The notes under the pieces: generated by a model
Told to the model about the DNA's origin: nothing
The model's input: only the letters and a program-made list of their open reading frames with translations
Databases searched by the model: none
Shown: in pieces, positions 1 through 64,000 of the stretch
How positions within the stretch are numbered: the stretch's first letter is position 1
How the letters are laid out: the number at the start of each line of letters is the position of its first letter
Translations under genes and position numbers: made by a program
DNA from: Nitrosopumilus adriaticus
Lineage (GTDB): Archaea > Thermoproteota > Nitrososphaeria > Nitrososphaerales > Nitrosopumilaceae
Assembly: GCF_000956175.1 (NCBI RefSeq)
Contig: NZ_CP011070.1
Coordinates: forward strand, 496,001-560,000
Length of the DNA: 64,000 nt
Reading direction: 5' to 3'

Positions 1-2
1 TA

Positions 3-257
3 CATCCAGATTTTTCAAAATCTAATGTGGAGTATTGGCAGATAGGTGACACTGAAATCAAGATTGCTGGAACTGCAATGGATGAAGACAGTACTACGCC
101 TGAATCCCTTAGAACATATGAGATAACATTCAGAGACGGATACTATTACATGATAGAAGGAAAAAATCTAGAGTTTCTCAAAAAATCAATTATCTCGCAC
201 TTTTTCCCAGAATATTCCTATGATGATATGTTTTTGGTATTAAAAAATGAAAACTAG
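3..257 (+). CDS. Hypothetical protein, 5'-truncated, last member before first visible MKTR junction
   Basis: The frame is open to the left edge of the window, so the gene probably starts upstream; an internal GTG at 27 is possible but less likely. About 84 residues are visible, acidic and aromatic-rich, with no membrane segment and no recognised domain. The last residues NEN and the TAG stop are encoded by the DNA that starts the next gene at 247 (11-base overlap), the same arrangement seen at other junctions of this array. By context it is probably the C-terminal part of another exported MKTR-type protein. Function unknown. Confidence 0.6.
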   Translation, partial: HPDFSKSNVEYWQIGDTEIKIAGTAMDEDSTTPESLRTYEITFRDGYYYMIEGKNLEFLKKSIISHFFPEYSYDDMFLVLKNEN

Positions 258-1086
258 ATTCCTGATATTCATCTGCATTGCTGTTTTTGTTACATCCAGT
301 CTTATGGTAATTGCATACACATATCCTGAATCATTTGATTTGACAAGACCCTATTCTGAAATTGGTGAATATGACGGCACGGTTTCAGAAATTGCATTAA
401 TGATTGATGAACAATGCTCAAACAAAAATCAATTCAGTGATTATCCATTTACCAAAACATCAAATGGTCATTACTATATTGATAATGTGATCTGTGAGCG
501 AATTAATGTAGAGCAAGGCGGATGTCTGGAGCCATTTAGCAAGGGATTTCCTGATGAAACCTGTAGGAATCGTTTAACTTTTGATTATCCTTATGGTGAA
601 ACGGGTCCATACTTTAGCAAAGAATTTTGCAATCAGGTGAAATCATGGGAACCTGCACTTACTGACACTGTTGAAAACAAACGAGTAAACTCTGAATGGC
701 TTCAGATATGTATTATTCGTGGATTGATAGAAGACACTTCATGGGTTTTGCTTCCAGTAACTTCGTGTAGTTATCCTTGGCATGAGTCAAACCATGAAAA
801 GACAAAACAGTACTATGTAGAGTATAGAAATATTTTTGGAAATTATGATTCATCAGATCCTCAAGAAAATTCTGAGGCGATGCATTATATCATAACTAGA
901 TATTATGAAGATCTTGGAAAAGACATCCTTGATGTAAAGACAATCTTTGACCATTCAACTACTGGAATGGGTGAAGGATGTAATACGATTGTAGGTGGAA
1001 CTTGGCACTTGAAGATTCAAAATACTGATCTTTCATATTTTTTGGATAGTGGTTTTATTAAACAAAAGATATACCGTGAAAACTAG
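247..1086 (+). CDS. MKTR-family exported hypothetical protein (279 aa)
   Basis: The protein starts MKTRFLIFICIAVFV, a short basic n-region and hydrophobic core typical of a signal peptide or N-terminal anchor (about residues 1-25). The rest is hydrophilic with scattered cysteines (CSNKNQF, ICERI, GGCLEPF, ETC), which suggests a disulfide-stabilised extracytoplasmic domain. The segment YYIDNVICERI resembles HYIDNNICKFI in the MKTR protein at 27857, so the two are likely paralogous. The start overlaps the preceding stop by 11 bases, implying translational coupling. No enzyme motif is visible; function unknown. Confidence 0.75.
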   Translation: MKTRFLIFICIAVFVTSSLMVIAYTYPESFDLTRPYSEIGEYDGTVSEIALMIDEQCSNKNQFSDYPFTKTSNGHYYIDNVICERINVEQGGCLEPFSKGFPDETCRNRLTFDYPYGETGPYFSKEFCNQVKSWEPALTDTVENKRVNSEWLQICIIRGLIEDTSWVLLPVTSCSYPWHESNHEKTKQYYVEYRNIFGNYDSSDPQENSEAMHYIITRYYEDLGKDILDVKTIFDHSTTGMGEGCNTIVGGTWHLKIQNTDLSYFLDSGFIKQKIYREN

Positions 1087-1154
1087 GATTTTACTTTAGA
1101 ATGCAAGAGTAAAGATTCGAAATTCTTATGAATATCATAATTTTAGCTTGAATC

Positions 1155-1388
1155 ATGCAAGTGTATGTTCGCAAAGATGTTCAGGCATTCGAATATGTCT
1201 CTTTTACTGAATTTAAAAATGAAGAAGAGTTGGATTTTTGCTGTGAGAAACTCGAGAAATATGTTTCAGTTGTAAAATCTTGGAGTAGCAAAATTGGAAA
1301 ATTCTGTATTGTAGAAAAAGATACTCTTACGCCAATTGATTACTGTCCTTTCTGTGGTAAAAAAATCGACTATGTCGATGTGGAGTAA
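1155..1388 (+). CDS. Small zinc-ribbon-like protein (77 aa)
   Basis: A short soluble protein without a signal peptide. A CPFCGKK knuckle near residue 68 and an earlier CC pair near residue 30 could form a metal site. It is the only cytoplasmic-looking member of the first array and lies 5 bases before the next MKTR start. An intergenic gap of about 70 bases precedes it and may hold its own promoter. It could be a DNA-binding or adaptor protein; nothing more specific is supported. Confidence 0.65.
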   Translation: MQVYVRKDVQAFEYVSFTEFKNEEELDFCCEKLEKYVSVVKSWSSKIGKFCIVEKDTLTPIDYCPFCGKKIDYVDVE

Positions 1389-1393
1389 AGAAA

Positions 1394-2413
1394 ATGAAAA
1401 CTAGACTTTTGATATTTTTTTTGATGTCTACTGGTGTTGTGATGACAGCTAATGCTGTTCCTATGTTGGATCCTACTCATGCATTTGATTTTTCTGAAAT
1501 AGTAATTGTTGGCAAGATTCTTTCAGTAGAAATTTTATCAGAACCTGAAATCTCAAAAACTGAAAATACTTATCGTGAGGTATCTGGTATTGCACTTTAT
1601 GACATACAAGTGGTAGACTCATTTAAAAATCCAGATAAATACAAATCCATTTCTGTTCCTGGACTTTTTTTGCGAGATCCTCATGGAATGTCCTATGAAA
1701 CTTATCCCTATGAAGTCGGACAACATGTTTTGTTATATCTGCAAGAAAACCAACACGGATATGCCGGAACTGATCTGATTATCCGAAGTGGGGATTCTAG
1801 ATTATTAGAAGGTGAACTTTGTGAGTCTGGATATTATTTTGACAAAGGGCATTGTGTAGTAGTTGATGACTCTGTCCAAACTCCTCTCCCTTCTTGTAAA
1901 AGTGGGCCTAGCCCTGATGGTGATAATTGGGTTTTCTTTGACTGCAAGTGGGTTGTGGCTACACCTGGATGGATTTTTGAAGATGGTATTTGGAAAGATG
2001 ATCCTTCTGTACAAAGAACTGGTCCGGCACCACTTCCAACATGTCCTAGAATTGATATTTGTACATGTAGTGGAAATGTTCACTATTACAATTCAACTGA
2101 TCAGCAATGCCATTTGTCTCCTTACCTGCCAGATTCCAACAAAAAACTATGTGAAGAGTTTTCACAAATGGAGATTGATGGATGGCAGTTTAACTCAAAA
2201 TATTGTGACTGGGAAGAAATCTCAGAACCTTACATGCAACCACCCTCTGATTCTTACAAGAATGATGAGTCATTAAGACTTGCATCAGAAAAAGTTGGTA
2301 TAGGTGGATTGGGAATTGATCCTGAATATGATGTTATAACAATACTTGTTGGAGTGGGAGTTGCAGCAGGAATTTTGTTTGTTCTGTTGTTTGTCTGGAG
2401 ACTTGGAAAATGA
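1394..2413 (+). CDS. MKTR-family exported protein with C-terminal membrane anchor (339 aa)
   Basis: A signal peptide (MKTRLLIFFLMSTGVVMTANA, cleavage near residue 21) is followed by a soluble ectodomain. Residues 25-140 look beta-rich, and a Cys-rich part follows with CESGYYFDKGHC and CPRIDICTC, resembling small disulfide modules in other MKTR proteins. A transmembrane helix near 313-335 precedes the short cytoplasmic tail RLGK. The topology is therefore a surface protein anchored at its C terminus. The stop TGA overlaps the next ATG by 4 bases. An open frame inside it in another phase is not credible as a gene. Confidence 0.75.
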   Translation: MKTRLLIFFLMSTGVVMTANAVPMLDPTHAFDFSEIVIVGKILSVEILSEPEISKTENTYREVSGIALYDIQVVDSFKNPDKYKSISVPGLFLRDPHGMSYETYPYEVGQHVLLYLQENQHGYAGTDLIIRSGDSRLLEGELCESGYYFDKGHCVVVDDSVQTPLPSCKSGPSPDGDNWVFFDCKWVVATPGWIFEDGIWKDDPSVQRTGPAPLPTCPRIDICTCSGNVHYYNSTDQQCHLSPYLPDSNKKLCEEFSQMEIDGWQFNSKYCDWEEISEPYMQPPSDSYKNDESLRLASEKVGIGGLGIDPEYDVITILVGVGVAAGILFVLLFVWRLGK

Positions 2414-3465
2414 AAACTAGACTTTTGATTTTGTTTGTATTTGTTGGATTACTAATTTCCATTCCACATATTTTTGCATCTGAATCGTTTCATGGAACAT
2501 CAAGTTTTGAGAATATTCCTTCAGAAATCTCTCGTCATTTTCCAACCACCTTTGATATCAAACTGCAGTATACTGCAGGTCCGTGGGGTCTTGATGACGT
2601 GATTCCTGTCATTGAGATTTCACCTGAAAATGCTGCATCGCATGTAAGTTTTAATTTTGAACCAATATCTGTGAATAAAAATTCCATTGGAAGAATACCT
2701 GTTACAATAACTGTAGATCCTGCAATAGAGTACGAGAAAATTTTTCTCAGCGTATCTTTTGAAGGAAATAATTCACAAGCAGGCTTACTCAAGAGCGGAT
2801 GGACTGACTCTTTAATTTTATCTCTAGGACCAAGAGATGAAATTTCCCAACGTGTAGACTATGAAAAGATTCCATGGGGGGAACTGGAGATAAAAAGTGA
2901 CGCTGCAATATTTACAAAAAACATGATTCCTCGCTCTATGGTAAAGGCAGGTGAGCAATTCTTTGTAGTGCAAAAAGTAGATTTTAGTAAAGATAACTTT
3001 GCTGCAAACTCAACATTTAGTGCAGTTGTAGGATATGCATTTGAAAAGGGACAAAAGATGATTCCATTTCCAAGGGGAGATAATGTAACTGATGCAGAGC
3101 ATGACAAATTTTCAGAAGACTCGCGAAAACTACGCAACGAGTTTTATCAGAACAGCAAACTTGCAAAGTCATTTGAATTTATAGTAACACCTGAAAAACC
3201 ATTCCTTGTAAAATCCCCTTTTGTACTACCAGAATCAGGAACATATACCCACCAGTTTTTCAAGAAACTAAAGAATTCACCTGCAGTATCAGAATCTAGT
3301 ATGGGAGGTACAACTGTTGTTGAGAAATTCAGCAAGGCAATAGGTGAGAATAACATTTGCAAAAACGAGAATTTTAGAATTTTGATAAAACATGATTATT
3401 CCAACGTGGTATGTGTTGATTCTGATACTGCTTGGACATTAATTGGACGAGGATGGGGATTGTGA
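2410..3465 (+). CDS. MKTR-family secreted hypothetical protein (351 aa)
   Basis: A signal peptide MKTRLLILFVFVG...FAS (about 24 residues) is followed by a roughly 325-residue hydrophilic domain rich in Ser, Phe and Glu. No C-terminal membrane helix is seen, so it is probably secreted or held in the S-layer space. Alternating hydrophobic residues in 40-130 suggest a beta-sandwich (inference). Only a few cysteines occur, near the C terminus (ICKNE, VVCVD). The ATGA overlap with the previous gene and the GTGA overlap with the next imply one operon. Confidence 0.75.
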   Translation: MKTRLLILFVFVGLLISIPHIFASESFHGTSSFENIPSEISRHFPTTFDIKLQYTAGPWGLDDVIPVIEISPENAASHVSFNFEPISVNKNSIGRIPVTITVDPAIEYEKIFLSVSFEGNNSQAGLLKSGWTDSLILSLGPRDEISQRVDYEKIPWGELEIKSDAAIFTKNMIPRSMVKAGEQFFVVQKVDFSKDNFAANSTFSAVVGYAFEKGQKMIPFPRGDNVTDAEHDKFSEDSRKLRNEFYQNSKLAKSFEFIVTPEKPFLVKSPFVLPESGTYTHQFFKKLKNSPAVSESSMGGTTVVEKFSKAIGENNICKNENFRILIKHDYSNVVCVDSDTAWTLIGRGWGL

Positions 3466-4316
3466 AAACTAGATTTTTAATAATTATTGGAATTGTTATG
3501 GTAGTGGGTGCAGCCATAGCTCTTGGTGCAAACATAATGTCTGAAAATGCAAAACAGCGAGAAATAAAATTAAACCAAAGTCATCTTGCATATGATCCAG
3601 TCACTGATCCTATTTGTTTTGTCGTAGATAGGGCAACTTCTGGTGAAACTGGAAGTGCCGTGACTATGGGTGCTTGTATCTCACTAAAACAATTTGAAGA
3701 AATGGGATGCACCAAACCAATGCTTGAGCATATTTTGAGATATTCAAACTTGCTTGATGAAGAAGTTGATGTACACGTCTATCTGGATTGGGCAGGATTG
3801 CCAAATGGAGTTACACAAGAAAAATTTGATGAATGCTTTGATGCTATTCTTGAAAAACGACCTATACTGAATTCAGAAAATCAAGATGAACCAAACTCTT
3901 GTCCTGACGGACAAAACTACAATGAAGCATTGTTCAAATGTGTAATTACTTGTGAAGGTGATTTGGTGTACAACGGTAATACTGATTCTTGTACTACTCA
4001 CTTTGAGCGAAAGTATCATGGATTCTGCAATGAAGGATTCACATACCAACCATTAACACACACATGTCTTACTGAAAATAATCCTGATGATGGTATTGGT
4101 GATCTTGAACATACTCCATTAAAGGATCCGCCTAAAACTGCTCCTCCTGAACCAGCCGTTGAAGATGTTTCATCTATTCCTTCTGCCCAAGAATTTCTTA
4201 ATATGGACTGTGAAGATCTTAACCACCATTATCCTGAATTTCCAAGCGAGGATGTTGCAGACGCTTGGATAACGCGAATGCATCAATGTCTTAATGAACA
4301 AGAAAATGAAAACTAG
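3462..4316 (+). CDS. MKTR-family protein with CPDGQNYN Cys-rich module (284 aa)
   Basis: I chose GTG at 3462 because it gives VKTRFLIIIGIVMVVGA, matching the family N terminus, and overlaps the previous stop by 4 bases; an upstream in-frame start at 3432 would add ten residues that break the pattern. An N-terminal membrane helix is followed by a variable region, then a Cys-rich module beginning CPDGQNYN and running through FERKYHGFCNEG, and a Pro-rich linker (PLKDPPKTAPPEP). The same module and linker occur in the gene at 26941, with 64 identical bases. It is an exported, N-anchored surface protein of unknown role, ending in NEN encoded by the next start. Confidence 0.78.
   Translation: MKTRFLIIIGIVMVVGAAIALGANIMSENAKQREIKLNQSHLAYDPVTDPICFVVDRATSGETGSAVTMGACISLKQFEEMGCTKPMLEHILRYSNLLDEEVDVHVYLDWAGLPNGVTQEKFDECFDAILEKRPILNSENQDEPNSCPDGQNYNEALFKCVITCEGDLVYNGNTDSCTTHFERKYHGFCNEGFTYQPLTHTCLTENNPDDGIGDLEHTPLKDPPKTAPPEPAVEDVSSIPSAQEFLNMDCEDLNHHYPEFPSEDVADAWITRMHQCLNEQENEN
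3949..4012 (+). repeat. 64-bp direct repeat, copy A (partner 27170-27233)
   Basis: This stretch inside the Cys-rich module of the gene at 3462 is base-for-base identical to 27170-27233 inside the gene at 26941. After one mismatch another 20 bases match. Flanking coding sequence is similar but diverged at many positions, so local identity including silent sites points to recent duplication or gene conversion between the two arrays. Confidence 0.9.
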
Positions 4317-4806
4317 ACTTTTGATAATATTTGCCTGTATGTTCGTTTTATTGTTTGGTTACTCGCAACATGTAACTGCAATCTGCATGGAAAATCCAGA
4401 CTGGCCAGATGCTCCTTGTTATGCCATTAGAGCCAATAATCCTGGAGAGATGTATGAAAGAAATGACTGGGTACCATATTATGATTACAAAGGAGAAGAG
4501 TTTATGGAATCCAAAAAAACAGAATTGCTTGAAGCAATAAAAGAAAAACGACTAGACGAATGGAGAAGAGAAGGGCCTGATTCTCAGCACAACAATGTTT
4601 TCATGTATTATTATACTCAGGGTGAAATTCCACACGAGGATGGAAAATTCTATGAACAGCATAAACAAGAAGAAGTAACTGCATACTATGTAGCAAGTTT
4701 ATCAGAAGGATACGTCCCTGTTGGTTCTGCCTCTGTTCATTTTGTTTTGATATTGATTCCAGTTGTAGCACTAACTGCTTTTGTAATTTGGAGAAAAAGA
4801 AAATGA
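4306..4806 (+). CDS. MKTR-family exported protein with C-terminal anchor (166 aa)
   Basis: The start at 4306 gives MKTRLLIIFACMFVLLFGYSQ; an ATG 12 bases upstream is in frame but lies in the previous gene. A signal peptide (cleavage near residue 26) is followed by a short acidic ectodomain with an early cysteine pair and a helical KKTELLEAIKEKRLDEW segment. A transmembrane helix near 143-161 ends in WRKRK. The C-terminal hydrophobic helix plus basic tail indicates a C-anchored surface protein. The stop TGA overlaps the next ATG. No known domain. Confidence 0.75.
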   Translation: MKTRLLIIFACMFVLLFGYSQHVTAICMENPDWPDAPCYAIRANNPGEMYERNDWVPYYDYKGEEFMESKKTELLEAIKEKRLDEWRREGPDSQHNNVFMYYYTQGEIPHEDGKFYEQHKQEEVTAYYVASLSEGYVPVGSASVHFVLILIPVVALTAFVIWRKRK

Positions 4807-5510
4807 AAACTATATTTTTTGTAATTATTGTCTCTATCATAATTGCATCTTCAATAATTTTTGTGGCAGTATGGAATAGTATTCCTAAAGATTGTGATAA
4901 AGATTGTGAGATTGAACGAAGGAGGATAGGATCAGGCCAAGGAGCACAGGGTGTCTTTGAGCCTACCTCTAGAGAAGAACATTATGAAATTAAAATCACA
5001 GGAATGAAGGATATCTATCGTATAGGAGAACAATATGATTTTTCATATGTTATATCTGGATACGGATATTCATGTGGCAGCAAAAAAATTACTTTTCCAG
5101 ATCAAAATGGGGAAACCATGGCGATGTCTTCTAGCTCATCGTGTATTGCAGGTGTCCCAATGACAGACTTTGTCATTGATTCTCAAACAGATGTTTCTGC
5201 ACAATCTGTTCATGGTACAATAAACATTCCTGGAATCTACAATGTCACTGTTACTTTTGATAGACCTTCTAGGGATTTTCCGACAACTGCCGTCAAAGAA
5301 TTTCGTGTACTGCCGATAAATTCTTGGCATAACAACCAAATGACGGATACTGATCTTCAAACGGTAATTGATAGTTGTGCTAATGATTCCCCAAATGAAA
5401 GAATGGCAAATTCCTTAAGATATACAAATGAAACTCATGTTTTTTTGAATCTGGGTTGTGAATGGAAAAAGATTGGGACGTTTGTAGGAGAAAAAGAAAA
5501 TGAAAACTAG
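4803..5510 (+). CDS. MKT-family exported protein (235 aa), variant junction
   Basis: The start at 4803 overlaps the previous stop by 4 bases. The N terminus is MKTIFFVIIVSIIIASSII, so the usual AGA (Arg) codon is ATA here: the array string has one base changed (ATGAAAACTAT). A membrane segment in residues 4-25 is followed by a DCDKDCEIERRR patch and a beta-rich domain (EHYEIKITGMKDIYRIGEQYDF, about 60-175) that resembles Ig-like or CARDB-type extracellular modules in pattern only (inference). It ends in NEN encoded by the next junction. Confidence 0.72.
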   Translation: MKTIFFVIIVSIIIASSIIFVAVWNSIPKDCDKDCEIERRRIGSGQGAQGVFEPTSREEHYEIKITGMKDIYRIGEQYDFSYVISGYGYSCGSKKITFPDQNGETMAMSSSSSCIAGVPMTDFVIDSQTDVSAQSVHGTINIPGIYNVTVTFDRPSRDFPTTAVKEFRVLPINSWHNNQMTDTDLQTVIDSCANDSPNERMANSLRYTNETHVFLNLGCEWKKIGTFVGEKENEN

Positions 5511-5595
5511 ATTTTTGATTGCATGTGGGATTATTATGGGTGCAGGCGTCTTAATTACAACACTATTTTTAGAATGGGTTTCGCAATTTGAGTAA
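5500..5595 (+). CDS. MKTR-family micro-protein, single membrane helix (31 aa)
   Basis: The exact junction string ATGAAAACTAG starts this frame and stops the previous gene. It encodes MKTRFLIACGIIMGAG and then one more hydrophobic stretch, stopping at TAA after QFE. The whole protein is about one membrane span. It is either a real membrane micropeptide or the leader of a cassette whose body has been lost; it is the last member of the array before the tRNA fragment. Confidence 0.5.
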   Translation: MKTRFLIACGIIMGAGVLITTLFLEWVSQFE

Positions 5596-5630
5596 TTCTC
5601 ACTTTAGACTCAAGAATAAAATCCACTTGC

Positions 5631-5734
5631 AGTTTCGAACTCGCGACCTCCAGATTATGAGTATTGCCTTAGTTGGAGAACCGTTAGAGATTACCAAGCG
5701 AACTGGCACTCTAACCAGGCTGAGCTACCCCGGC
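5631..5734 (-). tRNA. tRNA-Met (CAU anticodon), intron-containing, 3' end missing
   Basis: Reading leftward from 5734 the minus strand gives acceptor GCCGGGG, linker TA, a D-arm GCTC..GAGT, and CCAG of the anticodon stem. About 40 bases (5663-5702) then interrupt it before ACTCATAATCTGG, restoring stem CCAGA/TCTGG and loop CTCATAA with anticodon CAT. A non-canonical intron in the 5' anticodon stem is typical of archaea. The variable region and T-arm GCGAGTTCGAAACT follow. At 5630 the expected CGCCCCCGGC acceptor strand is absent, and I do not find it in the next 130 bases. It is likely a truncated gene or integration scar. The 5' end overlaps a palindrome GGCATACTATATGCC at 5732-5746. Confidence 0.6.
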
Positions 5735-5805
5735 ATACTATATGCCTAAAAATCTGGGAAATTAAATGATTCTAAAATATATTGATTAATTATTAGGTGT
5801 AAAGT

Positions 5806-7467
5806 TTACTTTATTTCATTCCATTTTACATTTTCATTTTTGACCCAGAGGAATTTCTTTTGTAGTGCTGATGTGTATAGTTTCTCCCACTCAGCACCTA
5901 CCTCATCAGTCCATGCCTTGAATACACGAGGATCGATATAATTTCTCAAAGATGTTCCGATGTTGTAGTCTTTGGTTTTTTCAGACAAATCAATTTGTAA
6001 TTCTAATTTTTGCAATCTCTCTTTTTGTTTCTTCTTTTGTTTTCTGATTTGTTCATTTAGAGTCTTGATTCTTTTCTCTTTATTCTTCTTTTGAGTATCT
6101 GTCTTTGGTTCGGATGTCTGTACTTTTTTTAGTGTCTCTTCAGTCTTCTTCCAGGCTTCTTCTTTCTTTACTTTTTTTAGTGTGTCTCTTTTCTTTTGTA
6201 ATGATTGCTCGAAAGTTTTTGGAATTGTTCTTTTATGATTACACATCATAGCTGCCTCAAGGTTTGCTAATTTTGCATGGTATAGTTTCTCAGTAGCAGT
6301 CTTTCCTTTCATCTTGTCATGCTCTACCAGATAGTTCTTGACAACTGTAGTTGCCAAGTATGTTCTGAATACCTTTGCAGTTAATCCCTTTACAATACTT
6401 GAATAATATGCGTTGACGTGTCTTGATGTGATGTCATCGAAGATCTCATCTTTTGGTTTTTTCTTTTCAATCAGTTTCTTTAGATTCTCTTGAAATTGTT
6501 TATCATGTCCTTCTGCTACAACTGTCTCTTGCCATCTTACACTATCCTTACCTAGAAAATCAAACTCTATGGTATTTGCAGTAATTTTGATGTGTTCCTT
6601 TCTAAGGGTAGTGGCACCTACAGTATCTGCCTCGTCTGGATCTTTTTCGTCTCCTACCCTCATTGCGGTTCTGTAAATTAAATAACAGGCAGTTGCAATT
6701 CTGCTGATCTTTGGATCCTTACTCTTCATGTCTACAACAATCTTGTCTTTAATTTTGTCAATCTCCTTTGCAAGCTTTACTGCCTTTTCGTACTTTTCTT
6801 TATCTCTGTCTTGTTTTAGTCCTGCAGTATCTGCAAGCCATACATATTTTCTTTTTTGTGTGAGAAAATCCATCCAGCTTGCAAGCCACATGGAGTCCTT
6901 ATCATGAATAATCTTCCCCCATTTACCTTCAGGTACTTTGGCTTCTTTTCCTAGATTTAGTGTAACATCTTTTGCAGTTACTCTGGGTTTCCATCTTCCT
7001 CTAAGTGGGTGTTCTCCTCTTCCAATAAAGATTCCCGGAGGTTCTGCCATGTAGTTTCCTACTTCTACTTCTTTGCCATCCATTATGGCAATTCCGTATT
7101 TTACTTTCAATTTTTCTCGCAATTCTTTTCTTTTTGCAGCAAGTGCTTTCTTCTCTTCTTTAGTCATCATCTCTTTGAGATCCTTTTCCTTGTCTACTAT
7201 TTTGTAGGCATTTGAAAAATCAATGTCTTCATATGATATTTTTTTAAATTTAGAATCTAGAGTTTTTGCAAAATCTGCAGTAAAGTTTTTTTGAAAAACC
7301 TTGTCCTGAGCATACGGGGTGTCCTTCTTTTTTGCCCACTGATATACCATCTCCTCTTGATTGACATCAAGTGATACTGTCTCACCTTTGATCTTGATTG
7401 TAAATCCCTGTGCCTCATATTCAGGTGGGAATAAGATTCCATTATGTTGTAGCGTTTTCCATTTCAT
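5806..7467 (-). CDS. top1: DNA topoisomerase IB (eukaryote-type)
   Basis: This enzyme relaxes supercoils by transient 3'-phosphotyrosyl nicking, and its presence in archaea is a hallmark of Nitrososphaerota. The N-terminal domain contains PPGIFIGRGEHPLRGRWKP. The core carries KYVWLADTAGLKQ and RTAMRVGDEKDPDEADTVG with a catalytic Arg, then a Lys/Glu-rich coiled-coil linker (about 400-480), and finally IGTSLRNYIDPR with the active-site Tyr near residue 510. At about 553 aa it is shorter than the human enzyme because the N-terminal extension is missing. I use ATG at 7467; an in-frame GTG nine bases upstream is possible. Confidence 0.95.
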   Translation of the reverse strand: MKWKTLQHNGILFPPEYEAQGFTIKIKGETVSLDVNQEEMVYQWAKKKDTPYAQDKVFQKNFTADFAKTLDSKFKKISYEDIDFSNAYKIVDKEKDLKEMMTKEEKKALAAKRKELREKLKVKYGIAIMDGKEVEVGNYMAEPPGIFIGRGEHPLRGRWKPRVTAKDVTLNLGKEAKVPEGKWGKIIHDKDSMWLASWMDFLTQKRKYVWLADTAGLKQDRDKEKYEKAVKLAKEIDKIKDKIVVDMKSKDPKISRIATACYLIYRTAMRVGDEKDPDEADTVGATTLRKEHIKITANTIEFDFLGKDSVRWQETVVAEGHDKQFQENLKKLIEKKKPKDEIFDDITSRHVNAYYSSIVKGLTAKVFRTYLATTVVKNYLVEHDKMKGKTATEKLYHAKLANLEAAMMCNHKRTIPKTFEQSLQKKRDTLKKVKKEEAWKKTEETLKKVQTSEPKTDTQKKNKEKRIKTLNEQIRKQKKKQKERLQKLELQIDLSEKTKDYNIGTSLRNYIDPRVFKAWTDEVGAEWEKLYTSALQKKFLWVKNENVKWNEIK

Positions 7468-7544
7468 TTTTTTCACATTAAAATTGCGGACTTTGATGAA
7501 AACTCTATTCTATGTGTATATCAATTTAACGTACAAGTGCTATT

Positions 7545-8375
7545 TCAGCCTGGAAATAGCTCTTTACTGAGATATTTTTCAAATTCTATGTCTGTTTTCA
7601 TCTTTTTTGCTTCCAAGAACATGGCAGCATCAGTTCCTACGATGTATCGGGGCAGCATTTCATCATCATGAATTGCTTTGATGATTACTTTGGCAACTTC
7701 AGAAGGTGGTGTTCCCATCTGTACCATCATCTTTAGTCCTGAGAGAATATGCTCAGTAATTTCTTTGTATTTTGGATCTTTCTTTGATTCTGGAATCTTC
7801 ATTGATTCAAAAAAGTTTGTTTTGATCACTCCGGGTTCAATCAGAGTCGTCCTTATTCCGAACTGTCCGAGTTCGTATCGTAGGCATTCGCCTAAACCTT
7901 CTAATGCAAACTTTGAACTAATATATGCCGGAGATCCTGGAAGGCCCATTCTTCCTGCAACTGAACTAATGTTGATGATGTTTCCTGATTTTTGTTTTCT
8001 CATTATTGGTGCAACCTCTTGAATTATTCTTACAATGCTAAAGAAATTGGTCTCAAATTGTTTTCTAAAATCATCAACAGATACATCTTCTGTGCATCCA
8101 AATTGACCATATCCCGCATTGTTTACTAGAACATCTAATCTTTGACAATCTGAAATTATTTTTTTTATTGCAGAAATTATTGATTCTTCTTTGTCTACGT
8201 CTAACTGAATTATTTCAATTGATAGATTTTCTTTTTTTGCAGCTTGCTCTAACTCGACTCCTTTTTTTATATCTCTCATACTTGCAAAAGTTTTGTAGCC
8301 ATCCCTTGCAAGTGCTAATGCAGCTTCTAATCCAATACCTGAAGAACTGCCTGTAACTAGAGCTACTTTTTCCAT
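7545..8375 (-). CDS. Short-chain dehydrogenase/reductase (276 aa)
   Basis: A classical SDR: cofactor motif TGSSSGIG at residues 8-15, NNAGYG near 87, catalytic Ser in INISSVAG near 138, and YISSK (Tyr/Lys dyad) near 151-155. These define an NAD(P)-dependent oxidoreductase of the Rossmann type. The substrate cannot be read from sequence; the 276-residue length and LSGLKMM C-terminal part resemble enzymes annotated as ketoreductases for lipids or hydroxysteroid-like substrates. It is a stand-alone minus-strand gene between the topoisomerase and a helicase. Confidence 0.9.
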   Translation of the reverse strand: MEKVALVTGSSSGIGLEAALALARDGYKTFASMRDIKKGVELEQAAKKENLSIEIIQLDVDKEESIISAIKKIISDCQRLDVLVNNAGYGQFGCTEDVSVDDFRKQFETNFFSIVRIIQEVAPIMRKQKSGNIINISSVAGRMGLPGSPAYISSKFALEGLGECLRYELGQFGIRTTLIEPGVIKTNFFESMKIPESKKDPKYKEITEHILSGLKMMVQMGTPPSEVAKVIIKAIHDDEMLPRYIVGTDAAMFLEAKKMKTDIEFEKYLSKELFPG

Positions 8376-8417
8376 GTAATTGTTATATTTTTGGTCTATT
8401 TATCCCATTTTGATTTG

Positions 8418-10928
8418 TTATACTAGTGGCCTATCCCCTTCTGTGGGATCTATTAATTCTGTTTTCTCCCCTTTGTTTATTCTCTCAAGAATCTCCAACG
8501 CCGAATATTTGTGAAGAAATTCATTATTGTTTCCACATCTATATGAGAACGTACATCGTGGGCATCCTGACTCATTTTTGCAAGGGCATTCCTTTACGAT
8601 GTGCATGCTTCTCTCAAGGGCCTTCTCAAATCTGTCGTACAATGCCTTACTTGCACCACTACCTCCAATAGCACCGTCATAGATGAAAATCAAGCCTGAA
8701 GTACCTAGTGATATTCCCCCCAAGTCTTGAGAGACACCTCCTGTTATCATGTTGCTTCCCTCGATTACAACATGCTCTGTTGCATGGTATCCACTGGCTT
8801 CAGCATAATCTTCATCCTCTGCTTTTTCTATAACTTTGAGCGGTCTTGGTGCATGAAAGACAATTCCTTTGGTGATAAAATCATATTCTAATGGTGCGTC
8901 TAGCATGACTTTTTCACCTTGAGTAATTTCTTGCCCCAACTCGATATTGACATATCCGTAAACTTTCTTTTGAATATGCAATTTACAAAACGCAACTTCT
9001 ACCCCGTTTGCAATTCTTTTCTCAAAAATAGTTTCTATAGTTGGCCATTCTTCAGTCAATGATTTTGTATAGTATGGATAGTCTCGTGAAATTTTTTCTA
9101 GCCTTGCCATATTTTTTTTAGGATAATCAAATTCTTTTACTCTGTAACGAATACCTGCTAAAAAATAGATTGCATCCTTGTGTAATTCTTCTAATGCAAT
9201 TGGTAGAACTCTGTCTCCAACTTTTCTATCTGATAGGAATATATCAATTGATTTTCCAATCCCTCTGATGCTGAATTCATTTAACATGGAATTTATTTTG
9301 TCAAAATTGGGAACAATTCTGTTGTTAAAAATTTTCAGATTTTCTTTGATAATGTGATGCTCTATTACTTCTTGATGTTCTTTTAGTTCATGCTTTGATA
9401 TTGGTCTGTCGCATGCCATTGCCAACACTTGAAATTCTTCTACGAATGGATTTTTTGGATCAATGTATGTTTTCTCAATGTCTTCAAAATAATCATCAGG
9501 ATGATTTTTGTAGTATTGTGATATTGGGTCATTACCCAATGCCAAAAATGCATATCCTCTTTGCCCTTTTCTAGCAGCTCTGCCTATCCTTTGGATTAGT
9601 CTATTGACTGGAATGGTAGATGAAATCACACAATCTACATTTCCTACATCTATGCCTAACTCAAGCGTGGGAGTACAAGAAATTGCCTGTAACTTGTCTT
9701 CTTTGAATTGCTTTTCTACTGAAGTTCTATAGTTTGCCATCAGTCCAGCTCGATGAACTTTGATGTTGACTTTTTGTTTTTTTGCTTGAATTGCTAATAG
9801 TTCAGAGTTTAGATGCGAGTTGTTAAAGACCATGGTCTTGTGATTTTTTTCAGTCAACTTCTTTGTCAGTTCCACCATGAGTTTTCTTTGAGTTCTAAGT
9901 GATGGAAATAGCATCACAAAATTTGTTTGACCTTTTTTTCCAGATCCATGAATAATTTGCATCTTCTCACCAAATAACTTCTCACAAAATTTCTTTGCAT
10001 CATCTAAAGTTGCAGATGCTGCAACAAACTGTAGCTTGCTGCTGCAAATTCTTTTGAGTCTTTTTATGATATAGTGTACATTGGAACCAAAAATTCCTGA
10101 ATAGACATGTGCCTCATCTACAATTAGAATTCTAGTGGATGACAGTAGAGATGAAAACTTTGTCTGATGCCACATGTGATAATGCAATACATCAAAATTT
10201 GTAACTAAAATTTGAGGAGGGTTGTCAATTATATCTCGTCTGTCTGGAAGTTTGGTGTCTCCATCAAAAACTTTGACATCTACTCCAATCTTTTCTGCAA
10301 ATTTTTGAATTTTTGGGAATTGATCTCGTGCTAAAGCTTTTGTTGGATAAACAAAAATTGCAAAAACATTTCCTTCATTTGCCTCTTTTTTTATTCTTTG
10401 AATTACTGGAATCAAAAATGCTTCTGTTTTTCCAGATGCGGTGGGTGCCTCAATTACAACATTTTCACCAAATGTGATTTCTTGAATTGCCTCTTCTTGA
10501 TATTTGTAAAATTGCCCAATCTTTAATTCTTTGAGATGCTCTGAAATCGATTCATCAAGTCCCATCTCTTCGATTTTTGAGCCCATTTTAGGCTCGGGAT
10601 TCTTCAAAACTTTGTATTCTGAGATATAGTCTTTCTTTGAAAATAATATCTCTTCAGTAATTTTATCTGGCTTGTTATTTCCTATCATCTCTTTGATTTC
10701 ATTTTCTGCTCTGATGATTCCCTCTTCTTTTAGCCCTTCTGATAGTCCTACGGTTGTGACTAGACCCTTATCAAAACGTGAGAGAAATTCAAGAAATACT
10801 TCGTCTATGTTTTTTGAAAATTCAAGTAGATCCTCGATGCCGCATTTTCCACAAGAAACATGCATTTTTTTGTTAAATGTTTTCTGTATCTCTATCTTTG
10901 ACTTACATTTTGGACATGAGAATTTCAA
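8418..10928 (-). CDS. DEAD/DEAH-box helicase, MrfA/YprA (COG1205) type
   Basis: An SF2 ATPase of 836 aa. An N-terminal zinc ribbon (CPKC..CGKC, residues 4-35) is followed by Walker A APTASGKTEAF near 160, DEAH box VDEAHVYSG near 270, motif III ASAT, and a second RecA domain with QRIGRAARKGQRG. The C-terminal region holds a four-Cys cluster CPCKNESGCPRC...C (about 781-798), as in the MrfA/Hrq1-like family tied to DNA repair. The apparent start is TTG at 10928, because MKFSCPKC is the expected zinc-ribbon N terminus. A nucleic-acid repair role is inferred from the family. Confidence 0.88.
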   Translation of the reverse strand: MKFSCPKCKSKIEIQKTFNKKMHVSCGKCGIEDLLEFSKNIDEVFLEFLSRFDKGLVTTVGLSEGLKEEGIIRAENEIKEMIGNNKPDKITEEILFSKKDYISEYKVLKNPEPKMGSKIEEMGLDESISEHLKELKIGQFYKYQEEAIQEITFGENVVIEAPTASGKTEAFLIPVIQRIKKEANEGNVFAIFVYPTKALARDQFPKIQKFAEKIGVDVKVFDGDTKLPDRRDIIDNPPQILVTNFDVLHYHMWHQTKFSSLLSSTRILIVDEAHVYSGIFGSNVHYIIKRLKRICSSKLQFVAASATLDDAKKFCEKLFGEKMQIIHGSGKKGQTNFVMLFPSLRTQRKLMVELTKKLTEKNHKTMVFNNSHLNSELLAIQAKKQKVNIKVHRAGLMANYRTSVEKQFKEDKLQAISCTPTLELGIDVGNVDCVISSTIPVNRLIQRIGRAARKGQRGYAFLALGNDPISQYYKNHPDDYFEDIEKTYIDPKNPFVEEFQVLAMACDRPISKHELKEHQEVIEHHIIKENLKIFNNRIVPNFDKINSMLNEFSIRGIGKSIDIFLSDRKVGDRVLPIALEELHKDAIYFLAGIRYRVKEFDYPKKNMARLEKISRDYPYYTKSLTEEWPTIETIFEKRIANGVEVAFCKLHIQKKVYGYVNIELGQEITQGEKVMLDAPLEYDFITKGIVFHAPRPLKVIEKAEDEDYAEASGYHATEHVVIEGSNMITGGVSQDLGGISLGTSGLIFIYDGAIGGSGASKALYDRFEKALERSMHIVKECPCKNESGCPRCTFSYRCGNNNEFLHKYSALEILERINKGEKTELIDPTEGDRPLV

Positions 10929-11023
10929 GATCTAATTGATAGTTTTTGATTGGTGATTTATTGTTTAATCATAACTATGTACCCATGACATTATTAAGCT
11001 AGGAAATAGTCTTGAATTTAAAA

Positions 11024-11800
11024 ATGAAAAAAATTGAAATTAACAAAATTTACAACCTGAACTGTATTGAGGGAATGAACTTAATTCCTAAAAATAAGAT
11101 TGATCTTGTAATTACCGATCCTCCATTTGCCATAAATTTTAAGGCAAAAAAAGCAAATTATAACAGAACTTCATCACGTGTATTGTCCGGTTACAACGAA
11201 ATCAAGGCTAAAGATTACTATGATTTCACTTTTGCATGGATGAGTGAGGTTTTTCGAATCCTAAAAGATTCTGGAAGCATGTATGTTTTTTCTGGATGGA
11301 ATAATCTTAAAGATATTCTCCGTGCATTAGATGATGTGGGATTTACAACCATAAATCACATTATTTGGAAATATCAGTTTGGTGTTGTCACAAAAAGAAA
11401 ATTTGTCACTTCTCATTACCATTGTCTCTATGTGTGCAAAGATGATAAAAAACGAAAATTCTTTCCCTTTACTAGATTTGGCAAAGATGAAAAAACAAAA
11501 GATGGTCGAAGTCTTCATTATAGAGACAAAGAAGATGTTTGGGATATCAAAAGGGAATATTGGACAGGGGATGAAAAGACACCTACTAAACTTCCATCTG
11601 AATTAATTCAAAAACTTTTGGAATACTCTAGTGACAAAAAAGATATTGTTTTTGATCCATTTCTTGGATCCGGACAAGTTGCAGTAGTCAGCAAGTCTCT
11701 TAATCGACGCTATCTTGGTTTTGAAATAGTTCCTGACTATTACAAATTTGCCAAAAAGCGACTCGATAAAAACATGTACAGAATAAAAAATTCAAAATAA
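11024..11800 (+). CDS. DNA methyltransferase (N4-cytosine/N6-adenine type), orphan
   Basis: Motif IV TDPPF lies near residues 31-35, and the SAM-binding motif FDPFLGSGQVA near 210, followed by YLGFEI. Motif IV preceding motif I is the beta-class order of site-specific amino-methyltransferases. The start ATG at 11024 follows AAAA; an in-frame TTG 12 bases upstream is weaker. No restriction endonuclease is adjacent, so it is an orphan that could act in epigenetic marking. The recognition sequence cannot be read from the protein. Confidence 0.88.
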   Translation: MKKIEINKIYNLNCIEGMNLIPKNKIDLVITDPPFAINFKAKKANYNRTSSRVLSGYNEIKAKDYYDFTFAWMSEVFRILKDSGSMYVFSGWNNLKDILRALDDVGFTTINHIIWKYQFGVVTKRKFVTSHYHCLYVCKDDKKRKFFPFTRFGKDEKTKDGRSLHYRDKEDVWDIKREYWTGDEKTPTKLPSELIQKLLEYSSDKKDIVFDPFLGSGQVAVVSKSLNRRYLGFEIVPDYYKFAKKRLDKNMYRIKNSK

Positions 11801-12145
11801 TTATTTCTTTTCAGGCTCATCGATTCTTTTTTGACCTATTTTTTCTGATATGTTTTTTCGAATCTCTTCATCTGTTTTACCTTCTGTTTTCACTCCAGCT
11901 GATTTTGCAATCATTTCTAACTTTTCTCTTTCTGTTTCAACTGGCCCTGAAATTTTTGGTGATTCTTCAGTAACATCTTTCATCTGATCTTGAATTTCGT
12001 TTTTTGCTTTATTGTACTCATTAACTGCTTTTCCTAGTTTTCTTGCAGTTCCGGGAAGCTTTCCAGTCCCCAAAATCAAAACAAGGGCTACAAAAATTAT
12101 GATTAGCCATTCACTTCCACCCACATTTAGTGAATACTCTATCAT
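11801..12145 (-). CDS. tatA: Twin-arginine translocase subunit TatA/E
   Basis: One N-terminal membrane helix (WLIIIFVALVLILGTGKLPG, about 12-32) with the TatA hinge GTGKLPG is followed by an amphipathic helix (TARKLGKAVNEYNKAKNEI) and a charged tail. This is the pore-forming component that moves folded Tat substrates such as copper proteins across the membrane. I prefer ATG at 12145 to a TTG 15 bases upstream. It ends directly against the convergent methyltransferase. TatC is not in this window. Confidence 0.88.
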   Translation of the reverse strand: MIEYSLNVGGSEWLIIIFVALVLILGTGKLPGTARKLGKAVNEYNKAKNEIQDQMKDVTEESPKISGPVETEREKLEMIAKSAGVKTEGKTDEEIRKNISEKIGQKRIDEPEKK

Positions 12146-12243
12146 ATTCTGATATGGCAAAATTTGAAATTAAACGTAATGTTGTAGTTTCATGCCTAGA
12201 AATGCATATTTTTATTGAATATCATATATGAGAAGCACTTATT

Positions 12244-12256
12244 GATTTAAATAAAT
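12244..12256 (+). promoter_or_regulatory. TATA-like box for PII-like gene
   Basis: GATTTAAATAAAT is centred about 25 bases before ATG 12275, which fits an archaeal leaderless promoter and supports that start over the in-frame ATG at 12266. Confidence 0.5.
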
Positions 12257-12274
12257 TCAAAACTGATGATTGAT

Positions 12275-12589
12275 ATGAAAAAAGTTGAAGCAATCGTTCA
12301 ATCTGGCGCAAAAGATGCAGTAGTTGCTGCAATCAAAAAAGTTGGTGTTGGTGGTGTAACTACTTATCAAGTTCAAGGTCAAGGCGCACAAGATCCTCCC
12401 TTAGTTGGACAATATTTCAGCAGAGATATGATAGTCTGTGTTGTTGACGATCCTAAACTAGATGATGTGATCGATGCAATTGCAAATGTTGCATGTACTG
12501 GAACCAAAGGTGATGGTAAAGTCTTCGTTACAGACATTTGTGACGCACTTGATATCTGCACTAAAAAACGTGGAACAATGGATATCTAA
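12275..12589 (+). CDS. PII-like signalling protein, divergent (104 aa)
   Basis: The N terminus MKKVEAIVQSGAKDAVVAAIKKVGVGGVTTYQV follows the PII strand-helix pattern, and a shortened T-loop region (GQGAQDPPLVGQYF) precedes VCVVDDPKLDDVIDAIANVACTG and GDGKVFVTDICDA. It matches the fold and length of GlnB/GlnK. The uridylylation Tyr is not evident, and the usual arginines of the ATP-binding C-terminal strand are replaced by DICTKK, so effector binding may differ. It probably regulates nitrogen or energy sensing by binding a partner. It converges with an MFS gene, with stops overlapping. Confidence 0.75.
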   Translation: MKKVEAIVQSGAKDAVVAAIKKVGVGGVTTYQVQGQGAQDPPLVGQYFSRDMIVCVVDDPKLDDVIDAIANVACTGTKGDGKVFVTDICDALDICTKKRGTMDI

Positions 12590-13740
12590 TTCAAAACTCT
12601 TTGCGGTTCTAGTTTCTTTCTAGATATTATTGCAAATACTGCAACCCCAATCCCTATTATACAAAATAAGACATATGGCATTTCATTTCCAAATGATTGG
12701 GATATTGGACCTCCCATTGTTGGTCCTATTGCCCACCCCATACCGAAAATAGTTTCATAAGCGCCAATTATTTTTCCTGATATTGCTTTTCTTGTCTTAC
12801 TCAAGATTATTTCTAATGTAAGTGGGAAGAAAATACTGAATCCAAAACCCATCAAAACCAATGCAATTCCAAAAGCAATGATTGATTCGGCATAAATTGA
12901 TATTGCCAAACCGATTGATACTGCAATCGTTCCTGCAATCAAAGTCTGACTAGTATATCTTGCAAACTTTCCCGCAAGTGCGAGAGAACCGACTCGAGAT
13001 ATCCCAAAAACAAAATACAGCAATAAAATATCTGATGCAGTCATTCCTCTGTCATTTAGAAATGCAGGAAAAATCGTGAGAATTATCCCAAAGGAGGATG
13101 TGCAAAAAATCAATAAGATTATGACTTCGGGAAATTTCTTCATTTGTTTAATTGATGAAAAAGAAAATCCCTCATGATGATTTCTAACACTTTTTCTTGA
13201 GGCTAAAAGAGATGTAATTATTCCTGCTGCTAGAATAAATGCTGCAATTTGGAATAAAATTCTGTACGTAATGTCTAGGCTCTCAAGGAATAGTGTTCCA
13301 AGTAATGGACCGACCATAAATCCAATTACAAAAAACATTGTAAACCAAGAAATATTTCTGACTCTGTTTTTCTCAGAACTTTCATTTGATATTATGGACT
13401 CACAAGGTGGCCAAAAAAATGCATGAGCAATTCCAGTTATGACTCGAAATCCCATAATCTCGGGAACTGATTGTGCGATAGATAGAAGATATATTGATGC
13501 TGAATTCATTGCAGCTCCTACTGCAAGTAAATATCCGTTGTTGATTCTATCTAAAAGAATTCCTACAAACAATGGAATGAACATGTAGGGAATGAAGTTT
13601 GTTAATCCGATTAAACCAAGTTCTGAATATGTTGCGCCGATGACATTCTTTGCAAATACTGGTAGGATTGGACCATGAAGTCCGTATGAGATTCCAATTA
13701 TTAGGCCAGTGATGTTAACTAGAATCAGTACTTTGTTCAT
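12586..13740 (-). CDS. MFS transporter (384 aa)
   Basis: About 12 hydrophobic helices are visible; PEIMGFRVITGIAHAFFWPP and FGISRVGSLALAGKFAR fit the MFS pattern of two six-helix halves. It is a secondary transporter in the cytoplasmic membrane with unknown substrate, probably a drug/metabolite exporter. Its ATG overlaps the stop of the upstream methyltransferase by 4 bases, so the two are co-transcribed. Confidence 0.85.
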   Translation of the reverse strand: MNKVLILVNITGLIIGISYGLHGPILPVFAKNVIGATYSELGLIGLTNFIPYMFIPLFVGILLDRINNGYLLAVGAAMNSASIYLLSIAQSVPEIMGFRVITGIAHAFFWPPCESIISNESSEKNRVRNISWFTMFFVIGFMVGPLLGTLFLESLDITYRILFQIAAFILAAGIITSLLASRKSVRNHHEGFSFSSIKQMKKFPEVIILLIFCTSSFGIILTIFPAFLNDRGMTASDILLLYFVFGISRVGSLALAGKFARYTSQTLIAGTIAVSIGLAISIYAESIIAFGIALVLMGFGFSIFFPLTLEIILSKTRKAISGKIIGAYETIFGMGWAIGPTMGGPISQSFGNEMPYVLFCIIGIGVAVFAIISRKKLEPQRVLN

Positions 13741-14426
13741 TTGTATGCGGCAACCATTATTGCGCCACCCATAAGATCTTTCTCAAATTCAACTCTAGAA
13801 AATTTTTCTAGAATCAGTCCTTCAAGTTTTTTGTTTGCAGGCCATCTCTTGAATGTTCCATATAATGTTCCAAACTTCAATCCTAATCTTCCACCTGCGA
13901 TAAATGCAAGAATTGGTAGAATGCATCGAAGATAAAATGAAACTCCTGCTCTGATGAATGCATTATCTGGTTTTCCTAAATCTACAATTACAAATCTTCC
14001 ATCTTTTTTTAAAACTCTATGAATTTCTGAAATTGCAATTCTCAAATTGATTGCATCCCTTAAAGAATATCCGCACAAAACGGCATCGAACTCTTCATCT
14101 CTAAACGGAATGTGCTCAAATACACCATTTGCCATATCTGGATGTTCATCAAAATGACTGCTAGTATTTTTTAGCATTGGTACAAGTGGATCATATAGTG
14201 TAATTAAAATTTCCCCATCCGTTAATTTCAAAGCAGTCTTTGACATGTTGCCAAAACCAGAGCCTGCATCAAGGATCTTGTTTCCTGGAAGAACTCTTCC
14301 TGAAATTCCCCGATTTCTATGTTCAACATCTTTTCCTAAAGAGATAATAGAATTTACTTTGTCATAAACTGGAATAATTTCTCGAAGTACTTCCATTACT
14401 TCGCCCCAATAACTTCCTAAACCCAT
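13737..14426 (-). CDS. Class I SAM methyltransferase, UbiE/MenG-like
   Basis: SAM-binding motif I is ILDAGSGFGNMS (about 50-62), followed by an acidic post-motif and VLCGYSLRDAINL and VLKKDGRFVIVDLGKPD, close to the UbiE/COQ5 pattern. An N-terminal YWGEVMEVLREIIPVYDKVNSIISLG also fits that family. A likely role is C-methylation of a quinone (menaquinone-type) headgroup, but small-molecule substrates cannot be excluded. A hydrophobic stretch near 160-180 (LPILAFIAGG) could touch the membrane. It overlaps the MFS gene by 4 bases. Confidence 0.75.
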   Translation of the reverse strand: MGLGSYWGEVMEVLREIIPVYDKVNSIISLGKDVEHRNRGISGRVLPGNKILDAGSGFGNMSKTALKLTDGEILITLYDPLVPMLKNTSSHFDEHPDMANGVFEHIPFRDEEFDAVLCGYSLRDAINLRIAISEIHRVLKKDGRFVIVDLGKPDNAFIRAGVSFYLRCILPILAFIAGGRLGLKFGTLYGTFKRWPANKKLEGLILEKFSRVEFEKDLMGGAIMVAAYK

Positions 14427-14476
14427 AATTTATCGTCTCAGTAAATTAATTTGAAAAGTTTTCAAATCTAAAACTT

Positions 14477-15202
14477 CTATTGAGTATCAAACTTTGATGC
14501 GTTTTTAGAATAATTTTCCACGTCTGCTTGAGAAATTTTCTCAAAGACTTTAGATTCTGCAGTTATCTTTGCCATCTTTACATTATTTGCACCATCTTTT
14601 TGTTCAGCCTTTAGATTAATTGCTGCAATAGCTAATGCTGCTGCATCATCCAAACTCATATCTTCGTTGTAGAATTTCTCCAAAAATTCATTGACATCTT
14701 CTGCACCTGCACCAATTGCAACTGCTGAATATTGTAGATAAGTTCCACTAGGATCTGTAACATAGATTGATTCTCCTTTCTGATCAATTCCTGCAATGAT
14801 CATAGATACTCCATTTGGACGTACTCCGCCATATTGTGTAAATTGATGTGCTTGATCAGCTAAATGTTTTGCAACTGTAGCAACTTCAACTGATTCATCA
14901 TATGTCATTCTATTTCCTTGTGAAAAGAATCTTGCACTGTCTACTTGAACACGTGCATCTGGAATATATCCTGCTGCTGCAACTCCTATATGATAATCAA
15001 CTTGAAAAATCTTCTGTGTAATATTTTTAGTTTGTAATGGACGTGGTTTTTCCTCTACTGCTAGAATAACTCCTTCTTTGCTGAGAATTCCGATTGCAAT
15101 AGTTCCCCTTTTTACAGTTTCAATTGCATACTCTACTTGGTAAATTCTGCCATCTGGAGAATACATGGTTGGAGTCATATCGTAACCACGTGATGCCATC
15201 AT
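14477..15202 (-). CDS. psmA: Proteasome subunit alpha
   Basis: YDMTPTMYSPDGRIYQVEYA near the N terminus is the alpha-subunit signature helix H0 and strand, followed by AVEEKPRPLQ, the proteasome fold and a 241-aa length. Alpha subunits form the outer gated rings of the 20S particle that admit unfolded substrates from AAA ATPases. No catalytic Thr is expected. Two adjacent ATG codons are possible starts. It is a single minus-strand gene. Confidence 0.95.
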   Translation of the reverse strand: MMASRGYDMTPTMYSPDGRIYQVEYAIETVKRGTIAIGILSKEGVILAVEEKPRPLQTKNITQKIFQVDYHIGVAAAGYIPDARVQVDSARFFSQGNRMTYDESVEVATVAKHLADQAHQFTQYGGVRPNGVSMIIAGIDQKGESIYVTDPSGTYLQYSAVAIGAGAEDVNEFLEKFYNEDMSLDDAAALAIAAINLKAEQKDGANNVKMAKITAESKVFEKISQADVENYSKNASKFDTQ

Positions 15203-15306
15203 GATATCACGAGTCCATTCTCAGTCAATTTAAGGGTAATTGTCTTGCCTGAATATGGAAAAGATCTGGAAATAGGGTTTTAAGCCAAATTCTCTATTTT
15301 TAATTG

Positions 15307-15690
15307 ATGGCAAACCAACTCCTAGAATTCAAAGAAATTCTTAGATCAAGACAAATTTCTCCTCAAAGAAAATCTGACAAGCAGACGAGGAAATTACTAC
15401 TTTACTTATTCACAAGTACTAGAGGGGGCTTTACTAGATTACGGATAATAATTCATCTGCTTGATAAGCCATACAATACACATCAATTAGCACAAGCACT
15501 TGAACTTGATTACAAAGCGGTTCAACATCATTTGAAAGTACTTGAAAAAAATAACCTGGTTTCTAAAATCGGTGAAAAATATGGGGCAATTTATCATCTA
15601 TCAAACTTCCTTGAAGTAAATATTCATACATTGGAGGAAGCAATAGATAAGCTAGATAGAAAAATTAATCAGAAAAAAGTATACATTTGA
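15307..15690 (+). CDS. Winged-helix transcriptional regulator (ArsR-like)
   Basis: Residues 30-105 hold a winged helix: LRIIIHLLDKPYNTHQLAQALELDYKAVQHHLKVLEKNNLV is a typical ArsR/HTH-20 helix-turn-helix, followed by the wing IGEKYGAIYHLS. A C-terminal helix (LEEAIDKLDRKIN) probably dimerises. No metal-binding cysteines are seen. I use ATG at 15307 rather than TTG three bases earlier. It is upstream of gdhA in the same direction, but a TATA-like box separates them. Confidence 0.82.
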   Translation: MANQLLEFKEILRSRQISPQRKSDKQTRKLLLYLFTSTRGGFTRLRIIIHLLDKPYNTHQLAQALELDYKAVQHHLKVLEKNNLVSKIGEKYGAIYHLSNFLEVNIHTLEEAIDKLDRKINQKKVYI

Positions 15691-15726
15691 TTTTATTCTT
15701 TTGCGATCTGAAATTTTTCATGAAAC

Positions 15727-15739
15727 TTAATATAATATG
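15727..15739 (+). promoter_or_regulatory. TATA-like box for gdhA
   Basis: TTAATATAATATG is centred about 27 bases upstream of the TTG at 15759. That spacing fits a leaderless transcript beginning at the TTG start. Confidence 0.5.
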
Positions 15740-15758
15740 CTAAATTTTAAAAATTATC

Positions 15759-17033
15759 TTGGTCAAGCATGATCCGTTTGCAAATGCAACAAAGCAAGTT
15801 AACGATGCTTGTGATATTTTAGGAATTAAAGATAAAGGATTGCGTGAATATCTTGCAATGCCCAACAAAGTTTTGAGAGTAAAGATTCCAGTAAAGATGG
15901 ATAATGGAAAAATTAGAGTTTTCACAGGTTTTAGAAGTCAGCATAATAATGATAGAGGACCATACAAAGGAGGCATTCGTTACTTTAACCCAGAAGGTGG
16001 TGTTGAATACATGGAACGCGAAGTTATGGCTTTGTCATCATGGATGACTTGGAAGTGTGCCATTGTAGATGTTCCATTAGGTGGTGGCAAAGGTGGCATC
16101 TATGTTAATCCTAAAACTGAAAAGATTAGTGAAGCAGAACTTGAAAGATTAACAAGAGGATTTGCATTCAAAATTTCTGAGATCATTGGTCCTGCAAAAG
16201 ATATTCCAGCTCCTGATGTTTACACAACTGGAAGAGAAATGACTCAAATCATGGATACATTTAGCAAACTAAACGGTAATCAATATTCTCCAGGTGTTAT
16301 CACTGGAAAACCAATCACTATGGGTGGTTCTCTAGCAAGAAATGTTGCTACTGGTTTAGGTGCAGCATATACTGTTAGAGAAGCGGCAAAGGCAATCAAA
16401 CTAAATCTAAAAGGTGCTAAAGTTGTTTTACAAGGATTTGGAAATGCATCTACATTTGCAGGTGAATATCTTGAAAAAATGGGTGCAAAAATTATTGGTG
16501 TTAGTGACTCTAAAGGATCTATCTCAATTCCAAATGGCGCCAAAGTCAGTAAAATTTTAGAGCATAAACAAAAACATGGCTCTGTTGTAGGATTTCCAGG
16601 AAGCAAAAAAATCAGCACTGAAGAATTACTTACTACAAAATGTGATGTTCTAGTTCCAGGTGCACTTGAAAATCAAATCAATGCAAAGATTGCAAAGAAT
16701 CTAAAATGTAAAATTATTGCAGAAGCTGCAAACGGTCCGACATTACCTGAAGCAGATCCAATTATTTATCAAAAGAAAATCCTAGTAATTCCGGATATTC
16801 TTGCAAACTCTGGTGGTGTATGTATCTCATATCTTGAATGGGTTCAAAATAACATGGGTTACTATTGGAGCTTTGATGAGGTTGCAAACAAGATGGAGAA
16901 AAATATCACTAAGGGATTCAAAGATGCATATGAAATGTCAAAGAAACACAAAGTTGACATGAGAAAGGCTACTATGGCTTTAGCTGTACAAAGAGTAGTT
17001 GATGCATTTGAAGAAAGAGGAATTTGGCCTTAA
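15759..17033 (+). CDS. gdhA: Glutamate dehydrogenase
   Basis: Catalyses the reversible amination of 2-oxoglutarate with NAD(P)H, the link between ammonia and carbon in an ammonia oxidiser. GFRSQHNNDRGPYKGGIR, WKCAIVDVPLGGGKGGI with the catalytic Lys, and PAPDVYT are the standard N-terminal motifs; VVLQGFGNAS near 228 is the nucleotide-binding loop. The 424-aa length is normal. The start is TTG, supported by the upstream TATA-like box; no ATG fits without loss of conserved sequence. It converges with the Toprim gene, whose end overlaps it by 4 bases. Confidence 0.95.
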   Translation: MVKHDPFANATKQVNDACDILGIKDKGLREYLAMPNKVLRVKIPVKMDNGKIRVFTGFRSQHNNDRGPYKGGIRYFNPEGGVEYMEREVMALSSWMTWKCAIVDVPLGGGKGGIYVNPKTEKISEAELERLTRGFAFKISEIIGPAKDIPAPDVYTTGREMTQIMDTFSKLNGNQYSPGVITGKPITMGGSLARNVATGLGAAYTVREAAKAIKLNLKGAKVVLQGFGNASTFAGEYLEKMGAKIIGVSDSKGSISIPNGAKVSKILEHKQKHGSVVGFPGSKKISTEELLTTKCDVLVPGALENQINAKIAKNLKCKIIAEAANGPTLPEADPIIYQKKILVIPDILANSGGVCISYLEWVQNNMGYYWSFDEVANKMEKNITKGFKDAYEMSKKHKVDMRKATMALAVQRVVDAFEERGIWP

Positions 17034-17407
17034 ACAAGAAAAGATTCGTAGCAAACTAGTTGTTCAATAAACATTATTTTTCCTTTTGTAATCTCCCTTA
17101 GTTTTCTTTTGTAAGAAAGATCAATCTTTGTTCTTCTTTGTAGTAGATGGATTGTTTTTCCAGTAAGGTACCTTCCTTTTTTATCTCTATCAAAAAGGAT
17201 TATGAGGCTTTCATATTTTGCCGCACTATCTGTAAAGTCTATTATTCCTTTGAACTTGTGAAATTCTAAAATTTTTCCTAGGAAACCTACCTTTCTTAAT
17301 GCTCTGCAATCCCTTTTCCCTTCAACAACTACTACGCAATCTGTTTTAGAATTTAGTTGAAAAACAAAATTCTTCAATTCTGCAATTTCCTGTTCAGAAA
17401 CTAGCAC
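17030..17407 (-). CDS. Small Toprim-domain protein
   Basis: VVVVEGKRDCRALRKVG (acidic Glu) and LIILFDRDKKGR (Asp-x-Asp) are the two catalytic parts of a Toprim domain, covering most of the 125 residues. Family members are small primase-like or RNase M5-like nucleases; the archaeal protein has been placed with RNA processing factors, but its role is not settled. The start appears to be GTG at 17407. It is divergent from the amidotransferase at 17458. Confidence 0.8.
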   Translation of the reverse strand: MLVSEQEIAELKNFVFQLNSKTDCVVVVEGKRDCRALRKVGFLGKILEFHKFKGIIDFTDSAAKYESLIILFDRDKKGRYLTGKTIHLLQRRTKIDLSYKRKLREITKGKIMFIEQLVCYESFLV

Positions 17408-17457
17408 ATCATGTAATGTAGTTCTAACATATTAAGCACTTTTGGAAATAGAAAATA

Positions 17458-18141
17458 ATGTCTGATGTCCTACTTGTACAAAATACCCGAATTGAAGGTT
17501 CAGGTTATCTCGGTGAACTATTACAAAAAGATGGATTTGAAATTGTATCTGTAAATGCAAAGCATGAAAAACTTCCAGACAGGGCTTTCTCTATGGTTGT
17601 TATTTTAGGTGCACCTGAAAGTGCAAATGATGATTTGCCTTATCTGCGAGCAGAACAACAACTAATCAAAAAATCTGTTGAAAATAATACCCCTGTGATT
17701 GGAATTTGTTTGGGTTCACAACTAATTGCAAAATCATTTGGTGGCAAAGTGTATCCTGGACCAAGAAAAGAAATTGGATTTTACAATGATTTGAAAATAA
17801 ACAATAATGCCCCTCTTTTCAAAGGATTCACAAATCCATTTACTGTATTTCATTGGCATGGTGATACTTTTGATTTACCTAATGGTGCTGTTAATCTGGC
17901 CTCATCTGAGAATTATCCCAATCAGGCATTTCAATACAAGAGTGCTGTTGGATTACAGTTTCACTTAGAGGTAAATGAGGAGATGGTGAATCTTTGGCTT
18001 GATAATACAGAAGAAAAACTACAAAAAATCCCATACATCGATCCACAAAAAATTCGCTTAGACATTGTTGAAAATATTTCAACTGTAAAATCAAATATGA
18101 AGAATTTTTACAACAATTTCAAAACGTCATTTGACCTTTGA
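17458..18141 (+). CDS. Class I glutamine amidotransferase (GMP synthase-like)
   Basis: The nucleophile elbow GICLGSQ places Cys at residue 84; FHLE gives His169 and Glu171, completing the triad. VVILGAPESANDD precedes the oxyanion region. No synthetase domain is fused, so the protein belongs to the stand-alone GATase1 group related to GuaA amidotransferase domains, which hydrolyse Gln or gamma-glutamyl compounds. The substrate is unknown. It is the last core-type gene before the accessory island; palindromic repeats start immediately after its stop. Confidence 0.85.
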   Translation: MSDVLLVQNTRIEGSGYLGELLQKDGFEIVSVNAKHEKLPDRAFSMVVILGAPESANDDLPYLRAEQQLIKKSVENNTPVIGICLGSQLIAKSFGGKVYPGPRKEIGFYNDLKINNNAPLFKGFTNPFTVFHWHGDTFDLPNGAVNLASSENYPNQAFQYKSAVGLQFHLEVNEEMVNLWLDNTEEKLQKIPYIDPQKIRLDIVENISTVKSNMKNFYNNFKTSFDL

Positions 18142-18142
18142 C

Positions 18143-18196
18143 CAAAGTTTAATATACAAAACTTTGTTGTTCACCAAAATTTAATAACAAATTTTG
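18143..18196. promoter_or_regulatory. Two tandem palindromes upstream of the recombinase
   Basis: The first, 18143-18166, has perfect 8-base arms CAAAGTTT/AAACTTTG around 8 bases. The second, 18175-18196, has perfect 8-base arms CAAAATTT/AAATTTTG around 6 bases. Centres are 31 bases apart, about three helical turns. A TTTAATAAC box inside the second lies about 28 bases before the TTG start at 18211. They look like operators covering the core promoter, or recombinase arm sites. Confidence 0.65.
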
Positions 18197-18210
18197 CAAT
18201 ACAATGATAC

Positions 18211-19383
18211 TTGCGCAAAAAAACAATCACTATCTCATATGATTTTGAAACATTTGATACCGTAAAAAGATGGAAAAGAGAACTGGCAAGACGTGGTGTT
18301 AATGGTACTTTGTCTGCAAACACCTGGAAAAACGTCACATACTGGATGACCCGATTACTCAAACATTCAGGCAAAACCCCTGATGAATTAATCAAAGAAG
18401 CCACCCAAGATACGGAACTTGCCGAAGATAGGCTGGCAGAACTATTTTCTTGGTGCAAAGACATGGGGCAAGATGCCAATTCATGCATAATTGGAATCTA
18501 TGGGACATTGCGAGGATTTTATTCCCACAACAAAATTGATACTAGATCCTGGCATTCGCCAAAAATGAGACCAAAAGAGGTAGATCAGACTGATGCAAAC
18601 TATCCTTTATTCTCAATAAATGAAGATACACGAAAACTAGTCCTAAACAAGCAATTACTACGAGATTTTCTCAAATCTCTTAATCGAAGAGATGAAGTGA
18701 TTGCAATGTGTTTGATGTCTTCTGGTCTTGATATTGGAGATTTAATAAAATTGAATCTTGATTTTGTCAGGGGTCAAGATGAACACAAGAGACTGTTTGT
18801 GTCGAATTTTAGAAGCAAAAATGGTGAATGGATTCGAACCTTTATTGGAGTAGAGGCTACAAAGGGACTTAGAAAATACATCAAGCAAAACAGAAAAGAT
18901 GCTGAAGACTCTGAACCTATCTTTGTATCTAATATCCGAGATAATAATACGCGTATGGATTCAGCAAATATTGCGACTAATTTCCGAATTGCTCAAGAGA
19001 GACTGGGAATTTTCCTTACTCCAAAAAAGCAAGGTCCGCTTAGACCCAAAAGACTACGTAAGGTGTTTCGTACTGCATGCCAGATTGCCGCAGTTGGTGA
19101 TGATATGACACGAGTATTTATGGGACAAAAAAGTCAGTCATCTAAAATATATCTCTCAAAATCAAAAGAGGAACTGGAAATATTCTATGAGATGGTGGAG
19201 CCATTTCTTACTCTTTACACTGAAACTACAGACGATCAAGCAATAAGTAAACTCAAACAGGAATTCCATCAAGAGCGCAAAGAACTATTGCAGAACTATG
19301 AAATTCTTTTAATGAAATTTCAAAATATGAGCAAACGACTAGACACCATTGATAGTGTTGTCTATAACTCAAACACTGCTTAG
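18211..19383 (+). CDS. Tyrosine recombinase/integrase family protein (390 aa)
   Basis: An N-terminal SAM-like core-binding domain (about 10-110) precedes a catalytic domain with RPKRLRKVFRTACQIA near 290, FMGQKSQSSKIYLS (candidate nucleophile Tyr near 315), and VEPFLTLYTE; a coiled-coil tail follows (ISKLKQEFHQERKELLQNY). Box I, normally TGLR, reads SGLDIGDLIKL, so the first catalytic Arg is Asp here, and the usual box II His is not evident. It may be a diverged recombinase or a DNA-binding derivative. The start is TTG; it marks the left side of the accessory region. Confidence 0.78.
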   Translation: MRKKTITISYDFETFDTVKRWKRELARRGVNGTLSANTWKNVTYWMTRLLKHSGKTPDELIKEATQDTELAEDRLAELFSWCKDMGQDANSCIIGIYGTLRGFYSHNKIDTRSWHSPKMRPKEVDQTDANYPLFSINEDTRKLVLNKQLLRDFLKSLNRRDEVIAMCLMSSGLDIGDLIKLNLDFVRGQDEHKRLFVSNFRSKNGEWIRTFIGVEATKGLRKYIKQNRKDAEDSEPIFVSNIRDNNTRMDSANIATNFRIAQERLGIFLTPKKQGPLRPKRLRKVFRTACQIAAVGDDMTRVFMGQKSQSSKIYLSKSKEELEIFYEMVEPFLTLYTETTDDQAISKLKQEFHQERKELLQNYEILLMKFQNMSKRLDTIDSVVYNSNTA

Positions 19384-19558
19384 AATTAGTATCTACACTT
19401 GTTTTTGACTTGATATTTTTGTGGTTCTGTTAAGATTTGTATTTGGTTCAAATTCCTCTTAGAGTACATATGTGATAGGTATAGACAAGTAGAATACGTT
19501 AATTTTTTTAGAATGAATTTGGCCATTTTCTTAAATGTCTTTTTGAATTGATTATTTT

Positions 19559-19756
19559 ATGGCTCAAGTATGTACTGGATTATGTAGTAGATTCAAACCT
19601 AATTCATATACAAATAATTTACGTTACAAAATTGGTCAAAAATGGTGTTCATTATGTGCATTGTTTTTTATGACACAAGAAACTATTTGTCCCTGCTGTA
19701 AAACACGTCTTAGATCAAAGCCCAGGAGTAAACGAGATGAAGTGCCAAGAATGTGA
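19559..19756 (+). CDS. Small zinc-ribbon protein (65 aa)
   Basis: Cysteine pairs CTGLC, CSLC and CPCC with a basic tail TRLRSKPRSKR indicate one or two zinc knuckles and nucleic-acid contact. The C-terminal part resembles CPCCNTRVRYSTRSNKRK in the protein at 24894, so the two are paralogues about 5 kb apart. It has no signal peptide. Its end overlaps by 20 bases the start of a second Cys-rich frame at 19737, suggesting co-translation. Confidence 0.7.
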   Translation: MAQVCTGLCSRFKPNSYTNNLRYKIGQKWCSLCALFFMTQETICPCCKTRLRSKPRSKRDEVPRM

Positions 19757-19889
19757 TCATGAAAAAGGGAAATGTGACTGTCTTTGTTGCTGCTCTATCT
19801 CACAGATTGGATGTCCATATTGTGTCTTACCAGTTTTAGGATATAGACAAATTAAAAAAATTATTAGAAAAATAAAAAACCCTTCTTAA
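19737..19889 (+). CDS. Cys-rich micro-protein (50 aa)
   Basis: ATG at 19737 lies inside the end of the previous gene in another phase. The product begins MKCQECDHEKGKCDCLCCCS and continues with CPYC, then a hydrophobic and strongly basic tail (YRQIKKIIRKIKNPS). Ten cysteines in 50 residues, in pairs, suggest a zinc-ribbon or metal-cluster protein. The cysteine pattern and overlap with a related gene argue against chance. Function unknown. Confidence 0.6.
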   Translation: MKCQECDHEKGKCDCLCCCSISQIGCPYCVLPVLGYRQIKKIIRKIKNPS

Positions 19890-19935
19890 TTAATTCCATT
19901 ATTCTATACTAAATTCAGTTTTTTTCATTTCAATT

Positions 19936-20325
19936 CTAATTTAATTTTGGTGAAGGTATGTTGAAAACCTGTTTTACTGTTCTTGATTTACCATCTTTGA
20001 AGACTTGTTTAGGATAGTGTTTCATTGAGAATGCTGCCATCTGTAATAATATTCCCTGAAGATCTTTGCCCTTGTTTGTAAGATGATATTCTACACGAAT
20101 TGGAATCTCATCATACACATCTCGTGAAATTAATCCTGCTCTTTCCATTTCTTTTAGTCTTGCAGAAAGCGTTTTGGGGTTTATCTCCTCAATGTGATCT
20201 AGGAATTGATTAAATCTAGTATGATCCCTCATTGCCATATTTCTGATAATGTGTATGGTGAATTTTTTTCCAATAATTTTGAAGGTATTGTCCACTGGAC
20301 AGTTTTTAATTGCATCCAAATTCAT
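19936..20325 (-). CDS. HxlR-family winged-helix regulator
   Basis: CPVDNTFKIIGKKFTIHIIRNM followed by RFNQFLDHIEEINPKTLSARLKEMERAGLI is the HxlR signature: an N-terminal Cys then a winged helix. Such proteins are dimeric regulators, often responding to oxidants or electrophiles through that Cys (here residue 9). It is transcribed divergently from the Cys-rich gene at 20567, with two palindromes between them, so autoregulation and control of that neighbour are likely. Homologues are common in this lineage. Confidence 0.88.
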   Translation of the reverse strand: MNLDAIKNCPVDNTFKIIGKKFTIHIIRNMAMRDHTRFNQFLDHIEEINPKTLSARLKEMERAGLISRDVYDEIPIRVEYHLTNKGKDLQGILLQMAAFSMKHYPKQVFKDGKSRTVKQVFNIPSPKLN

Positions 20326-20369
20326 ATATGCATTTGAAGAATTTTGTATATAATGCTTACCTTTCTATA

Positions 20370-20470
20370 GTTAGTAATAAAGAGTAACTAACCATATGTA
20401 TATCTGATAGCATGTCTTTCACTAGCTGCTATAAATAAAGAATTGTTATTAACTTACTTTAGGTAAGTAA
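20370..20470. promoter_or_regulatory. Divergent control region: two palindromes and a TATA box
   Basis: GTTAGT/ACTAAC arms at 20370-20392 lie upstream of the hxlR promoter (a TATATAAT-like stretch near 20348). CTATAAATAAA at 20429-20439 is a clear TATA box for the rightward gene. TTACTT/AAGTAA arms at 20454-20470 cover the expected start of that transcript. Both palindromes share GTAAC/GTTAC-type half sites, as expected for one dimeric repressor, most simply the HxlR protein. Confidence 0.6.
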
Positions 20471-20566
20471 CAATGAGAATCACAAACCATACTAACAATC
20501 GTCGCTCTCCTACAACCTCCTGTGATTCTTTTTGTCTTACTTTTGATTATACGGGAGGTGAAGTAA
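20471..20566 (+). promoter_or_regulatory. Structured 5' leader with hairpin, T-run and anti-Shine-Dalgarno
   Basis: Arms AGAATCACA (20476-20484) and TGTGATTCT (20521-20529) form a 9-base stem with a 36-base loop, followed by a T-run, terminator-like in form. The loop ends in ACCTCC (20515-20520), fully complementary to GGAGGT (20554-20559), the strong ribosome site GGGAGGTGA eight bases before ATG 20567. The leader could therefore hide or expose the site. A leader this long with a strong site is unusual among these often leaderless genes. Confidence 0.5.
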
Positions 20567-20884
20567 ATGGAATGTAATGGACCACAATGCTCAGTTTCAC
20601 AAGTAGAATCACAAAATTCATGTGAATGTCCTTCTTGTACAGGACAAAACCCTGTTGATTTTATCGAATTAACTTGGCACAAAGCAGCAATGGATGCCAT
20701 CTTGGATGCTAAAAAAGATAGAATCAAAGAAAGAATAGAAAAACATTTGGGTGATGCACTAGATCAAGGTGCAGATGCTGTAGTTGAACATATTCACAAG
20801 AAAATATCTGCAGCGATAACTACGGCAGGTAGTGAACAAGAGCTAAAAAACAAACTGTTCTCAATTTTAAAGGAGGCTTGCTAA
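20567..20884 (+). CDS. Cys-rich N-terminal helical hypothetical protein (105 aa)
   Basis: MECNGPQC, CECPSC and a final Cys105 give six cysteines, five within the first 24 residues, followed by a helical body with KDRIKERIEKHLGDALDQG. The cysteines could bind metal or act as redox sensors. It is soluble with no membrane segment. It has a strong ribosome site and is divergent from the HxlR regulator, which likely controls it. I do not recognise the family. Confidence 0.7.
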   Translation: MECNGPQCSVSQVESQNSCECPSCTGQNPVDFIELTWHKAAMDAILDAKKDRIKERIEKHLGDALDQGADAVVEHIHKKISAAITTAGSEQELKNKLFSILKEAC

Positions 20885-20886
20885 GC

Positions 20887-20909
20887 CTTTCCTTTCTTTT
20901 TATTTTATA
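20887..20909 (+). terminator. T-rich tract after the Cys-rich gene
   Basis: TTTCCTTTCTTTTTATTTTAT directly follows the stop at 20884. Archaeal RNA polymerase commonly terminates on such T-rich tracts without a hairpin. Confidence 0.4.
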
Positions 20910-20919
20910 CTGTAAGTAT

Positions 20920-20938
20920 GTGGACCTGTCAAGATTTG
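20920..20938 (+). repeat. Dispersed ~19-bp motif, one of three or four copies
   Basis: GTGGACCTGTCAAGATTTG here recurs with a few changes at 22205-22223 (GTGGACCTATCGAGGTTTG) and 19421-19439 (GTGGTTCTGTTAAGATTTG), and more loosely at 30391-30409. Each copy follows the end of an accessory-region gene. It could be a terminator or processing signal, or remains of a small mobile repeat. Confidence 0.45.
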
Positions 20939-20997
20939 ATTGTTTGGTTATATTATGACTTAACATTTATTATGATAATAACATATGCAGGTAATAC

Positions 20998-21771
20998 TTG
21001 TTAAAAATCACTTTCAATAAACTTTCCACATTGCTTACGATCTCAATGTTAATTGTTTTCATTTCAACCCCTAATGATGCCTATGCATGCAGCATAACTG
21101 ACCTAAAATCGTGTGTTAAGGATGTGGTCAAAGAAGTAGTTGATCCACTAATCAAAGGAATTGATGATGATATTGGAAAAGTAAAGGGTGATATTTCCAC
21201 GCTTGATGCTGACATGAAAAAAGACATCGGTGATGTAAAAGGGGAGATATCTTCCCTTGAAGGTGATATCACAAAAGATATTGGCACTGTGATTAAAGAT
21301 GTTGAAAAAGTTGAATCTAAAGTCGAATCAATAGAGTCATCCATTGGAAAAGACTTCTCAAGTGTCATATCCGACATAAAGTCCGATGTGACAAAAATCG
21401 AGCAAGACACTGAGAATCTGGAAAAGACAGTCATAAATGACATCAAAGAAGATGTGAATGAAATTAAAAATGACATTAAAGAGATTGAAAAAGTCGTAGC
21501 ATCAGTTGAGCGAATAGAACAGAAAATAGTTCATTTCATTGAGAATGTGGCCGAGAACTTTTGGGATGATCTTAAAAGAGATCTTGGATATGTCCTTTAT
21601 GGAATCATTGCAGTTGTTGTAGGATATGTAATAATTCGAATAATTCAGTTTGCCCTATGGTTGCACGCATACTTGAGAAATGACGGTGTTGAATCAAACA
21701 CCAAAAAAATTGTCAGTCAAAATGAACAGATAATTGAATTGCTAGAAAAAATTTCAAAAGGTAGATCATGA
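20998..21771 (+). CDS. Exported coiled-coil protein with C-terminal membrane helix (257 aa)
   Basis: A signal peptide ends near AYAC (residue 31). Residues 35-185 are a long heptad-like region with repeats of the form GDI..L..D..KDIG, probably an extended coiled coil. A membrane helix (VLYGIIAVVVGYVIIRIIQF, about 199-218) and a short cytoplasmic helix follow. It looks like a rod-like surface stalk or a sensor resembling the coiled-coil part of chemoreceptors, but has no signalling domain. The start is TTG. Its stop overlaps the zinc-finger gene at 21768, so both are probably co-translated. Confidence 0.72.
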   Translation: MLKITFNKLSTLLTISMLIVFISTPNDAYACSITDLKSCVKDVVKEVVDPLIKGIDDDIGKVKGDISTLDADMKKDIGDVKGEISSLEGDITKDIGTVIKDVEKVESKVESIESSIGKDFSSVISDIKSDVTKIEQDTENLEKTVINDIKEDVNEIKNDIKEIEKVVASVERIEQKIVHFIENVAENFWDDLKRDLGYVLYGIIAVVVGYVIIRIIQFALWLHAYLRNDGVESNTKKIVSQNEQIIELLEKISKGRS

Positions 21772-21878
21772 GTTCAAAAAGAATTCAATGTGATATTTGT
21801 GGAATATGGTTACAGGGGGAAGGCTTTCTTGCAAGACACGTTAAAGCATTACATCAAAATGCAAAAATCATACCATGA
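21768..21878 (+). CDS. Single C2H2 zinc-finger micro-protein (36 aa)
   Basis: ATG overlaps the previous stop as ATGA. CDICGIWLQGEGFLARHVKALH fits the classical spacing C-x2-C-x12-H-x4-H exactly, with the hydrophobic Phe and Leu of the finger core in place. The product is one finger and short flanks. It was missed by length but the motif is highly specific. It could bind DNA/RNA or be a protein adaptor. Its coupling to a membrane coiled-coil gene is unusual. Confidence 0.7.
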   Translation: MSSKRIQCDICGIWLQGEGFLARHVKALHQNAKIIP

Positions 21879-21988
21879 TGTTTTATTTCTGTAATATTTG
21901 TGCACAGTTCAATTTAGAACTGTTTTCTCTAAATAATTCTATAATGTTGAAAAATATCTTTAAGTTAGCTCCATAGTGTGATGTGTTC

Positions 21989-22180
21989 ATGTCCTATGAT
22001 CTTTCTCTTCTTTTGTTGCCATCATTCATTGCAGCATTTCTTGTTTCAGGAATATCTGTAGTTTTTGTAAGAAAAACAAGTTCATCCAAATTTCTTAAAT
22101 CTGTTTTTCTAATTACTGTCTGGATAATTTCATTCATGTCTGTTTTCTTGTTTTTTACTAGTGGGTTTCCAATTGTTTGA
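21989..22180 (+). CDS. Small membrane protein, two helices (63 aa)
   Basis: Two hydrophobic segments (LLLLPSFIAAFLVSGISVVF and VFLITVWIISFMSVFLFF) are separated by a basic loop RKTSSSKF, giving a hairpin with the loop likely in the cytoplasm. ATG at 21989 is preferred; a GTG six bases upstream is also in frame. An imperfect regulatory repeat CAGTTC/GAACTG lies at 21905-21922. The family is unknown. Confidence 0.5.
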   Translation: MSYDLSLLLLPSFIAAFLVSGISVVFVRKTSSSKFLKSVFLITVWIISFMSVFLFFTSGFPIV

Positions 22181-22278
22181 TTTTTTGTAATTTTATTATG
22201 GTGTGTGGACCTATCGAGGTTTGCTATTAGTGGAACTGTTGAGATTCATTAATGAATTATCTTCAAATCTAACACTTG

Positions 22279-22404
22279 TTAGATCTTTTCTATCGTAATT
22301 TTTACTTGCTCGCCTTCAAACGTAGAAATTTTATCATGCATTCTTTTTGGGATAACAATTACTCTCATTTCCCCTTGATGAGCAATTGTTGCAACAAATT
22401 GCAT
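22279..22404 (-). CDS. AbrB/SpoVT-like small DNA-binding protein (41 aa)
   Basis: The minus strand encodes ATIAHQGEMRVIVIPKRMHD and then EGEQVKITIEKI, the beta-hairpin pattern of swapped-hairpin AbrB domains (strand, short helix after the I-P-K step, strand). These bind DNA as dimers and serve as antitoxins or general regulators. A GTG at 22416 would add four residues. Two perfect palindromes lie between it and the divergent gene at 22492, likely its operators. Confidence 0.6.
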   Translation of the reverse strand: MQFVATIAHQGEMRVIVIPKRMHDKISTFEGEQVKITIEKI

Positions 22405-22449
22405 GGTATCGGCCACATTACTTTGTGAAATTATATCTAATTATATTAC

Positions 22450-22485
22450 ACTATATTAATATAGTATAATATAGTATACTATATT
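22450..22485. promoter_or_regulatory. Two adjacent perfect AT palindromes
   Basis: ACTATATTAATATAGT (22450-22465) is a 16-base perfect palindrome, and AATATAGTATACTATATT (22468-22485) an 18-base one. They share ATATAGT half sites and lie seven bases before the ATG at 22492. Tandem copies between a small AbrB-like gene and a divergent small gene strongly suggest an autoregulatory operator. Confidence 0.65.
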
Positions 22486-22491
22486 AAAATC

Positions 22492-22662
22492 ATGACTAAA
22501 AAAGTAGAAAATACACCTAAACTATCATGGCATGAGGAAATCATCAAAGCTCAGCTAGGTCAATGGATTGTAGACTTACAGAAAAAGGCAGAACTAGAAT
22601 CAAGATTACAAAAGGCATTTGAGAATTCCAAGAGTCATGTTTCATCACTAAGTCAAATGTAA
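22492..22662 (+). CDS. Small helical hypothetical protein (56 aa)
   Basis: MTKKVENTPKLSWHEEIIKA starts a charged, entirely helical protein with heptad-like pattern in QWIVDLQKKAELESRLQKAF. It is divergent from the AbrB-like gene across the palindromes. The pairing resembles small regulator/partner modules, including toxin-antitoxin layouts, but no toxin motif is visible. The unusual operator and coherent reading frame support it as a real gene. Confidence 0.55.
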   Translation: MTKKVENTPKLSWHEEIIKAQLGQWIVDLQKKAELESRLQKAFENSKSHVSSLSQM

Positions 22663-22718
22663 ATTTATTTGAATAAATCCTGTCTAAATTTTTATTAATA
22701 TCATAAGTTATTATATTA

Positions 22719-22804
22719 TTGGAAGCTGGATGCACAATATCATCATCGATTATTCTCGTCCCAAACACCCCTTACTTTACAAGGATAATTTATCTGGCTT
22801 CCAA
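22719..22804. other. Intergenic long-range stem with a possible 31-aa frame
   Basis: The 282-base gap 22663-22944 contains arms TTGGAAGC (22719-22726) and GCTTCCAA (22797-22804), a perfect 8-base inverted repeat 70 bases apart. Within it a small frame (22730-22825) could encode MHNIIIDYSRPKHPLLYKDN and 11 more residues. It could be a small RNA, a decayed mobile repeat, or a microprotein; nothing else is seen in the gap. Confidence 0.25.
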
Positions 22805-22944
22805 AATTTTATTCCAGTATTGTAGAATTACCAATACATTATAACAAAAATAATACAATGTACTGATCTATGTTTTCCATAGGATACATCAGTAATGTTT
22901 TAAATGCCCAAAAATTAGAAAATAATAGGTTATGAGGATAATAA

Positions 22945-23271
22945 ATGGAGAAAAAAGTTAGTGTTGATATAAAAGAGATAGATGCTGTGAGCTGGCAAGT
23001 GGTAGAAAGAATATTACTAATATTTTATGAACAAGGCTCACTTAAAAAATCCCAGATTGCCATGAAATCTGGTTTAAAATATACTACGTGCATGCGTTAT
23101 CTAAAATGGTTAAATGAAAAGATGGATTTTATAGCCTTTGAATTAAGTAGTGATAATAGACAAATACAGTCAATACAACTCACATCACAAGGAATTTCTT
23201 TTTGTAAAAATAAAATTTTTGAAAAATATAATGTTGATGTAAAAAAGAACAACGGACAACTTTTTGCTTAA
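22945..23271 (+). CDS. Winged-helix DNA-binding protein (108 aa)
   Basis: Residues 18-100 form a winged helix: VERILLIFYEQGSLKKSQIAMKSGLKYTTCMRYLKWL is a helix-turn-helix, and IQLTSQGISFCKN the final helix. It resembles short archaeal regulators of the PadR/MarR-like general type. It is soluble, with no ligand domain. It lies about 80 bases upstream of the secreted protease and may regulate it. Confidence 0.75.
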   Translation: MEKKVSVDIKEIDAVSWQVVERILLIFYEQGSLKKSQIAMKSGLKYTTCMRYLKWLNEKMDFIAFELSSDNRQIQSIQLTSQGISFCKNKIFEKYNVDVKKNNGQLFA

Positions 23272-23350
23272 AAATATTACGTACCGATCAGCACGTCTCC
23301 AACGGTGCGTTTGTCTTATTAGCAATTTCCAAACTTGGGAATATAATAAC

Positions 23351-23938
23351 ATGAATACGATACAAATAATGACTGTGGTAACTTCAATTGCGTTATTAGG
23401 TGGATTAACTGTAATCCCAAACGTTTCTGCACACACATCTGGTAATTCAGGTCTATTATCTAACAACCAACAAATTTGTTATAGTGTTAGTGGACTGAAT
23501 TTAGTTGAACTTAATGGAAATACAAACCAAGGCTCAACGATAAAAACTCATGCAATAAATGGAATGAATGATGTCAACAGTATGACTGATTTCAATGTAT
23601 CTGAGAGAACCAGTTGTTCAGGTGGAACATATAGTTGGGTAACAAGCACCTATCTCGCTAATGCAAACGACAAAGCAACCACTACTCCGATAATTTCTGG
23701 TTCTGTAAAGTACATAATGTTTAGTAACAATGCAGATGCAAACATGATTAATTCAGGCTCATGTCAATGGTATCAAAATGATAACATCGAATATGTAGCT
23801 AATCATGAATTTGGACATTATGCGGGATTAATTCATCAGTCTGGCTCAACTAGTCATACAATGATGCACACGTCTTGCGATACAGGATATGCAATAATTA
23901 GGTCTGGAGATATCTCTCAGATCAATGGATGGTATTGA
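23351..23938 (+). CDS. Secreted metzincin-type metalloprotease (195 aa)
   Basis: A signal peptide (MNTIQIMTVVTSIALLGG...SAH, cleavage near residue 27) precedes a roughly 165-residue domain with HEFGHYAGLIH at 152-162, the full HExxHxxGxxH zinc motif, and a Met-turn MMHTSC at 171-176. This matches metzincins such as matrixin-like proteases. No pro-domain or cysteine switch is obvious, though the family is small. I chose ATG 23351 because it starts the signal peptide; an upstream in-frame start would precede it by 29 residues. Followed closely by an exported partner gene. Confidence 0.85.
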   Translation: MNTIQIMTVVTSIALLGGLTVIPNVSAHTSGNSGLLSNNQQICYSVSGLNLVELNGNTNQGSTIKTHAINGMNDVNSMTDFNVSERTSCSGGTYSWVTSTYLANANDKATTTPIISGSVKYIMFSNNADANMINSGSCQWYQNDNIEYVANHEFGHYAGLIHQSGSTSHTMMHTSCDTGYAIIRSGDISQINGWY

Positions 23939-23940
23939 AA

Positions 23941-24576
23941 ATGAAATATAAAATATTCTCATTGGCTGCCATTGTTGCAGTAGTAGCTGTCAGTGGTATA
24001 TTCTTTGCAAACTTTGAAAACGAAAAAGTTTCAGAACAAATATCCACAACTGAATACATTCCAAGTGATATGGGACAGTATTTCCCAGATTACGAAGTAA
24101 CTCATTCCCATGCCTCCTATGGCTCGATAGATATGAAAGACCTCAAAAAAGATGTTAAATATTCTATCCAAGGAACTGTTGTTGCAATAAGTGATATCCT
24201 CTATTGGGATGGTGTAAACAAAGATGATGAAGCTTTTGATAACATCGATCTTCAAACTATCAAAGTTGAAGTTGATGTTAAAGTAGACAAAGCTTCTAAA
24301 TCAGATAAAACCATCAAAAAAGGCGATATCATAACCATAACTATCCAAGGTTTCAAGTCAGGAGATCAAATCTCATTCACTAGTGATGATCAATATCAAA
24401 TCGGTGATGAAATAATTGTTCATCTTGGTGAAGACACGAGTGGAATAGTTGGTGAGGATGTAAAATTCTCAATTGCAGGTGGCCACACAAAATACAAAAT
24501 TCAAAATGATAAAGCCTACAACGATGATAACGTTAAAGGTAAACCTATAAAAGAAATATTGGATCAATCCCAATAA
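23941..24576 (+). CDS. Exported beta-rich protein next to protease (211 aa)
   Basis: MKYKIFSLAAIVAVVAVSGIFF is a signal peptide or N-terminal anchor. The rest is hydrophilic, with alternating strands (YSIQGTVVAISDILYWDG, KKGDIITITIQGF, IGDEIIVHLGED), consistent with an OB-like or small beta-barrel fold (inference). It starts two bases after the protease stop, so the two are co-expressed. It may be a substrate, chaperone or inhibitor of the protease; sequence alone does not tell. Confidence 0.7.
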   Translation: MKYKIFSLAAIVAVVAVSGIFFANFENEKVSEQISTTEYIPSDMGQYFPDYEVTHSHASYGSIDMKDLKKDVKYSIQGTVVAISDILYWDGVNKDDEAFDNIDLQTIKVEVDVKVDKASKSDKTIKKGDIITITIQGFKSGDQISFTSDDQYQIGDEIIVHLGEDTSGIVGEDVKFSIAGGHTKYKIQNDKAYNDDNVKGKPIKEILDQSQ

Positions 24577-24597
24577 TCTTTTTTCTTTTTTTATTTT
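24577..24597 (+). terminator. T-rich tract
   Basis: CTTTTTTCTTTTTTTATTTT follows the stop of the exported protein and probably terminates the protease operon. Confidence 0.45.
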
Positions 24598-24754
24598 GAA
24601 TAAAATAATTCTGTTGTTTTTTGCTATTTCCTTTGTTTTAACAAATGTATATGCTGTTCCATCTGATGTTGAAATTTATTGTCCCGCTACACATATTGCA
24701 GTAGATGGCAAATGCCAACCTGTAAATTTTACTAATCCCTATCATGTCAAATGA
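24596..24754 (+). CDS. Small secreted protein (52 aa, TTG start)
   Basis: TTG at 24596 opens a frame encoding NKIILLFFAISFVLTNVYAV, a good signal peptide with cleavage after VYA, then a 32-residue mature part with two cysteines (YCPATHIAVDGKCQP) that could form a disulfide. The DGKC pattern resembles Cys modules of the MKTR proteins. A T-rich tract precedes it. Unrecognised family. Confidence 0.5.
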   Translation: MNKIILLFFAISFVLTNVYAVPSDVEIYCPATHIAVDGKCQPVNFTNPYHVK

Positions 24755-24815
24755 TAAATCTGAATCTTGGGAACAACTACTGGGATTGTCATGGACTATT
24801 CTTGATGAAGAATAA
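24744..24815 (+). CDS. Possible 23-aa micro-protein
   Basis: An overlapping frame gives MSNDKSESWEQLLGLSWTIL and then DEE. It starts inside the end of the small secreted protein. It has plausible composition but no independent support; it may be a chance frame. The rest of the interval to 24893 shows nothing clear. Confidence 0.2.
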   Translation: MSNDKSESWEQLLGLSWTILDEE

Positions 24816-24893
24816 TCTCTAAAGATTAGACTCGTGATGAATAATACCTTCATATAGTAAGTACAATTGTGTTTTTCTAATTGGTAAATAATA

Positions 24894-25100
24894 ATGGGAC
24901 AAATCAATTGCAAAAACAAATGTAACACACACGAATCCATCTCAAAGCATAGAGCCTATGAGGAAGGTGGATGCTTTTGCAAAAACTGTGACTATTATTT
25001 CAAGGAAAAATTCTTGAGATGCCCATGCTGTAACACTAGAGTTCGCTATTCCACGCGCTCAAATAAGCGAAAATTAGAGTCTGAAATTGCAAGAATATGA
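24894..25100 (+). CDS. Zinc-ribbon protein opening the second MKTR array (68 aa)
   Basis: Cysteine pairs CKNKC, CFCKNC and CPCC with a basic tail TRVRYSTRSNKRK. The C-terminal half parallels the protein at 19559 (CPCCKTRLRSK). Its TGA overlaps the next ATG (ATGA), so it is coupled to the MKTR array. A zinc-ribbon gene also lies in the first array (1155), so a small zinc protein may be a recurrent array component. Confidence 0.7.
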   Translation: MGQINCKNKCNTHESISKHRAYEEGGCFCKNCDYYFKEKFLRCPCCNTRVRYSTRSNKRKLESEIARI

Positions 25101-25492
25101 AAACTAAATTTTTGATTGTTCTTGTATTGATTTCTGTAGCGGTAATTTCTGGGACTCTTTTTGTCATGAATTCTAATCTGATTCTACATCTGATGTATTC
25201 TGATCAGTATCTACTTGAGACTGCAATGAAAAATGAAATTGTGCAAGAGTTTGTCAATATGTATCCTGAAAACAAAATAAGATATGTGAAAGTGTTGGAT
25301 CAGGAACCTGCAATAGTTTTTGAAATGATTTATGATCAAAAGATGGCATTTTTGGCAGTTGGAAGTTTTCAGAATGACAATCTGGAATTTATGTACAAAT
25401 GCTTTTCTTATGATTATAGAACAACATTTTTTGAGTTAAATGGTATACAATATGAAAAACAAGTACGAGACAATCCTTGTTGGGAAATATGA
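25097..25492 (+). CDS. MKT(K)-family exported protein (131 aa)
   Basis: MKTKFLIVLVLISVAVISGTLF is an N-terminal anchor; the junction string is ATGAAAACTAA, a one-base variant. The ectodomain has VQEFVNMYPENKIRYVKVLD and then KCFSYDYRTTFF. A similar VKFFIEKYP pattern occurs in the gene at 26321, so the two may share a domain. The stop shares one base with the next ATG. Function unknown. Confidence 0.7.
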   Translation: MKTKFLIVLVLISVAVISGTLFVMNSNLILHLMYSDQYLLETAMKNEIVQEFVNMYPENKIRYVKVLDQEPAIVFEMIYDQKMAFLAVGSFQNDNLEFMYKCFSYDYRTTFFELNGIQYEKQVRDNPCWEI

Positions 25493-25959
25493 TGAAAACT
25501 AGACTATTGTTGATCGGATTGTTCATTACGACAATTATTCTTCCCGCAATGGCACAAGAATCCAATCTTGTAGGGGGCGGTTCAGTAAATTTGGATTCTG
25601 AATTGGCACCAAGCTTTTCACAAGATTTTGTATGGTACAAATTTCTGATTCCATTAATTATTCCGATAATTATCATATTCTCATTGTTTATTGGAACCTT
25701 TTTTGTTCTAAAACTCAAAAAAATTTCTAGCAGGCCATACTTGTCTTTGGAATTGGCAGGTCTACTGTTGTTTTTTGGGATACCAAACCTTGTTTCTTCT
25801 TTAGGTTTTTTGCCAATACTCATATCACAACCCGAGCAAATCAGGCCATACATCTTTGAGCAAATTTTTGTTGCCTTGTGGGTACCAATAGTTACATTGT
25901 CTGTTGCAGGAATCTTGTTGTACAGATCCTCTGTTCTTAGGAAGTTGATTAAAAAATGA
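25492..25959 (+). CDS. MKTR-family polytopic membrane protein (155 aa)
   Basis: The start at 25492 follows TGATG; an upstream in-frame ATG would break the family pattern. A signal peptide MKTRLLLIGLFITTIILPAMA is followed by three membrane helices (FLIPLIIPIIIIFSLFIGTF, LSLELAGLLLFFGIPNL, FEQIFVALWVPIVTLSVAGI) and a basic tail. It is the only clearly multi-span member of the arrays. It might anchor or assemble the neighbouring surface proteins (inference). Confidence 0.7.
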   Translation: MKTRLLLIGLFITTIILPAMAQESNLVGGGSVNLDSELAPSFSQDFVWYKFLIPLIIPIIIIFSLFIGTFFVLKLKKISSRPYLSLELAGLLLFFGIPNLVSSLGFLPILISQPEQIRPYIFEQIFVALWVPIVTLSVAGILLYRSSVLRKLIKK

Positions 25960-26324
25960 AAACTAGATACAAAATAATTTTGATTTCATTTATTGCCGTT
26001 ATACTGTTTTACACAACCATAGTGACATATGCTACAAATCCATTTGACGTCTTTAACCTTAACAGTATTTTTTATTTCCCTGGAATTGTAAAACAGCTTG
26101 TTGCTAATGAGGGAAATGGAATTATTTGTACTGATGCTTGTGGGCCCTGTAGTGCGTGGGGCTATGAATACATCTTGATTGATGGACAATGTGTGTTGCC
26201 TAGTGTGGAATCCTGTAAATTACTAGATGCACCAGGTGAGTGGGCATTTGATGAATGGACATGTAAGCCTGTTTGTAAGAATGCATATCAAGAGAATTGC
26301 GCAACTGTTGGAGATAGAAAATGA
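25956..26324 (+). CDS. MKTR-family Cys-rich exported protein (122 aa)
   Basis: MKTRYKIILISFIAVILFY is the N-terminal anchor. The mature part ends in a Cys-rich module CTDACGPCSAWGYEY, GQCVLP, SCKLL, CKPVCKN with regularly spaced cysteines, similar in style to the modules at 1394 and 3462. It is likely a disulfide-stabilised surface domain. TGA overlaps the next ATG by 4 bases. Unknown function. Confidence 0.7.
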   Translation: MKTRYKIILISFIAVILFYTTIVTYATNPFDVFNLNSIFYFPGIVKQLVANEGNGIICTDACGPCSAWGYEYILIDGQCVLPSVESCKLLDAPGEWAFDEWTCKPVCKNAYQENCATVGDRK

Positions 26325-26749
26325 AAACTAGATACAAAATACCAATTATTGTAGGAATAGTTATTTTGATAGGTTTTGTCGCTATTGTAATAGCCCCAGT
26401 TTTCTTGATGATTGTCTCTAATGCACTTGCTGGTTTTATAATGTCAAATACTTCAGATGAAACATTTGAAGAGGATTTTGCAAAAATTCCAGAAGTGAAA
26501 TTCTTTATTGAAAAATATCCAAATCATTCTACATCTCATTCTGGAGATTTTCTAGGATGGAAGGTAATTTTTTATGATTCAAAAGCAGGTAATGAAAGCG
26601 CTATTAGTTTGCATGTAAAGAAGAGTGTATTGCATCAGGGCGTAAAGATTAGTGCAGGATGTAACAACAGTAATTCTAGTTTTGCATATGATATTCCACA
26701 AGAACAAGTCATGGATTACCTAAAAAATGACAAGTGTTTAAAAAAATGA
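26321..26749 (+). CDS. MKTR-family exported protein (142 aa)
   Basis: MKTRYKIPIIVGIVILIGFVAI is the anchor; it shares the YK variant with the genes at 25956 and 26746, so these three likely arose by tandem duplication. The ectodomain has VKFFIEKYPNHSTSHSG and two cysteines near the C terminus. Overlap by ATGA at both ends. No domain recognised. Confidence 0.7.
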   Translation: MKTRYKIPIIVGIVILIGFVAIVIAPVFLMIVSNALAGFIMSNTSDETFEEDFAKIPEVKFFIEKYPNHSTSHSGDFLGWKVIFYDSKAGNESAISLHVKKSVLHQGVKISAGCNNSNSSFAYDIPQEQVMDYLKNDKCLKK

Positions 26750-26934
26750 AAACTAGATACAAAGTCATCATTACGGGTTCGGTAATTTTTGCAGTTTGGA
26801 TAGGTGTCTCTGTTACGGGAATTTGTATTTTTGTTGATGGAGAAACTCCTGACTGGTTAGGTTCTCAAAATGGATGTGGCCCTTACCTAACATATGAAAT
26901 TCAAAAATATTTTGGAATTCTTTGGTATGATTGA
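26746..26934 (+). CDS. MKTR-family small exported protein (62 aa)
   Basis: MKTRYKVIITGSVIFAVWIGVSVT is the membrane or signal segment, and the short remainder contains CIFVDG and NGCGPYLTY with two cysteines. It is among the shortest array members. The start at 26746 matches the junction string exactly; it ends six bases before the next junction. Confidence 0.6.
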   Translation: MKTRYKVIITGSVIFAVWIGVSVTGICIFVDGETPDWLGSQNGCGPYLTYEIQKYFGILWYD

Positions 26935-26940
26935 TTGAAA

Positions 26941-27867
26941 ATGAAAACTAGAATTTTGATAATTATTGGAATTGCCATTTCATTTACTATCGCTTTTTTT
27001 GTTTTGGGTCCATCGCAAGGCCATATTGCTGAATATTTTCTAACTGATGAGCAGTTTGAGGACATGATTTTGAATACTGACAACACTGATAGATATTTGA
27101 CATATGACGAATCAAAGACTTGTCCTGATGGACAAAATTACAATCAAGTACTGTTCAAATGTGTCGTCTCTTGTGAAGGTGATTTGGTGTACAACGGTAA
27201 TACTGATTCTTGTACTACTCACTTTGAGCGAAAATATCATGGATTCTGCAATGAGGGATTAACATACAGTCCATCATTGCATGTTTGTTTGGGTGATGAT
27301 TCTGATGTTCAAATCCCTCCACTAAAAGATCCTCCGAGAACTGCACCACCCGAACCAATTCCAACACTTGAATCTAAAATTATGAAAAAAGCTGAAGAAT
27401 TAGGGATAACCAACATAATGAAAGCAGTTGATTCTAAAGAACTAAGTTATGATGAGAAAAAAGACTACATAAAAATTCGATATGAAGAATCTCCAGGACA
27501 AATTCCATCATTAAACATTAGGATCAAAGATTTTACTAGAAATCTGGAATATGGAGAACGACCCACATTCACTGTAATTGAAACAGGATATGCTAATCCA
27601 TGCACGCATCCCAAACTGGAAGTATACCATCTAAAACAAGAAATTGGTAATGACCACACATCTAATGATCTAGTTTATGAGGATAGGATTGTGTATTCTT
27701 GTCCGTTCTTTGATTCTTTTTACCCTGTTTTGAAATTCTGGGATGAAACAGATTTTGATCCGTTCCCTGTATGTGAAAAAGAAGGACGGTATCTTGTAGT
27801 GGGAGATTCAGGTTATGAAAGGATGCCATTAGAAGAATACTATTGTGGAATAGAAAATGAAAACTAG
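26941..27867 (+). CDS. MKTR-family protein with CPDGQNYN Cys-rich module (308 aa)
   Basis: The start at 26941 (MKTRILIIIGIAISF) matches the family; a TTG six bases earlier is in frame. The N-terminal helix is followed by a short linker, then the CPDGQNYN to FCNEG Cys-rich module (about 61-103), PPLKDPPRTAPPEP, and a distinct C-terminal domain with GERPTFTVIETGYANPC and VYSCPFFD that looks like an Ig-like beta-sandwich (inference). It shares the module and linker with the gene at 3462, but the rest differs: a clear case of module exchange. It ends in NEN encoded by the next start. Confidence 0.78.
   Translation: MKTRILIIIGIAISFTIAFFVLGPSQGHIAEYFLTDEQFEDMILNTDNTDRYLTYDESKTCPDGQNYNQVLFKCVVSCEGDLVYNGNTDSCTTHFERKYHGFCNEGLTYSPSLHVCLGDDSDVQIPPLKDPPRTAPPEPIPTLESKIMKKAEELGITNIMKAVDSKELSYDEKKDYIKIRYEESPGQIPSLNIRIKDFTRNLEYGERPTFTVIETGYANPCTHPKLEVYHLKQEIGNDHTSNDLVYEDRIVYSCPFFDSFYPVLKFWDETDFDPFPVCEKEGRYLVVGDSGYERMPLEEYYCGIENEN
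27170..27233 (+). repeat. 64-bp direct repeat, copy B (partner 3949-4012)
   Basis: Identical over 64 bases to the copy inside the gene at 3462, in the same reading phase. It lies in the Cys-rich module of the gene at 26941. Confidence 0.9.
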
Positions 27868-28330
27868 ATTATTGATAATTATTGGACTTGTTTTGGTTGT
27901 TGGAACAATGCTTGCAGTTCTGGTAAACCATCACAATTCAATTCGTGAATACGAATCAAACAATACTCCAGACCAACTAAGAGGAATCTTTGGCAACTGT
28001 GCATGTCAGGAAAAACAAAACCCTGACACAAACATGTTGTGCACTCAACCCTTCATCGACTGGGAGAACTCTACGCATTACATTGACAACAACATTTGTA
28101 AATTCATAACCTTAGAAGAACATCAAAGTAAACCCTCTGATGAAAACCGATATTTTTTCAAAGTAGGTGATTTGTTTTATTGGCAGAATTTACAGACAGG
28201 TGAAACAATATCTCCCTTAGGAACATTTACTGCCATAATTGTGAGTAGTCTTGGACCAATCCTTATTGTATTGTTTATTGTAATTTATGCAGTTAAAAAA
28301 AGAATGAAGAAAAGCATTGAGGAACGCTAA
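27857..28330 (+). CDS. MKTR-family protein with N- and C-terminal membrane helices (157 aa)
   Basis: MKTRLLIIIGLVLVVGTMLAVL anchors the N terminus; a small Cys domain (CACQEKQNP, LCTQPF, HYIDNNICKFI) lies outside, and a second helix (AIIVSSLGPILIVLFIVIYA) ends in a basic tail. The HYIDNNIC motif parallels YYIDNVIC at 247. It is the last member of array 2. Confidence 0.72.
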   Translation: MKTRLLIIIGLVLVVGTMLAVLVNHHNSIREYESNNTPDQLRGIFGNCACQEKQNPDTNMLCTQPFIDWENSTHYIDNNICKFITLEEHQSKPSDENRYFFKVGDLFYWQNLQTGETISPLGTFTAIIVSSLGPILIVLFIVIYAVKKRMKKSIEER

Positions 28331-28357
28331 AAAATACTAGGTTGTTGTATTGCTTTG

Positions 28358-29554
28358 ATGTCCAGTGATAACTCCATAACCTTTAGATCATTTTCTCTTG
28401 AAAAAGACGATCATTGCAAAACCATAATCAAAATAGAGCCTGAATATATGGAAAAACTGGGAATAAACGAGGGTGACATTGTCCAAATTACAGGGACCGA
28501 TAAAGCATTTGCATTTTGCTTTTCAGCAACCTCACAAGAGATTGAAAAAACAAAATCTCAAGAAATTCCAATTGAATATCTAAATCCCTCCCACAAAGAA
28601 AACGTTTACCCTAAAATGATATTGAGTGGACTTGTAGCCAGCAATGCTTGCCCTTCCAACCGCATGAGACTAGTAAAATTAGAAAAACTAACTGAAAATT
28701 TCAAGGATACAATTCCGGAGGCCAATGTGATCACTTTGGGTACGATGGAATTTGCAGAAAAAACAATGCCCAAGTATAAAGACAACATTGATTTTTCTTC
28801 ATTATTTGGAAGATTGGTAAAAAAGAAAGAAAGGATAAGCACATCATTTTTGCAAGATTTTGCTCATAAACACCAACAAACTTCCAGAGGTGGGCATTCC
28901 CATCCTCCAAAGTTTTCATCTCTAATTGTTGATGCAAAACCTGAAAACAAAGAGTTTTGGATAATTACAAAAAATACAAAATTTGAATTCCAAAATGTTT
29001 CAATGAGTGAATTTAGAGGCAAAGCACCAAAACCCGAATCCCTGTCACTTCTTAGAGTGATTCCAATTGTAGAAAAATTACATTTGCATGATACTGACAT
29101 TGCATTTTCTTCACTTGAAGTTTTTGAAAATAATATGAAGCTAAGTTGGTATACTCACCAACGAACCAAACTTCCAGATTATCTTCTTTCAAATCCATCA
29201 AAATTCAATGACATGAATATGCGTGTAGATAGTCCAGAATTAACAATTCAAATCAAAGATGATTTGGGTAATGTACATTCGGATGGACATTCTGGTGGCG
29301 GAGGAGGAAGTAGTGGCCCTGATCCTACAACAAATGAAATGGTATCTGATTATTCTGGTGAATTCAGATTTTTTTCTACATTGGATTCCAATGCAAAAGA
29401 AATTACTATTATTATTAATGAAATAGCATGGGTAAAAAGAGAACGTCTAAAAGATCCTCCACCATCAATTCCACCAAATATGGGAACCCTGTCAGAATCT
29501 AATCCCAAACTCTCTGTTTTAGAGGGACCATGGGAATTCAAAATAACTCTATGA
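28358..29554 (+). CDS. Stand-alone Cdc48 N-domain-like protein (398 aa)
   Basis: Residues 8-70 (FSLEKDDHCKTIIKIEPEYM and then LGINEGDIVQITG) follow the double-psi beta-barrel pattern of the Cdc48/VAT N domain, the part that binds substrates and adaptors. No Walker motifs or AAA domain follow. Instead there is a long C-terminal region with a His-rich patch (HKHQQTSRGGHSHPP) and a Gly/Ser-rich loop (HSDGHSGGGGGSSG), ending in a beta-rich part. It is soluble and probably cytoplasmic. It may feed or inhibit a Cdc48-type unfoldase; this is inference from one domain. ATG at 28358 is preferred to the preceding TTG. Confidence 0.55.
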   Translation: MSSDNSITFRSFSLEKDDHCKTIIKIEPEYMEKLGINEGDIVQITGTDKAFAFCFSATSQEIEKTKSQEIPIEYLNPSHKENVYPKMILSGLVASNACPSNRMRLVKLEKLTENFKDTIPEANVITLGTMEFAEKTMPKYKDNIDFSSLFGRLVKKKERISTSFLQDFAHKHQQTSRGGHSHPPKFSSLIVDAKPENKEFWIITKNTKFEFQNVSMSEFRGKAPKPESLSLLRVIPIVEKLHLHDTDIAFSSLEVFENNMKLSWYTHQRTKLPDYLLSNPSKFNDMNMRVDSPELTIQIKDDLGNVHSDGHSGGGGGSSGPDPTTNEMVSDYSGEFRFFSTLDSNAKEITIIINEIAWVKRERLKDPPPSIPPNMGTLSESNPKLSVLEGPWEFKITL

Positions 29555-29770
29555 TCATCTCCTATTCCTAGAATAAAATTATACCAAAATAGTGCAAAAT
29601 CTAAACGCCTGACTATACTCCTCGCGTCATTCCCGGTGGGACAAATTTGAACCGCAAACAATTTTCTTATACCAAATCTATTGAAATTTGAACCAAAGAT
29701 TCGAATACTTTATGACTATCATATGAAACACCAAATTCAACTGTCTTGCAATGATTAAGAGTAGTAATGA

Positions 29771-30091
29771 ATGGTTGATTACATTAGGAATGGAGATGAA
29801 AAGGTCTTGTTTGTTTTAATTATATATGGAATTATCGGATACTTGTTTTTCAAATATTTGTGGCCAATGCTAAATAGTAATGATCCTGAGAAAAAACCAA
29901 AGGACCTATACAAATTCTATGAAAAGCATCCAAAACTTTTGGTATTGACAATAATTTTTGCATTGCTTGGAATTAACGAAGCAATCAGCATGCTTGGTGG
30001 AATTTTTGAATTTATTTTTGTCCCATGCTATCCTGATTCAGGAACAATCAGCATCTCTTGTTGGATAAAAGACGGTTTAGGATTTGTTTAA
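29771..30091 (+). CDS. Small membrane protein (106 aa)
   Basis: Two or three hydrophobic helices (VLFVLIIYGIIGYLFFKYLW, LLVLTIIFALLGINEAISML, FEFIFVPCYP) flank a charged loop EKKPKDLYKFYEKHPK. Two cysteines near the C terminus could be extracellular. It is four bases upstream of the next small membrane gene, so they form a pair. Unknown family. Confidence 0.6.
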   Translation: MVDYIRNGDEKVLFVLIIYGIIGYLFFKYLWPMLNSNDPEKKPKDLYKFYEKHPKLLVLTIIFALLGINEAISMLGGIFEFIFVPCYPDSGTISISCWIKDGLGFV

Positions 30092-30094
30092 TTT

Positions 30095-30388
30095 ATGAAC
30101 AACAAAATAACAAAAATTGGTTGTTCTGTAGGTGTTGGCATTCACTTGTTTTTTCTGAGCACCATCTTTATGGTGGGAGAAGGGATTCTTTTTGGCATAC
30201 GATTCTTTGATGAAGTAATTCGAGTGTTTACTGGAGTTGAGATTCTTATTTCAATAATTTCTGTGATTTTGATTTTCAAAGATAAACCGATTGGATTTGT
30301 CTTATTGGCAATATCTGTTCTAAGTACATATGTTATCCAATTTGGGCATCGCATGTTTTTGTGGCCATGTGAATATTGTGGGCTGTAA
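30095..30388 (+). CDS. Small membrane protein (97 aa)
   Basis: Three to four hydrophobic segments cover most of the protein (IHLFFLSTIFMVGEGILFG, VEILISIISVILIF, IGFVLLAISVLSTYVI). It ends in CEYCGL, a Cys pair. Starts four bases after the previous gene and is probably its partner. No recognised function. Confidence 0.6.
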   Translation: MNNKITKIGCSVGVGIHLFFLSTIFMVGEGILFGIRFFDEVIRVFTGVEILISIISVILIFKDKPIGFVLLAISVLSTYVIQFGHRMFLWPCEYCGL

Positions 30389-30451
30389 GTCTAAACCTGT
30401 TAGGATTTGAGCTAAAAAGGATAAAAGGAAATTTTACCATATAATGTGAAA

Positions 30452-30730
30452 ATGCCACAATCCACATCAGACATTCTAAGAAAGACAATCAGAAAGGAAC
30501 TATCTCAAGGTGCAGATTACTCCACTACTGCCAAAAGAAATGAGTTTCATGAGGATTTCCTATATTCACACCCTGATGTAGAATGTGATAGGACGTTAAT
30601 TGTCAAAATCTTCAAAGAAATCTATGAGGAACGTGGTACAGACCTGTATTCAGTGGGACTATCTCGAAAAAAGAAGTACAACGTAAAACTTGCAGAGCAA
30701 CTAAAACAACAACGCAAAAACCAACAATAA
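30452..30730 (+). CDS. Small basic soluble protein (92 aa)
   Basis: A charged protein rich in Lys, Arg and Glu: STSDILRKTIRKELSQG, then a helix with LIVKIFKEIYEERG and the basic tail SRKKKYNVKLAEQLKQQRKN. Composition suggests nucleic-acid association. GTG at 30446 would add two residues. It is the last gene of the accessory region before the repeat block. Not recognised. Confidence 0.5.
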   Translation: MPQSTSDILRKTIRKELSQGADYSTTAKRNEFHEDFLYSHPDVECDRTLIVKIFKEIYEERGTDLYSVGLSRKKKYNVKLAEQLKQQRKNQQ

Positions 30731-30762
30731 TACTGAATTTTTTGTATCTCTTCGTAATACCT

Positions 30763-31066
30763 AAAACGCCATTTTAGGTGTGCGAAGTATAGCTAGCTAT
30801 CGTTTTTGGGCAAAAAAGCTATGAAATAACATAGATATCAAAAGACATAGCTAAGATACCTCTATGATATAGCGCACGAAATAACAGCTATATAGCGCAC
30901 GAAATTGCGACATAGCTATCAAAATTGGCGATATAGCAAAACATAGTGCGTAACAGACATTTTTGTAGAAAATTTTGCTATATCTTGATACAAAAAATGA
31001 TAGCATTTGATACTGCGTAACAAGAAAAAGCTATGTTTCGTACACCTAGTTAGGTGTGCGAAGTAT
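30763..31066. repeat. Non-coding block dense in short direct and inverted repeats
   Basis: The 540-base gap 30731-31270 has no convincing gene. TTAGGTGTGCGAAGTAT occurs at 30774-30790 and 31050-31066, each beside a hairpin (CCTAAAA/TTTTAGG; ACACCTA/TAGGTGT). Between them ATATAGCGCACGAAAT occurs twice 23 bases apart (30867, 30890), TGCGTAACA twice, and many AGCTAT/ATAGC and CATAG words. CG-containing words are enriched against the local AT background. It could be an iteron-like protein-binding locus, a structured RNA, or a decayed mobile element end. Confidence 0.6.
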
Positions 31067-31236
31067 GGTACTTTGATGATGTGACTTGGTGAAAAAAATA
31101 ATCGACCCTTTTTTATCATGTTTAGTTGATACTTCTATGTCGATTATCCCTATCTTTACAAGAGCATATAGCGATCAGAAATTTCGTTTTTTAGGTATCA
31201 AATATCACGAATTGAATTTTGTCAAATTAATTAAAT

Positions 31237-31248
31237 TAATATACTTAG
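31237..31248 (+). promoter_or_regulatory. TATA-like box for the CoA synthetase gene
   Basis: TTAATATACTTA is centred about 28 bases before ATG 31271, consistent with a leaderless promoter. Confidence 0.5.
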
Positions 31249-31270
31249 ATTTGATTTCATCGATCGAACG

Positions 31271-33388
31271 ATGACTGCAGTGAAGAAAATTTTTGAAGAA
31301 ATTATTCAAACAGATCACAAAGTTATCACTGAAGAATCATCAAAATCTATTCTCAAAACTTATGGAGTTAAAGTTCCACCTTATGCACTAGCTACTTCTG
31401 CTGATGAGGCAGCAAAGCAGGCAAAAAAAATTGGATTTCCTCTGGTAATGAAAGTTGTATCTCCACAAATTTTACACAAGACTGATGTTGGTGGAGTAAA
31501 AGTTGGAATTGATAATGTCAATGATGTGAAAAAGACATTCAATGACATGTATGGTCGTCTTTCAAAAAAGAAAGGTGTTGAGGTAAAAGGAATTCTTTTG
31601 GAAAAGATGGTTCCAAAAGGAGTTGAACTAATTGTAGGTATTCAGAATGATCCACAATTTGGCCCAATGATAATGGCTGGATTGGGAGGAGTAATGACTG
31701 AAGTTTTCAAAGATGTTGCATTTAGAATGCTGCCAATCACCACATCTGATGCAAAATCAATGATAAACGAACTCAAAGGTTCCAAACTTCTCAAAGGCTT
31801 CAGGGGAAGTGAGCCAGTTGATCTTAACATGGTCGCAAAAATGTTAGTAAACATTGGAAAATTAGGCGTAGAAAATGCCGATTACATTAACAGTATTGAC
31901 TTTAACCCAGTAATTGTTTATCCAAAATCACACTATGTAGTTGATGCAAAAATTATTCTTAATGACAAATTAAAAAAGAATTCAATCTCAAAAGCAAAAC
32001 CAAACATTGCATCAATGGAGACATTCTTTACTCCAAAGTCTGTCGCACTAGTTGGAGCATCTTCAACACCAGGAAAGATTGGTAATTCTGTTTTAGATGC
32101 ACTTGGAAAACAAGATTACAAAGGCAAAGTATATCCAATTAACCCTAAACAAAAATCAATTCTGGGAATCAAATGTTATCCTTCATTAGAAGAAATTCCT
32201 GACAAAGTTGATCTTGTTGTTGTTTGTGTTGATCTTTCATTATGTGGTCCAATTATGAAGACTTGTGCAAAGAAAGGAATTCACAATGTTGTAATCGTTT
32301 CAGGTGGAGGCAAAGAGCTTGGTGGTGACAGAGCCGCTATGGAAGCTGAAGTAAAAGAATTATCACTAAAACACAAAATCCGTGTAATCGGTCCAAATTG
32401 TATTGGTATGTTTAATGCTGCAAATCGTCTTGATTGCGCATTCCAAGGACAGGAAAGAATGGTACGTTCAAAATTAGGTAATGTTGCATTCTTCTCTCAA
32501 AGTGGAACTATGGGAATTAGTATGTTAGAAAGTGCAGATGTATTTGGTTTATCCAAGATGATTAGTTTTGGTAATCGTTCTGATGTTGATGAAGCAGATA
32601 TGATTTGGTATGCTGCAAATGATCCTCAAACTAAAGTAATTGGATTGTATGTAGAAGGATTTGGCGATGGTAGAAAATTCATCAATACTGCTAAACGTGT
32701 AATGAAAGAAATGAAGAAACCTATAGTAATTTGGAAGAGTGGAAGAACTGCTGCAGGTGCTAAACAAGCTGCATCCCATACAGGCTCACTAGGAGGCTCA
32801 AATGCAATGATCATGGGTGCTTTCAAACAAGCAGGAATTATTTCAGTTGATAGTTATCAAGAATTAGTTGGGGCTCTAAAGGCATTAGCATGGCAACCCG
32901 CTGCAAAAGGTAACCGTGTTGCAATGACTAGTAATGGTGCTGGTCCAATGATTGGTGGAATTGATCAATTAGAAAGATTAGGTCTTACAATAGGAAAAAT
33001 GTCTCCACCAATTCTCAAAAAAATAAAGGCTCGTTTCCCACCAACTGTTCCAATTCACAATGGTAATCCCGCAGATGTTGGTGGTGGCGCAACTGCTGAT
33101 GATTATAGATTTGTCATTCAACAATTCCTTGATGAAAAGAATATTGATATTGCAATGCCATGGTTTGTCTTTCAAGATGATCCACTTGAAGAAACAATTG
33201 TTGGTTTCTTAGATGATCTCTCAAAGAAAAAGAAGAAACCTATTTTGGCTGGAGGAAATGGTGGACCATATACTGAAAAAATGATAAAATTGATTGAGAA
33301 GCATAATGTTCCAGTTTACCAGGATCTCAGAACTTGGGTTGCAGCTGCATCCGCATTAGCCCAATGGGGCAAAGTTCTCGGAAAATAG
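31271..33388 (+). CDS. ADP-forming acyl-CoA synthetase, probable 3-hydroxypropionyl-CoA synthetase
   Basis: Fused single-chain enzyme of 705 aa. Residues 1-230 are an ATP-grasp domain ([20 protein letters not shown]); then a CoA-binding Rossmann domain ([20 protein letters not shown], about 255-350) and a ligase domain, with the phosphorylated His expected in [10 protein letters not shown] (His503). Nitrosopumilus relatives use such ADP-forming synthetases for 3-hydroxypropionate and 4-hydroxybutyrate in the CO2-fixation cycle. The crotonase directly downstream favours the 3-hydroxypropionate enzyme, since these genes are neighbours in N. maritimus. The 4-hydroxybutyrate activity is the main alternative. 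Confidence 0.88.
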
Positions 33389-34186
<798 letters not shown>

Positions 34187-34248
34187 TTATTTCCAATTTC
34201 CTTCTTATTTTATTCAATTCAAAAAAATAAAGTTAGAGTATTTCAACT

Positions 34249-34770
34249 CTACTTTACTGTAATTGAACCTACTCTCCAAGGATGAAATGAACAATAGTAG
34301 TTGTACACTCCAGACTCTTCAAATGCAAATTCAAATTTATCACCTGTGTTTAATGGAGGACTGTTAAACCAATCAATTACCTTTCCAGATGTATCTAGAC
34401 TTTGAATGTTATGTGGTACAGAGTCATCATTTACCCATGTAACTGTAGTGCCTTTAGAAATTTCTAGATTCAACGGTAAGTAAAATCCTGCACTGGCAAT
34501 CTCTGAGTTTCCATTAGGAATTGTAACTGTTGCTTGATGTGTTACTTTTTCAGCATCAATACTTTCTATTACAATGACCTCGTTTTCAATCAAAAACTTA
34601 ACCATGTTTAGAAATTCTTGTTCTGAAACAACTCCTTCCCCATACCATAATGCTGTATTTTTTACCCATTCAGGAACTGATTGCGCATTTGCAAAATTTA
34701 CTGAAAATGAAATCAGTAAAATTGCAAATACTATTGTTGGAAGAACTATTTTTTTTGGTAACTGTTCCAT
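34249..34770 (-). CDS. Secreted cupredoxin (plastocyanin-like) with N-terminal helical domain
   Basis: A signal peptide ends at residue 30 (ANAQ). Residues 31-70 form a small helical domain (VPEWVKNTALWYGEGVVSEQ) common in exported proteins of this group. A blue-copper domain follows with ligands His120 (VPHNIQ), Cys160 and His163 (YYCSFHPWR). The axial position C-x2-H-x2-M is Arg166 rather than Met, an unusual change that would alter redox behaviour. Such proteins replace cytochromes as electron carriers in ammonia-oxidising archaea. Single minus-strand gene. Confidence 0.88.
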   Translation of the reverse strand: MEQLPKKIVLPTIVFAILLISFSVNFANAQSVPEWVKNTALWYGEGVVSEQEFLNMVKFLIENEVIVIESIDAEKVTHQATVTIPNGNSEIASAGFYLPLNLEISKGTTVTWVNDDSVPHNIQSLDTSGKVIDWFNSPPLNTGDKFEFAFEESGVYNYYCSFHPWRVGSITVK

Positions 34771-34864
34771 GCTTTAACATTGTTTTAGAGGATTAATTTA
34801 GGATGTATGCGATGTCTTGCAGTGCAATCATCTCTGTTAAATCAAATCTCTTCTTTTTTAGGAT

Positions 34865-35218
34865 ATGCAGGAATTATCCCAAACTCGAAAAATAGTTGAT
34901 GATGAAAGAAAACAGGTTATTTTAGAAATACTGGCCGATAAATATTGCAAGCAAATTCTACATAATACATTAGAAAAGCCAAAATCTGCCATGGAAATTT
35001 CTAATGAAAAAAAGATTCCAATCAGTACTGTGTATAGAAGACTTCAAACGCTGTATGATGCCAAATTACTGGCAATATCCGGATCCATCAATCAGGATGG
35101 GAAAAAATATTTCCTATACAAAAGTAAGGTGAAATCAATTTCTCTAAAATGTGACTTGGAAGTTACAACAGTTGAACTAATTCCCAATATTTCTGGGGAT
35201 TATAATGACGATCTCTAG
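34865..35218 (+). CDS. Winged-helix transcriptional regulator (117 aa)
   Basis: KQVILEILADKYCKQILHNTLEKPKSAMEISNEKKIPISTVYRRLQTLYDAKLL is an ArsR-type helix-turn-helix, and SGSINQDGKKYFLYKSK the wing. The C-terminal strand region may dimerise. It is divergent from the cupredoxin gene with 94 bases between, so it may control copper or redox protein expression. No classical metal motif. Confidence 0.82.
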   Translation: MQELSQTRKIVDDERKQVILEILADKYCKQILHNTLEKPKSAMEISNEKKIPISTVYRRLQTLYDAKLLAISGSINQDGKKYFLYKSKVKSISLKCDLEVTTVELIPNISGDYNDDL

Positions 35219-35276
35219 TGAATAATGTCTAAAACATGATTAATTCTTAAATTACTAGTGTGCTGGGTGGGAAAAG

Positions 35277-35290
35277 CTTATTATAATTTG
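35277..35290 (+). promoter_or_regulatory. TATA-like box for iscA
   Basis: CTTATTATAATTTG is centred about 28 bases upstream of ATG 35311. Confidence 0.45.
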
Positions 35291-35310
35291 AAGCGGCATT
35301 TTTGTTTATA

Positions 35311-35661
35311 ATGGCAACTGAGCAAACACAAAAGATGATCACAGTCAGCACAAAAGCAGCTGAGAAGATCAAAGAATTCATGAAAGAAGAAGCAGAATCA
35401 CCTGAATATCTTCGAGTATATGTCCAAGGTGGCGGTTGTTCTGGTCTATCCTATGGGATGGGCTTTGAAAAGACACCAGAAGAGGATGACATAGTCATGG
35501 AAGAAAATGGAGTAAAACTCCTAGTTGACAGTTACAGTGTTGACCATCTACAAGGTGCAAACGTAGACTATATTGAAAGTCTAATGGGTTCTGGATTTAA
35601 AATCAATAATCCAAACGTTACAAAATCCTGTTCATGTGGTCACTCATTTAGTACTGAATAA
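35311..35661 (+). CDS. A-type iron-sulfur carrier (IscA/ErpA/HesB family)
   Basis: The three family cysteines are present: GGGCSGLSYGM (Cys) and the C-terminal SCSCGHSF pair. VSTKAAEKIKEFMKEE opens the HesB fold. It delivers Fe-S clusters to apo-proteins, acting in the cytoplasm. 116 residues is typical. I use ATG 35311; an upstream in-frame TTG would add three residues. Confidence 0.92.
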   Translation: MATEQTQKMITVSTKAAEKIKEFMKEEAESPEYLRVYVQGGGCSGLSYGMGFEKTPEEDDIVMEENGVKLLVDSYSVDHLQGANVDYIESLMGSGFKINNPNVTKSCSCGHSFSTE

Positions 35662-35693
35662 ACAACTATCATTATTTTTCATTTTTAGATTCA

Positions 35694-35709
35694 CTTAGCA
35701 TTTGCTAAG
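35694..35709. promoter_or_regulatory. Palindrome between iscA and dnaG
   Basis: CTTAGCATTTGCTAAG has perfect 7-base arms around TT. It lies 33 bases after the iscA stop and could be a terminator hairpin or an operator for dnaG. The rest of the 153-base gap ends with a ribosome site AAGGAGATGA before ATG 35815. Confidence 0.4.
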
Positions 35710-35814
35710 CTCAATTATTATTGAAATATTTCATCAGTTGCAATCCTTTTTGCGATACCCTCATATATCGAAGGTAGAAACCCAAATTATGATAATAAAG
35801 GAGATGAATCATTT

Positions 35815-36957
35815 ATGCCTCAATCAGGAATTGTCAAATATCACGTTAAACTTTCCTATGAAGTTGATGGGCTCGTTGAAAGAGCAGATATAATCGGAGC
35901 CATCTTTGGCCAAACAGAAGGACTGTTAGGGCCAGAGATGAATCTGAATGAGCTGCAACGAGTTTCTAAAGTAGGACGTATTGAAGTTAATAGTAAATCT
36001 ACTGCAAATACTACTGCAGGTGATGCATTAATTCCAATGAGCACTGATATTGATACATGCGCATTAATTGCTGCAGGAATTGAAAGCATTGACAAAGTAG
36101 GACCTTTTGATTGCACATTCAAATTAGAAGCAATTGATGATGTACGAGCTGCAAAGAAAGATGACATTGTAAGACGTGCAAAAGAAATCAAGCAAAAATG
36201 GGCTACTAAAACAGTCAGTGAAGGAGAAACAATGTTAAATGATGTTCATCAGGGTGATGCTGGAAAACTAGCAACATATGGACCATCCAAATTAACATGT
36301 AGTTCTGGTGTTTTTGATTCTAAATGGGTAATCCTGGTAGAAGGAAGAGCCGATGTAATCAATCTTCTAAGAGCTGGATATGATAATGTTTTAGCAATTG
36401 AAGGTGCAAAAATTGATGAATCTATCAAAGAATTATGTAATAATAAAGACACTGTGGTAGCATTTCTTGATGGAGATAGATCTGGTGGATTTATTCTCAA
36501 AGAACTCAAATCCGTTGTAACTTTAGATTATGAATTACAAGCTGATAGCGGTGTTGAAGTTGAAGAACTAACCCCACAAAGAATTGATGAAATTCTAAGA
36601 CCAATTGCAGATGAAATTAAATCTGGAAAGCCAGCACCTGCTCTAAAAAGTGAAGATGATAAACCTCTTGCAGAAATAGCATCAAAAGTTTTTCCAAATC
36701 TCAATGAAACACTTGAAGCCGTTGCTTTAGATGGTGATCAAAATGAAGTTTTCAAAGTTCCAATCAGTGAAGTAGTAAGTAAACTCTCATCCCAATCTGG
36801 AATAAAATATCTTCTACTTGATGGGATTATTACCCAGCGACTTTTAGAAGGCGCCAAAAACGCAGGTGTTGAATGTGTTGTTGGTCACAGAGTTGCAAAA
36901 CTTTCAAACTCTGATGGAATGACACTAAAAACATTCGGTGACTTGGGCGTATCTTAG
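35815..36957 (+). CDS. dnaG: Archaeal DnaG primase-like protein
   Basis: 380 aa. Residues 1-165 are the archaeal N-terminal region (GLVERADIIGAIFGQTEGLL). A Toprim domain follows with VILVEGRADVINLLRAGY and VAFLDGDRSGG. Archaeal DnaG associates with the exosome and polyadenylates/degrades RNA, with reported primase activity in some species. It starts after a clear ribosome site and is followed by ribK after eight bases. Confidence 0.93.
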   Translation: MPQSGIVKYHVKLSYEVDGLVERADIIGAIFGQTEGLLGPEMNLNELQRVSKVGRIEVNSKSTANTTAGDALIPMSTDIDTCALIAAGIESIDKVGPFDCTFKLEAIDDVRAAKKDDIVRRAKEIKQKWATKTVSEGETMLNDVHQGDAGKLATYGPSKLTCSSGVFDSKWVILVEGRADVINLLRAGYDNVLAIEGAKIDESIKELCNNKDTVVAFLDGDRSGGFILKELKSVVTLDYELQADSGVEVEELTPQRIDEILRPIADEIKSGKPAPALKSEDDKPLAEIASKVFPNLNETLEAVALDGDQNEVFKVPISEVVSKLSSQSGIKYLLLDGIITQRLLEGAKNAGVECVVGHRVAKLSNSDGMTLKTFGDLGVS

Positions 36958-36965
36958 GAAACTAG

Positions 36966-37649
36966 ATGACTGAACTAAAAATTCAGCACATCTTAACTCT
37001 CTCATATCTATTATCCAAAGGAGCAAAACACAACTACGTCACTATAACAACCTCTTCTCTTGGAAAAAATATTAAAAAATCTCAACAGTCTGCATCAAAA
37101 CATCTCTTAGAATTAGAACAGAATAAATTCATAGACCGAATAATTAGCGGTCGCAACATTTCTGTTAAAATTACTCCAAAAGGATTCACTGAAATGGTCA
37201 AACTCTCTGCAATACTTAGAAAAAGTTTGGATTCTTCACCTTCTTACGTGGAACTTAAGGGAACTCTCGTCTCTGGAATGGGTGAGGGTGCCTACTATAT
37301 GGGATTAAAAGGATACACAAAACAATTCCAGTCAAAAATTGGATATGTCCCATTTCCTGGAACTCTCAATGTAAGATTAGATCAAAAAATACATCAAGAA
37401 GCCATCAAACAATTTGAAACTTTGAATGGTGTAAAAATTAATAGCTTCTCAGATGGAAAGCGAACCTATGGATGGGTAAAATGCTTTCCTGCTAGGTTGA
37501 ACAATTTGGCCAACTGTGAATTAATCATCCTTGAGAGAACACATCATGATGACTCAATTATTGAATTAATTTCTAAATCTTGTTTGAGAAAGACTGCAAA
37601 ACTTAAAGATGGATCAAAAATTTCAATTAAAATTAAAATTAATTCCTAG
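36966..37649 (+). CDS. ribK: CTP-dependent riboflavin kinase with N-terminal winged helix
   Basis: Residues 1-85 are a winged helix (SSLGKNIKKSQQSASKHLLELEQ), followed by the RibK domain: ELKGTLVSGMGEGAYYMGLKGY, IGYVPFPGTLNVRL and GKRTYGWVKCFPA. The enzyme makes FMN using CTP, and the HTH fusion is typical of archaeal members. Converges tail-to-tail with an FAD synthetase gene, so both flavin-cofactor steps sit together on opposite strands. Confidence 0.92.
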   Translation: MTELKIQHILTLSYLLSKGAKHNYVTITTSSLGKNIKKSQQSASKHLLELEQNKFIDRIISGRNISVKITPKGFTEMVKLSAILRKSLDSSPSYVELKGTLVSGMGEGAYYMGLKGYTKQFQSKIGYVPFPGTLNVRLDQKIHQEAIKQFETLNGVKINSFSDGKRTYGWVKCFPARLNNLANCELIILERTHHDDSIIELISKSCLRKTAKLKDGSKISIKIKINS

Positions 37650-38308
37650 ATTCCGTGAATAGATTCGCCATATTCTTTTTCAATTTTAGAACTGGAACTT
37701 TCGGGAATTGGAGATTGTAATCTTGCAACCGTTGCATCAAGCTTTATTTTTTTGCATCCTTCGGTAATGAATTTCTCTTGATGCACTTGATCATAGCCTA
37801 ATGCAATAATCTCTGGCCTAACAAGATTAACTGTTTTGAAAATATCCTCTTCTTGTCCAATTAGACATAGATCCACCATTGATAGAGAATTTACCAATTC
37901 TTGTCTCTGCTCTTGGCTGTGAATTGGGTTTCTTTTTTTCATCTTTACTGCTGTATTGTCTGTTGCTACAACAACTACAAGTACATCACCTAGTGCTTTT
38001 GCTGCATTTAGCGTATGAATATGACCTGGATGTATGATATCGAAAACTCCGCCAGCTAACACCACTCGTAATGATTTTCTACCGATTTCTGTAAGTGTGC
38101 ATCTATCTTCATTAACAAATTGATTTTTTACCAATTCATCGATTTTTGAATTTATCATGTCTTCTGATAACATACATTTTTTCATAATGGTCTGAGATAA
38201 TGCCTTTCCATCAATTTGACATACATACATCACTGATAGAATTATTTTTTCACTTTGATCCAATATTTTTTCTATTTCTGACCCTCTCTTTAATTCATCG
38301 CTAGACAT
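37646..38308 (-). CDS. ribL: FAD synthetase-like cytidylyl/adenylyltransferase with N-terminal HTH
   Basis: LAGGVFDIIHPGHIHTL is the HxGH nucleotidyltransferase motif; later ALGYDQ and the SSSKI motif complete the active site. The first 70 residues form an HTH-like extension. It likely adenylylates FMN to FAD, as in archaeal RibL. ATG at 38308 shares bases with the dphB stop (TGATG), so the genes are coupled; a GTG three bases upstream is possible. Confidence 0.88.
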   Translation of the reverse strand: MSSDELKRGSEIEKILDQSEKIILSVMYVCQIDGKALSQTIMKKCMLSEDMINSKIDELVKNQFVNEDRCTLTEIGRKSLRVVLAGGVFDIIHPGHIHTLNAAKALGDVLVVVVATDNTAVKMKKRNPIHSQEQRQELVNSLSMVDLCLIGQEEDIFKTVNLVRPEIIALGYDQVHQEKFITEGCKKIKLDATVARLQSPIPESSSSKIEKEYGESIHGI

Positions 38309-39345
38309 CACATCTTTGGATCAAGGCCTTTGGCCAGTCTTAATGCATCAACTAAACCATCTGCGTACCCAATACTCAATATTGCTACCTCATCCTGACC
38401 GTCTTCAAGAAATTTTTCTGCATCTTTAATGTACAACTCTGCATTTTCTAATATCACCTGAAATTCTTTTTGATTTTTATAATGTGGCTCAATTTCCTCC
38501 AAGGCCTCTCTTACCATTGGTACATATTTTTCCATCATTTGTTTTGAAATTTTCTTTGTTTTTTCAGAATTGTCAAATGGTTCGTCAATGCATTGACCTA
38601 ATATCTTCAATGCATCTGATTCTGTAAAATGTAGTCTTCCTGGTATTATCACGGTATGGGGCGGCTTTCCAAAATCTTTTTTCTTTAAACTGGAAATTTT
38701 TCCTGAAATAATTAATTGATCTTTGAATCCTATTCTTGATGCAATAATTGCATAGCTATCTGAACTGATCACATTTCTTTTTTGTCCTTTTTCTGTTTCT
38801 AATAATCCATCTAGTGCATCTTTAGGATCTAAGAAAAAATCTTTGTCTTGATTATATTCTAAAAGAAGAACTGTGTGATTTCCTTCAATAATGTTTTTGT
38901 AAATTACATAATATGGAGTTGTAAGCGATTTCATTTCGCTCATTATCGTTGCAATTCGTCCTACTTTGTAAAAATGTAAACCACATTCTCCAATCATTGA
39001 AGTAAGAGAAGATGAGGCATGAATCGAATGTGTTTTTATTTTTTCCTCAATTGCTCTTGTTCTTAATTCGATATGCGTTGTTGCAATGTAAGGATCCCCG
39101 TATGATAGTAAAACTACTTTCTTTTTCTTTGAATTTTTTAGAATTTCATTTCCGTCTTCTACAAGCCATCTTTTTGCTGGCTTGAATTCTCCTTTAGTGG
39201 CATTTTTAATTTTGGTTAAATCTGATTTTCCTATTGGACTTGTAAATTGTTCAAGGTATACAATATCTGCCTTTGATAAAATATCGATTGCCTCATTGGG
39301 GATTGATTTGAATCCCGAAATTCCTAATCCTACAAACCACAGCAT
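38308..39345 (-). CDS. dphB: Diphthine synthase fused to a DUF357 domain
   Basis: MLWFVGLGISGFKSIPNEAI and LLSYGDPYIATTH are the tetrapyrrole-methylase-fold signatures of DphB, the SAM-dependent enzyme of diphthamide synthesis on elongation factor 2. After about residue 260 a second part (TKKISKQMMEKYVPMVREAL through LYIKDAEKFLEDGQDEVAIL and YADGLVDALRL) matches DUF357, usually a separate small archaeal protein. The fusion gives 345 aa against about 260 for DphB alone. Overlaps lysK by TAATG. Confidence 0.9.
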   Translation of the reverse strand: MLWFVGLGISGFKSIPNEAIDILSKADIVYLEQFTSPIGKSDLTKIKNATKGEFKPAKRWLVEDGNEILKNSKKKKVVLLSYGDPYIATTHIELRTRAIEEKIKTHSIHASSSLTSMIGECGLHFYKVGRIATIMSEMKSLTTPYYVIYKNIIEGNHTVLLLEYNQDKDFFLDPKDALDGLLETEKGQKRNVISSDSYAIIASRIGFKDQLIISGKISSLKKKDFGKPPHTVIIPGRLHFTESDALKILGQCIDEPFDNSEKTKKISKQMMEKYVPMVREALEEIEPHYKNQKEFQVILENAELYIKDAEKFLEDGQDEVAILSIGYADGLVDALRLAKGLDPKM

Positions 39346-40469
39346 TACTGCATCTTTCTGTCATGAAGTCTTTTTAAATGCTGTAGAGTTTTCTTTAAGA
39401 TTTCTATCCCTTTAAGATATTCTTCAATGGATACTTTTTCATCAATGGTGTGTGCCTCATGAGGATCTCCAGGACCATACGTGACTACAGGAATTTCCCA
39501 TTGATTCCCCAGGACATTCATGTCGCCAGTTCCTGTTTTTCTAATTAATGTGGCCCTTGACTGTGTTTCCTCAAGAATACCTAATGTCAGTGCTCTGACT
39601 AGTGGTGAGTTGTGTGGTGCCTCAAATGGTTCAGTCTCATCAAGAATTGAATAAAATGCTTCAACTTGTCTTTTTTGAGAAATCTCTTTAACAATTTCTG
39701 CAATCTTTTGCTCGATAGTTTTACAATTCATATCTACTGGAATTCTAATGTCAAAAACTGTTTCACATTCCTTTGGTGTAATATTATGGCTAGTACCTCC
39801 TCTAATCTCTGTCATTGATGAAGTCAACAACATTCCTTTAGATTTGCCTTCTTGATTTTCTTCCAATCTTTCTTTTAATTCACTTGCAAAAATCATTGAT
39901 TCATGAATGGCGTTTTTTGAAAGCCATGGTGCACTTGCATGTGAACTATCATCTACACTTATTTTGAGATTAATAGCTAGCCTTCCCTTGTATGCAATTG
40001 TTACCTGATTAATTCCACTAGGCTCTCCAAAAATTGCATAATCAATTCCAATTTCTTTTTTTACGAGATTTTTAATTCCAGTTGCATTTCCTTCTTCATC
40101 AACTGCTCCGACAAAAATTATGGTTCCGTTATTGTTCTGAATTGATGCTGCTGCAAATAACATTGCCATTAATGGGGCTTTAGCATCTGATGCTCCTCTG
40201 CCATATAGTGCATCACCTTCTTTTCTAACTTTGACTTTTCCTGGTACAACATCCATGTGGCCACATAACATGATTTTTGGAGATCCTGTTCCTTTCCTTG
40301 CAATAACATTACCGACTTCATCTATCTGTATATCTTCAAATCCCAAGTCATCACATTTGTCAGCTAAAAATTCTGCCATTGGTTTTTCACTTAGTGATGG
40401 CGTGTAGAGTCTCAATGCTTTCTCTAGCATCTTAATTGCAAATCTTGATTCTGATAGATGTTTGGTCAA
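39345..40469 (-). CDS. lysK: LysW-amino acid hydrolase (M20 deacetylase family)
   Basis: Zinc-dependent M20 peptidase fold: LCGHMDVVPG, YGRGASDAKAPL, VGAVDEEGNATG and GEPSG give the metal ligands and catalytic Glu. It releases lysine (and probably ornithine) from the LysW carrier, the last step of the pathway. The start seems to be TTG at 40469. Located in the minus-strand lysine cluster downstream of lysX. Confidence 0.92.
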   Translation of the reverse strand: MTKHLSESRFAIKMLEKALRLYTPSLSEKPMAEFLADKCDDLGFEDIQIDEVGNVIARKGTGSPKIMLCGHMDVVPGKVKVRKEGDALYGRGASDAKAPLMAMLFAAASIQNNNGTIIFVGAVDEEGNATGIKNLVKKEIGIDYAIFGEPSGINQVTIAYKGRLAINLKISVDDSSHASAPWLSKNAIHESMIFASELKERLEENQEGKSKGMLLTSSMTEIRGGTSHNITPKECETVFDIRIPVDMNCKTIEQKIAEIVKEISQKRQVEAFYSILDETEPFEAPHNSPLVRALTLGILEETQSRATLIRKTGTGDMNVLGNQWEIPVVTYGPGDPHEAHTIDEKVSIEEYLKGIEILKKTLQHLKRLHDRKMQ

Positions 40470-40472
40470 TTC

Positions 40473-41315
40473 TTATTTTTCTATATTTAGGGCATAATTT
40501 AGCATTAATGATGGAATGTCTACTTCACAAACTCGAACTGTATTTTTGTATTCTGTAGTGTTGTTTACTTCGTGTACTACCAATCCTTTTTCATCACTTT
40601 CCATCAAATCTACGCCTACAATATCTCCTTGAACTGCATTCTTTGCCTTTATGCACATCTCTTCCATTTCTGGTGTAACCTTGCATGGTTCTGCCTCTCC
40701 GCCAAGTGCCATGTTTGTTTTCCAATGCTTTGATTTTCTGTAAATTGCAGCAACAATTTTATCTCCAACCATGATGGCTCTGATGTCTCTTGGAGGTCTT
40801 TTTACAAATTCTTCCAAATAATGGATTTGATAAATTGGATACATCTTCTCTCTACTTTCAATAATGCCTTCTGCCGCATCTCTGTCGTTAAGTTTTGAAA
40901 TTAGTCTTCCCCAACTTCCAACTGTTGGTTTGATTACTTTGGGAAATCCTTGTGTGTCTAATGCTTCCAAAGCTGCATCTTTTGAAAACGCTACAGTGGC
41001 ATCAGGTGTTGGAACCCCGAATTTTTTTAGTAACATATGTGTGAATAATTTATTTCCAGCAAATACCCCTGTGTTTAGACAATTGATTACTTTGACTCCT
41101 AATCCTTCAAGTGCTGCTGTTGAATGTAAATTTCGGTAGTAGCTTACGCATCTCTGAATCACTACTCCATAATCTTCGGGTTTTTTTTCTAAATCTAATG
41201 CTAGTTTCTTGCAATCTACCATCTGAATATTGATATTGTTTTTTTTACCTGCTTCTAGAAGGGCTTTTTCTTCCCAACGGATGGAATCGTAAAGAATAGT
41301 AACGTCAGAACTCAC
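40473..41315 (-). CDS. lysX: ATP-grasp ligase LysX (LysW-alpha-aminoadipate ligase)
   Basis: LysX/RimK-type ATP-grasp: VTILYDSIRWEEKALLEAGK, QRCVSYYRNLHSTAALEG, PKVIKPTVGSWGRL and VVHEVNNTTEYKN. It joins alpha-aminoadipate to the C-terminal Glu of LysW. GTG at 41315 overlaps the lysW stop and gives the usual N terminus; a TTG nine bases upstream would be inside lysW. It is paired with the lysW copy at 41312 and the downstream lysK, which is why I assign it to lysine rather than arginine. Confidence 0.85.
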   Translation of the reverse strand: MSSDVTILYDSIRWEEKALLEAGKKNNINIQMVDCKKLALDLEKKPEDYGVVIQRCVSYYRNLHSTAALEGLGVKVINCLNTGVFAGNKLFTHMLLKKFGVPTPDATVAFSKDAALEALDTQGFPKVIKPTVGSWGRLISKLNDRDAAEGIIESREKMYPIYQIHYLEEFVKRPPRDIRAIMVGDKIVAAIYRKSKHWKTNMALGGEAEPCKVTPEMEEMCIKAKNAVQGDIVGVDLMESDEKGLVVHEVNNTTEYKNTVRVCEVDIPSLMLNYALNIEK

Positions 41316-41479
41316 TGTCCCCAATCCTCGCCAACCGTTTGGGCAGGCTTTAGTTGGAAACCGTCTGAACTTTTTTCTAATTCAAAACTTGCGCCACATT
41401 CGGGACATGTTACAATTTCTCCTTCAAGTGCATCACTTGGGATGGATATTTCTGCATCACATTCTTCACATTTTGACAT
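41312..41479 (-). CDS. lysW: Amino-group carrier protein LysW, copy 1, ending EDWGQ
   Basis: 55 aa. MSKCEECDAE and TCPECGASF are two CxxC pairs forming the zinc ribbon; the C terminus reads VGEDWGQ. The family ends EDWGE, where the side chain of the last Glu takes the substrate. Here the last codon is CAG (Gln) instead of GAG, a single-base difference. The TGA stop overlaps the GTG of lysX. The second copy at 47104 ends normally in Glu. The gene is too short for many annotation cut-offs. Confidence 0.88.
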   Translation of the reverse strand: MSKCEECDAEISIPSDALEGEIVTCPECGASFELEKSSDGFQLKPAQTVGEDWGQ

Positions 41480-41501
41480 ATCTTATCTTCCACAACCCTC
41501 T

Positions 41502-42686
41502 TTATTTATCATTAATTATCTTTTTTTCAAGTCTGTCTTCGAGTGGTATTTCTATGAGATCTCCCATTCTGAGTCCTTTTAGTCCTGCAGCCACTGCCTT
41601 TGCACTCTCATCATCTTTCTCTAGTCCTAATAATGACATCAAGTAGGCTGCACCTGTTTTTCCTGCAAGCTCTCCAAAGACAATTCGTCTTCGATTACCT
41701 ACTGCCCTTGGTGGGATGGGCTCGTATGCTGCTGGATTTCTAAGAATTGCTGCAAGATGCGTTCCTGCTTTGTGTTTGTATGCTGATGAACCAACAATTG
41801 GTTTTGAATCATATGGTTTAATTGATGTGTACTCTTCAATTAATCTTGAAAGGTCTAGTAACATATCTAATCTGAAATCATTTGGTGATTTGTATAGGTA
41901 TGTCAATGCAACTGCTACTTCAGCTAGTGGTGGAATTCCAGTTCTTTCCCCAATCCCATCAATAGTAGTATGAATTTGATCAACTCCTGCATCACATGCT
42001 GAAAATGCATTTGCTACTGCAAATCCTATATCATTGTGAACATGTGCATCTAGTGGAACATCAACTGCATCTCTAACTTTTTTTACAAAATTATACATTC
42101 CAATCGGACGTAATATTCCAACTGTGTCCGGAAGGCTGATTCTATCAACACCTGCTTCCTCTATGGCTTTACAAACTTTGATCAAAAATTCTGGCTCTGC
42201 TCTACTTCCGTCCTCAACTGTAAATCTAATTTTTAGACCATGAGATTTGGCATACTCTACTGTTTCAACTGATCTTCTTAATGCTTCTTCTCGTGAAATA
42301 CGTAATTTGTCTTTAAGATGAATATCTGAAATTCCTAAATATGCTGCACACCATTTAGCATCACAATCTAATGAAATGTCGATGTCTTCTTTTAGTGCAC
42401 GTCCATGTGAAACAATATCTGCTTTTAATCCCTGCTTGATTATTGTCTTAGTTGCTTCTTTATGATCATTTGAAACTACTGGTGATATCTCGATTTGATC
42501 TACACCAAAATAATCTAACATCCATGCAATCTGAATTCTTTGTTTGTTAGTAAATGAGACTCCTGGGTGTTGTTCTCCTTCTCTTAGAGTGCTATCTAAT
42601 ACCCTGATCTTCTTTGGATTTTTATCATACGAGTTGTAGATGTTTGCATAGTGATTCGGATCTTTCATTACTGAAATCGTTGACAT
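41502..42686 (-). CDS. lysS: Homocitrate synthase (LysS)
   Basis: HMGL-like TIM barrel: RVLDSTLREGEQHPGVSFT is the catalytic N-terminal motif, DAHVHNDIGFAVANAFSACDAG the metal-binding region, and GIGERTGIPPLAEV the family signature. It condenses 2-oxoglutarate with acetyl-CoA, the first step of the alpha-aminoadipate route. 394 aa is normal for the archaeal form. It heads the second half of the lysine cluster, 22 bases before lysW. Confidence 0.92.
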   Translation of the reverse strand: MSTISVMKDPNHYANIYNSYDKNPKKIRVLDSTLREGEQHPGVSFTNKQRIQIAWMLDYFGVDQIEISPVVSNDHKEATKTIIKQGLKADIVSHGRALKEDIDISLDCDAKWCAAYLGISDIHLKDKLRISREEALRRSVETVEYAKSHGLKIRFTVEDGSRAEPEFLIKVCKAIEEAGVDRISLPDTVGILRPIGMYNFVKKVRDAVDVPLDAHVHNDIGFAVANAFSACDAGVDQIHTTIDGIGERTGIPPLAEVAVALTYLYKSPNDFRLDMLLDLSRLIEEYTSIKPYDSKPIVGSSAYKHKAGTHLAAILRNPAAYEPIPPRAVGNRRRIVFGELAGKTGAAYLMSLLGLEKDDESAKAVAAGLKGLRMGDLIEIPLEDRLEKKIINDK

Positions 42687-42785
42687 TTATTGATGATATA
42701 AACATATTCGTACTATCTTCGGTGAAAAAAAGTATTAATGATCCTAAATTAGTTATGATGTGATTTTTTTTTGCGAAAGTCGTTT

Positions 42786-43226
42786 TTAGATTATTTTTCT
42801 CAAAATAATCACCGTGTTTGTATCGACAACACCTGGAATCTTCCTTAATGCGTCAATGGTATTGTTAATTTCAGCGATACTTGATGCACTCATAATTGTT
42901 GTAATGTCGTATTGACCAGTTATTTCATAAACTGTTTTTACCCCTTCTAGTTTTGCAAGTTTGAGTGAAACTTTTGATGTGTCTGTTGCAGAATCAACTG
43001 ATACTAAAACAATCGCGCTTGTTGCATTCTCTTCTCCAAGTTCCAAAGTAAATTTTTTGATGGTTCCGCTGTCTACGAGGTTTTTTACTCTTCGTCTTAC
43101 TGCTGATTCAGAAAGTTTTAATTTTTTACCTATATCCACAAACGATTCTCTGGCATCTTCTTTTAGATACCCGATAATTTTTTCGTCTACTTTATCCTTG
43201 TACAACTTTTTTTTGCTCCTCTTCAC
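42786..43226 (-). CDS. lysM: Lrp/AsnC-family regulator (LysM-like)
   Basis: HTH: EKIIGYLKEDARESFVDIGKKLKLSESAVRRRVKNLVDSG; RAM domain: VSVDSATDTSKVSLKLAKLEGVKTVYEITGQYD. Its place within the lysine cluster matches LysM regulators that sense lysine. It overlaps the end of lysJ by 35 bases; a TTG start at 43205 would shorten the overlap. Likely controls this operon. Confidence 0.88.
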   Translation of the reverse strand: MKRSKKKLYKDKVDEKIIGYLKEDARESFVDIGKKLKLSESAVRRRVKNLVDSGTIKKFTLELGEENATSAIVLVSVDSATDTSKVSLKLAKLEGVKTVYEITGQYDITTIMSASSIAEINNTIDALRKIPGVVDTNTVIILRKII

Positions 43227-44373
43227 TTAGTACAGAATCTAGAGCATGTAAAACTTTTGTTATGTCTTCTTCAGAAATCACTAATGGTGGGAGAATTCTT
43301 AGAATGTTTCTTCCTGAGTATAGCATGAGGACCCCTTTTTTCATTAATCCCATTAGTATGTCTTTAACTTCAAATTTCATCTCTATTCCTATCATTAGTC
43401 CTTTGCCGCGAATTTCTCTTATCATGGTATGATTCTCTTTTAGTTTCTCCAAGCCTTCTCTGAATATTTTGCCCATCTTTTCGGAATTCTCAATTAATCC
43501 ATCTTCAGTTAATGCCTTGAGTGCTGCAGTTCCTGCTGCACATGATAATGGGTTTCCTCCAAATGTTGAAGAGTGTTCTCCCTTACTTATTGCAGCAAGT
43601 ATGTCTGGTCTTACCAGTGTAGCTCCCATTGGAACTCCACCTGCAATTCCTTTTGCAAGACACAAAATGTCTGGTGCAGTATTCCAATGCTCACATGCCC
43701 ATAATCGTCCTGTTCTTCCTAAACCGGCTTGTATTTCGTCAAAAATTAGCAGAATCCCCTTTTCGTCACAAAGCTTTCGTACATCCTGCAAAAATCCATC
43801 TGGTGCAACAATAATTCCGCTTTCACCTTGAATTGGTTCTAAAATTACAAATGCGGTATCATCGTCAATTACTGAACGAAGTGATTCAATATCTCCAAAA
43901 GATGCAAAAGAAACTTTCTCGACTAGTGGTTTGAATGCTTTTTTGTATTTTGGATTAAATGTTAGTGATAATGCGCCAAATGATTTACCATGATATGATC
44001 CTTTCATTGCAACCATTCCTTTTTTACCTGTGAATTTTCTTGCAAACTTCATTGCAGCTTCAATTGCTTCTGCACCACTATTGTTCAGGTGAACTTGTGT
44101 GAGTCCTTTAGGAGCTAATCCGATTAATGTTTTGAGAAACTCTTCTCTTGTTTTGTTGTATAAGGAACTGTGAACTGTAATGATTTTATCTACTTGTTCT
44201 TTAATTGCGTTGTTGACTCTTTGATTTTGGTGACCAACTAGTGCAACACCGTATCCGCCCATGCAATCGATGTATTCTTTACCATCGACATCCCATACGT
44301 GTGATCCTTTTCCTTTCTCAACTGTAACTGGAAATCTCTGATAGAGATTTCCCATAAATTGATCTTCACTCAT
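43192..44373 (-). CDS. lysJ: LysW-aminoadipate semialdehyde aminotransferase
   Basis: Class III PLP aminotransferase: LIFDEIQAGLGRTG, then LAKGIAGGVPMGA with the Schiff-base Lys, and STFGGNPLSCAAG. It transaminates the LysW-bound semialdehyde to LysW-lysine, and probably the arginine-branch intermediate to LysW-ornithine. I use ATG 44373, inside the end of lysZ; a TTG six bases upstream is also in frame. Confidence 0.92.
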   Translation of the reverse strand: MSEDQFMGNLYQRFPVTVEKGKGSHVWDVDGKEYIDCMGGYGVALVGHQNQRVNNAIKEQVDKIITVHSSLYNKTREEFLKTLIGLAPKGLTQVHLNNSGAEAIEAAMKFARKFTGKKGMVAMKGSYHGKSFGALSLTFNPKYKKAFKPLVEKVSFASFGDIESLRSVIDDDTAFVILEPIQGESGIIVAPDGFLQDVRKLCDEKGILLIFDEIQAGLGRTGRLWACEHWNTAPDILCLAKGIAGGVPMGATLVRPDILAAISKGEHSSTFGGNPLSCAAGTAALKALTEDGLIENSEKMGKIFREGLEKLKENHTMIREIRGKGLMIGIEMKFEVKDILMGLMKKGVLMLYSGRNILRILPPLVISEEDITKVLHALDSVLSEEEQKKVVQG

Positions 44374-45169
44374 GTTCAATCACCGTACAATTATCATGTG
44401 CAATCGCAGATGATATTGGATTTTCTTTTTGTCCATTTGCAATCAATGCTTCTTTTACCCCCATATCTAATGCTTCTGTTGATGCTAGGATCTTCTTTTC
44501 CATCCCTGGTCCAATTTTTGGTCTGATCTCTTTTGCTTCTGCTAATGTCAACTTTGAAACAAGTTTCTCATCCATTAGCAGTCCATCTACATTAGTAATG
44601 AATAATACTTTGTCACTTCCAACTTTTCCTGCAACATATGCTGCAGCTCTATCACCATCTACATTAAGAAATTCTGATTCTTCACTAATCGCAATTGGTG
44701 ATATTACTGGTGTTAATCCCTGCTCTAAGAGAGATTTGATGAATTTTGAGTTGATATCGGTAATTTTGCCTGTATATCCGCCATCAATTGCCTGTTTTCT
44801 GCCTTTTTCGTTAACTATGAGAAGCTTCTTTTTTCTGTCTGCTTGAATAATTTTTGCATCAACTCCTGATAGGCCTATTGCATTGATTCCATTTTTTTGA
44901 AGCATCTGGACAATGGTTTTGTTTATTCTACCTGACATTACCATTGTAAAAATCTCTGCAGTTTCTTTATCGGTATATCTACTTTTGATGCCACTTGGTG
45001 ATGTTACAAATTTTGGTTCCTTTCCAAGTTGTTCACAAACTTTTGTAACCTCTTTTCCACCTCCATGCACTATGATTATTCCTTCTGACTCTGCAACTTT
45101 TTTAATATCTGCGATTGTAGATGGATGTAAATTATCTACTACACTTCCACCAATTTTGATTGTGATCAT
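44366..45169 (-). CDS. lysZ: LysW-aminoadipate/glutamate kinase
   Basis: Amino-acid kinase fold: ITIKIGGSVVDN, VHGGGKEV, SGRINKTIVQML and NVDGDRAAAYVA. It phosphorylates the side-chain carboxyl of the LysW-bound amino acid. 267 aa as usual. Two bases separate it from lysY and it overlaps lysJ by a few bases. Confidence 0.92.
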   Translation of the reverse strand: MITIKIGGSVVDNLHPSTIADIKKVAESEGIIIVHGGGKEVTKVCEQLGKEPKFVTSPSGIKSRYTDKETAEIFTMVMSGRINKTIVQMLQKNGINAIGLSGVDAKIIQADRKKKLLIVNEKGRKQAIDGGYTGKITDINSKFIKSLLEQGLTPVISPIAISEESEFLNVDGDRAAAYVAGKVGSDKVLFITNVDGLLMDEKLVSKLTLAEAKEIRPKIGPGMEKKILASTEALDMGVKEALIANGQKENPISSAIAHDNCTVIEHE

Positions 45170-45171
45170 TT

Positions 45172-46218
45172 CTAAACAGGAGTTAATGGTGTATTTCTAA
45201 GCCCATCCATTTCATCAAAACCGCACATAACATTCATGTTTTGAATGGCTGAACCTGCTGCACCTTTCATCAAGTTATCTGATGCAGATAATGCAATTAA
45301 TCTATTGTTGTCTTCATCAAGATCAAACCCTATATCACAAAAGTTTGAACCAACTAAGAATTTTGGATCAGGGAATTTGTATAATCCTTTTTTATCTCTA
45401 ATTAGTCTGATGAATCTTTCTTCACCATAAGTTTGTCGATATAATTTCCATAATTCTTTTTCATCAATATCTTTTTTCAAGAATGTGTGATTTGTACATA
45501 AAATTCCTCGAACTACATCTACAGCATGTGGGCTCATTGAGACACGAATTTTATGCCCTGCAATCTCACTTAGTTCTTGTTCAATCTCACCTGTATGTCT
45601 GTGCTTTGCTGGTTTGTATGGTCTGATTACTCCTGCTCTCATTGCATGTGCAGTGCCTGAACCAGAACCTGCACCAGAAGAACCGATTTTAGAATCAACT
45701 ACAATATGTTCTGTATCAATAATGTCATTTCTAATCAATGGTGCAAGTGCTAGCATTGATGTTACTGCCATGCATCCTGGACATGAAACAAGCTGTGCTT
45801 TTTTAATCGCTTCTCGGTGTAATTCAGGTACTCCGAAAACTGATTTTGCTAAATAATCTGGATGTGGGTGTTCCCAGCCATACCATTTGTCGTATGCATC
45901 CTGATTATGCAATCTATAATCTGCACTCAAATCAATCACCTTGACTCCTCTGTCATAGAGTGCCTTTACAATCTCAGTTGCAGTTCCATGAGGAACTGCT
46001 GTAAATACTAAATCACATTGATCAGTTAATTTGTCATAATCTAATTCGGAAAACATCAGATCTGTAAATCCTTTCAAACTTGGTTGAACTCTGTGGAGAT
46101 ACTCTCCAACATGCTGCCTTGATGTCACCATGCCGATCTCAACATCAGGGTGATTAACAAGTAGACGAAGTGTTTCTCCACCTACATAACCTGATGCGCC
46201 AACTACACCTACTTTCAT
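45172..46218 (-). CDS. lysY: LysW-phosphate reductase
   Basis: ArgC-type reductase: VGVVGASGYVGGETLRLL binds NADPH; SCPGCMAVTS holds the catalytic Cys; HRHTGEIEQEL and SPHAVDVVRG follow. It reduces the acyl-phosphate to the semialdehyde on LysW. Just upstream (46219-46235) GAGGAGGTTTATC gives a strong ribosome site on the minus strand, suggesting separate translation control from argX. Confidence 0.92.
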   Translation of the reverse strand: MKVGVVGASGYVGGETLRLLVNHPDVEIGMVTSRQHVGEYLHRVQPSLKGFTDLMFSELDYDKLTDQCDLVFTAVPHGTATEIVKALYDRGVKVIDLSADYRLHNQDAYDKWYGWEHPHPDYLAKSVFGVPELHREAIKKAQLVSCPGCMAVTSMLALAPLIRNDIIDTEHIVVDSKIGSSGAGSGSGTAHAMRAGVIRPYKPAKHRHTGEIEQELSEIAGHKIRVSMSPHAVDVVRGILCTNHTFLKKDIDEKELWKLYRQTYGEERFIRLIRDKKGLYKFPDPKFLVGSNFCDIGFDLDEDNNRLIALSASDNLMKGAAGSAIQNMNVMCGFDEMDGLRNTPLTPV

Positions 46219-46246
46219 GATAAACCTCCTCGTAAAGGAGTATAAT

Positions 46247-47104
46247 TTATTTCCTAACGTAGTTTAGGGCAAATTCTACCATTTCTTTTGGTATATTTCG
46301 TTGTGAAACTCTTGCCAATCCTTTGAATTCTACTGTATTATTGACTTCATGTACTACTAACCCCCTCTGATCGTCTTCCATCATATCAATTCCCAAAATT
46401 CCACCGCCCATTGCTTTTGATGCTTTACTGGCCATATCCTCCATCTCTTTTGTTATCTCACAAAGTTCTGGATCTGCTCCTAATGCGATATTTGTTTTAA
46501 AACCACCTGATGACTTTCTATACATTGCAGCTACTGGCTCATCACCTACTGTGATTACTCTGATGTCTCTTGGTGGTCTCTTGATTAATTCTTGCAAATA
46601 GTAAATTCTGTCATGTGGGCTATCTGTGATGTCTCTGATTTCAAAAACTGCCTCCATTGTATCCTTATCTTTTAATGGCATCACTCCTCTTCCCCAACTT
46701 CCAATTACAGGTTTAATGACTAGAGGGAATCCAACTTTTTCTAAATTCTCAGCTGCACTTTCACTTGAAAATGAAAAATATGTCTTTGGAGTTGGAATAT
46801 TATTTTTTTTTAAAAGTAATGTCATGAACATCTTATTTCCACAAATATTTGCAACTTCGAATTTGTTTAAAACTGGAATATCTAAAAACTCTAAACTTGC
46901 AGTAAAATGGAGACCTCTGAAATAGCTGACGCATCTTTCTAGAACGATATCTCCTAAATCATAGTCTTCTTTTTTACTATCTGTGTTTATTTGAGTAATT
47001 TTTGCATCAAGCATTACTGCATCGTGTCCTAGTTCTGATGCTTCTTTTTGGAGCATCTTCTCTTCCGCTCTTAGGCGGTCAAACACAATACAGACTTTTG
47101 ACAT
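46247..47104 (-). CDS. argX: ATP-grasp ligase ArgX (LysW-glutamate ligase)
   Basis: Second LysX/RimK-type ligase: CIVFDRLRAEEKMLQKEASE, LERCVSYFRGLHFTAS, LVIKPVIGSWGRGV and VVHEVNNTVEFKG. About as long as the copy at 40473 and clearly a paralogue. It is coupled to the lysW copy at 47104 (TAATG) and to argG, which favours the glutamate/arginine role; the assignment between LysX and ArgX is inference from context. Confidence 0.82.
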   Translation of the reverse strand: MSKVCIVFDRLRAEEKMLQKEASELGHDAVMLDAKITQINTDSKKEDYDLGDIVLERCVSYFRGLHFTASLEFLDIPVLNKFEVANICGNKMFMTLLLKKNNIPTPKTYFSFSSESAAENLEKVGFPLVIKPVIGSWGRGVMPLKDKDTMEAVFEIRDITDSPHDRIYYLQELIKRPPRDIRVITVGDEPVAAMYRKSSGGFKTNIALGADPELCEITKEMEDMASKASKAMGGGILGIDMMEDDQRGLVVHEVNNTVEFKGLARVSQRNIPKEMVEFALNYVRK

Positions 47105-47271
47105 TACTCTCCCCAGTCTTCGCCTACGGTTTCTGCTTGTTTAAGCTCAACATTTGATCCGTCTTTTTTTGAGATTTCAAAGTCAGCGCCACAATCAGGA
47201 CAGGAGACAATTTCTCCAACTGAGGCATCGTCTGGGATGTTTAGTGTTGCGTCACATTCTGGGCAGTTCAT
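47104..47271 (-). CDS. lysW: Amino-group carrier protein LysW, copy 2, ending EDWGE
   Basis: 55 aa. MNCPECDATL and SCPDCGADF are the zinc-ribbon CxxC pairs; the end is VGEDWGE with the acceptor Glu. Its ATG overlaps the argG stop (ATGA) and its TAA overlaps the argX ATG. This copy has the conserved acceptor residue, unlike the copy at 41312, and can serve arginine synthesis and probably also lysine. Confidence 0.9.
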   Translation of the reverse strand: MNCPECDATLNIPDDASVGEIVSCPDCGADFEISKKDGSNVELKQAETVGEDWGE

Positions 47272-48467
47272 GTTTTTGTTGACCTTTTCTTTTGTAATTT
47301 ATTAGCTTCTGTTGACTGCATTCCCCACAATTCTACAAATCCTTTGGCTAATCTTTGATCAAAAGTTGATTCTGTACCGTATGTGGCAATTTCGTGACTG
47401 TATAATGAATTATTTGATTTTCTGCCGACTACTCTAAGACTTCCTTTGAACATCTTTAGTTTCACAGTTCCAGAAACTGGTTTTTGTGATTGTTCAATGA
47501 ATCCATCAAGATCTGCTCTCAGTGGATCTTGCCAAAGTCCTGAGTATACCAAATATGCCCATTCATCATCTATTATTGATTTGAACTTATTTTCATGCTT
47601 TGTATGGACCATTTTTTCCAAATCTGAATGAGCTTCAATTAGACATGTGGCAGCTGGAGTCTCGTACACTTCTCTTGATTTGATTCCAACAACTCTATCC
47701 TCAATATGATCAACTATCCCAACTCCTGCATCTCCTGCTTTTTTGTTAATGTATTCGATAAGTTTTTGTGATTCCAGTTTTTTTCCATCTACTGCAACAG
47801 GAATCCCCTGTTCGAATTTAATTTCCAAGTATGCTGGTTTATCTGGTAAGTTTTTTGTTTTAACCCAAATGAATGCATCATCTGGTGGTTCATTGTATGG
47901 ATCCTCTAGTACTCCGCCCTCTATTGCACGTCCCCACAAATTTTGATCAATACTAAATCTTTTTGCTACAGCATCGATTTCTATTCCGTGTTTATTTGCA
48001 AATTTTAATTCTGTTTCCCTGTCTAGATTTTTATCGCGTATAGGAGCTATGATTGGAAGGTCTGAGCCGGAACGCAATGTAATGTCAAATCGTACTTGAT
48101 CATTTCCTTTTCCTGAACATCCATGTGCAAGTGAAGTTACTTTTTCTTTTTTTGCAATCTCTAATACTTTTTCTGCAATTAATGGTCGTGCAAGAGCTGT
48201 TGCAAGACAATATTTTTTCTGATAAAGAGCATTTGCTTTTATTGATGGAAAAATGTAATCTTTGACAAATTCTTTTCTAGCATCAATGTTGTAGTGTTTT
48301 TTTACACCAAGTTTTTTTGCTTTGGCTGCAATTTTTTTAGTATCATCGCATTGACCTACATCAACTGTTACTGTAATGACATCCATGTCATGTTCTTCTT
48401 GCAAATATTTTACAACTACTGAAGTATCTAATCCTCCTGAAAATGCAAGAATTCCTTTTTGTGTCAT
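47268..48467 (-). CDS. argG: Argininosuccinate synthase
   Basis: ATP-pyrophosphatase: GILAFSGGLDTSVVVKYL is the nucleotide loop near residue 5, with AHGCSGKGNDQVRF and the C-terminal FDQRLAKGFVELWG. It joins citrulline and aspartate. I use ATG 48467 because the Ser/Gly-rich loop follows directly as in the family; an in-frame upstream start would add 19 unrelated residues. It begins the argG-lysW-argX-lysYZJ-lysM series. Confidence 0.93.
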   Translation of the reverse strand: MTQKGILAFSGGLDTSVVVKYLQEEHDMDVITVTVDVGQCDDTKKIAAKAKKLGVKKHYNIDARKEFVKDYIFPSIKANALYQKKYCLATALARPLIAEKVLEIAKKEKVTSLAHGCSGKGNDQVRFDITLRSGSDLPIIAPIRDKNLDRETELKFANKHGIEIDAVAKRFSIDQNLWGRAIEGGVLEDPYNEPPDDAFIWVKTKNLPDKPAYLEIKFEQGIPVAVDGKKLESQKLIEYINKKAGDAGVGIVDHIEDRVVGIKSREVYETPAATCLIEAHSDLEKMVHTKHENKFKSIIDDEWAYLVYSGLWQDPLRADLDGFIEQSQKPVSGTVKLKMFKGSLRVVGRKSNNSLYSHEIATYGTESTFDQRLAKGFVELWGMQSTEANKLQKKRSTKT

Positions 48468-48567
48468 AAAACAACTTTCCCGTCGTATTTTGGAATTTAT
48501 CTTTTGTGATAGGCTAGAAACCAATTATTTTTGAAAAATTTCTGACTAGCTTGAGCTAAAATTCGAT

Positions 48568-48579
48568 GATTATTTAACC
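48568..48579 (+). promoter_or_regulatory. TATA-like box for the ABC importer operon
   Basis: GATTATTTAACC is centred about 26 bases before ATG 48600. Confidence 0.4.
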
Positions 48580-48599
48580 GCCAAATATAACGCTGTTTT

Positions 48600-49625
48600 A
48601 TGAAAACTCGATCAATTGTTTCAGCAGGAATTGTGGGAATAATTTTGATGATAACACTCGGAATTACTCTTAATTCTAGCGATACTATACATGAAAATAA
48701 ACTTCGTATTGCATATTTTCCAAATATTGGTCATGCTATCCCTATTGTTGGAATGGAAAAAGACTTTTTTCAAAAAAGTATTGGCGATGAAATAAAAATT
48801 GAAGCACGTGTTTTTGATAGCGGCCCCCAGGCAATTGAATCATTATTTGCAAATTCAATTGATCTTGCCTATGTTGGACCTGGACCTGCAATAAATGGAT
48901 TTTTAAATTCAGAAAATCATAATGTAAGGATTCTTGCAGGTGCTGCAAGTGGTGGAGCAAGCTTTATCGTTCATCCATTATCTGAAATTAATTCTGCATC
49001 TGACTTTGCTGACAAAAAGATTGCTGCACCTCAAATTGGAAACACTCAAGATGTTTCTCTACGTCACTATCTATCTGTAAATGGTTTGAAGACTGCAGAA
49101 AAGGGCGGTTCAGTGATTGTCTATAATATTCCGAATCCTGATATCTACACTTTATTTGTAAAAGGCGATATTGATGGTGCATGGGTTGCCGAACCTTGGG
49201 CTACTATTTTAGAAACTGAACTTGATGGAAAAAGATTATTCCACGAAGAGGAATTGTGGCCAAACAATGAATTTGCATCTGTTCTTTTGATTGCAAATGT
49301 GGATTATGTTGAAAAAAATCGTAAACTAGTTTCTGATTTGTTGACTTCACATCATGAAACTGCAGAATGGATTAATGAAAATCCAATAGAAACTAGAATT
49401 ATTTTTAATAATTTTCTAAAATCACACTTGGGACAATCTTTATCTGATGATGTTGTGGATGTTGCTTTATCCAATCTTGTAATAACTGCTGATCCTCTTC
49501 TTGATTCTGTTTACTCTTTTGCAGAAAAAGCTGATACGCTTGGATATTTGGGAAGAAATGGATATGACTTAGCTGGAATTTTTTACCCCCTTAATTCAAA
49601 TTCTGTCTTGGAGGAAAACACGTAA
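48600..49625 (+). CDS. ABC transporter substrate-binding protein (NMT1/SsuA-like)
   Basis: The N-terminal anchor MKTRSIVSAGIVGIILMITLG shares the MKTR start (ATGAAAACTCGA). Then LRIAYFPNIGHAIPIVGMEK, SIDLAYVGPGPAING and DGAWVAEPWATIL follow the SsuA/TauA/NrtA pattern of type II periplasmic-binding proteins. The ligand is unknown: sulfonate, taurine, nitrate or a thiamine precursor are family options. The stop shares one base with the next start, so the three genes form an operon. Confidence 0.85.
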   Translation: MKTRSIVSAGIVGIILMITLGITLNSSDTIHENKLRIAYFPNIGHAIPIVGMEKDFFQKSIGDEIKIEARVFDSGPQAIESLFANSIDLAYVGPGPAINGFLNSENHNVRILAGAASGGASFIVHPLSEINSASDFADKKIAAPQIGNTQDVSLRHYLSVNGLKTAEKGGSVIVYNIPNPDIYTLFVKGDIDGAWVAEPWATILETELDGKRLFHEEELWPNNEFASVLLIANVDYVEKNRKLVSDLLTSHHETAEWINENPIETRIIFNNFLKSHLGQSLSDDVVDVALSNLVITADPLLDSVYSFAEKADTLGYLGRNGYDLAGIFYPLNSNSVLEENT

Positions 49626-50389
49626 TGACTAAACTTGAAGCAAAAAATATTGTAAAATATTTTAGTCATGATTCTCACAAACTAAAAGCACTAGGTGGTG
49701 TAAACCTCAAAGTTGAGGCTGGGGACTTTGTATGTTTGGTTGGGCCCTCAGGATGTGGAAAATCCACCTTCTTACGTATAGTCGCAGGCTTGGAATCCCC
49801 TGATGAAGGACAAATATTGTTTGATGGTCATCCTGTTGCTCAAACAGGGCCTGAGAGAATAATGGTTTTTCAAGAGGGTGCATTATTCCCATGGCTTAAG
49901 GTTCAGGATAATGTAGAATTTGGATTAAAGATGGCTGGAATTCCAAAAGAGGAAAGAGCAAAGATATCTCATAGGTATCTTGACATGATGCAGCTAACAA
50001 AATTTGCAGATTCTTACACTTTTCAACTTTCAACTGGAATGAAACAACGTGTAGCTATAGCTAGAGCATTGGTAATGGATCCTGATGTATTGCTAATGGA
50101 TGAACCATTTGCAGCACTAGATGCACAGACTAGAGACTTGTTACTAGTTGAGATGCAATTAATTTGGGAAAAGACAAAAAAGACAATTTTGTTTGTAACT
50201 CATAATGTTTCAGAAGCTGCAGTTCTTGGAACTAAAGTTGCAATCTTTAGTAATCGCCCATCAATAATTAAAAAAGAAGTTGATAATAATTTTCCAAGAC
50301 CTAGAGTTACGGAAGATGAAACACTATTAAAATTTCAACAAGATATTTTGGCAGAATTAAGACCTGAGGTAAAAAAAAGTAAAGACTGA
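49625..50389 (+). CDS. ABC transporter ATPase (SsuB/TauB-like)
   Basis: Walker A GPSGCGKST, Q-loop VFQEGALFPW, signature LSTGMKQRVAIARAL and Walker B VLLMDEPFAALD are all intact. Drives the importer formed with the preceding binding protein and following permease. 254 aa is normal. Confidence 0.92.
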   Translation: MTKLEAKNIVKYFSHDSHKLKALGGVNLKVEAGDFVCLVGPSGCGKSTFLRIVAGLESPDEGQILFDGHPVAQTGPERIMVFQEGALFPWLKVQDNVEFGLKMAGIPKEERAKISHRYLDMMQLTKFADSYTFQLSTGMKQRVAIARALVMDPDVLLMDEPFAALDAQTRDLLLVEMQLIWEKTKKTILFVTHNVSEAAVLGTKVAIFSNRPSIIKKEVDNNFPRPRVTEDETLLKFQQDILAELRPEVKKSKD

Positions 50390-50394
50390 TTATC

Positions 50395-51153
50395 ATGGCA
50401 AAAAATTTCACCCTTCATAGAATTGCATTTTACATTGGAATTGTTGTAGTTTGGCAAGTAATTGCAATGAGTGGAATTTGGCCTGAAAATATTTTTCCAT
50501 CACCTTATGAAGTAGCCGAAGATTTGGCATATGGTGCATCAGATGGTAGTCTATTTTATGGAATTGCAACTAGCATGTGGAGGTTGTCAATTGGATTGGC
50601 AATTGCAATTGTAGGTGGTATAGTTCTTGGAATTTTCATGGCAAGAGTTGAGGCAATCAATCAAACTGTCGGGTCTTTAGTTTTAGGATTACAATCAATT
50701 CCTTCAATTGCATGGGTTCCGCTTGCAATACTTTGGTTTGGTTTAACTGATGGTGGAATTATTTTTGTCACAGCAATTGGAGCTATTTTTGCAGTAACAA
50801 TAAACACCTACACAGGAGTCAAAAATATAGATCCGCACTTTATCGAAGCTGCACGAAATATGGGTGCCAAGGGTAGCCAGCTCATCACTGCTGTTTTAAT
50901 TCCTGCAGCATTTCCATACATGATTTCAGGATTCAAGCAAGGCTGGGCATTTGCATGGAGGGGTGTGATAGGCGCTGAAATCCTGTTTTCATTCTTAGGA
51001 TTAGGATTTTTGCTAAATGCTGGGCGCTCTCTAAATGATGTCTCAGAAGTAATTGCTATAATGATGGTGATAATGGGAATTGGATTGGCAATTGATGGTG
51101 TTGTGTTTACAAGACTTGAAAATAAAGTAATGTCTCGTTGGGGATTAAGATAG
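50395..51153 (+). CDS. ABC transporter permease (SsuC/TauC-like)
   Basis: About six membrane helices; the EAA loop reads EAARNMGAKGSQLI, contacting the ATPase. VPLAILWFGLTDGGIIFV fits SsuC/TauC permeases. Starts five bases after the ATPase gene. Substrate unresolved. Confidence 0.92.
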   Translation: MAKNFTLHRIAFYIGIVVVWQVIAMSGIWPENIFPSPYEVAEDLAYGASDGSLFYGIATSMWRLSIGLAIAIVGGIVLGIFMARVEAINQTVGSLVLGLQSIPSIAWVPLAILWFGLTDGGIIFVTAIGAIFAVTINTYTGVKNIDPHFIEAARNMGAKGSQLITAVLIPAAFPYMISGFKQGWAFAWRGVIGAEILFSFLGLGFLLNAGRSLNDVSEVIAIMMVIMGIGLAIDGVVFTRLENKVMSRWGLR

Positions 51154-51201
51154 TTATTACTTATTTGTAAATCTTCATACTACTCCTTAATGATATAATG
51201 T

Positions 51202-51257
51202 GATGATATGCGATCATCGGATCAAAGTATGAAAAACATATTTACTTATATTATCTT
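51202..51257 (+). promoter_or_regulatory. Palindrome and TATA-like box before the multicopper oxidase
   Basis: GATGATATGCGATCATC (51202-51218) has 6-base arms around five bases and may be an operator. CTTATATTATCTT (51245-51257) is a TATA-like element about 30 bases before ATG 51282. No other gene is visible in the 128-base gap. Confidence 0.4.
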
Positions 51258-51281
51258 ATTTGAGATTTGTACCAATAACTT

Positions 51282-54220
51282 ATGAAACGAAAAAATAAAT
51301 TCGCAATAGGATATGGGATTTTAGCAGTAGCTTTAGTTGCTGTATTTGCATTACCTATGAGTAATGTAGTCCCAAACGAAGAAAGCGCATTTGAAATTAA
51401 AGATATGTTTAATGTCTTTAACATAATTCCTGCTCAAGCAGATGATCCGACAACTCATAACATTGAGATGACCACTAAAGTACTTCCAGATGGAAGAATG
51501 GCATACCAAATGGTTAGTCACGTTATTGTTCAAAGTGATGATGACGGTGATTCTGAAGATATTACAAGTAGATATGATACTTACCATCAATTCCTGGACC
51601 AACAATAATTATTGAAGAAGGTGATGAAGTATTTCTTACCCTAAATAATGAATTAGGTGATCCAGACGAATGTGTAAGTGTACATGTTCATGGAGTTCAT
51701 TATGCTCCTGAAAGTGATGGAACCCTTGAAGAAGTAAATGGTGTTGTAGATTCTTGTGCAACTGTTGATACTCCGAGAACATTTCATTGGAATGCTGCAA
51801 AAGGCTCTGCTGGTGTATGGCCATATCATGATCATACATTTGGCAGTGAACTTGGAGCAGAACTAGAAGGGCTCTATGGAACTCTAATTGTAAATCCTAA
51901 GAAAATGGAAATGCTAACTGATGGTAAAATTAAAGACATCAAAATAGACAAGATTGACAAAGACTTTGTCCTATGGATGCAAGGAACATCCTTCTGGGGA
52001 ATGGAAATTGATCACAATAATGATGGAAAACAAACTCCTCTATGGTTGAATCCTACACTTAAAGCAGAATTAGGAGAAAAAGTCAGATTCAATGTTATCG
52101 GAATTGGTTCAGAATTCCACACATTCCACATCCATGGCCATAAATGGTTACAAGATGGAACAACAAATGTGATTGATGTACAAAATATTGGTCCTCTAAC
52201 TAGAACCTCCTTTGTAATAGAAGCAGGTGAGGGTGTTGGACCAGGAAACTGGATGTATCATTGTCATGTGTTTACCCATATGGAAGCTGGAATGAAAGGA
52301 ATCTTTGAAGTAACCACTGATGGTGCTCCAAGTGAACCAGGTCCCAGTCCATTTGATGGAATCATAAGCTTTGAAATTGTTGATGAACCAGGACCATGGT
52401 TTAAAAACAGAGCTCCTATACCGGGAACTTCTGAATCTCTAGCTGTTGCAAGCCCAGGAGATACATTAGTATTTGATATGACTACAACAAACACTGTTCA
52501 TACAATTACTAGTTTGATCTACCCTGTAGATACAGCAGCAGGTCCTGATGCAACAAACATGCCATTTGATCAAACTGATGCCTTCAAAGGAGGAGCAAAT
52601 GTTCAACTTGAAGATCCGGGATTGTATGTATTCACATGTAAGGTACATCCATACATGTTTGCAGCAGTAATTGTAGATGATCCTGCAACTACAGCTGGAT
52701 TGGACTTTGGTGAAAACATTAGAATCGTTAATGGAATCACTGTTCCAACATCTAGTTCGCTAGCAATCAAATTACTAACATCATTCTTTGTTGTAACTGA
52801 TCCAAATAATTGGCAAGACTATGATGCTGGTCTATGGAATGTTTCATTCCCACCAGTGCCAGTAATTTTGGATGGTGGTACTGTTGTTTCTGATTTGTCT
52901 GCACTAAATGTTGTAGATGCACCATTGACAACTGCTACGCCACAACATGATGGAATTGGTGAAGTTTGGATCAACACTCAGTTTGAAACATCAACAGGAA
53001 AGACTAACTATGGTTCTTCAACTGCAGTCGATACTGCAACATGGGAAGTAACCAAGAAAGTATTTGGCGATGCAGTTAACATGAATCATCCACACAACAT
53101 GTGGACAAACACTGAAAATGATATCATTTACCAAACCCAATGGTTTGACAGTAGACTCTCATCAATTGATAGGGATACTGCTGTAGTTTTAGATGATATT
53201 TTTGTTGGTGATTCTCCTTCACATGTAATGACAAGACCTGCTGATGGAAACACTGCATACATTGCAATGAATGGTGAAAATTCTGACTCTTCTGTAGTTA
53301 AGGTTTCGCTAAACCCTACAACTGGTGCATTGTCAAGTATTGGTTCTCTAAACATTGATGAGCCCCATCCACACGGTCACTGGATGAACAACGATATCAT
53401 GGTAACTCCAAATGCATTTACAGGTACATCTTCAATCTATGACTTTAACACTGATACTGCAACTGTAATTCCACACACTGAACTATTTGCTGTAGGAAAT
53501 GTGTTTGGTGTTCCAATTGCAACTGGAATGCATCCAGCTGGTGACAAGTATTATGTTGCAAATCTGTTAGATCAGACTGTAACATGTGTCTCAACTGGAG
53601 GTGATGCATGTGTAGATGGTGCAAGTCTAGTTAGTACTAAACCAATTGTATTAGTTGGGGGCATTGATCTAATTACTGGTACTCAAAGTGGTGCCGCTGG
53701 TCTTTTACCAATTCAAACTCCTGTTAGTCCTGATGGAAAATATGTAGTTACTGCTACATTATTACCTTCAATAACAATTATTGATACAGCTAGTGATGAA
53801 CTAGTTCTTAGTCTTGATTGTGATGCAGGATGCCACGGGGTTAACTTTGGTGCAAATGAAAATGGTGGTTACAATGCTTATGTTTCAAGCAAATTCTCAA
53901 ATGCATTAATCGTATTTGATCCAGAAGAAGCAATTAATGCAGATCTAGATTCGGATGGAATTCTGACATCTGGTGAAGCTGCAGGCGTAGTGGGTAGAGT
54001 AATTCTATCTGAAACTAATGCTGCTGCTGGTGCAACCTTTGATGGAACTCCAAGCGGTCTTCATGGAATGGGCGGACAAGGTGTACTTGCTATTCCAAAT
54101 CCATATGATGGCTGGATTGAAGAAACTGCTGCTTTAGTAGATTCTGGTAGTCTTTCACCTGAAGTAAATGGTTGGATTACTACTATGATTGCTAACGGAC
54201 AAGACGATCCATATCCATAG
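51282..54220 (+). pseudogene. Multicopper oxidase with plastocyanin and beta-propeller domains, frameshifted
   Basis: The first frame (51282-51608) gives a signal peptide and the start of the oxidase, ending after RYDTYHQF. From about 51584 the next phase continues naturally as PSIPGPTIIIEEGDE and runs to 54220, so one C is missing in TACC (expected TACCC). Copper motifs: HVHGVHY, WPYHDHTF, FHTFHIHGH and MYHCHVFTHMEAGM; then a cupredoxin domain with TCKVHPYM; then about 500 residues of beta-propeller-like repeats. Exported; probable role in nitrogen or copper redox chemistry. The break may be a sequencing error, a recent mutation, or slippage. Confidence 0.82.
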
Positions 54221-54236
54221 AAAATATTCTAAACAA

Positions 54237-54256
54237 TCTTTTTCTTTTTTTATTTT
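54237..54256. terminator. T-rich tract between convergent genes
   Basis: TCTTTTTCTTTTTTTATTTT lies between the oxidase stop and the end of the minus-strand MFS gene, likely ending rightward transcription. Confidence 0.4.
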
Positions 54257-55350
54257 CTAATCTTTAGTGATACTACAAATGCACAAATAATTATTGCAAT
54301 TGCAAAATACATTACTGCAACATAATCAAATAGATATGCAATACTTCCTGCAACTACCGGCCCTACTACCGTAGCAATTGATAAAGTAGAACTGAATATT
54401 CCAGTTGATGTGGAACGTGGATTGTTCTCCATCAAATGGAAATTTCCACCAATAAATAAAAATGCCCATGTTGCACCAACAAGCGACATAAATGGCATTG
54501 CCATCCACCAATCCGTAATTAATGCCAATCCAATAAATACAAAAGTTGTAAAGCCAATACCAATTTGAAACTTGGTAACATTTGATAAATGAATTTTACT
54601 TGCCATTATATTCATCAAAATAAATGCAGTCAATGTGTTTGCAACGTATACTACTGATATCTGATACAGCTCAGCTCCCAATCTTTCCATTAACATAATT
54701 GGTAAAATCGTCCATACAGCTGCTGCACCAATATGTCTTAGTAATAATGATGAAAAAAGAAATTTGTTTTTGGTAATTACATTTTTTGTAGTTCCAGGTT
54801 TGAGTTCTTTTTCTTGTTGAGGATTCGGTAGTTTGATTGTAAATAATAACCCAATTACAAATGATGCAGCACTAAGTAAGAAAATTAGTTTGAGATCATT
54901 TGCAATTCCAGCTGCTGCAATTCCAGCTAACCATCCTAATGCATGAAATGATATTACAGTAGCTGCTCGCTTTTTGTCAATGTTTGCCTCATAGGTGTAT
55001 GCAATCATTGCAGGAATCATGATTCCGCTTGCAATCCCGGCAGCAATTCTTACCAGGAAAAACATCGTGAGATCCTCTGCAAAATAATGTAGTCCAAAGG
55101 CTATTGCGCATCCAATAAAGCCAATTCTGATGAATTTGAGCCTGGTTCCTTTCTTATCTGAGTGCCTTCCAAAGTAAATCTCAGATAAAATTTGGGCAAA
55201 ACTAAATGAGGCTACTAGTAGCCCAATCTCAAAAATTGAATCTGTTACGCCCTTCGCTATTACGGGCATGAAAACAAAGATTATGGAAATCCCAGCATGC
55301 TGAAAAAAAGTGGCACTACGAACTAGGTTGTTTACTTGAAGTTTGAGCAT
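54250..55350 (-). CDS. MFS transporter (366 aa)
   Basis: About 11-12 hydrophobic helices; SEIYFGRHSDKKGTRLKF is the MFS loop 2-3 motif (G-x3-D-x2-G-R-like), and IAAGIASGIMIPAMIAYTYE a helix 4-5 signature. Substrate unknown; resembles multidrug or metabolite exporters. Distinct from the MFS gene at 12586. Converges with the oxidase. Confidence 0.85.
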   Translation of the reverse strand: MLKLQVNNLVRSATFFQHAGISIIFVFMPVIAKGVTDSIFEIGLLVASFSFAQILSEIYFGRHSDKKGTRLKFIRIGFIGCAIAFGLHYFAEDLTMFFLVRIAAGIASGIMIPAMIAYTYEANIDKKRAATVISFHALGWLAGIAAAGIANDLKLIFLLSAASFVIGLLFTIKLPNPQQEKELKPGTTKNVITKNKFLFSSLLLRHIGAAAVWTILPIMLMERLGAELYQISVVYVANTLTAFILMNIMASKIHLSNVTKFQIGIGFTTFVFIGLALITDWWMAMPFMSLVGATWAFLFIGGNFHLMENNPRSTSTGIFSSTLSIATVVGPVVAGSIAYLFDYVAVMYFAIAIIICAFVVSLKIRK

Positions 55351-55431
55351 AAATCTATAGAAAAAAACATTTCACCTAATTTCAACATACTCCCACGAAT
55401 GTACAGGGAATTTTCTGAAAAGAGTTAAACT

Positions 55432-56418
55432 GTGTCAGAGTGTTTTGAAATTAGGTTGACTGAAAAAGAGCCATTTCTTGATGCGTTAAAAAATCGAATA
55501 CTATTATTTGATGGTGCAATGGGTACTGAAATTCAAAGATATGATCCAAAACCTGAAGACTTTCCAAATAATCAAGACGGTTTTAATGATGGTTTAGTAA
55601 TTACACATCCTGAGTGGATCAAACAAATTCATAGAAATTATTTAGATGCTGGTTCTGATTGTATTGAAACAAACTCTTTTGGTTCCAATAAAATAAAACT
55701 TGATGAATATGGTTTTGGTGATCAAACAATTGAATTCAACAAAAAGATTGCGACACTTGCATCTGAAGTTTGTGCAGAATATTCTGATAAACCACGATAT
55801 GTAATTGGGTCTATGGGTCCAACAGGGTATCTACCAAGTTCTAATGATCCTGATCTAGGTCAAAAACCTCTTGATGAAATTCGTGAGGCTTTTGAATTAC
55901 AAGCTGAAGGATTAATTCTTGGCGGTGTCGATGCATTGCTTATTGAAACCAGTCAGGATATTCTTGAAGTAAAACTGGTAATTGAAGCATGTCATAATGC
56001 AATAAAAAAAACTGGCAAAAAAATTCCAATTATTGCAAATACTACTTTGGATCAATATGGGAAAATGTTGCTTGGTACAAATATCCAAGCTGCATACACA
56101 ACTGTTTCTGATATGGGAATTGATGTATTTGGATTGAATTGTTCGACTGGCCCAATTGAGATGACTCCTAGTGTAAGGTGGCTTGATGAGCAAAATGAAC
56201 ATAATGTATTGGTAGTTCCAAATGCTGGCATGCCTGAAAATGATGGAGGCCAAGCAGTTTACAAAATGACTCCTGAAAAAATGGGTAAGGCACTTGGTGA
56301 TTTTCTTGATGATTACAAAAAAGTTCGAATAATTGGCGGTTGCTGTGGGACAAATCCTGAACACATCAAGGCCCTGAGGAAAGTAATTGACGAAAGAGCC
56401 AACTCTGTCGAGGGTTAA
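55432..56418 (+). CDS. metH: Methionine synthase, homocysteine-binding part (MetH N-terminal module)
   Basis: LLFDGAMGTEIQRYD, ETNSFGSNKIKL and the C-terminal GGCCGTNPEHI with the zinc-binding Cys pair define the homocysteine S-methyltransferase barrel. In most bacteria this is fused to the pterin/cobalamin parts; here it is a separate 328-aa protein. The start is GTG. The remaining modules are encoded 32 bases downstream. Confidence 0.92.
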   Translation: MSECFEIRLTEKEPFLDALKNRILLFDGAMGTEIQRYDPKPEDFPNNQDGFNDGLVITHPEWIKQIHRNYLDAGSDCIETNSFGSNKIKLDEYGFGDQTIEFNKKIATLASEVCAEYSDKPRYVIGSMGPTGYLPSSNDPDLGQKPLDEIREAFELQAEGLILGGVDALLIETSQDILEVKLVIEACHNAIKKTGKKIPIIANTTLDQYGKMLLGTNIQAAYTTVSDMGIDVFGLNCSTGPIEMTPSVRWLDEQNEHNVLVVPNAGMPENDGGQAVYKMTPEKMGKALGDFLDDYKKVRIIGGCCGTNPEHIKALRKVIDERANSVEG

Positions 56419-56450
56419 GTATTTACAAAAACAGATGTGATTTTACTACA

Positions 56451-58949
56451 TTGACAGTTCCAAGAGTTAGTTCAGCATTAAAAGCAGTGGATCTAAAACA
56501 AATTCCTGCCCCGTTAATTATAGGGGAGAGAATCAATACTCAGGGTTCTCGAAAAGCCAAGAAATTAGTTCTTGAAGATGATTATGATGGATTGGTAGAT
56601 TTAGGACGAATTCAAGTTGAGGATGGTGCGCATTGTCTTGATGTTTGTGTTGCAACTACTGAACGTGCAGATGAACGAGAGTTTATGCTAAATTTAGTAA
56701 AACGATTAAGCTTAGAGATTGACGCTCCACTTGTAATTGATTCTACAGATCCTGAAGTCATCGAGAGTGCAGTTACTCAAATACCTGGTAGGCCAATTAT
56801 CAATTCAATAAATCTTGAAGGTGATGGAAGCCGATTTGAAAAATTAGCTCCAATTATGGCAAAGTATGGTTTACCTGCAATTGCTCTATGTATTGGACCG
56901 GAGGGTATGGCCAAAACACCTCAACAAAAAGTTGATACTGCAGAATTACTTTATGAAACAGGAAAAAAATATGGATTAAAAATTGAACAATTTATTTTTG
57001 ATGTCCTTACATTTACTTTGGCAACAGGGGAAGATGAATTTCTTGATGCTGGAAAAAATACTCTTGAAGGAATAAGATTAGTCAAAGAAAAATTTCCAAA
57101 TTGTTTTACCACATTAGGTCTAAGTAACATAAGCTTTGGTCTTGCACCCTATGCGAGAAAAATTCTAAACTCTGTTTTCTTGTATCATGCAGTCAAAACT
57201 GGTCTTGATACTGCAATAGTTAATGCAAAAGAGATTATTCCTTATGGTGAAATTGATGAGAAAGAGAAAAAACTAGCAGAAGATCTAATCTTTAACACTC
57301 ATCCAAATGCACTATCTGATTTGATTACTTATTTTGAGAATGCTGGACCTCAAAGTGGTACTGCTTCAAAGAAAGTAGATGTTGATCCTTCTTGGCCTGC
57401 AGGAAAACGCTCAAACTTTAGAATTGTAAATAGACTCAAAGATGGAATTCAAAATGATGTTGTCTATGCCATTGCAGAGAAACTTGGAAAAAATGACATT
57501 ATCAAAGATGTTGATGGGGTTCTGACACTTGATGCACCAAAAGAAGTCACTCATGACGGTGCCATTAAAACTCTCAATGAGGATTTGCTTCCTGCAATGA
57601 AAGAAGTTGGTGATAAATTTGGTTCAGGAGAGCTAATCTTGCCATTTGTTCTAAAATCCGCAGAATGCATGAAAGCTGCAGTTGGTGAACTAGAGAAATA
57701 TCTCGTTAAAGAAGAGGGAACAAGTAAGGGCGTACTTGTTTTAGGTACTGTTTATGGTGATGTTCATGATATAGGAAAGAATCTTGTAAAGACCATTTTC
57801 CAAAATAATGGATATACTGTACATGATTTGGGAAAACAAGTTCCTTTACAAAAATTCCTTGAAAAAATTGATGAAACAAAACCTGATGCAATCGGATTGT
57901 CTGCATTACTTGTGTCAACTTCAAAACAAATGAAATTCTTTGTAGAACATGCAAGAAAAAACAATATGACTATTCCAATTCTTTGTGGCGGTGCTGCAAT
58001 TAACAGTAATTACATAAACCGAATTGCAAAAGAAGATGGAATTTATGAACCTGGGGTATTTTATTGCAACACCATGTTTGAGGGTCTTAAAACAATGGAT
58101 GTTTTGGTTTCAGATCAAAAACCAAAACTGTTAACAGATTGGAAGGAAAAGTTGGAGAACTGGAAAGAAAAATCTAAAGCCGATGTAGATCCTGACACAC
58201 TTCCAAAAAGTAACATCAAACCTGTAAAAGCACCTAATCCAAAAACAATTGGGGATCCAATTCGATTAAAAGCAGATCAAATCAATATGGCCGAAGTTTG
58301 GACCATGATTGATAAAAAATCTCTCTTCAAATTATCTTGGGGTTTGAGGGGAAAGGCAGGCTCTGAATCAGAGGATGATCATGAACAATTGTTAACTGAA
58401 TGGAAAATGAGAATTATTAGAGAAAAACTCTTTGAACCTGAAATTGTTTATGGCTATTTCAAATGTCATAATAAAGATAGAAAATTACTCGTTGAGAATC
58501 CTCATGGTGATGATGTTGAATTAGAATTTCCTCGTTCTACAAAACCCGAACACTTGTGCCTGACTGATTATTTTGGTGATGATGATATTGTTGCATTTCA
58601 ATCCGTAACTGTGGGAAATAAAGTGGCAAATATTATTGAGCAATGGAATAAGGAAGACAAATACACTGATGCATATTATCTACATGGACTTGCAGTTGAG
58701 GTTGCAGAAGCCTTAGCTGAATGGGTGAATCAAAAAATAAAATCTGAATTGAATTTAGAAAAAGGTGGTCTTAGATATAGTTGGGGATTTCCAAGTTGTC
58801 CTGATGTTTCCCAACACCATTTAGTGTGGAAATTATTACAACCTGAAAAATCAGGTATGACTCTTACTGAATCTGGACAAATTATTCCTGAACAATCAAC
58901 TGCAGCAATAGTTATTCATCATCCAGATGCAAAATATTTTGTTATCTAA
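56451..58949 (+). CDS. metH: Methionine synthase, pterin/cobalamin/activation modules (MetH C-terminal)
   Basis: 832 aa, TTG start. Residues 15-280 are a pterin-binding barrel (LIIGERINTQGSRKAKKLVL), followed by the cobalamin cap and B12 domain with GDVHDIGKNLV (lower axial His) and a C-terminal activation domain (RYSWGFPSCPDV). Works with the gene at 55432 to make methionine using methyl-tetrahydrofolate-type carriers and cobalamin, which these archaea synthesise. Confidence 0.93.
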   Translation: MTVPRVSSALKAVDLKQIPAPLIIGERINTQGSRKAKKLVLEDDYDGLVDLGRIQVEDGAHCLDVCVATTERADEREFMLNLVKRLSLEIDAPLVIDSTDPEVIESAVTQIPGRPIINSINLEGDGSRFEKLAPIMAKYGLPAIALCIGPEGMAKTPQQKVDTAELLYETGKKYGLKIEQFIFDVLTFTLATGEDEFLDAGKNTLEGIRLVKEKFPNCFTTLGLSNISFGLAPYARKILNSVFLYHAVKTGLDTAIVNAKEIIPYGEIDEKEKKLAEDLIFNTHPNALSDLITYFENAGPQSGTASKKVDVDPSWPAGKRSNFRIVNRLKDGIQNDVVYAIAEKLGKNDIIKDVDGVLTLDAPKEVTHDGAIKTLNEDLLPAMKEVGDKFGSGELILPFVLKSAECMKAAVGELEKYLVKEEGTSKGVLVLGTVYGDVHDIGKNLVKTIFQNNGYTVHDLGKQVPLQKFLEKIDETKPDAIGLSALLVSTSKQMKFFVEHARKNNMTIPILCGGAAINSNYINRIAKEDGIYEPGVFYCNTMFEGLKTMDVLVSDQKPKLLTDWKEKLENWKEKSKADVDPDTLPKSNIKPVKAPNPKTIGDPIRLKADQINMAEVWTMIDKKSLFKLSWGLRGKAGSESEDDHEQLLTEWKMRIIREKLFEPEIVYGYFKCHNKDRKLLVENPHGDDVELEFPRSTKPEHLCLTDYFGDDDIVAFQSVTVGNKVANIIEQWNKEDKYTDAYYLHGLAVEVAEALAEWVNQKIKSELNLEKGGLRYSWGFPSCPDVSQHHLVWKLLQPEKSGMTLTESGQIIPEQSTAAIVIHHPDAKYFVI

Positions 58950-59683
58950 TTTGATAATTTCTTCAAAAATTCATTCAATCCATTAAAGTCACTAGGAGAA
59001 GTAATTAACACGTCTCCTGTAATTTTTTGTGTTTTATCCAGCAACTCTTCAAATTCTTGAGAATATGTTGCTAAATCTAAATTCAAAAACTTTGCAGATT
59101 TTTCATTTTTAGGTGATGGGTACAAAAGAATGGGAATTACTGAAAATCCCTTTAAATTATCAGATAAAATCTTGACCTGTTCTATGTTTTGAATTACCTG
59201 AGTCATGAATCCTTTGGGCTTTGATTCTAATTTTTTTCCAATTTTGGAAAAATTAGGCTTGTTGGAAATAGATAGGTACAAATCGATTTTTGAATAAAGT
59301 CCTTGCTCTCTTAACTTCTTGACAACCGTGCTGGGAATTTGACCTGAATCTTGTTTTCCTGACTGTGATGGATCTCCCATTAATACTAGAATTCCTGAAA
59401 AACCTATTGCAATACAATTATCTACAAACTCTGAGATTTCTTTTTCACTCTTGTCTCTAACTCTTAGACTCACAGTGATTGGTAAATTCGGAATCTCTTT
59501 TCTGATAATCTTTCCAACCTCTATTGGAGATACTCTTTGAAATCCTAATACATTTTCAGTTAGATGAATTGCATCACATTTTTTTGAAATCATTTTTATT
59601 TTATCTATGAATTTTAAAATGGATTCGTTTGTATCAACATCAGGTAAAATTTTTGGTGGATTTGCTTCGTACCTGATTGTCAT
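58946..59683 (-). CDS. Methylenetetrahydrofolate reductase-like protein (MetF family)
   Basis: MetF-like TIM barrel: CDAIHLTENVLG, LPITVSLRVRDKSEKEI, GFSGILVLMGDPSQSG and KPKGFMTQVIQN. At 245 aa it is shorter than bacterial MetF, and supplies the methyl group for the neighbouring split MetH. Its carrier could be a folate or an archaeal pterin. Converges with metH, with a 4-base overlap. Confidence 0.82.
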   Translation of the reverse strand: MTIRYEANPPKILPDVDTNESILKFIDKIKMISKKCDAIHLTENVLGFQRVSPIEVGKIIRKEIPNLPITVSLRVRDKSEKEISEFVDNCIAIGFSGILVLMGDPSQSGKQDSGQIPSTVVKKLREQGLYSKIDLYLSISNKPNFSKIGKKLESKPKGFMTQVIQNIEQVKILSDNLKGFSVIPILLYPSPKNEKSAKFLNLDLATYSQEFEELLDKTQKITGDVLITSPSDFNGLNEFLKKLSN

Positions 59684-59738
59684 ATTCTAATTCCTTCAAA
59701 CCTTGGTTAAAACCTTTGAATACTGAAACCCATATGGA

Positions 59739-60305
59739 ATGGTAGGAAAGATTGAAATGAATTTAGATGATCTGAAATTCGAACTCTCAAAACCTGTAAA
59801 ACCAAAAATCGATTATGATGAAAAATATCGATTGGCGTCAGTGCTTGTTGTAATTTATGGAAAAGAACCAAAAATCGTAATGACTGAAAAACCTCAAGAT
59901 ATGAAATTCCATGCAGGTGAAATATCCTTTCCTGGAGGTAAAATAGAAGATGATGATTTTGATCTTCTTCATACTGCATTGCGTGAAACCCATGAAGAGA
60001 TTGGACTTGAAATTTCACGGGAACAGGTAATTGGTCAACTTGAACCTGTAGTTACTTTGAATTCCGGATTTCTGATTTTACCATTTATTTCAATCGTTGA
60101 TGAAATTCCTCCTTTGTCATCTAATCGTGAAGTTGAAAAAATTTTTCATATTCCCTTTGAACCATTTTTACAGACCATGGCTAAAGATCCCGATCCTTCT
60201 CATAATATCATTCAAGAGATGTATACTTTTGAGTATCAAAATCAAATAGTCTGGGGAGCATCTGCAAGAATCTTAAAACAGATTAGAAATATTCTCAAAT
60301 TTTGA
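59739..60305 (+). CDS. Nudix hydrolase (CoA pyrophosphatase-like)
   Basis: The Nudix box GGKIEDDDFDLLHTALRETH, continuing EEIGLE, has the G-x5-E-x7-REUxEExGU pattern. LASVLVVIYGKEPKIVMTEK and ISFPGG before it resemble CoA/NADH pyrophosphatases. A housecleaning role is likely; substrate unproven. ATG 59739 or 59757 are both possible. Confidence 0.88.
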   Translation: MVGKIEMNLDDLKFELSKPVKPKIDYDEKYRLASVLVVIYGKEPKIVMTEKPQDMKFHAGEISFPGGKIEDDDFDLLHTALRETHEEIGLEISREQVIGQLEPVVTLNSGFLILPFISIVDEIPPLSSNREVEKIFHIPFEPFLQTMAKDPDPSHNIIQEMYTFEYQNQIVWGASARILKQIRNILKF

Positions 60306-60309
60306 GATT

Positions 60310-60320
60310 CATTTAAAAAG
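60310..60320 (+). promoter_or_regulatory. TATA-like box for the ribosomal protein operon
   Basis: CATTTAAAAAG is centred 28 bases before ATG 60343. Confidence 0.45.
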
Positions 60321-60342
60321 AGCTCTTCGTGCCTGAAAAACT

Positions 60343-60501
60343 ATGGCTGCACGCAAGTCCTCTCCAAGAAAAATCCGTCTTTTAAAAAAGACAAGACAAG
60401 CATCACCCGTACCAGCTTGGATTATTCTCAAAACAAAGAGAAGTGTTAGAACAAATCCAAAACGTAGGGCTTGGAGATCAACTGATGTGGAGGTAGGATA
60501 G
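60343..60501 (+). CDS. rpl39e: Large-subunit ribosomal protein eL39
   Basis: 52 aa, highly basic: MAARKSSPRKIRLLKKTRQA, then VPAWIILKTKRSVRTNPKRR and AWRSTDVEVG. Length and the P-K-R-R-A-W-R-S/T end match eL39, which lines the peptide exit tunnel. Its TAG is followed directly by the eL31 ATG. Too short for many gene-length cut-offs. Confidence 0.95.
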   Translation: MAARKSSPRKIRLLKKTRQASPVPAWIILKTKRSVRTNPKRRAWRSTDVEVG

Positions 60502-60816
60502 ATGTCTCAAGAATTAGAACGTGTTTATACAATTAATCTAGGTAAAGCTTTACTTTCACAATCTCAACATAGAGCTGTTAGGGCAATCAACATGATCAAA
60601 GAATTTGCTCGACATCATATGAAAGTAGAACAAATAAAAATTGAGGAAGAACTTGCTCATTTGATTTGGGCAAAAGGAGTTAGAAGCCCTCCAAGAAAAA
60701 TTCGAGTTAGAATGAGTAAAACTGATGAAGGATATGTTCTTGTTTCCCCATATACTGATGAAGTAGAATCTACTGTAACTCCTGAAAAAGAGACTAAAAA
60801 ATTCCAGATAAAGTAG
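60502..60816 (+). CDS. rpl31e: Large-subunit ribosomal protein eL31, tail out of frame
   Basis: 104 aa: ERVYTINLGKALLSQSQHRA, RAINMIKEFARHHMKVEQ and HLIWAKGVRSPPRKIRVRMS are typical of eL31 at the tunnel exit. The frame stops at TAG 60816. In the next phase the sequence continues without a stop as IPDKVEEPAKEAPKK and seven 10-residue repeats to 61031. Adding one A to the AAAAAA run near 60796 joins them, so the full protein probably has a charged Lys/Glu/Pro/Ala tail. Confidence 0.9.
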   Translation: MSQELERVYTINLGKALLSQSQHRAVRAINMIKEFARHHMKVEQIKIEEELAHLIWAKGVRSPPRKIRVRMSKTDEGYVLVSPYTDEVESTVTPEKETKKFQIK

Positions 60817-61025
60817 AAGAACCAGCTAAAGAAGCACCAAAGAAAGAAGAACCAGCTAAAGAAGCACCAAAGAAAGAAGAACCAGCTAAAGAAGCACCAA
60901 AGAAAGAAGAACCAGCTAAAGAAGCACCAAAGAAAGAAGAACCAGCTAAAGAAGCACCAAAGAAAGAAGAACCAGCTAAAGAAGCACCAAAGAAAGAAGA
61001 ACCAGCTAAAGAAGCACCAAAGAAA
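60816..61025 (+). repeat. Seven perfect 30-bp tandem repeats
   Basis: The unit GAAGAACCAGCTAAAGAAGC followed by ACCAAAGAAA repeats seven times without a change and is followed by GAATAA. It codes EEPAKEAPKK per unit in the phase one base behind eL31. Perfect identity suggests recent expansion; unit number could vary between strains. Confidence 0.95.
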
Positions 61026-61074
61026 GAATAAACAATAAACTCTAAAAAATTATAATTTTAAAAATTATTTTATT

Positions 61075-62019
61075 TTATTCCAATTGGTACAAATCTAATT
61101 TACAATCAATACTGCAATCAGGAGTTGACCAATCAAGTGTGTCTTCTTGTGGAATCATTCCAAGAGGATCATAGTTATCAAATTTTGTCATTCCTTGTAT
61201 TGATGACAACATTACAACTTTTGACTCATCAGAAGTTGAGTTCATGTCTATCTGTGAATTACTATCATTTAGAATTCCGCTTGAAATGTTTGTAATTGAA
61301 TTTATTATTCCTACGGGGATGTTGCTTCCTCCAACTACATACAACATAGAGCGTTTAACTGAATTTGGTGGTGCATTGCCGTATAGCATTTTTAATGAAT
61401 CTCTTAGAGAGTCTTCAATATGTTGTCTATCTTTACTTGTTGTAAGGATGTTTGTTTCATTGGATATTTCAGAAGTTCCAAGTGATTCTACAACGTGCAT
61501 AATTGCTGAATTTGCAATTTCGTAGCATGTTTTAGGGCTTAAATCAGGATTGCTTTCCAATAATGAATCATTATCTAATACAACTGTGCATTTTGAATTC
61601 TCCCTGATTCTTTTTAGGGATATGCCTGAATTGAAAATTCTATCTTTTTCATATTTGAAAGGCATTATTGCAAATGAAACTAGTCCTTTGTCTTTACACA
61701 TTTCAGAGACTACTGGGGCAATGGCTGAACCTGCTTTTCCTGCTAAATTACTCATAAGGATAACTGTGGAATAGCCTTCAATCTTTGATTTTATTTTCTC
61801 AGATACATTGTAAGCTGAGCCTCTGATTAATTGAACAGATGGATTTACCACACCATTCGTAGAAACATGGATGGACTGATTTTCTGAAGAGAAATCTTTC
61901 TCATCATTGCTAATTAGTAGACAATCTGAATTAAGTGAGTTTTTTGCTTTAATTGCTAATTTTGAGCCTACGCCTCCCAAGCCTATAACTAAAATTGGTT
62001 CTTTTACTTGAAAACTCAT
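61075..62019 (-). CDS. Divergent FtsZ/tubulin-like protein
   Basis: PILVIGLGGVGSKLAIKAKN is the FtsZ N-terminal nucleotide strand-loop; SNLAGKAGSAIAPVVSEM stands where FtsZ has GGGTGTGAAP, so the tubulin GTP signature is altered; VSFAIMPFKYEKDRIFNSGI and later VVLDND follow FtsZ order. 314 aa. Relatives in this lineage are known as FtsZ homologues not used for cytokinesis, which is done by Cdv proteins. GTPase activity is doubtful; role unknown. Confidence 0.75.
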   Translation of the reverse strand: MSFQVKEPILVIGLGGVGSKLAIKAKNSLNSDCLLISNDEKDFSSENQSIHVSTNGVVNPSVQLIRGSAYNVSEKIKSKIEGYSTVILMSNLAGKAGSAIAPVVSEMCKDKGLVSFAIMPFKYEKDRIFNSGISLKRIRENSKCTVVLDNDSLLESNPDLSPKTCYEIANSAIMHVVESLGTSEISNETNILTTSKDRQHIEDSLRDSLKMLYGNAPPNSVKRSMLYVVGGSNIPVGIINSITNISSGILNDSNSQIDMNSTSDESKVVMLSSIQGMTKFDNYDPLGMIPQEDTLDWSTPDCSIDCKLDLYQLE

Positions 62020-62091
62020 TCTGTTCTTATTTTCTAATTTACATAAAAAACCTTCTTACGTTTTTTTAATCAAATTTTAGATCTAAAAAAT

Positions 62092-63360
62092 TTAGCTTGC
62101 GATCTTTCCAACAAGTCTCTTTACAGTCGCATCTATGATTTCAACTATATGTGATTCACCGATGGCTACTTTGTCTACAACTGATATAGGCTTGTATGCG
62201 AAGTTTCTACCTTTGATTCCTTCATCTGTCATTTCATCAAATAGCACTTTCCCTTTCCAACCGATCCACTTTCTATTGGATTCTATTGATAATTTACTGA
62301 TCTGTTCAAAAATTATCTTACTTCTTCGTTTAGCTTCTGCTGCATCCAATTGTTTCAACTCGGCTGCATCTGTACCTGGTCTAGCGCTGTATCTGGATAG
62401 ATTTACTGTATCGGGCTTTGTTTCATCAAGCAGAGAAATTGTTTTCTGAAAATCTTCCTCAGTTTCTGAAGGGAATCCTACAATGATGTCTGTTGAAATT
62501 GTAAATTGATTAAATTTCTCTCTTGCTCTACTTACTATGTCTCTAAAAGTTTCTGCAGTATGACCTCGTTTCATATCGTGCAGAACTTTATCGCTTCCAC
62601 TTTGAACTGGAATGTGAAGAAATTTGAAGACTTTGTCATTATCAAAAGAATCAATTAATTTGTCTTTTATTCTTGGCATGTACATTGGATTCATCATTCC
62701 TACTCTAACCATGAAATCCTCTGGAATTTCTACAACAGCATTAACTAATGATGGTAAATCTGTACCTATATCAAAACCATAACATCCATTATCTGTGGAT
62801 GTGAGCCATACTTCCTTGCATCCCTCTTTGATTTCTGTTTGTACTTGCCTTACAATGTCTCCAAGTCTGTAGCTTGAAAGATCTCCTTTTGATATCTTGG
62901 TCTGACAAAATGTACACTCACTCATACATCCACTTGCAATTTCTACAATCCCTACTGCGGGATTTAATCGAACTTTGGGAAGCCCAACTTTTGATAAATC
63001 AGAGTCTTCTAACGCGATTTGCTTTCTTCCATCTAGTGTTGAATTGATGATCTGAATGGTTTTTCCAAGAGAGTTTGGTCCTAAAAGACTGGCTTTATCT
63101 GCAAATTTTTCTACGCTGGATTGCTCAGCTTTTGGAAGGCATCCTGCAACAATTAGTGGTTTTGATTTTAATGATTTTATTCTATACATCATCTTGTTTG
63201 CTGTAGAGTCCTTAACAGAACATGTGACTACTATATTGAGATCTGATTCAGATGAATTCTCTACTAATGTATGGCCTCCATTTTGAATCAATCCTGAAAT
63301 CATTTCCGAGTCTCCAAAGCTTGCAGAACATCCGTAAGCTTCTACGAAAATTTTTGCCAT
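62092..63360 (-). CDS. Archaeal/eukaryotic-type tRNA methylthiotransferase (MtaB/CDKAL1-like)
   Basis: Radical SAM methylthiotransferase: N-terminal UPF0004 domain with MAKIFVEAYGCSASFGDSEM and cluster cysteines (VTCSVKD, VAGCLP), radical SAM motif ASGCMSECTFCQ near 143-151, and a C-terminal TRAM-like region (GWKGKVLFDEM through SHIVEIIDATVKRL). It adds a methylthio group to t6A37 in tRNAs decoding ANN codons. 422 aa is normal. Confidence 0.9.
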   Translation of the reverse strand: MAKIFVEAYGCSASFGDSEMISGLIQNGGHTLVENSSESDLNIVVTCSVKDSTANKMMYRIKSLKSKPLIVAGCLPKAEQSSVEKFADKASLLGPNSLGKTIQIINSTLDGRKQIALEDSDLSKVGLPKVRLNPAVGIVEIASGCMSECTFCQTKISKGDLSSYRLGDIVRQVQTEIKEGCKEVWLTSTDNGCYGFDIGTDLPSLVNAVVEIPEDFMVRVGMMNPMYMPRIKDKLIDSFDNDKVFKFLHIPVQSGSDKVLHDMKRGHTAETFRDIVSRAREKFNQFTISTDIIVGFPSETEEDFQKTISLLDETKPDTVNLSRYSARPGTDAAELKQLDAAEAKRRSKIIFEQISKLSIESNRKWIGWKGKVLFDEMTDEGIKGRNFAYKPISVVDKVAIGESHIVEIIDATVKRLVGKIAS

Positions 63361-63363
63361 GCT

Positions 63364-64000
63364 CTATCCGAAAAGAGAATCAATCTCTTTGTTACTCATT
63401 AATTTCTTTGAAACAACAAGCTCTCTGATAGTTTTTCCCGTTTTTAATGATTCTTTGAAAAGTTCTGCAGATTTTAGATATCCAATCTTTGGAGTTAGCA
63501 GTGTGACTATTACTGGACTGTTTTCAATATCTGCACGAAGTTTTTCTTTATTTGCAGTAAGTCCATCAATCAGATTTGCAGAAAATATTGGTAGGAAATT
63601 TTTGAGCATATCTGTTGACTCTAACATGCACTTTAGCATTCCAGGTAACATTACATTTAGCTCAAACTGCCCACTTTGTGCAGCATAAGATACTGAAGTG
63701 TCATTTCCAATTATGTTAAAGCAAACCATATTCATACATTCGGCCAAAGATGGATTTACTTTTCCAGGCATAATTGATGAGCCTGCATGAACTGCAGGAA
63801 TTCCTATCTCTGCTAATCCTGCAATAGGACCTGATGCCATTAGTCTAATATCATTTGCAAGTTTTCCAATTTCTAAAGCCAAATTTCTTAGAGCACTTGA
63901 TGCATTTGCAACAGCAAATTTACTTTGCAAACCATGTTGCATATCTTTTTCAGGTTTTAAAGTAATCTTTGAAATTTTAGATAACTCTGATATTGCAATC
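63364..64000 (-). CDS. fumC: Class II fumarase/aspartase family enzyme, partial
   Basis: The frame runs off the right edge, so the N terminus is missing. The signature GSSIMPGKVNP holds the catalytic Ser loop; FELNVMLPGMLKCML and NPxIGY-like TPKIGYLKSAEL follow the fumarase C order. Probably reversible hydration of fumarate in the carbon cycle; aspartate ammonia-lyase is the alternative. Three bases separate it from the methylthiotransferase start. Confidence 0.85.
   Translation of the reverse strand, partial: IAISELSKISKITLKPEKDMQHGLQSKFAVANASSALRNLALEIGKLANDIRLMASGPIAGLAEIGIPAVHAGSSIMPGKVNPSLAECMNMVCFNIIGNDTSVSYAAQSGQFELNVMLPGMLKCMLESTDMLKNFLPIFSANLIDGLTANKEKLRADIENSPVIVTLLTPKIGYLKSAELFKESLKTGKTIRELVVSKKLMSNKEIDSLFG

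Follow-up and report, generated by a model that had tools for sequence, protein, structure and literature searches.

The window analysed here, a stretch of 64,000 nucleotides (bases 496001-560000) of the 1,803,090-base single-contig genome of Nitrosopumilus adriaticus, contains arrays of genes that begin with the same short DNA string. We propose, with a probability of roughly 0.6, that these arrays form an integrase-free interface for cassette exchange, in which the repeat would act as a frame-blind stop and start and exchange probably proceeds by homologous recombination. The repeat is conserved at the DNA level between unrelated gene bodies, and cassettes are reused with new neighbours both within and between species. 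Comparison of genomes shows whole genes that appear to be reshuffled at the string like cassettes.

A shared string at the starts of array genes

Eleven exact copies of ATGAAAACTAGA are present in the window, all on the + strand and each at the start of an open reading frame, and three one-base variants, at 3462 (GTG), 4803 (ACTATA) and 25097 (ACTAAA), are likewise gene starts on the + strand. All 14 starts listed in a preliminary description of this DNA are therefore gene starts at the positions it gave. When up to one mismatch is allowed, the window holds 15 matches against 1.1 expected (100 shuffles, largest 4), the fifteenth of which, at 48600, opens a conserved gene outside the arrays. 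The features of the two arrays, in window coordinates, are as follows.

Array 1
241-258, +: string 1, ATGAAAACTAGA at 247; the upstream ORF 27-257 stops at its TAG (255-257)
247-1086, +: cassette gene, putative exported protein, 279 aa; body recurs elsewhere in genomes G059, G163, G015 and G169
1076-1086, +: degenerate string GTGAAAACTAG, called from sequence and pattern count; closes the 247-1086 gene and opens none
1095-1154, +: conserved non-coding leader GATTCGAAATTCTTATGAATATCATAATTTTAGCTTGAAT, possible promoter
1155-1388, +: zinc-ribbon-like head gene, 77 aa, without Pfam match
1388-1405, +: string at 1394
1394-2413, +: cassette gene, 339 aa, C-terminal membrane anchor as read from the sequence; the TGA of the next string is its stop
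2404-2421, +: string at 2410
2410-3465, +: cassette gene, 351 aa; recurs in G058, G165 and G144
3456-3473, +: string at 3462, variant with GTG start
3462-4316, +: cassette gene, 284 aa, weak CBM_14-like Cys motif; ends ...ENEN, then the TAG of the next string
4300-4317, +: string at 4306
4306-4806, +: cassette gene, 166 aa, C-terminal anchor
4797-4814, +: string variant at 4803, ATGAAAACTATA, +2 stop lost
4803-5510, +: cassette gene, 235 aa; ends ...KENEN, then the TAG of the terminal string
5494-5511, +: terminal string at 5500
5500-5620, +: array terminus, 31-codon ORF and tail; second copy at genome 462347-462476 (84%)

Array 2
24894-25100, +: zinc-ribbon-like head gene, 68 aa, without Pfam match
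25091-25108, +: string variant at 25097, ATGAAAACTAAA; its TAA retains the +2 stop
25097-25492, +: cassette gene, 131 aa; whole unit also in Nitrosopumilus salaria BD31 with different neighbours
25492-25959, +: string and cassette gene, 155 aa
25956-26324, +: string (MKTRYK flavour) and cassette gene, 122 aa
26321-26749, +: string and cassette gene, 142 aa
26746-26934, +: string and cassette gene, 62 aa; whole unit also in G059
26941-27867, +: string and cassette gene, 308 aa, CBM_14-like Cys motif in common with the 3462 gene; its stop is the TAG of the next string
27857-28330, +: string and last cassette gene, 157 aa, C-terminal anchor; homolog in G164 with different neighbours

Of the 16 exact copies in the 1.80-Mb genome, 15 fall within 481-524 kb, on the + strand throughout, and belong to three arrays (481.5-487.7, 493.9-501.5 and 521.1-524.3 kb). 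A fourth, small array occupies 462.0-462.5 kb, where a second copy of the leader GATTCGAAATTCTTATGAATATCATAATTTTAGCTTGAAT (462.0 kb) is joined directly to a string. An unbiased search of the genome with ATGAARACNMGN finds ACTAG confined to 481-524 kb, except for non-array genes at 583 kb and 934 kb.

More sequence is conserved than first described: the unit is approximately TAGAAAATGAAAACTAGA followed by a weaker CTTTTGATAATTATTGG or TACAAAATA. In an alignment of 62 starts with a signal-like N-terminus, drawn from many genomes, the core from -4 is GAAAATGAAAACTAGA and the same weaker continuations follow; conservation at the junction spans about -6 to +36, so that the repeat fades over approximately 40 bp. 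The 15-mer GAAAATGAAAACTAG is present in 52 of 250 genomes of the family, representing 7 of 22 genera, and the same pattern reversed gives two matches. A 25-base version matches only Nitrosopumilus, Nitrosarchaeum, records titled Thaumarchaeota or Nitrososphaerota, and two contigs in bacterial bins, which are most likely binning errors. A viral origin was considered and rejected: 44 IMG/VR contigs contain a 16-mer of the string, and none continues into the array consensus.

The proteins encoded behind the string are diverse. An N-terminal hydrophobic segment occurs in 135 of 138 array proteins and a C-terminal anchor in 43 of 138, while the 138 bodies fall into 74 clusters, 46 of them with a single member. 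Most array proteins are without a Pfam family; among the families that do occur are serpin (3), cupredoxin, Kunitz, SNase, metallophosphatase and DUF6438. A PDB sequence search with the 1394 protein gave no match, and the structure predicted for the 2410 protein from two sequences has a pLDDT of 32, too low for use. Judged by these sequence features, the array products are predicted to act at the cell surface or outside the cell. Serpins of sponge-associated Thaumarchaeota have been discussed as a protection against digestion by the host (PMC7848895).

Codon fixation and the frames of the junctions

According to the preliminary description, the cassette idea would fail if the string were no more common at starts than MKTR codon usage predicts and array gene order were strictly conserved across species. 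The string is far more common. At codon 3, 143 of 147 MKTR starts have ACT (background 37%, P = 1e-55), a count partly biased by the choice of loci. Codons 6 and 7, counted with pattern-selected contigs left out and free of this bias, are TTG in 49 of 51 (background 22%) and ATA in 46 of 51 (background 29%), respectively. K-T-R is plausible as the n-region of a signal peptide, and AAA and AGA are common codons, so MKTR signal sequences in an A+T-rich genome might be expected to produce such a string by chance or codon bias. This explanation is ruled out, and its probability is negligible, given the shuffles, the reversed-pattern control, the codon tests and the codons of internal KTR, which read AAAACTAGA in only 2 of 28 cases.

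Between homologous cassettes, positions 1-12 of the string are 94% alike, and between unrelated bodies 93%; the 24 bases upstream of the string are 28-30% alike for homologous and unrelated pairs both. These values bear on the idea that the arrays arose by expansion of a gene family, in which one ancestor was duplicated in tandem and the 5' end was conserved while the bodies diverged past recognition. The N-terminus common to array genes and the presence of several members of some families in one array would fit such an origin. We regard it as very improbable, because the bodies form so many clusters, most of them single, and include unrelated folds (serpin, Kunitz, SNase, cupredoxin), because the string is as alike in unrelated bodies as in homologs, and because the order of the genes is not inherited.

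The string contains three stops and one start: TAG at -6 in phase 0, TGA at about +2 in phase +1, and TAG at about +9 in phase +2. The junctions had been described as working regardless of the incoming frame on the basis of two closed frames; this is borne out and extended to three, since the TAG at -6, which had been missed, leaves the extended string closed in every frame. Among the 168 junctions whose upstream ORF could be identified, incoming phases are uniform (48/60/60, P = 0.42), and the stop used is that at -6 in 24 cases (phase 0), TGA in 42 (phase 1), and TAG or TAA in 43 (phase 2). For ordinary neighbouring genes in the same regions the phases are skewed (27/59/40, P = 0.002). No in-frame fusion of two genes across the string was found among the junctions examined. 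The +2 stop is kept where the upstream gene does not use it, at 34 of 34 phase-0 and 45 of 52 phase-1 junctions, so that the need of each individual junction does not explain its presence. The TAG at -6 is less strict: of 103 junctions with no need of it, 23 have it, versus 37 of 510 control starts.

In the window, the upstream gene is closed by the TGA of the string at seven sites (2410, 3462, 4803, 25097, 25956, 26321 and 26746) and by its TAG at four (247, 4306, 5500 and 27857). At the other three sites (1394, 25492 and 26941) the upstream gene has its own stop just 5' of the string.

Not every string opens a gene. Among 141 exact strings in array loci, 109 open an ORF of at least 40 codons and 32 open fewer than 40, most of the latter being followed by non-coding sequence, often with a remnant of a signal sequence. 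This implies that the string is more than a start codon: it also closes arrays, so a cassette often has a string at each end, a pattern not accounted for by a start-codon motif alone. At the other end of the arrays, the zinc-ribbon-like head gene (1155-1388) has homologs in four other genomes; behind each comes a string and then a different first cassette, and the sequences upstream of these four homologs differ. Other heads have an MKYF start and upstream sequence in common, and a conserved non-coding leader lies 5' of some heads.

Probable exchange of cassettes at the string

Strict conservation of array gene order across species, the other half of the refuting condition, is not what we observe: none of 95 genomes of the genus carries a syntenic copy of array 1. 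Its cassettes recur singly at scattered places in these genomes, and the ends of the matches coincide with strings; the 2410 cassette, for instance, matches over 2406-3466 in G058, 2406-3498 in G165 and 2410-3482 in G144. Over 31 array-bearing loci, 131 of 605 ends of inter-genome matches fall within -25 to +35 of a string; 500 circular shifts give 15 on average and never more than 30. Between genomes, homologous string genes share a left neighbour in 4 of 51 cases, two of these four being non-array genes, and a right neighbour in 7 of 44; the values for control genes are 75 of 138 and 65 of 141, respectively. Nine complete string-to-string units are common to different genomes, four of them involving the genome of the window, and their neighbours, where known, differ. 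The proposal that the string is a selected or recombination-generated boundary of swappable modules is supported by match ends on strings, singly recurring cassettes and changing neighbours.

In one pair of genomes (G163 and G146) the break is visible in a base-level alignment: the cassette is near-identical from AAATGAAAACTAG on and unrelated 5' of it. This cassette is 95.6% identical whereas topoisomerase IB is 83.8% identical between the same genomes, which indicates lateral transfer. In 31 of 38 cassette pairs the cassettes are less alike than topoisomerase IB, indicating that for most of them a very recent transfer is not the origin.

G031, the nearest relative found, aligns collinearly with the genome of the window at 90% over the 12.5 kb that reach to the end of array 1, and the array cassettes that the two have in common are single pieces at other positions. 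The best candidate in a search for a clean A-C versus A-B-C pair is a pair of cassettes, X and Y, adjacent in the genome of the window and separated by three units in the relative, a case weakened by the 62% identity of Y. Arrays 0 and 1 lie within a 31.4-kb insertion, missing from this relative, at a tRNA, a position that a tRNA-targeted integrative element might take; arrays elsewhere are not at that tRNA site, and no integrase match among those listed falls inside the insertion. Two sister species (G164 and G059, topoisomerase IB 96.5%) share only scattered single cassettes, with no collinear array in the stretches compared. These comparisons cover one genome per species; the turnover of the arrays may be diversity-generating within a population rather than between species.

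Could selection on translation alone account for the string? It would then be an optimal context for coupling and initiation, and fast turnover of genes in islands would place breaks at gene boundaries anyway. Overlapping stop and start codons are a known arrangement for coupling, an A-rich start suits archaea that make little use of Shine-Dalgarno sequences, and more than three quarters of the strings (the 109 of 141 above) do open an ORF. Such selection may well contribute to the upkeep of the string. As the whole explanation we consider it quite unlikely, because it leaves unexplained the fixed synonymous codons 6 and 7, the unneeded +2 stop, the uniform incoming phases, the strings after the last gene, and breaks that are sharp to the base inside overlapping genes.

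Mechanism, related systems and biological meaning

No recombinase is present beside the arrays among the 25 families listed for 115 neighbours; as 83 families were matched, PF00589, TIGR02249 and PF00239 were searched genome-wide. The integron integrase (TIGR02249) is above the cut-off in none of 16 string-rich genomes, which give only weak general integrase similarity, and the serine recombinase (PF00239) is likewise found in 0 of 16, with the same search positive in 10 of 14 control genomes. Every string-rich genome has at least one Phage_integrase match (PF00589). Those listed for the genome of the window lie 0.6-0.7 Mb from the arrays, and the number of integrases does not track the number of strings (19 and 2 in G160, 1 and 11 in G163). 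By eye, no inverted repeat or palindrome is evident in the core of the string.

A site-specific cassette system, in which a dedicated recombinase encoded in trans recognizes the string and integrates or excises cassettes in integron-like fashion, is unlikely in light of these searches: the two enzyme families are missing from the 16 genomes at the thresholds used, integrase and string counts are out of step, the listed integrases are distant, and the core is without an evident inverted repeat and fades over its length. It would nevertheless account for sharp breaks within a core of 15-18 bp, for the uniform orientation of the cassettes, for terminal strings without a long gene, and for the order of head gene, string and variable first cassette, which resembles attI; the Phage_integrase matches in all string-rich genomes also speak for it. 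The string might also be the target of a dedicated and so far undescribed recombination machinery of the Nitrosopumilaceae, whose site would carry in its own sequence stops for three frames, a start codon and the first signal residues. This is doubtful; if true, any exported-protein module could be plugged in.

Since no integron integrase above the cut-off and no serine recombinase is found in the 16 string-rich genomes, integrase counts do not match string counts, and the repeat has no evident palindrome and fades over approximately 40 bp, we prefer homologous or short-homology recombination as the probable mechanism. Exchange would take place, by a RadA-type or annealing route, between the repeats of a resident array and incoming DNA. 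The repeat would provide a stop in any frame for the upstream gene, as well as the start and the beginning of the signal sequence for the downstream gene, and it may persist because every product of exchange is a translatable, usually overlapping junction. The arrays are probably co-transcribed from a head promoter 5' of a small zinc-ribbon-like or MKYF-type gene, in which case a new cassette would be expressed through translational coupling. As counterpoints to homologous recombination, 15-18 bp is short for efficient exchange, and the presence of at least one Phage_integrase per string-rich genome leaves room for an enzyme acting in trans.

The arrays resemble integrons in having head-to-tail, mostly promoterless single-gene cassettes of high novelty with a single repeat at each junction, variable cassettes behind a fixed head, one-sided orientation, reshuffling between genomes and, as found here, exchange of cassettes as units at the repeat. 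They differ in having no IntI (TIGR02249, 0 of 16), and attC is a folding element of 60-150 bp whereas the string is about 18 bp long, lies inside the start of the cassette gene and has no evident palindrome; the whole conserved span of the junction, about -6 to +36, also falls short of an attC. The string moreover supplies start and stops to both neighbours, and its cargo is predicted to be almost all exported. They work like integron arrays but are without two defining features (integrase and attC).

The VARTIG loci of Thermococcales are, as far as the available text of PMC8416519 describes them, also lineage-specific archaeal loci for exported proteins, in which the downstream genes form unique combinations ascribed to recombination. 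According to the same text they are centred on one large Ig-domain protein with a variable C-terminus; it describes no shared start string or frame-independent junction, and reports no closely similar module from a search of other archaea. In contrast, the heads of string arrays are often short and zinc-ribbon-like or of MKYF type, and no Ig-fold family is among the 15 Pfam families matched by the 121 cassette proteins. ATGA overlaps and termination-reinitiation are similar in that the TGA/ATG overlap is used at 42 of 168 string junctions, but the string serves two further frames, and its conservation extends to synonymous sites and to copies behind the last gene. In antigen families with conserved 5' ends, such as Anaplasma msp2 with its gene conversion, variants of one protein are shuffled into an expression site. 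Conserved flanks and variable, recombining bodies are common to these families and the string arrays, yet the modules of the latter are whole unrelated genes, all apparently expressible in place. The abstract of PMC2789410 mentions msp2 shuffling. A survey of mobile elements in Thaumarchaeota (PMC6563490) mentions integrons, in its available text, only as a bacterial comparison and describes no such array there. We found no description of string arrays in the open-licence literature.

A short DNA interface that joins genes independently of frame is a natural answer to a problem for which integrons have another solution. The turnover of array genes is directly testable by junction counts, and the string offers a signature with which Nitrosopumilaceae genomes or metagenomes can be searched for part of the accessory secretome, serpins and other protease inhibitors among it. 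Few cells in the ocean are more abundant than ammonia-oxidising archaea, and little is known of how their exported proteins diversify.

The split tRNA at the island borders

A tRNA with a CAT anticodon and an intron lacks its 3' end, which is found 31.4 kb away at the opposite border of an island; the island lying between the tRNA body and the detached end carries arrays 0 and 1, two runs of cassette genes. The genome also holds an unbroken copy of this tRNA.

Window 5631-5737, minus strand: tRNA body, 3' end missing
Genome 470203: detached 3' end
Genome 1093623-1093740: unbroken copy, 97% identical to the split tRNA, adjoined by a Phage_integrase match

In the family genome G031 the same tRNA is unbroken and collinear, and in G013 it is likewise unbroken, with a 5.7-kb element at the same site.

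Genes and sequences at the array ends

Besides the string, we observed a second type of conserved gene start, ATGAAGTATTTTGTAATTTT (MKYF), with a common sequence, RTTTCATACAGT, upstream. Genes of this type often head string arrays, and it is possible that they are promoter-bearing first cassettes. In several arrays the head gene encodes a small zinc-ribbon-like protein, rich in Cys and 42-77 aa long; a Pfam search with the two from the window gave no match. G013 has several strings, complete or half, that continue into GTTCAAACCTGTTGGGATTTGAAC-like sequence, which by its appearance looks like an inverted repeat and is perhaps an array-terminal element or terminator.

MKYF starts: L091:10385, L090:7223, L088:11654, L087:1143 and others
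Zinc-ribbon-like heads: window 1155-1388 and 24894-25100; also in loci L084, L063, L089 and L095
Strings continuing into GTTCAAACCTGTTGGGATTTGAAC-like sequence: L050:14468, L052:2620, L053:2368, L054:7282 (minus strand)

Cassette contents and shared modules

The archaeal string is also present in L070 and L075, two contigs from MAGs classified as Planctomycetaceae and Saprospiraceae; both are probably mis-binned archaeal contigs. String cassettes include full-length serpins (E < 1e-100; L091:12636-13946 and L055:1230-2525), and between genomes G164 and G059 the serpin cassettes are 92% identical in DNA, with different neighbours.

Window 3885-4046 and 27106-27267: shared 162-bp module, CEGDLVYNGNTDSCTTHFERKYHGFCNEG, with a weak CBM_14 match

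This module is internal to two cassette genes that otherwise differ, and its 90% identity between them indicates that exchange reaches modules within genes as well.

Follow-up and report, generated by a model that had tools for sequence, protein, structure and literature searches.

A glutamine-ended LysW amino-group carrier protein in Nitrosopumilus adriaticus and its occurrence among ammonia-oxidising archaea

The stretch of DNA analysed here, referred to as the window, comprises 64,000 nucleotides of the Nitrosopumilus adriaticus genome (class Nitrososphaeria; NZ_CP011070.1; 496,001 to 560,000). A cluster including two LysW-type carrier genes was identified on its minus strand. The first, lysW1 (41312 to 41479), matched the NCBIfam model NF041070 (carrier_LysW_Arch) with 90.2 bits (cut-off, 75) and Pfam family PF21344 with 47.8 bits (cut-off, 27), and the second, ArgW-like one, lysW2 (47104 to 47271), matched NF041070 with 93.2 bits. 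The cut-off of the older lysW model TIGR01206 (53.2) was reached by neither LysW1 (34.1) nor LysW2 (39.7). A protein search at an E value of 10 found only these two LysW copies in the genome, and two proteins exceeded the PF21344 cut-off. Next to lysW1, lysX1 (40473 to 41315) is predicted to encode an ATP-grasp ligase with a GTG start and the motif GSWGR (TIGR02144 LysX_arch, 327.5 bits; cut-off, 275.6), the top match of which among solved chains was 3vpd. A lysK-like gene (39345 to 40469) is predicted to encode a carrier hydrolase of the M20 type (TIGR01902, 273.3 bits; cut-off, 163.1), which scored 275.8 bits, under the cut-off of 363, against the [LysW]-lysine hydrolase model NF003367.

The ATP-grasp ligase gene beside lysW2 (46247 to 47104; TIGR02144, 291.3 bits) is called argX here from its gene place, after lysW2 and argG, the gene for argininosuccinate synthase (47268 to 48524; NF001770, 522.9 bits; cut-off, 334). 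The cluster also includes genes for a LysY-like reductase of the ArgC family (45172 to 46218; TIGR01850, 412 bits; cut-off, 233.6), a LysZ kinase of the [LysW]-aminoadipate/[LysW]-glutamate type (44366 to 45169; NF010662, 302.8 bits; cut-off, 194), a LysJ-like aminotransferase (43192 to 44379; TIGR00707 argD, 442.9 bits; cut-off, 410.05), and the Lrp-type regulator LysM (42786 to 43226; NF040947, 190.1 bits; cut-off, 180), all on the minus strand. The homocitrate/isopropylmalate synthase-like enzyme encoded on the same strand adjoining lysW1 (41502 to 42686) stayed under the curated cut-offs of both the isopropylmalate synthase model NF002085 (420.1 bits; cut-off, 517) and the homocitrate synthase model TIGR02146 LysS (376.6 bits; cut-off, 413.55).

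LysW1 is 55 amino acids long with the C terminus GEDWGQ, and its gene, read from 41479 to 41312, ends GTT GGC GAG GAT TGG GGA CAG TGA. As the initial annotation had reported, the encoded tail is thus EDWGQ, the Gln codon CAG (41315 to 41317), which precedes the stop TGA (41312 to 41314), shares its last G with the GTG start of lysX1 (41315 to 41313), and the second copy keeps Glu, LysW2 (47271 to 47104) ending GEDWGE with the codons GAG TAA. The lysW1/lysX1 overlap is 4 bases. That the overlap forces Gln was considered and rejected, as GAG TGA yields the same GTG and is present in close relatives (L092 to L095). LysW1 has four cysteines at the conserved zinc-binding places, and lysW1 lies beside its ligase gene in a cluster with LysZ, LysY, LysJ, and LysK, the context of the LysW family; at the DNA level, the residue encoded at the place of the C-terminal acceptor Glu of the family is Gln. 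Judged from profile, motif, and context, LysW1 is a LysW and is best called a Gln-ended LysW variant.

Characterized carriers (Thermus LysW, Sulfolobus LysW 3vpb, Thermococcus LysW 5k2m, and Natrinema ArgW) have the same length, zinc-ribbon cysteines, and EDWG tail, and in their systems the carrier gene and those of LysX/ArgX and LysZ/Y/J/K are arranged in the same order. However, the acceptor there is Glu, whereas Gln is encoded here, and the three LysW sequences matched among solved structures all end in Glu.

The initial annotation had also considered that the base might be a recent mutation or an error. The terminal codon of LysW1 was CAG in all 30 nearest copies (29 fetched copies and that of the window), three of the 29 being identical to the window protein over the whole length, so that an assembly error is out. 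In a pattern search, EDWG(E/Q) followed by a stop was found in 367 of 400 genomes of the class and EDWGQ followed by a stop in 263 of the 400. The latter all belonged to family f1, family f3, or one genus (g23) of family f2; no genome of families f4 to f24 among the 400 had it. Conservation of Gln across families of the class refutes a recent mutation, and together with the Gln-ended records of named genera it leaves a sequencing or assembly error, or a mutation new to this strain, with practically no probability. GAG at this position in relatives, which had been taken as the finding that would speak against the Gln, does occur, in a minority of them and as part of repeated Gln/Glu switching; most relatives keep Gln.

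A scan of named records (at least 120 loci) identified Gln-ended LysW in Nitrosopumilus, Nitrosarchaeum, Nitrosotenuis, Nitrosotalea, Nitrosopelagicus, and Cenarchaeum and also in Nitrosocaldus, Nitrososphaera, Nitrosocosmicus, and Nitrosopolaris. Among the 120 loci listed, 105 were LysW ends (5 of them truncated at the edge of the locus), the other 15 being unrelated chance matches. Four of the 105 lie outside the ammonia-oxidiser group: two in Jordarchaeia (L145 and L194), one in Undinarchaeales (L232), and one in a record titled archaeon UBA55 (L235), the LysW of which is nearly identical to that of L232. AmoA (PF12942) was found in 15 of the 32 genomes tested, all 15 in families f1, f2, f3, or f5. 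The idea that a Gln end strictly marks ammonia oxidisers was rejected, as both genomes examined for AmoA and carrier ends in these groups, one of f5 (G298) and one of f2 genus g31 (G305), were AmoA positive with Glu at both carriers.

Carriers were assigned to LysW1 (W1) or LysW2 (W2) by the adjacent ligase in 75 genomes of families f1, f2, f3, and f5. The W1/W2 ends were Gln/Glu in 28 genomes (the window's included), Gln/Gln in 11 (including the one-contig genomes G303, G297, and G304), Glu/Gln in 7, and Glu/Glu in 5; the others were Gln/none (18), none/Gln (2), none/Glu (2), and Glu/none (2), "none" also covering truncated contigs and cases in which the carrier does not adjoin a ligase (G006, G244, G245, and G246). 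A possible third carrier in G303, a PF21344 match below the cut-off (L358), was rejected, as it does not end EDWGE.

Two one-contig genomes of group g24 (G293 and G296) have one LysW each (protein search; E value, 0.01), ending in Gln, together with both ligases. In G293, ArgG runs straight into ArgX with no LysW2 between; in G296, both ArgG and ArgX are present, ArgX lacks a neighbouring carrier, and PF21344 is matched once. G288, another g24 genome on one contig, likewise has one LysW at an E value of 0.01, and it was set aside because the short pattern matched EDWGQ-stop at one more place, which lies outside the fetched cluster and is not a LysW at that E value; the case for a single Gln carrier therefore rests on G293 and G296. 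In all three genomes (L312, L139, and L313, for G293, G296, and G288, respectively), ArgX is present with no LysW2 in the cluster. Comparison with the LysW of named loci suggests that the g24 genomes are Nitrosocosmicus-like. In these genomes, LysX and ArgX would both have to use the one Gln carrier, an arrangement like that of Sulfolobus, in which one LysW is shared by two ligases. Two g41 genomes, G336 (L307) and G347 (L305), have a cluster with one Gln-ended LysW and one LysX and no ArgX or LysW2, and the cluster contents suggest that lysine and arginine synthesis share a single ligase and a single Gln carrier, as in Thermococcus, in which one LysW is used with one ligase (both arrangements as described in PMC10433800). 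In contrast to these systems, the single carrier of g24 and g41 ends in Gln.

In each of the Undinarchaeales genomes G431 and G432, the single PF21344 match ends in Gln and lies in a LysW-LysX-LysY-LysZ-LysJ cluster. Jordarchaeia have a Gln carrier and a Glu carrier in separate clusters: the Gln carrier was seen with LysX, LysY, LysZ, LysJ, and LysK (L145 and L194; LysK partly seen in L194), and the Glu carrier, which ends EEDWGE, with another LysX-LysZ-LysK set near ArgG (L354 and L355). An f1 genome assembled as a single contig of 3.17 Mb (G005; L265) has LysX1 and ArgX, but no LysW1 was matched in the interval from the synthase to LysX1, and the single carrier found ends in Glu. The search for bypass routes was confined to ArgJ, a usual bypass for arginine, which was found in none of the 18 genomes searched (17 Gln-only or Gln/Gln genomes and the window's own), while 10 of 14 controls were positive. 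The notion that one Glu copy is always present is rejected by the genomes with two Gln carriers and by those with a single Gln carrier in which no Glu carrier was found.

The end of the carrier has switched repeatedly. A tree was built from six other proteins of the cluster (85 rows, including 74 from families f1, f2, f3, and f5; a quick search with several long or gappy rows), and on it the minimum number of Glu/Gln changes was at least six for W1 and at least three for W2. The W1 pattern looks as if Gln had been gained twice and Glu regained four times, counts that do not fix the direction. G244 and G245 differ from G246 in the end of a carrier that is not beside a ligase. EDWG was invariant in 70 of 70 W1 rows and 55 of 55 W2 rows, as were the zinc cysteine columns in the rows aligned, and the last column held only Gln or Glu (57 and 13, respectively, in W1; 20 and 35 in W2). 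In the tabulated carriers, Gln was encoded by CAG in 58 cases and by CAA in 23. An any-residue pattern after Gly was searched in 71 genomes and in 250 f1 genomes, a search that overlooks carriers in which another residue precedes EDWG, as in one G006 carrier, and so is not exhaustive; the matches listed (the first 150 rows for the f1 set) all ended in Glu or Gln except G336:C362, which was rejected as a LysW with a different terminal residue because it is not a LysW. A single-base change of GAG can be missense in seven ways, only one of which yields Gln. Nine or more changes without any other residue point to selection for Gln or Glu, as judged by codon-table arithmetic rather than a fitted model. 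Conservation of shape alone could explain part of the restriction, because two-state conservative columns (F/Y and V/I) occur elsewhere in LysW2.

The ligases keep their motifs with either carrier end: GSWGR and HE(V/I/L)N were conserved in 79 of 79 LysX1 and 70 of 70 ArgX sequences, and in a wider set of 193 distinct LysX1 sequences both motifs were present in 187. Adaptation of the ligase was considered and rejected, as in neither LysX1 nor ArgX does any column change strictly with the carrier end. LysX1 columns 31, 33, 37, and 149 (residue numbers count from window position 41306; numbers from the GTG start are higher by 3) covary weakly with the end of the partner carrier. The top ligase score was at residue 37, with 4.4 of 6 independent pairs (619 tests); in the six other cluster proteins, LysK included, none of 4,164 tests reached 4.4 and two reached 3.6 or more. 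Asp31 was found in 144 of the 153 LysX1 sequences with Gln partners and in 27 of the 40 with Glu partners (193 distinct sequences, outgroups included), a loose link. Residues 31, 33, and 37 lie in the N-terminal domain, a possible contact site with the carrier. We regard this weak covariation as a lead only.

The breadth of the Gln end, its repeated switching with Glu, and its presence in the only carrier found in several genomes make it very probable that the Gln-ended LysW is a functional amino-group carrier rather than a decoy. It is hard to see how an inert carrier could suffice by itself, because the terminal Glu is essential where tested: according to PMC10433800, the carrier substitution E54A makes Natrinema gari an arginine auxotroph. 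The same source describes Glu as the linked residue, through its gamma-carboxyl, in Thermus, Sulfolobus, Thermococcus, and Natrinema. We infer, with somewhat better than even confidence, that the Gln carrier is deamidated to Glu before it is charged through this usual gamma-amide link. LysW would be encoded as a pro-form, the terminal Gln of which would be converted to Glu; LysX or ArgX would then join aminoadipate or glutamate to the gamma-carboxyl of the new Glu, and the shared LysZ, LysY, LysJ, and LysK would act as usual. Of the three options raised in the initial annotation (deamidation, a structural partner, and a mutation or error), deamidation is, at this strength, the best supported.

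There is a precedent by analogy in the Pup system. In some actinobacteria, Pup is encoded with a C-terminal Gln that is deamidated to Glu before ligation by Dop, which is both the deamidase of Pup-Gln and the depupylase (PMC8599861), and alternation of Gln and Glu at the carrier C terminus also occurs in LysW. However, the ligases are unrelated, that of LysW being of the ATP-grasp type, and a homologue of PF03136 (PafA/Dop) was found in none of 14 genomes, while 2 of 14 named controls matched, 1 of them above the cut-off. The Gln-ended LysW is accordingly likened to the Gln form of Pup only as an analogy; it does not belong to the Pup system, and its deamidation is proposed by this comparison. 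No match to a Gln-deamidase family was found among the 12 cluster proteins scanned by profile, although LysK is an amide hydrolase. LysK is a candidate for the deamidating agent because it already hydrolyses the amide between this terminal residue and lysine; acting on the terminal carboxamide, it would release ammonia instead of lysine, and this route would require neither an additional gene nor an altered ligase. LysK was found in 71 of the 75 tabulated genomes, including all 71 whose LysX1 was fetched; none was seen within 11 kb around the Undinarchaeales carriers. By analogy, LysK may be the agent, a tentative assignment that carries at most half of the confidence placed in deamidation itself.

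Charging of the Gln carrier without prior deamidation, via either the terminal carboxamide or the alpha-carboxyl, is a possible though clearly less probable course. The LysX1 covariation, if real, would favour either form, because the ligase would then meet the Gln itself; if it does, prior deamidation is wrong. LysX or ArgX might use the Gln side chain directly, ATP activating the carboxamide oxygen and the substrate amine (or water) displacing ammonia, so that Glu and Gln carriers would both be substrates and no separate deamidase would be needed. A tolerant ligase fits the occurrence of Gln in unrelated archaea and its switching with Glu in the absence of a lockstep ligase residue, but we know of no carboxamide-activating reaction of this kind for ATP-grasp ligases. 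The covariation at residues 31 to 37 is weak, and Glu is the linked residue in the four described systems. An ATP-driven attack by the terminal amide has been proposed for Pup-Gln in Dop (PMC8599861), and on balance we consider direct use of the amide unlikely. The linkage may instead have moved to the alpha-carboxyl of the last residue, which with Gln is the sole carboxylate there, Gln or Glu being only a matter of fit. The F/Y and V/I columns of LysW2 agree with mere conservation of shape, but the shared downstream enzymes would need to accept a shorter, differently branched linkage, no residue in the six other cluster proteins reached the top LysX1 score, and the described systems use the gamma-carboxyl; this form seems unlikelier still.

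The codon could be read as Glu often enough, through residual mischarged tRNA, or slow spontaneous deamidation could supply a small working fraction. These archaea make Gln-tRNA from Glu-tRNA(Gln), and a recycled carrier might be needed only in catalytic amounts; however, the long conservation of Gln and its restriction to few lineages would stay unexplained, and we think this improbable. Slightly more improbable is a Gln carrier that goes uncharged, as a structural partner, regulator, or decaying copy, while a Glu carrier does the work. The 28 of 75 genomes in which a Gln LysW1 is accompanied by a Glu LysW2, the window's among them, are consistent with such a division. As a general explanation, the structural partner put forward in the initial annotation fails: it is contradicted by the two-Gln genomes and by those in which the one carrier found ends in Gln, unless these have an undetected carrier or another route, and the retention of the zinc cysteines and EDWG and the use of both CAG and CAA for Gln also speak against it.

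The string EDWGQ was not found in the literature searched, a set whose coverage leaves out most subscription papers, including the original Sulfolobus and Thermus work, and no discussion of a Gln end was found in the accessible, mostly non-subscription literature on LysW with glutamine, Nitrosopumilus, or Thaumarchaeota. The accessible sections of a description of a Nitrosopumilus metabolic model that adds the LysW steps do not mention the Gln end (PMC6038301), and a model with a standard carrier may skip a step. The terminal Glu has been taken as the acceptor of LysW, yet many ammonia-oxidising archaea encode Gln, some of them in the only carrier found. Cells with Gln carriers probably depend on an activation step that has gone unrecognised, or else attach the substrate by another chemistry. 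Either core amino acid synthesis in these organisms includes an unrecognised deamidation, perhaps by LysK, or the chemistry of the ligases is broader than thought. Charging without deamidation, if true, would add another loading chemistry to the one described for amino-group carrier proteins, and in Gln-only species it would serve the synthesis of all lysine and arginine.
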